Assembly: GCA_004525355.1 (NCBI GenBank)
Contig: SPCK01000025.1
Coordinates: forward strand, 1-12,865
DNA length: 12,865 nt
Direction of reading: 5' to 3'
Source: Spirochaetales bacterium
Lineage (GTDB): Bacteria > Spirochaetota > Spirochaetia > Treponematales > UBA12059
The translations under genes and the position numbers were made by a program. Shown one piece after another: positions 1-12,865 of this stretch (position 1 is its first letter; the number at the start of each line of letters is the position of its first letter). Under the pieces are notes generated by a model. The model was not told the DNA's origin. It did not search any database and was given only the letters and a program-made list of their open reading frames with translations.

Positions 1-91
1 CGACCTCCTTGATTAAGAGGTCTCCGGGCGCTACCCTTTAGGTAGGCATGGCGTATCCGGCCATGTCGGGCAAGCCATACCGGAGGCAGTC
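1..91 (+). promoter_or_regulatory. Hairpin-rich leader ahead of the ParB-like gene
   Basis: No gene is visible in these bases; the 5' side is cut by the window. Three inverted repeats follow one another: GACCTC(C)TT at 2-10 with AAGAGGTC at 15-22, CTACC at 31-35 with GGTAG at 41-45, and CATGGC at 47-52 with GCCATG at 60-65. A competing pairing is GGCATGGC (45-52) with GCCATACC (74-81, one mismatch), which ends next to the GGAGG at 82-86. CCTCC at 4-8 is also complementary to that GGAGG. The arrangement resembles a structured 5' leader or the end of a small RNA. It matches no riboswitch, tRNA or SRP RNA consensus that I know, and the regulatory reading is inference. Confidence 0.3.
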
Positions 92-484
92 GTGCAGGTT
101 GAAATCAAGAAAATCAAACTCAAGAAACGCGTTCGTAAGGACCTCGGCGATCTTGACGGCCTTGCGGACAGTATGGCGCGGCTCGGGCAGCTCCATCCCC
201 TGGTTATCACCAGGCGTTACGCGCTGATTTCAGGACGCCGCCGCCTCGCTGCCGCGGAATCCCTTGGGTGGGCCACGATTGAAGCAATAATGATGGAAGG
301 GCGCAACAAGGCCCAACTGCTGGAATTGGAACTTGACGAGAACCTGCAACGCTCTCCACTATCTACTGAAGAAGTCGAGGAAGCTCTGGCCAAACTGGAT
401 CGCTTGCGCAACCCGGGGTTTTTCATGCGGATTTGGCTGGCGATTATTTCATTCTTCCAGAGGATTTTCGGCAAGGAGGACTGA
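92..484 (+). CDS. Short ParB N-domain protein with hydrophobic C-terminal tail
   Basis: A 130-residue protein of the ParB/sulfiredoxin fold. The family hallmarks are in order: a LGQLHPLVI stretch at 31-39, the arginine-rich box SGRRRLAAA at 47-55 (equivalent to the GERRxRA nucleotide-binding motif) and DENLQRSPLS at 82-91 (equivalent to the ENxxR motif). In classical ParB these bind CTP. The helix-turn-helix DNA-binding domain and C-terminal dimerisation domain of full ParB (about 280-300 residues) are absent. Residues 110-125 are instead strongly hydrophobic and aromatic (GFFMRIWLAIISFFQR), suggesting membrane association. The GTG start at 92 follows GGAGG at 82-86 with a 5-nt gap. It overlaps nothing and is immediately followed by the next gene. 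It is unlikely to be the main chromosome-segregation ParB. Its DNA partner, if any, is unknown. The fold call is firm; the role is not. Confidence 0.85.
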   Translation: MQVEIKKIKLKKRVRKDLGDLDGLADSMARLGQLHPLVITRRYALISGRRRLAAAESLGWATIEAIMMEGRNKAQLLELELDENLQRSPLSTEEVEEALAKLDRLRNPGFFMRIWLAIISFFQRIFGKED

Positions 485-1441
485 GTGCCCGTTCGCGCTT
501 TCAGAGCTGCCATAGGATCGATGTTCTTGCTGCTCGTGGCCATCGGCCCGGGAACCGGGGTTGCTCGGGCCCAGACCAGGCAAGCTGTCGTCAAGATCGT
601 GTCCTTCAGCGCCGAAGGCGTCAATCAGGGCGAGGCTGGCACCATCGAGCGCATGGTGGCATCCCATATCGCGGAGTTCCGGATTTTTCGCGTCATCGAT
701 AACCAGGGTCACGAGCTCGCGCTGCAGGAGACGGAGATCGCCCTCGCCTCGGGATCCGATGCCGGACTCGTCACACTACCCAGTGCGGACTTCATCCTTT
801 CGGGCTCCCTTTCACACATCGGCGATCTCTATGTGCTCACGCTGAAAAACGTCAAGGTAGTCACCGGCGAGACAATGAGCGTTTCCGATACAGCGACATC
901 CCTGAACGACATAGCCATCGGGTCGCGCCTCCTGACGCGATCCCTGTTCGGGAAGGCCGATGTGGCAAGCGAAGACGCAAGCAGAATCGCCGTCGAGGCC
1001 GTTCCGGGCGGAGCTTTGCCCGCAGGTTCCGGGCAGAGTGATATCTCCCCATCGCCGACCTTGACTGCCCTCGCGGGTACATGGCGCGGCGACAAGGGCA
1101 TCGAGACCGTACGTATTTTCCCCAACGGCACTGGCTTGGCGATACTGAGCGGAGGCGGAACGCTCAAGCTTTCCGTCCGTACGGACGGTCCGATGGTGGA
1201 CATCGTCCAGGACCAGCCGAACGACCCACTCATGTACCGTGGACCAAACATCAACTTCGAGCTGGCCACGCTCATCGCGGAATCCGCCAGACCGATGCGA
1301 TGGATATTCAACCTGAGCGCCAACGGCGCCCTCCTCAGGGGAATCAAGCAATCGGTCGCGATACAGGGAGACGGCTCCTCGATACAGGTTGACAACCAGT
1401 ACGAGCGGGAAGCGGTCTGGCAACGACTCGGGCGATTCTAA
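485..1441 (+). CDS. Secreted TolB/CsgG-like protein, unknown function
   Basis: A 318-residue exported protein. Residues 1-29 look like a Sec signal peptide (basic start, hydrophobic 12-22, ARA|Q cleavage near 29). Residues 33-160 resemble the TolB-like/CsgG/FlgO N-terminal fold: a first strand VVKIVSF, a helix with IERMV, then FRVID and a later ADFILSGSL at 101-109, the usual 'aDyvlsGsl' signature of lipoproteins and periplasmic proteins that report or assemble envelope structures. After a Gly/Ser/Pro linker (about 174-192) there is a second domain (195-318) opening with LAGTWRGDKGIETVRIFPNG and ending in WQRLGRF. It looks like a small beta-rich module and I cannot name it. The GTG start is the base after the upstream stop and AAGGAGG at 473-479 sits 5 nt before it, so the two genes are surely co-transcribed. 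No catalytic residues are recognised. Confidence 0.8.
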   Translation: MPVRAFRAAIGSMFLLLVAIGPGTGVARAQTRQAVVKIVSFSAEGVNQGEAGTIERMVASHIAEFRIFRVIDNQGHELALQETEIALASGSDAGLVTLPSADFILSGSLSHIGDLYVLTLKNVKVVTGETMSVSDTATSLNDIAIGSRLLTRSLFGKADVASEDASRIAVEAVPGGALPAGSGQSDISPSPTLTALAGTWRGDKGIETVRIFPNGTGLAILSGGGTLKLSVRTDGPMVDIVQDQPNDPLMYRGPNINFELATLIAESARPMRWIFNLSANGALLRGIKQSVAIQGDGSSIQVDNQYEREAVWQRLGRF

Positions 1442-1452
1442 AAGGAGGAGAT

Positions 1453-1494
1453 CGAGGTACGTCAGATCCGGTCGGAATCGACTGACGAACCTCG
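1453..1494. terminator. Inverted repeat at convergent gene ends, possible terminator
   Basis: CGAGGTACGTCAG at 1453-1465 is the reverse complement of CTGACGAACCTCG at 1482-1494 apart from one position, and TCCG/CGGA (1467-1476) can extend pairing inside the loop. The repeat starts 11 bp after the stop of the plus-strand gene and covers the last codons and stop of the minus-strand ftsB-like gene. On the minus strand the hairpin is followed by a pyrimidine run ending TCCTTTT (rc of 1439-1448), a weak U-tract. On the plus strand there is none. It is best read as a terminator for the minus-strand gene, possibly blocking read-through both ways. Confidence 0.45.
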
Positions 1495-1908
1495 CCGCGG
1501 TGACAGGATCAGGCCGAACGCAACGACGAGCAGCCCCATGGCCAGGGCCGCGAGCTTGGATGCCGATTCGGACAAGACAGCTTTCGGCGTGAAAATGAGA
1601 CGTTTGCCCGGTCCGGGCGGACTGGCAGACCTCGAGGCGATCGAGAGGCGGATCGCTACCTCGTCCCTGGCAAGATAACCCAGCGCCCGCCCTTCCAGCG
1701 CGATGGTTCTGGCATCATGCCTGAGCGCATCCCAGACCGCGCTGTAGCCATCGTTCAACTCGCGTAGCGTTTCGATGTTTTCTGTCATTGCCTCGACGCT
1801 GACGCGCGCATCCCTGGTAGCCAGGATCCCTTGAGGGCCCAGGTAGATATTCATGAGGCAATAGGCGCATACGGCCGCCCAGGCGCCGTTCAGGAGTGAT
1901 CGTTTCAT
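1462..1908 (-). CDS. Septum formation initiator family protein (FtsB/DivIC-like)
   Basis: A 148-residue membrane protein with FtsB/DivIC architecture: a short cytoplasmic start, a transmembrane segment at about 8-24, a helical and probably coiled-coil stretch at 31-66 (TENIETLRELNDGY within it), then the conserved tail motif of the family, ALEGRALGYLARDEVAIRL at 70-88. In other bacteria FtsB/DivIC works with FtsL and FtsQ/DivIB to switch on septal peptidoglycan synthesis. An unusual addition is a second hydrophobic segment at about 118-137 after a proline/glycine linker, so both ends could be anchored. Typical FtsB is near 100 residues with one membrane segment. AGAGGG lies directly before the ATG, an unusually short spacing, but no later start keeps the first membrane segment. 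The gene converges on the TolB-like gene and diverges from the acidic-protein operon. I am fairly sure of the family. Confidence 0.8.
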   Translation of the reverse strand: MKRSLLNGAWAAVCAYCLMNIYLGPQGILATRDARVSVEAMTENIETLRELNDGYSAVWDALRHDARTIALEGRALGYLARDEVAIRLSIASRSASPPGPGKRLIFTPKAVLSESASKLAALAMGLLVVAFGLILSPRRGSSVDSDRI

Positions 1909-1989
1909 CCCTCTGATTAACGGCCGGAACTATATTCGCCTTGAACGGGTAAAACGGTACTGTCGACAAAATTGAGCATATCACTCTTG

Positions 1990-2018
1990 TTGACAACACT
2001 TTAAAGCGCGATTAGAGT
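1990..2018 (+). promoter_or_regulatory. Sigma70-type promoter of the acidic-protein/DUF115 operon
   Basis: TTGACA at 1990-1995 is a perfect -35 box. TAGAGT at 2013-2018 is a 4-of-6 match to the -10 box at the ideal 17-bp spacing. Transcription would start near 2025, leaving an untranslated leader of roughly 75-80 nt. The -35 box lies inside the odd palindrome TGTTG-A-CAACA (1988-1998), a conceivable operator. A second palindrome, TGTCGACA, is at 1961-1968. The whole 1909-2102 spacer contains no gene. Confidence 0.6.
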
Positions 2019-2051
2019 AAAACAGGGCTGTTCGTATTTTTTTCCATGCGT

Positions 2052-2075
2052 TTCTTGCCGATATAGAAGCAAGAA
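2052..2075 (+). promoter_or_regulatory. Hairpin in the operon leader
   Basis: TTCTTGC (2052-2058) and GCAAGAA (2069-2075) form a perfect 7-bp stem with a 10-nt loop, within the predicted untranslated leader and 28 nt before the ATG at 2103. No U-run follows, so it is not a usual terminator. It could affect mRNA stability or be a protein-binding site. Its function is inferred only from position. Confidence 0.35.
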
Positions 2076-2102
2076 CCATCCCGTTGACGGAGCGCGCACG
2101 CC

Positions 2103-4658
2103 ATGCAGACCAAGAATCAGCGAGGCAATGAAACACCGATCCCCACCGCCGATCAGGAACTGGAAAAGTACGGCGTCTGGGTTAAGGCTGAACCTCAGGA
2201 TATTGTGGAAGAACCGGAGACCGAACACGAGTTCCTGTCCGGCTCGGAGGCCACGTTGCCATCATTCGATGATGAAACAGCCGATCTCGGCCTTCCTCAA
2301 TCCCCCGAAACAGAGGATCTGACTTTTGGCGATTTCGATTTGCCGGATGTCGACGAAGAGCCATCCCTCGAAGAGCCATCGGCCTTGGAGGAACTCGAAG
2401 GTGAGGAGATGTTCCCGTCCATCTCGGGCGACAGCTCCATCCTCGAAATCGAGACTATTGGCGGCGATGAAACCGAGGAACTGAGCATCGAAGAGCTTGA
2501 AAGCAACCTCGACGAGGATATAATCGACGACTCCGTCATCGATATCCCGCTTGATGAACTCGAGGAAAGCATTCCCGAGCCACGCAAGGTTCAGCCATCC
2601 GACGAGCCAAAGCCCGCTCCCGCTGCGAGTCAGGCAGCCGGCTCATGGGAAGCGGCCGAGGAAATCAGCTTGGAGGACTTCGGCTTCAGTGATGACAATG
2701 AGCCTCTTGCCCATACTCCTCCCTCGCAGTCGTTTCTATCGTCAGGAAGCGAATCCGGCGATGCGGAAGCGGTCGATTTGTCCGAATTCGGCATTGACGA
2801 GGATATGGGAAAATCGGCGGAAGCCCCCGCCTCGGATGAATTCGAAGCCATTGACATAGATCTACAGTTCGACGACACGATCCCCGCCCCCGCCGATTCC
2901 GGCGAGGAAGGATTCTCGAACTTCTCTCTTGAAGACGTCGAGGATGTCAGCGACCTTGAACAGATCCCCAGCTCGTCATCCGCGATGGAAGACGTCACCG
3001 CAGATTTCGATAACCTTTCAGTTTCAAGCGTTTCTTCCCCGGCCGCCAAACCAGCAGAATCCCGAGCAGGTCTCGACTCTTTCATAGACAGTGAAACCGA
3101 TTCGGACGAGGACCTCCTTCCCGCGCTCGAGGAAGAAGAAGTCCGGCTGGACGCGAAATCGGGTAGATCTGCTGGATTCGACGACGTGCATGCCGTGGAA
3201 TCCGAGCTTGCTGGCGGTTCTCGGGGCAAACCCAGTGTTGAAGCCCCTTCCTCTGACCTCCTCAAGACGATAGCCGCCGAGCTTTCCGCAATCAAGGACG
3301 AATTGGTCAGCATGAGGAGCCAGCTCGGTTCGATGAAGGCTGCCCGGCCTCAGGAATCGGAAGAAATTCCGACGGATGAGGAAGCCGCAGGAGGATTCTT
3401 CGACGAAGAAGAAGACGACACCATTGCGCTTACGGGCGACGAACTGGATAACATTCTCAATACAGCCGACTTCACCGAGGAATCAGCATCGGGCGGCGAT
3501 GATCTCGTCGACGAGACCGTCCAGGATATCCTTCCAGAGAACGGTGATTACTCCAAGGCGGATGCTACCGGCATCGAGCCCTTCGGCCTGGATATCGAGG
3601 TCGAAGAATCCGCTCCTGTCGCCCATGAGCTGGCGCCCGGAATAAACCACGAAAACATCGAGGTTACTCCGCTTACCGAACTCACTGAAGACACCAGCTA
3701 TCTCGAGGCAGACGAAGATCTACCGGATATTGATAGCGATTTGGAAGGCGATTCCCTGGTCGAACAACCCCTGGTCGAGCCTGATGAAGCAGATCTCATC
3801 ATGGAATCCGACGAGGCCGTTCTGGTATCCGCGACCGACTTCCTTGAAGAAAGCCTCCCGGAGTTGGAAAGCGGCGATGAGCTGGATCTTGACGAAGAAG
3901 ATCTGGACGAATTGGTTCTCTCCATCGACGGGGCTGAAACGTCCACTCCGACGGCCGCAGTCGCCGAGACTCCCATCAACGAAATCGAGGATGATTTCTC
4001 GACGCTCGAAGAGCTGGGCGCGGATGACGAGCCGTACGACTACGACCTGCACAGCGAGGAAAGCGCCAACTTGACCGGGGACGAGCTTTCCGAAGGCGAC
4101 ATGGATCTTCTCGAGCTGGAAGAAGTCGAGGAACTCGAGGCGGTGGAAGAAACGAGCTTCGAGGACATGGATCGCGATGTTATCAAGCCATCCCAGCCGG
4201 TAGACGTTCATCCGGACGAGATCGCCATGACCCTGGACGATTCCTTCTTCGTGGAACCGGAAGAAAAGAAGCTGGAGCTGTCAGCGCCTTCCTCGATACA
4301 GATGCCCTCTTTTGGTTCATCGACACCGAGCGAGGCGGAAACTCCCTTCGAGGAGATTGAAGCAATTCCTGATTTCAATCAGGCGCCGCAAGAAATCGGC
4401 CCGATTGAAGAGCTTGAGCCGATGGCGCCTCCCAAACCCGCAGTGAAAAAACCAGCGGCCGCCAAGGCGGAACCCGTGCCCACAGCGATAAAGGCCGACT
4501 CTCCGGTACCGGACAAGCTCAAGGGCGACATCAAATCGGTACTGGTATACCTTGACCAGCTGCTCGCATCGCTTCCAGAAGAAAAGATCGAGGAATTCGC
4601 CTCTTCCGAGTACTACGAGACCTATAGAAAACTCTTTGACGAACTGGGGTTGCTCTGA
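2103..4658 (+). CDS. Large acidic low-complexity protein with conserved ends
   Basis: An 851-residue protein extremely rich in Glu, Asp, Ser and Leu, with no signal peptide or membrane segment, so presumably cytoplasmic. It looks modular. The N-terminus carries a compact motif, ELEKYGVWVKAEPQDIVEEP, at 19-38. The body has degenerate short acidic motifs: ISLEDFGFSDD 188-198, VDLSEFGIDED 224-234, FSNFSLEDVED 271-281, and LTGDEL twice at 443-448 and 657-662. A probable coiled coil lies at 384-413 (LLKTIAAELSAIKDELVSMR). A Pro/Ala/Lys hinge spans 771-803. The C-terminal helical module, 804-851, contains VYLDQLLASLPEEKIEEF and ends in FDELGLL. The ordered ends around a disordered acidic body suggest a scaffold or hub binding partners through repeated linear motifs. 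That is inference. GGAG at 2089-2092 is 10 nt before the ATG. It is first in the operon and the next gene starts 1 nt after its stop. Confidence 0.85.
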   Translation: MQTKNQRGNETPIPTADQELEKYGVWVKAEPQDIVEEPETEHEFLSGSEATLPSFDDETADLGLPQSPETEDLTFGDFDLPDVDEEPSLEEPSALEELEGEEMFPSISGDSSILEIETIGGDETEELSIEELESNLDEDIIDDSVIDIPLDELEESIPEPRKVQPSDEPKPAPAASQAAGSWEAAEEISLEDFGFSDDNEPLAHTPPSQSFLSSGSESGDAEAVDLSEFGIDEDMGKSAEAPASDEFEAIDIDLQFDDTIPAPADSGEEGFSNFSLEDVEDVSDLEQIPSSSSAMEDVTADFDNLSVSSVSSPAAKPAESRAGLDSFIDSETDSDEDLLPALEEEEVRLDAKSGRSAGFDDVHAVESELAGGSRGKPSVEAPSSDLLKTIAAELSAIKDELVSMRSQLGSMKAARPQESEEIPTDEEAAGGFFDEEEDDTIALTGDELDNILNTADFTEESASGGDDLVDETVQDILPENGDYSKADATGIEPFGLDIEVEESAPVAHELAPGINHENIEVTPLTELTEDTSYLEADEDLPDIDSDLEGDSLVEQPLVEPDEADLIMESDEAVLVSATDFLEESLPELESGDELDLDEEDLDELVLSIDGAETSTPTAAVAETPINEIEDDFSTLEELGADDEPYDYDLHSEESANLTGDELSEGDMDLLELEEVEELEAVEETSFEDMDRDVIKPSQPVDVHPDEIAMTLDDSFFVEPEEKKLELSAPSSIQMPSFGSSTPSEAETPFEEIEAIPDFNQAPQEIGPIEELEPMAPPKPAVKKPAAAKAEPVPTAIKADSPVPDKLKGDIKSVLVYLDQLLASLPEEKIEEFASSEYYETYRKLFDELGLL

Positions 4659-4659
4659 T

Positions 4660-5609
4660 ATGGGATTACTCGATAAAGCGTCCAAGAGCCGCCGACCGGC
4701 TATGGCTGGCGGGCTTTTGGCTCTGACCGAAAAAAAAAAGCGCTGATCGCGACAAAACCGGTCATTGAAGTTCGGCGTAATCCATCTCCTGCTCGATTAG
4801 CCACAGCCTTGGCGGCCATCGACCACCATTATCTCTACCCCTTCCTGGCCGCAGAAGCGTTCGCAGAATTTTCCGCCGATGATCGCGGCGCACTCTACTG
4901 CCTTTCCGATGAACGATACATTCCCGTTTCCTGGTACGGCCATGGCTTCTCCGACACCAATCCACCTGATCTGGACAAGGATACCATCCTGGCCATCCTC
5001 GATGAGGCAGAGGATGGCAGGGCAAGGTCCTTCGTACCCGCATGGGGAGAGAGCTTGGTGTCCCTTGAACTCATGACCGACCGCGAGATGATACTGGTTC
5101 GCTCGCCAGGCAATGAGGTGTTTCAGGCGTCTCTCGCGATCCGCTTGGCAGCCATGGAATTCCGCACCACGCGATTACATGGCGATCTGCCAGCGACCCT
5201 GTCACCGGACAACTATTTTTCCGCATTGCGCGCGGATCCGGGTTCCCGCTGTGCCCTCGAGGCCGGTATCTATGAACTGAACCTGGAACCATTCGTTTCA
5301 TGGTGCGTATCGGTATGTCCGCATGCACAACGGGCTTTTTTCCTTCTGGATTTCCTGCGTTTCCTGCAGGCTGTCGCGCACGATACGGCCACTGTACGGT
5401 CGACTGAACAAGAATCGGCTATCATCTCGCATTTTTCTCCGCGAGCTGCCGATCCCGAGCTCTTGGGATTCCAACTGGCTGCCTCCATGCATCGCGTTTT
5501 TGCGGCGCCCGCCAATACGATCCCGCACATTGAATCCTTCATTTCCATAGACCTTAGAGAATCCGGTTCTGCAAACCTCCTTGCGAGTTTCCTTTCAGAA
5601 AGACGATGA
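4660..5609 (+). CDS. Unrecognised protein made by a -1 frameshift at A10
   Basis: Read with a -1 shift at 4734-4740 this gives a 316-residue protein: 27 residues from the ATG at 4660, then 289 residues in the -1 frame to the TGA at 5607-5609. Without the shift, translation ends at TGA 4744-4746 after a 28-residue peptide (MGLLDKASKSRRPA... ending EKKKR). The -1 frame has no ATG or GTG start before its conserved-looking body. It closes upstream at TAA 4674-4676, and its only early options are CTG 4743 and TTG 4809, neither with a ribosome site. The ATG at 4660 is 1 nt after the upstream stop. The body starts IDHHYLYPFLAAEAFAEF and includes a helical, Cys-containing part near the middle (RAFFLLDFLRFLQAV). 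There is no membrane segment and no family I can name. The ATGA overlap with the DUF115 gene implies coupling. Alternatives are phase variation or a missing A in the assembly. Confidence 0.7.
4730..4746 (+). other. A10 slippery site followed by zero-frame stop
   Basis: Ten consecutive A (4730-4739) followed by G give, in the frame of the ATG at 4660, the codons GAA AAA AAA AAG CGC TGA. The last part is the heptamer A AAA AAG (4734-4740), the same as the -1 slippery site of E. coli dnaX, with the zero-frame stop two codons later. A run of this length is also prone to RNA-polymerase slippage (insertion of one A restores the frame) and to replication slippage. I found no convincing downstream stem-loop or upstream Shine-Dalgarno stimulator by eye, which favours transcriptional slippage over the full dnaX mechanism. 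Confidence 0.6.
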
Positions 5610-7162
5610 ACATGCCGCGGACAGCCTCGCCCGCACCAGACAGTACCATGGCGCCTTCTTCATTCCACTCCCGGTACGCACCCGACAGGGAGGCTTTTCG
5701 GCTAGTCGAATCAATGCTGTCCGGACGCCATCCGTCTGCCGTCATCATACTGGGAGGAGGACTGAACTACCTGTCCAAGGCCTTCAAGGCCAGCCTGCCA
5801 GGATCGAGGACCGTACTCCTTCAGCCCAGTGATATATTTGATTCCGAATCCGTTGAAAAATCCGACTTTACATGGTCGCCCTCTTCCTCGCAGACTCCGG
5901 ATACCTTTCTGGGCCAGGCCCTTGGGGACGGAAAGGCCGCTGGAGGAATCGTAGTCCTTGAATGGCCCCCGGTGATGCAACGCTTCGCTGAAATGGGAGC
6001 CTTCCTTCGTAGAACCGTAGCGGATTATCTGGAGCGTCTTTCGTCCTCTTCCGCAACCACATCGTATTGGGCGCGTCGATGGCTCAGAAACTCGTTGCGC
6101 TTTTGCATGGGTGAAAACATCCATGCGACGATAAAGCCTGGAGCTGGGCCGATCGTGATTGCCTGCGCCGGTCCCGGGCTCCGGGAATCGCTGCCCCTGC
6201 TAGGAAAATCGGGCACGTCGGTATGGGCCCTGGCCTCCGCCCAGGAGGCGCTTGCCGCGTTCGGAATACGGCCCGACCTCGTTCTGGCAACCGATCCAGG
6301 CCATTGGAACAGCCTGCACTTGCGGCAGGAACTGATCCAACGCGTTCCGTTCGCCCTGCCTCCCAGTGCATCGGTACCTGCAGCCTTATTTGGGGGAGAG
6401 CAACTCCTCGTTCCCCTGGACACTGGCTTGGCTTTCGAGACCATGGCCATACGCGCGGCCGGGAGCCAGCCCGTAGAGGCCGCGACCGCAGGTACGGCTG
6501 CGGGTACAGCCATTTCGCTCGCCCTGCGGGCCACGACGGGCTCCGTATTCGTCGCCGGCCTCGATCTGGCAGCCCGTGGACTTCGCGCCCATGCCAATCC
6601 TTACGCACTGGATAGCGTCGACTTGGCCATGTCGACCCGATTGCGCCCCGAACACCACCTGCGGCACGATCTCATATTCGAGCGCTACCCGGAAACGATC
6701 GGAAGCTGGCGCGTGTCGAGAGCCTTCAAATCCTACTCGTCAACCATCTGCGCATCGGGTTTTGATGCCGGCAGGACCTACAGGATCAGTGATTCCCCGG
6801 TTCCGACCATGCTTTCCCGAATGTCACCGGAGCGTGCGTACGAAATTTGTTCCACCGGCCTCCAACTTCCATCTATCGTTCCGCAGGGTATGCGTGGCGA
6901 TTCGAGCGACCGAGTAAGGGCCTTCGCGGCGCTCCTCGTGGAACTTGCCGATCGCCTTTCCCGCCGGGCACGGGAAGCCACAGAGAGCGGGCAATACTTC
7001 GCGACCGACGAGGCAACCAGTCTGCTCGCTCTGGCGGGCAGGAATGCCGCGCCCTTGATAGCGCAGGCAGCGCGGAAAACGATCCAGAAAGCCAGCGTCG
7101 ACCTCGCCCTGGCCGGCCTTGAACGGGGCCTGGGAGCATTCCTGGAGCTGTGCAATGCTTGA
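5606..7162 (+). CDS. DUF115 / Maf-like protein, first paralogue
   Basis: A 518-residue protein of the DUF115 family (MptE-like; includes the motility-associated Maf proteins). The N-terminal part has a Rossmann-like strand-glycine motif, AVIILGGGLNYLSKAF at 45-60. The DUF115 core follows: VIACAGPGLRESL at 184-196, then FGIRPDLVLATDPGHW at 219-234 with the key 'GI.PD..v..D' signature, then VFVAGLDLA at 314-322. Maf proteins in epsilonproteobacteria add nonulosonic acids to flagellin. Archaeal MptE is a pterin pyrophosphokinase, so the family name alone does not fix the substrate. The usual GPSL motif is GPGL here, a possible sign of divergence. The start overlaps the previous stop as ATGA; ATG at 5612 is an alternative. 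The next gene overlaps by 8 nt. The pair may act as one complex, which is inference. Confidence 0.8.
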   Translation: MNMPRTASPAPDSTMAPSSFHSRYAPDREAFRLVESMLSGRHPSAVIILGGGLNYLSKAFKASLPGSRTVLLQPSDIFDSESVEKSDFTWSPSSSQTPDTFLGQALGDGKAAGGIVVLEWPPVMQRFAEMGAFLRRTVADYLERLSSSSATTSYWARRWLRNSLRFCMGENIHATIKPGAGPIVIACAGPGLRESLPLLGKSGTSVWALASAQEALAAFGIRPDLVLATDPGHWNSLHLRQELIQRVPFALPPSASVPAALFGGEQLLVPLDTGLAFETMAIRAAGSQPVEAATAGTAAGTAISLALRATTGSVFVAGLDLAARGLRAHANPYALDSVDLAMSTRLRPEHHLRHDLIFERYPETIGSWRVSRAFKSYSSTICASGFDAGRTYRISDSPVPTMLSRMSPERAYEICSTGLQLPSIVPQGMRGDSSDRVRAFAALLVELADRLSRRAREATESGQYFATDEATSLLALAGRNAAPLIAQAARKTIQKASVDLALAGLERGLGAFLELCNA

Positions 7163-8858
7163 TCCTGCGTTGTTTGAACGGAATATGCTTGCGATCGCGT
7201 CGACGCATCCCGTGTCCTCAGCCGAACGATTGCGAGCCGCCATCGCGGACACCCGCCTTGGCATGGACGTCGCCAGGGACGGATCGCCCGTTCCGTACAT
7301 GGACTATGGAGGAAGGCGCGGCTACCTCCATTCCAGGGTCGATCCAGCCCACGAGGCCGAACGGCTGGCGGCGCAATACGATTCGAGCGGTTTCTACGTT
7401 TTCCTCGGTCTGGGCGCCGGCTATCTTGCACGGGCCATCCTGAACGCCGATCGCCTGAGCAGGGGTATCATCGTCGAGTATCGCGCGGGAACGCTCCGAG
7501 CCCTTCTCGAGCGTCTTGACCTGACCAGGGTACTTGCGGACAGGCGCCTCTGCCTCCTGGTCGATCCGGATCCGGATGAGTTGGGCAGGGCCATCATGGA
7601 GCGATACGTTCCGGCAGTGAGCGGCGACCTCATAACGGTACCACTGGCAAGCCGGGTAAATGCCGAATCGGAGCGATTTCAGCAGGCGGCCGGGGTCGTC
7701 CGATCCGTACTGGCAAGAGTGTCCGACGACTACTCTGTACAAGCGTTTTTCGGCAAGCGCTGGTTCGCTAACATCGTACGCAACCTGAGGTCAGCCGCAG
7801 GAGCGACGCCTCCGGTCGGCCCGATCAGGGAGGCCGCAGTAACGGCGGCCGGGCCGTCGCTTGAGAACTCCCTGGAGGAGTTGGCCGCCAGGCCGCGGGG
7901 CCGATTCCTCATCGCCACGGACACGAGCCTGTGCGCCATCACAAGCGGCGGCATCATTCCTGACGCTGTGGTATCCATCGACTGCCAACACATCAGCTAT
8001 TATCATTTCATGGGCGGCATACCGGCCGACGTTCCCCTGTTTCTGGATCTGGCCTCCCCTCCGACCCTGGCTCGGCTGGTTAAGCAACCGTATTTTTTTA
8101 CGTCAGGGCATCCGCTCGCGCGCTACGTTGCGTCCAGGCTCAGGGCGTTTCCCCAACTGGATACTTCGGGCGGCAACGTGACCCACGCCGCGGTATCGCT
8201 TGCCGAATACCTCGGAGCCTCGACCGTGGATGTCTACGGCGCGGACTTCTCCTATCCCCTTGGCAAAAGCTATGCGCGCGGAACCTATATTTATTCGTAT
8301 TTCGACATTCGGCAATCCAGGACGACTCCGCAGGAAGGTCTGTTCGCGGACTTCCTGTTCCGCAACCAGGCGCTCAAGCGCCAGGCGGACGATGCGAAAT
8401 CATTCCGCTACCTGACCAAGCCGCTCGAAGCGTACCTCGAACGACTGGAGCGACTGGCCGAAGGTTCGGCCACCACAATACGCAGGCACCGCAAGCAAGG
8501 TGCTCCTTCGAGAACGGATTACCCGGGCGCGGTGGCTCGCGCGCCGGCTCCCGCAAGAATGGGGCGAATGTTCGCAGCGGGTCGCTCCTTCCAGAGCCCG
8601 GAGAAATTCCTGTCCTCATACCTGTCAGACCTCCAAGCGCTCCCCGCCCCGCCCCGTTCTGGCAAGGCAAGCGAGGCGGCCCTGTACCTGGACGGCCTGG
8701 AAGCGGAATCCCGCGATGTCTGGACGACACTCCTGCCCGCAGTGGCCGCGTTCAGAAGGGAAGCGGGGGCAGGACCTTCGAGCGGCAAACGAGTATTGTC
8801 CGATACCAGGGAGTGGAGCGTCGAAGTCGTTCGCGAGGAACTCAAGGCGCTTTCGTAA
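7155..8858 (+). CDS. DUF115 / Maf-like protein, second paralogue
   Basis: A 567-residue protein with the more canonical DUF115 architecture. The N-terminal Rossmann-like region has FYVFLGLGAGYLARAIL at 80-96 followed by an acidic strand end (GIIVEY). The core has AAGPSLENSL at 231-240, GGIIPDAVVSIDCQH at 265-279 and VDVYGADFSYPLG at 358-370. A helical C-terminal region (about 400-567) includes a basic linker near 441-456. The ATG at 7155 is chosen because GGAG at 7144-7147 lies 7 nt upstream and it overlaps the previous stop by 8 nt; a TTG at 7119 has no such support. The motif set suggests a nucleotide-sugar or pyrophosphate chemistry enzyme, and by analogy with Maf it may glycosylate flagellin or another surface protein. 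The sugar and target cannot be told from sequence. It is the last gene of the operon and converges on the lipoprotein gene with six bases between the stops. Confidence 0.85.
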   Translation: MLDPALFERNMLAIASTHPVSSAERLRAAIADTRLGMDVARDGSPVPYMDYGGRRGYLHSRVDPAHEAERLAAQYDSSGFYVFLGLGAGYLARAILNADRLSRGIIVEYRAGTLRALLERLDLTRVLADRRLCLLVDPDPDELGRAIMERYVPAVSGDLITVPLASRVNAESERFQQAAGVVRSVLARVSDDYSVQAFFGKRWFANIVRNLRSAAGATPPVGPIREAAVTAAGPSLENSLEELAARPRGRFLIATDTSLCAITSGGIIPDAVVSIDCQHISYYHFMGGIPADVPLFLDLASPPTLARLVKQPYFFTSGHPLARYVASRLRAFPQLDTSGGNVTHAAVSLAEYLGASTVDVYGADFSYPLGKSYARGTYIYSYFDIRQSRTTPQEGLFADFLFRNQALKRQADDAKSFRYLTKPLEAYLERLERLAEGSATTIRRHRKQGAPSRTDYPGAVARAPAPARMGRMFAAGRSFQSPEKFLSSYLSDLQALPAPPRSGKASEAALYLDGLEAESRDVWTTLLPAVAAFRREAGAGPSSGKRVLSDTREWSVEVVREELKALS

Positions 8859-8864
8859 CAGGGA

Positions 8865-10433
8865 TCAGGGAACCGCGCGCACACGCCCGAAAGAACCGGC
8901 CCTTAGATTCCATGATGCGCGCAGATAGTCGTCGAGCATCCTGGCGTCAGCGTCAATTCGGTCGAGGACAAGCCCTTGCGATGCCTCGAAACGTTCCTTC
9001 AGATCCGGGTATGCAGCCTCAAGCCGCGGCGTGACGTTGTCTCGATAATACGCGCGCGCCTCTTCCGTCGATTGCTGGACCAGGTAGGCCTGCAACTCAT
9101 TGATCACAAGGTACTCGTCGCGCGTGTCGTAGGTGCGCCATCCCAGGTGCGTGAGCCAGAACCAGCGCGATTCGGCTCCCTGCGATTTCCACAACCTCGT
9201 CGTGAGCTCCCGGTAGGCGGAATCCTGGAAAAAAAGCGCGTGTGAGGCCTCATGATCCATGAACGAACGCCTGAGCCAAGAAGCTGATTCCCTTGAAATC
9301 GAAATGATGCCCCCCCGCCCTTCACGCAGCGATCCATCGGCGCCTCGCTCGAGAATTCCGAAGCGAACCAGCAAATCCTGCAATTCACGCTCTTGCTGGT
9401 TCAGGGGGAACAACGTCGTCCTGGCAAGCTCAAAAAACGCCGCGAGCGTCCACGGAGGATAATCATGCGCATTCCATGCGTGCAGCGAGGCGATTCGGGA
9501 ATCCGGTGCCAGCCGACCCTTGAAGTCCGGTTTCTCGGCGAAGAAAGCCAGGCGCTTGAGATAGAGATCCTGCGTGTCATAATCGATAAAATCAAAAACA
9601 AGCGTATCCGGCAACAGGTCCCAGCGATAGAGCGCATATGGGGAGCGCCCCGCGGGAATGGCCAGGATCGCGTGCAAGTCTGATACCGGCGCGACGCTAC
9701 CCGGGACAAGCGCGACACGCGCGATGCCGGAAGGGGCGGTAATCGTTATTGGGCCGCCTCCGAGCGCCTCGGCAGCCAGCGACAGCGGCCTGTCCGCGAT
9801 TAGATCCGCGGCAAAGCTCTGGCGGGCGCCGATAGTGACTTTCGACCTCGTGCCAACCCGGACGCTCAAGTACCAGTCCGCAATCTCCGGTGACGGCAGT
9901 CTCAATTCAACGGGAAGCGAGGCTTCTTCGTAGCGCGGTATGATTCCTTTGCTCAGTACCGGCACGCCTTCCGCTCCCTTGGCGTCGAATCCGATGAACG
10001 AAGGTTTGATTGCCAGTTTACGGATTTCCGCGAACGTTCCATCCTGGATGGATAGCTCCATCGCCTGGAACGTAATTCCAGGCGCCAGGGGCATGCGATA
10101 TTCGCGGAATCCGGAGACGGAAAAGTCAAAAGTCCAGGTAGCCAACGATTCCCGGTCATTCGCGGCAGAAAAGATGCTTATGACAAACGAGGCATCAGTA
10201 TCCACCACAATTGCAAGATCCAGGCCTGCTTTGGATGAGATCGCCCCATCCATCAGGTAGCGAACCGACGGGCGCCCGGCGTCGAGATTCGTCGCTCCCT
10301 CGGGATTTTCCGCCAGTACCGATCTGGCTATCCCCGTGGCATCGACGAACGGGAGGCCGTCCACCGGCCGGGGACCGCACGAAGCCAAGGATGCGAGGAC
10401 GATGGCGTACGTGAAGGCAAGGACCTTCCGCAT
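8865..10433 (-). CDS. Lipoprotein with HExxH metalloprotease motif
   Basis: A 522-residue predicted lipoprotein. A hydrophobic signal sequence ends in the lipobox-like LASC with the lipidated Cys at 19. The first 300 or so residues look beta-rich and are unassigned. The C-terminal third carries a zinc-peptidase signature: FMDHEASHALFF with H394-E395-x-x-H398, then about 48 residues on INELQAYLVQQ, where E446 could be the third zinc ligand as in gluzincins. The protein may therefore be a membrane-anchored, periplasmic or surface peptidase. No named family is recognised and the fold remains to be confirmed. It lies 6 nt downstream of the nucleotidyltransferase-like gene on the same strand and no Shine-Dalgarno is visible, so translation is probably coupled. 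The signal-peptide position supports the ATG at 10433. Confidence 0.8.
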   Translation of the reverse strand: MRKVLAFTYAIVLASLASCGPRPVDGLPFVDATGIARSVLAENPEGATNLDAGRPSVRYLMDGAISSKAGLDLAIVVDTDASFVISIFSAANDRESLATWTFDFSVSGFREYRMPLAPGITFQAMELSIQDGTFAEIRKLAIKPSFIGFDAKGAEGVPVLSKGIIPRYEEASLPVELRLPSPEIADWYLSVRVGTRSKVTIGARQSFAADLIADRPLSLAAEALGGGPITITAPSGIARVALVPGSVAPVSDLHAILAIPAGRSPYALYRWDLLPDTLVFDFIDYDTQDLYLKRLAFFAEKPDFKGRLAPDSRIASLHAWNAHDYPPWTLAAFFELARTTLFPLNQQERELQDLLVRFGILERGADGSLREGRGGIISISRESASWLRRSFMDHEASHALFFQDSAYRELTTRLWKSQGAESRWFWLTHLGWRTYDTRDEYLVINELQAYLVQQSTEEARAYYRDNVTPRLEAAYPDLKERFEASQGLVLDRIDADARMLDDYLRASWNLRAGSFGRVRAVP

Positions 10434-10439
10434 GACGGT

Positions 10440-11207
10440 TTACAGGGAAAAGATGCTTCGGGCTATCAGTTGAGCCACCTGGTACTTTCGCTCGGGCGCC
10501 GAGGTTCCGTCAGTCTGAAGGAGTATGGACCAGCGAGTCTCGAAATCGTCAGGCAAGCGCGGCAGAGCCATGAGCACCTCGGTCAGGTTGCGGTCGGAAG
10601 GCTCCCATTGCTTGTTCACCGCGAAAATGGTGGAAACGCAGGCGTGCATGAAACCGGTCAGGGACACGAAAAAGAAGTAATTATCGTCCTTGAGCGCGGC
10701 GCCACCAAGGTCGCTCAGGCTGTGCTCCATCTTGAACAGGTGGGTTTCCTTCAGATGATCCCAGAAGTCGGCCGGCGTATGGGAGAGCGCTTCCTTGACC
10801 GTGTCGATCCAGCCGGAGCGCTTGAAAAGCGCCTTTCCGTCGGCCAGGCGGTAGAACAGGTACGTACCGGAGCTCCGGTACACCCACATGATGTCGAAGC
10901 GCTTTTCCAGTATCTCGTCGACACTGGATACGAGCTTGTACTCGATTCGGATGGGCAATCCCTCCAGGAAGAAACGGTCTTTCTCGCGGCTACGGGACGA
11001 CTCGAAGGCTCCGGGATCCCCGAAAGCGGCCTGGCGCACGTCGTCGTCCGGGATGTCTCCCGAGCAGTAGACGTCCAGGACGAGCGCGAAATACGGGTCC
11101 AGTACATCGGATTCCGAGGCTTCGCAGGACAGGACGCATTCCACGCCGGGCCAGGAAGAAATAATTGCGGTAAGGCGCTCCGCCAAACGCTCAACGGTAT
11201 GTTTCAT
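10440..11207 (-). CDS. Nucleotidyltransferase-like protein, function unknown
   Basis: A 255-residue soluble protein with no signal peptide. Its first 95 residues resemble a nucleotidyltransferase fold: GVECVLSCEASESDVLDPYF at 21-40 followed by ALVLDVY, giving the spaced acidic residues (D34, D37, D45) expected of a GS-x-D-x-D type metal site, although the canonical Gly-Ser is not present. A basic/acidic strand, LPIRIEYKLV at 84-93, supplies a possible third acid (E89). The C-terminal half is helical, with FVSLTGFMHACVSTIFAVN at 180-198 resembling the helical domain that accompanies such enzymes. It could modify a small molecule, RNA or protein, or be inactive. AAAGGAAAG lies 8 nt before the ATG at 11207. 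It is first in a two-gene unit with the lipoprotein. Confidence 0.7.
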   Translation of the reverse strand: MKHTVERLAERLTAIISSWPGVECVLSCEASESDVLDPYFALVLDVYCSGDIPDDDVRQAAFGDPGAFESSRSREKDRFFLEGLPIRIEYKLVSSVDEILEKRFDIMWVYRSSGTYLFYRLADGKALFKRSGWIDTVKEALSHTPADFWDHLKETHLFKMEHSLSDLGGAALKDDNYFFFVSLTGFMHACVSTIFAVNKQWEPSDRNLTEVLMALPRLPDDFETRWSILLQTDGTSAPERKYQVAQLIARSIFSL

Positions 11208-11221
11208 GGTACCAACTTTCC

Positions 11222-11248
11222 TTTACAGGAGTGTAGGGCCAGTATACT
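11222..11248 (+). promoter_or_regulatory. Possible plus-strand promoter sharing the palindromic -10
   Basis: TATACT at 11243-11248 and TTTACA at 11222-11227 are good hexamers but only 15 bp apart, shorter than ideal. If used, transcription would start about 11254-11257, essentially at the ATG at 11257, so the mRNA would be leaderless or nearly so. Its overlap with the minus-strand promoter implies the two genes compete for polymerase. Confidence 0.3.
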
Positions 11249-11269
11249 ATGGCTCCATGGTTTTGGGAA
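11241..11269 (-). promoter_or_regulatory. Promoter of the nucleotidyltransferase/lipoprotein unit
   Basis: On the minus strand, TATACT (11246-11241) is a 5-of-6 match to the -10 box and TTCCCA (11269-11264) a 4-of-6 match to the -35, with 17 bp between them. Transcription would begin near 11234, giving a leader of about 27 nt that contains the AAAGGAAAG ribosome site. The -10 shares the palindrome AGTATACT (11241-11248) with a plus-strand -10. Confidence 0.4.
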
Positions 11270-11835
11270 CCTCGAAGACTGTCACGAACATTGCGCTTGC
11301 TGTGATACCGCCAGGCAACGTCCTGGCTTCCATCAGCGAATTTCGCCGCTCGCTTTTCTCTACCTATGGCGCTCCGAGCGCCCGGAGTTTTTTCGATTTT
11401 CCAGTCCTGGCTTGGGCCGAAGCCAATCCAGGCGGGGCCATCCTCGCGACGCTGGCGGATTCACTTGAAGTTTCGCTGGAATTTTCCCGGATTATATTCC
11501 GGGACGATGGCTACTATCTTGCCTTTTCCGATGCGTTCCGGCAATCCGTCAGCCAGATGTCACTCCCAGACGCGACCGAATGGAGCGACGAATCCGAACC
11601 GTTCGCCGCCGGTTTCGGCGTGTACTGCGCCTCGGCGTCCGAGATAGCTCCTGAACAGAGAGATGATGTACTGGACAAGGGCGCGCGGCTCGTGAGCGCT
11701 GGAGGTCTCCGTGCATCGACCTACCTGCTGGCCGCCGTCGAACTGGTATGGAGCGATGGCGGCGGATCGTCCTGGGCCACGCTCGGATCGGCGCGCGCGG
11801 GAGAAAAACACCGCCGAGTACCCCGGAAGTCGTAA
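11257..11835 (+). CDS. Hypothetical 192-residue protein
   Basis: I do not recognise this protein. The preferred start, ATG 11257, gives 192 residues. An in-frame ATG at 11206 would overlap the start codon of the divergent gene and pass through the shared promoter, so it is less likely. Neither start has a ribosome site. The N-terminus, NIALAVIPPGNVLASISEFR at 11-30, is a strand-turn-helix like the opening of LigT/2H-phosphoesterase proteins. The two HxT catalytic motifs of that family are missing: the expected positions read FFDFPVLAW and TYLLAAVELVW. The match is only a shape resemblance. The C-terminal tail is basic (EKHRRVPRKS). There is no signal peptide or membrane segment, so it is probably cytoplasmic. 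It stands between the two-gene minus-strand unit and the envelope pair and may be a single-gene transcript. Confidence 0.65.
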   Translation: MVLGTSKTVTNIALAVIPPGNVLASISEFRRSLFSTYGAPSARSFFDFPVLAWAEANPGGAILATLADSLEVSLEFSRIIFRDDGYYLAFSDAFRQSVSQMSLPDATEWSDESEPFAAGFGVYCASASEIAPEQRDDVLDKGARLVSAGGLRASTYLLAAVELVWSDGGGSSWATLGSARAGEKHRRVPRKS

Positions 11836-11855
11836 CGCTCGAGGCCTTTCGCGCC

Positions 11856-11884
11856 TTTTCACGGGGTGGCCGCTGTGCTATAGT
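11856..11884 (+). promoter_or_regulatory. Extended -10 promoter of the envelope gene pair
   Basis: TATAGT at 11879-11884 is preceded by TGc (11876-11878), an extended -10 element. TTTTCA at 11856-11861 is a 4-of-6 -35 at exactly 17 bp. Transcription would start near 11891, leaving an 85-nt leader before the ATG at 11976. Nothing else is recognised in the 11836-11975 spacer. Confidence 0.5.
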
Positions 11885-11975
11885 TGGTGTGCCCCGCGAA
11901 ATGGCGTCCGTTTCCCTTTCATTCCGGGATTCGCCCGGCCTGTTCGCGCAGCTTTGTACTTTCAACGGAGGAACG

Positions 11976-12572
11976 ATGCGCTCCCGATACCTCATTCTTA
12001 TGCTCGCGTTGGCCGGTCTTTCATCGGCTTTTGCCCAGGAGTCCCCCGGTGATCTGGCGCCGGTGGAATTCAAGAATTTTGAAAAAGGCGACGGCCTGTT
12101 CTCCATCAACCTCGGCACCAGCGTGCCACTGGGTTTCTGGGATTCCACCGCTTCCGGCTTCGTCGCCCCCAACGCCGATCTCGGATTTGCCTTCTCGCTG
12201 TCCTATATAGGCCTGCTCGACGCGCACTGGGCGATAGGCGGCGACCTCGGAGGCAGCTTCATCACCACGCTGGCGGACCGCAGGCTGTTCATAGCCCCCA
12301 TCGATTTCCGGGTTGCCTATTTCTTCAACTTGAGTCCCTTCACCATCGCGCCCAGCGTAGGTTTTGGCATGGCCATAAGCTCGCTGTCAGAGTACAAACA
12401 TGTCGATCCTCTGGTCCGGCTCGGCTCATCCTTCTACTGGCGCGTGAACGCCGACATGAGCTACGGGTTCAACCTCTTCGGCAACATCATTCCCCAGTTC
12501 TATGAAGACTCCACCCAGAACATGGTTGGCTTCTTCCTGGAGGCGACGCTCTCGCTCGCCTACAACCTGTAA
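11976..12572 (+). CDS. TP0733-like outer-membrane beta-barrel protein
   Basis: A 198-residue exported protein. Residues 1-20 form a Sec signal peptide (hydrophobic LILMLALAGL, cleavage at AFA|Q). The mature part alternates polar and hydrophobic residues in strands: LFSINLGTSVPL 41-52, DLGFAFSLSYIGL 68-80, HWAIGGDLGGSFITTL 84-99, RVAYFFNL 112-119, IAPSVGFGMAISSL 124-137, SFYWRVNADMSYGFN 152-166 and GFFLEATLSLAYNL to the end. This agrees with an eight-stranded barrel and, from memory of the family, with the treponemal TP0733-type proteins (OmpW-like small barrels). It ends in Leu rather than the common terminal Phe of barrel proteins. The ATG at 11976 is chosen because it creates the signal peptide and follows GGAGGA at 11967-11972. 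The open frame continues 76 codons upstream without features. It is co-transcribed with the lipoprotein gene 12 nt downstream. Confidence 0.8.
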   Translation: MRSRYLILMLALAGLSSAFAQESPGDLAPVEFKNFEKGDGLFSINLGTSVPLGFWDSTASGFVAPNADLGFAFSLSYIGLLDAHWAIGGDLGGSFITTLADRRLFIAPIDFRVAYFFNLSPFTIAPSVGFGMAISSLSEYKHVDPLVRLGSSFYWRVNADMSYGFNLFGNIIPQFYEDSTQNMVGFFLEATLSLAYNL

Positions 12573-12584
12573 GCGGAGGCACCG

Positions 12585-12865
12585 ATGCGACCCAACTTCA
12601 AACGAACCATCGCCCTCGCCCTTTCGGCGATACTTTTCCTCCTGGCCCTTGTCGCCTGCGCGGAAGGCCCTGTCGGCATATTCGCCAGCATCGCGGGCGA
12701 GACAGACATCAACAAGAACATGACCAAGGCCTTCAAGGACGCAAGCCCGTCTTTCGTGGCGCTGATGGACGGAAATTATTACGCCGGCGTGGGCGTCTTG
12801 TGGAAGCGTTCGGCCACCGGCACGAGCTGGAACAAGGTCAATACCAGCGGCGTGGCCAGCGGTAC
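12585..12865 (+). CDS. Lipoprotein, 3' end outside the window
   Basis: The first 93 codons of a gene that remains open at the window edge. Residues 1-24 are a lipoprotein signal (basic RPNFKR, hydrophobic LALSAILFLLA) ending in the lipobox LVAC with Cys25 as the lipidated residue. The mature start, AEGPVGIFASIAGETDINKN at 26-45, and the later YYAGVGVLWKRSATGTSWNK are not a family I can name. GGAGG at 12575-12579 lies 5 nt before the ATG, and the barrel gene stop is 12 nt upstream, so the two are one operon. A barrel plus lipoprotein pair suggests a shared outer-membrane function, which is inference. Confidence 0.75.
   Translation, partial: MRPNFKRTIALALSAILFLLALVACAEGPVGIFASIAGETDINKNMTKAFKDASPSFVALMDGNYYAGVGVLWKRSATGTSWNKVNTSGVASG

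Follow-up and report, generated by a model that had tools for sequence, protein, structure and literature searches.

The window analysed here is a stretch of 12,865 nucleotides from a Spirochaetales assembly of 506 contigs, and all of the features described in it lie on the forward strand. An acidic ORF of 851 amino acids (2103..4658) ends with the TGA at 4656-4658, and one base past this stop the ATG at 4660 opens a zero-frame ORF of 28 amino acids (4660..4746, MGLLDKAS...GGLLALTEKKKR) closed by a TGA at 4744-4746. Towards its end this short frame passes through ten consecutive As (4730..4739) followed by a G at 4740, and reads GAA AAA AAA AAG CGC TGA, with the stop two codons past AAG. The long part of the gene, referred to here as the body, is in the -1 frame (4740..5609) and comprises 289 codons and the stop TGA at 5607-5609, which overlaps the start of the next gene in an ATGA (5606..5609). 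One extra A in the run joins the first 27 residues to the 289 of the body in a product of 316 amino acids. The preliminary description of this DNA had given the same ATG, short frame, -1 body, ATGA overlap, A10-G and 316-residue product, and each of these is exact, the positions to the base. The overlapping downstream gene encodes an MptE-like (DUF115) protein of 518 amino acids (5606..7162; PF01973, E 2.7e-12), and is followed by a second MptE-like (DUF115) gene of 579 amino acids (7119..8858; PF01973, E 1.2e-23), whose TTG start was taken from the mechanical ORF list. Elsewhere in the window, positions 485-1441 on the forward strand match the NCBIfam TP0183 family (E 2.5e-48), which is named after a Treponema pallidum protein.

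The body is predicted to consist of a GAF domain (4776..5180, about residues 13-147 of the structure model) and a GGDEF-like domain (5181..5606, about residues 148-289). The structure model agrees with both the GAF fold and the GGDEF fold, and the GG(D/E)EF active-site signature is absent from the body translation of the window. In a Foldseek search with the whole body model the best E-value was 4.6e-6 at a TM-score of 0.31, the whole-model TM-scores being low because the matches span two domains. Neither Pfam nor NCBIfam has a family for the body (Pfam gave weak matches at most among 30 relatives), and a search of a viral collection with the body returned no relative. PelD-like proteins carry a GAF domain and a degenerate GGDEF domain; the modelled body resembles them in predicted domain order, a GAF domain followed by a GGDEF-like domain lacking the signature.

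The run at 4730-4739 is the single A10 or T10 in the whole 2,651,838-base assembly, in which nine-A runs account for 15 overlapping window positions of the count and eight-A runs for 93. Searching 58 genomes with the body gave four relatives beyond the window's own genome, 22-36% identical, each of them split at an A10. Locus searches used a conserved anchor, the last 46 codons of the upstream acidic ORF (4518-4655), which was matched in 20 of the 23 genomes of the window's family, across all ten genera. All 20 locus-bearing genomes keep the run, as A10 in 18 and A9 in the other two, behind an N-terminal peptide of the MGLL, MSLL or MGLF type, and in 19 of them the body is out of frame: 17 have A10 with the body in -1, two (G020 and G017) have an A9 that leaves the body in +1, and the remaining genome has an A10 in frame (G005). 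Eleven As would place the body in frame at both the A10/-1 and the A9/+1 loci. Runs of ten As are scarce throughout the family's genomes, each having between 0 and 10 window positions, and four of them (G000, G003, G018 and G019) have no A10 besides the one at this locus. As the sole A10 or T10 of its assembly, with orthologous runs across the family, the run at the split locus is not a product of chance. In G004 the upstream ORF match on one contig (C64) is spread over two frames.

At the level of the order the anchor matched in 219 of 241 genomes, and at that of the class in 225 of 394. The 150 genomes examined comprised all 20 family loci and others among the matches listed, and were not a random draw; most are draft assemblies, largely metagenomic. 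The gene is frame-split at a run of 9-12 As in 56 of the 150, belonging to 17 of 33 families, which bears out for the homologues the expectation that the A run would be kept. These 56 loci are made up of 49 A10/-1, two A9/-1, one A11/-1, two A12/-1 and two A9/+1, so that a homopolymer of about nine or more sits at every frame junction (56/56), with a -1 shift at 54 of them (54 versus 2, p 4e-14, an indication only given shared ancestry). A run in frame occurs in 13 genomes (seven A10, four A11, one A12 and one A13), which means that the split is not always needed. In a further 70 genomes the gene is continuous and has no run of nine, and the last 10 loci were inspected singly: the gene was not seen there, was short, began at another start or ran off the end of a contig. 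Not one of these 80 run-less loci is frame-split. One more locus, in G059 (L145, family f5), was dropped from the frame-split count because it lacks the gene and has its run in the DUF115 gene. The Treponema-like families f3 and f4, together with f5, f38, f40 and f42, have a continuous gene without a run of nine wherever the gene was seen among the 150. In many run-less genomes an MGL peptide is fused to the body in one frame. Eighty named loci overlap the surveyed genomes and were kept out of the count; among those outside the window's family, the run is out of frame in L063, L072, L078 and L081 and in frame in L062, L070, L104 and L118. In L063, from the complete genome of Brucepastera parasyntrophica RmG11, the run is an out-of-frame A9 and the frame changes once more close to a T8 tract, for which reason this locus is set aside as proof.

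The preliminary description also raised an on/off switch. Read as phase variation, in which the DNA run mutates and the gene toggles between cells, this is improbable, since run length is near constant and the body is -1 in 54 of 56 split loci. In its favour, the homopolymer lies close to where the gene begins, as it does in contingency genes (PMC2831843), and run lengths of 9-13, the two A9/+1 members and the 13 in-frame members can be placed on the same side. Against them stand the A10 in 18 of 20 family members, the A10 in both of the near-identical versions of the locus found on two contigs of G004 (L042 and L046), and the shortage of in-frame runs: 13 of 69 where a third would be expected (p 0.006, again an indication only in view of shared ancestry). 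Seven of those 13 belong to the AT-rich families f16 and f27 (GC 0.22-0.34 at the locus), and without these two families in-frame runs fall to 6 of 62, still against about a third expected and in counts that share ancestry. That the split reflects an error of sequencing or assembly, or a pseudogene in decay, is very unlikely. The assemblies are mostly draft metagenomes, the two A9/+1 family members fit the loss of one A, and the body ORF is only 132 amino acids long in G012 (L012) and 179 in G003 (L016), both perhaps reduced or broken; the same split nevertheless recurs in 17 families and many assemblies, always at the run, and the remaining bodies are open for 259-418 codons except in G501, where a contig end leaves 120.

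A gene tree was built by a quick method from the divergent proteins of 130 of the 150 rows, leaving out those with no start found, G059, G012 and bodies below 170 amino acids. Explaining the frame-split label on this tree takes no fewer than 16 changes, compared with a mean of 41.5 for shuffled labels, and the starred branches force four. Judged from these sequences, the label is clustered yet has been gained or lost repeatedly. With this recurrent gain and loss, and with shared ancestry, the genome counts are not independent and the p-values are to be read as indications only.

The lack of a credible start for the body, claimed for the window in the preliminary description, extends to its relatives. 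The earliest ATG, GTG or TTG of the window's body is the TTG at 4809, 69 nt 3' of the run, and the 18 bases upstream of it hold no Shine-Dalgarno (SD)-like motif. Initiation there, with the short frame serving as a leader peptide, would agree with the position of this TTG, close to where the predicted GAF domain begins, and in G020 and G454 a body-frame TTG is present upstream of the run. Across 57 loci (the later-dropped G059 included), however, the first possible start past the run is scattered from 6 to 493 nt (median 113 nt), an SD-like motif precedes it in 4, and no start is conserved. A body-frame start codon upstream of the run was seen in three of the 57 (G020, G059 and G454), exceptions to the absence of an independent in-frame start in the homologues. 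An independent body start as the common rule was therefore rejected, and the single-frame fusion of the MGL peptide to the body in run-less genomes also speaks against it; we regard this reading as very improbable.

What is conserved at the junction is the length of the run. It is exactly ten in 49 of the 56 split loci, whereas its phase relative to the ATG (phase 1 in 41, phase 0 in 8 and phase 2 in 7) and the base that follows it (G in 38, C in 15 and T in 3) both vary. In most families AAA is a usual lysine codon (58 of 113 other lysine codons of the bodies in f1), but codon habit does not explain the A10 in the GC-rich families f18 and f44, which keep it although AAA makes up 0 of 11 and 1 of 10 of their other lysine codons. 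No other run of nine or more As was found within 50,639 nt of bodies.

The E. coli dnaX gene is subject to a -1 ribosomal frameshift at A_AAA_AAG, assisted by stimulators. The window resembles it in having the heptamer in phase with a zero-frame stop two codons on, as the preliminary description noted; the likeness holds for the window and does not extend to a conserved element, the heptamer being in phase in 27 of the 56 split loci, the window among them, and stimulators not being found as a rule. Programmed -1 frameshifting or sliding of ribosomes on the lysine run, in which the RNA would keep its ten As and tRNA-Lys would re-pair one base back, is the main alternative, though we think it unlikely to be the explanation. 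It agrees with the -1 direction in 54 of 56 loci, with the in-phase heptamer of the 27 and with A_AAA_AAA, which fits inside an A10 whatever the phase, and Koutmou et al. can be cited in its support. Upstream SD-like 5-mers are in slight excess (5/56 versus 2.5% of control windows), SD-like 4-mers occur in 8/56 (control 10.9%), and downstream folds have a mean z of -0.41, with z below -2 in six of the 56; the weak 5-mer excess and these six folds would be compatible with stimulated ribosomal shifting at a small part of the loci. Neither the heptamer, nor SD-like sites, nor downstream folds could be retained as a common denominator. The length near ten is held whatever the phase and next base, and although the heptamer needs just six or seven As, no split gene with fewer than nine was found in the survey of 150.

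The split at this site is real and conserved, and on comparative sequence grounds it very probably functions as a change of frame that joins the MGLL peptide to the body. The best explanation appears to be a programmed change of frame through slippage of RNA polymerase on the ten-A run, to which we give a probability of about 0.64. It is favoured over a dnaX-type shift because a length close to ten is retained through changes of phase and of the following base, and it fits the -1 state of 54 of the 56 loci because one added A restores the body frame. A single extra A in the RNA, offered in the preliminary description as the alternative to a -1 slip, suits the data better than a shift at the heptamer, the long run being the conserved element. 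In E. coli homopolymers, insertions are mostly of one nucleotide and deletions are rare (Traverse and Ochman, PMC5574713), and the RNA:DNA hybrid of RNA polymerase is 9-10 bp, as stated for Thermus in PMC5009743. The match between this hybrid and a run of near ten was counted in favour of slippage. Against it are the split loci that depart from A10/-1 (the two A9/+1 family members, two A9/-1, one A11 and two A12), the 13 in-frame runs and the fact that every A10 is slippery for ribosomes too.

Slippage of RNA polymerase on the A10 would give a share of transcripts one extra A, and standard translation of these would yield the 316-residue protein, consisting of the MGLL peptide, KKK, the GAF domain and the GGDEF-like domain. 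Full-length translation would bring ribosomes to the overlapping DUF115 start, and unslipped transcripts would give the 28-residue peptide alone. We infer the transcriptional nature of the event, the product ratio and any effect on DUF115 expression. The fixed ratio of peptide to protein suggested in the preliminary description, with an influence on the coupled DUF115 gene, is plausible. A broader and tentative proposal, which we would not yet call probable, is that A10 slippage works as a valve with a given setting, which may depend on conditions, between a GAF/GGDEF-like sensor and its free N-terminal peptide, governs DUF115 translation through the overlap, and operates in many families of the class with the same A10 signal as in some dnaX genes.

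To our knowledge, programmed slippage in bacterial cellular genes is known from few cases. In Shigella, spa13 has a short first frame, a slippage-dependent extension and an effect on an adjacent or overlapping downstream gene (PMC5009743), and mxiE yields a longer product by programmed transcriptional slippage (PMC1088944). The spirochaete locus shares with these the short first frame, an extension that would come through slippage and the overlapping downstream gene; it differs in gene and host, in its presence in 17 of 33 families and in a run of ten in 49 of 56 loci. Transcriptional slippage with inserted As also occurs at an A9 in dnaX of Thermus thermophilus, as PMC1088944 and PMC5009743 describe. 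There the long product is made without slippage, whereas in the spirochaete split gene it would depend on it. No literature on the spirochaete A10 site was found in the searches made; the GeneTack survey (PMC3711429), one of whose tables has a row for Spirochaetes, may list the gene.

Across 17 of 33 spirochaete families the site has been kept, gained or lost, and ten As persist in 49 of 56 loci while phase and flanks change. This constant length amid changing phase and flanking bases provides a natural series for the requirements of slippage. Automatic annotation would be expected to mislabel the gene as a pseudogene or to miss its N-terminus.

The window's family also has A10 runs in dnaX, a likeness to the Thermus gene. 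dnaX was located 20 times in the 23 family genomes, though the window's own assembly gave no match at the chosen cut-off; 19 of the 20 were readable, the one in G002 being unreadable by the motif used, and the identity of four was checked against NCBIfam. Eight of the 19 (L277, L278, L279, L282, L284, L286, L288 and L294) have an in-frame A10, followed by G, C or T, after which one added A brings a stop within 0-1 codons. The other 11 are without this signal: in G001 the A10 lacks a stop close by, and an A10 is absent from the remaining ten. The genomes of nine of these ten do carry the split gene, which indicates that the dnaX signal and the split-gene site are not strictly paired; the tenth (G010) has no anchor match. 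The eight dnaX loci with the signal were counted towards polymerase slippage at the split gene, and the 11 lacking it against. The ftsK genes (Pfam FtsK_SpoIIIE; L256 and L266) of two family members likewise contain an in-frame A10, about 320-400 codons into the frame, and in L256 one added A leads almost immediately to a stop in the visible flank.
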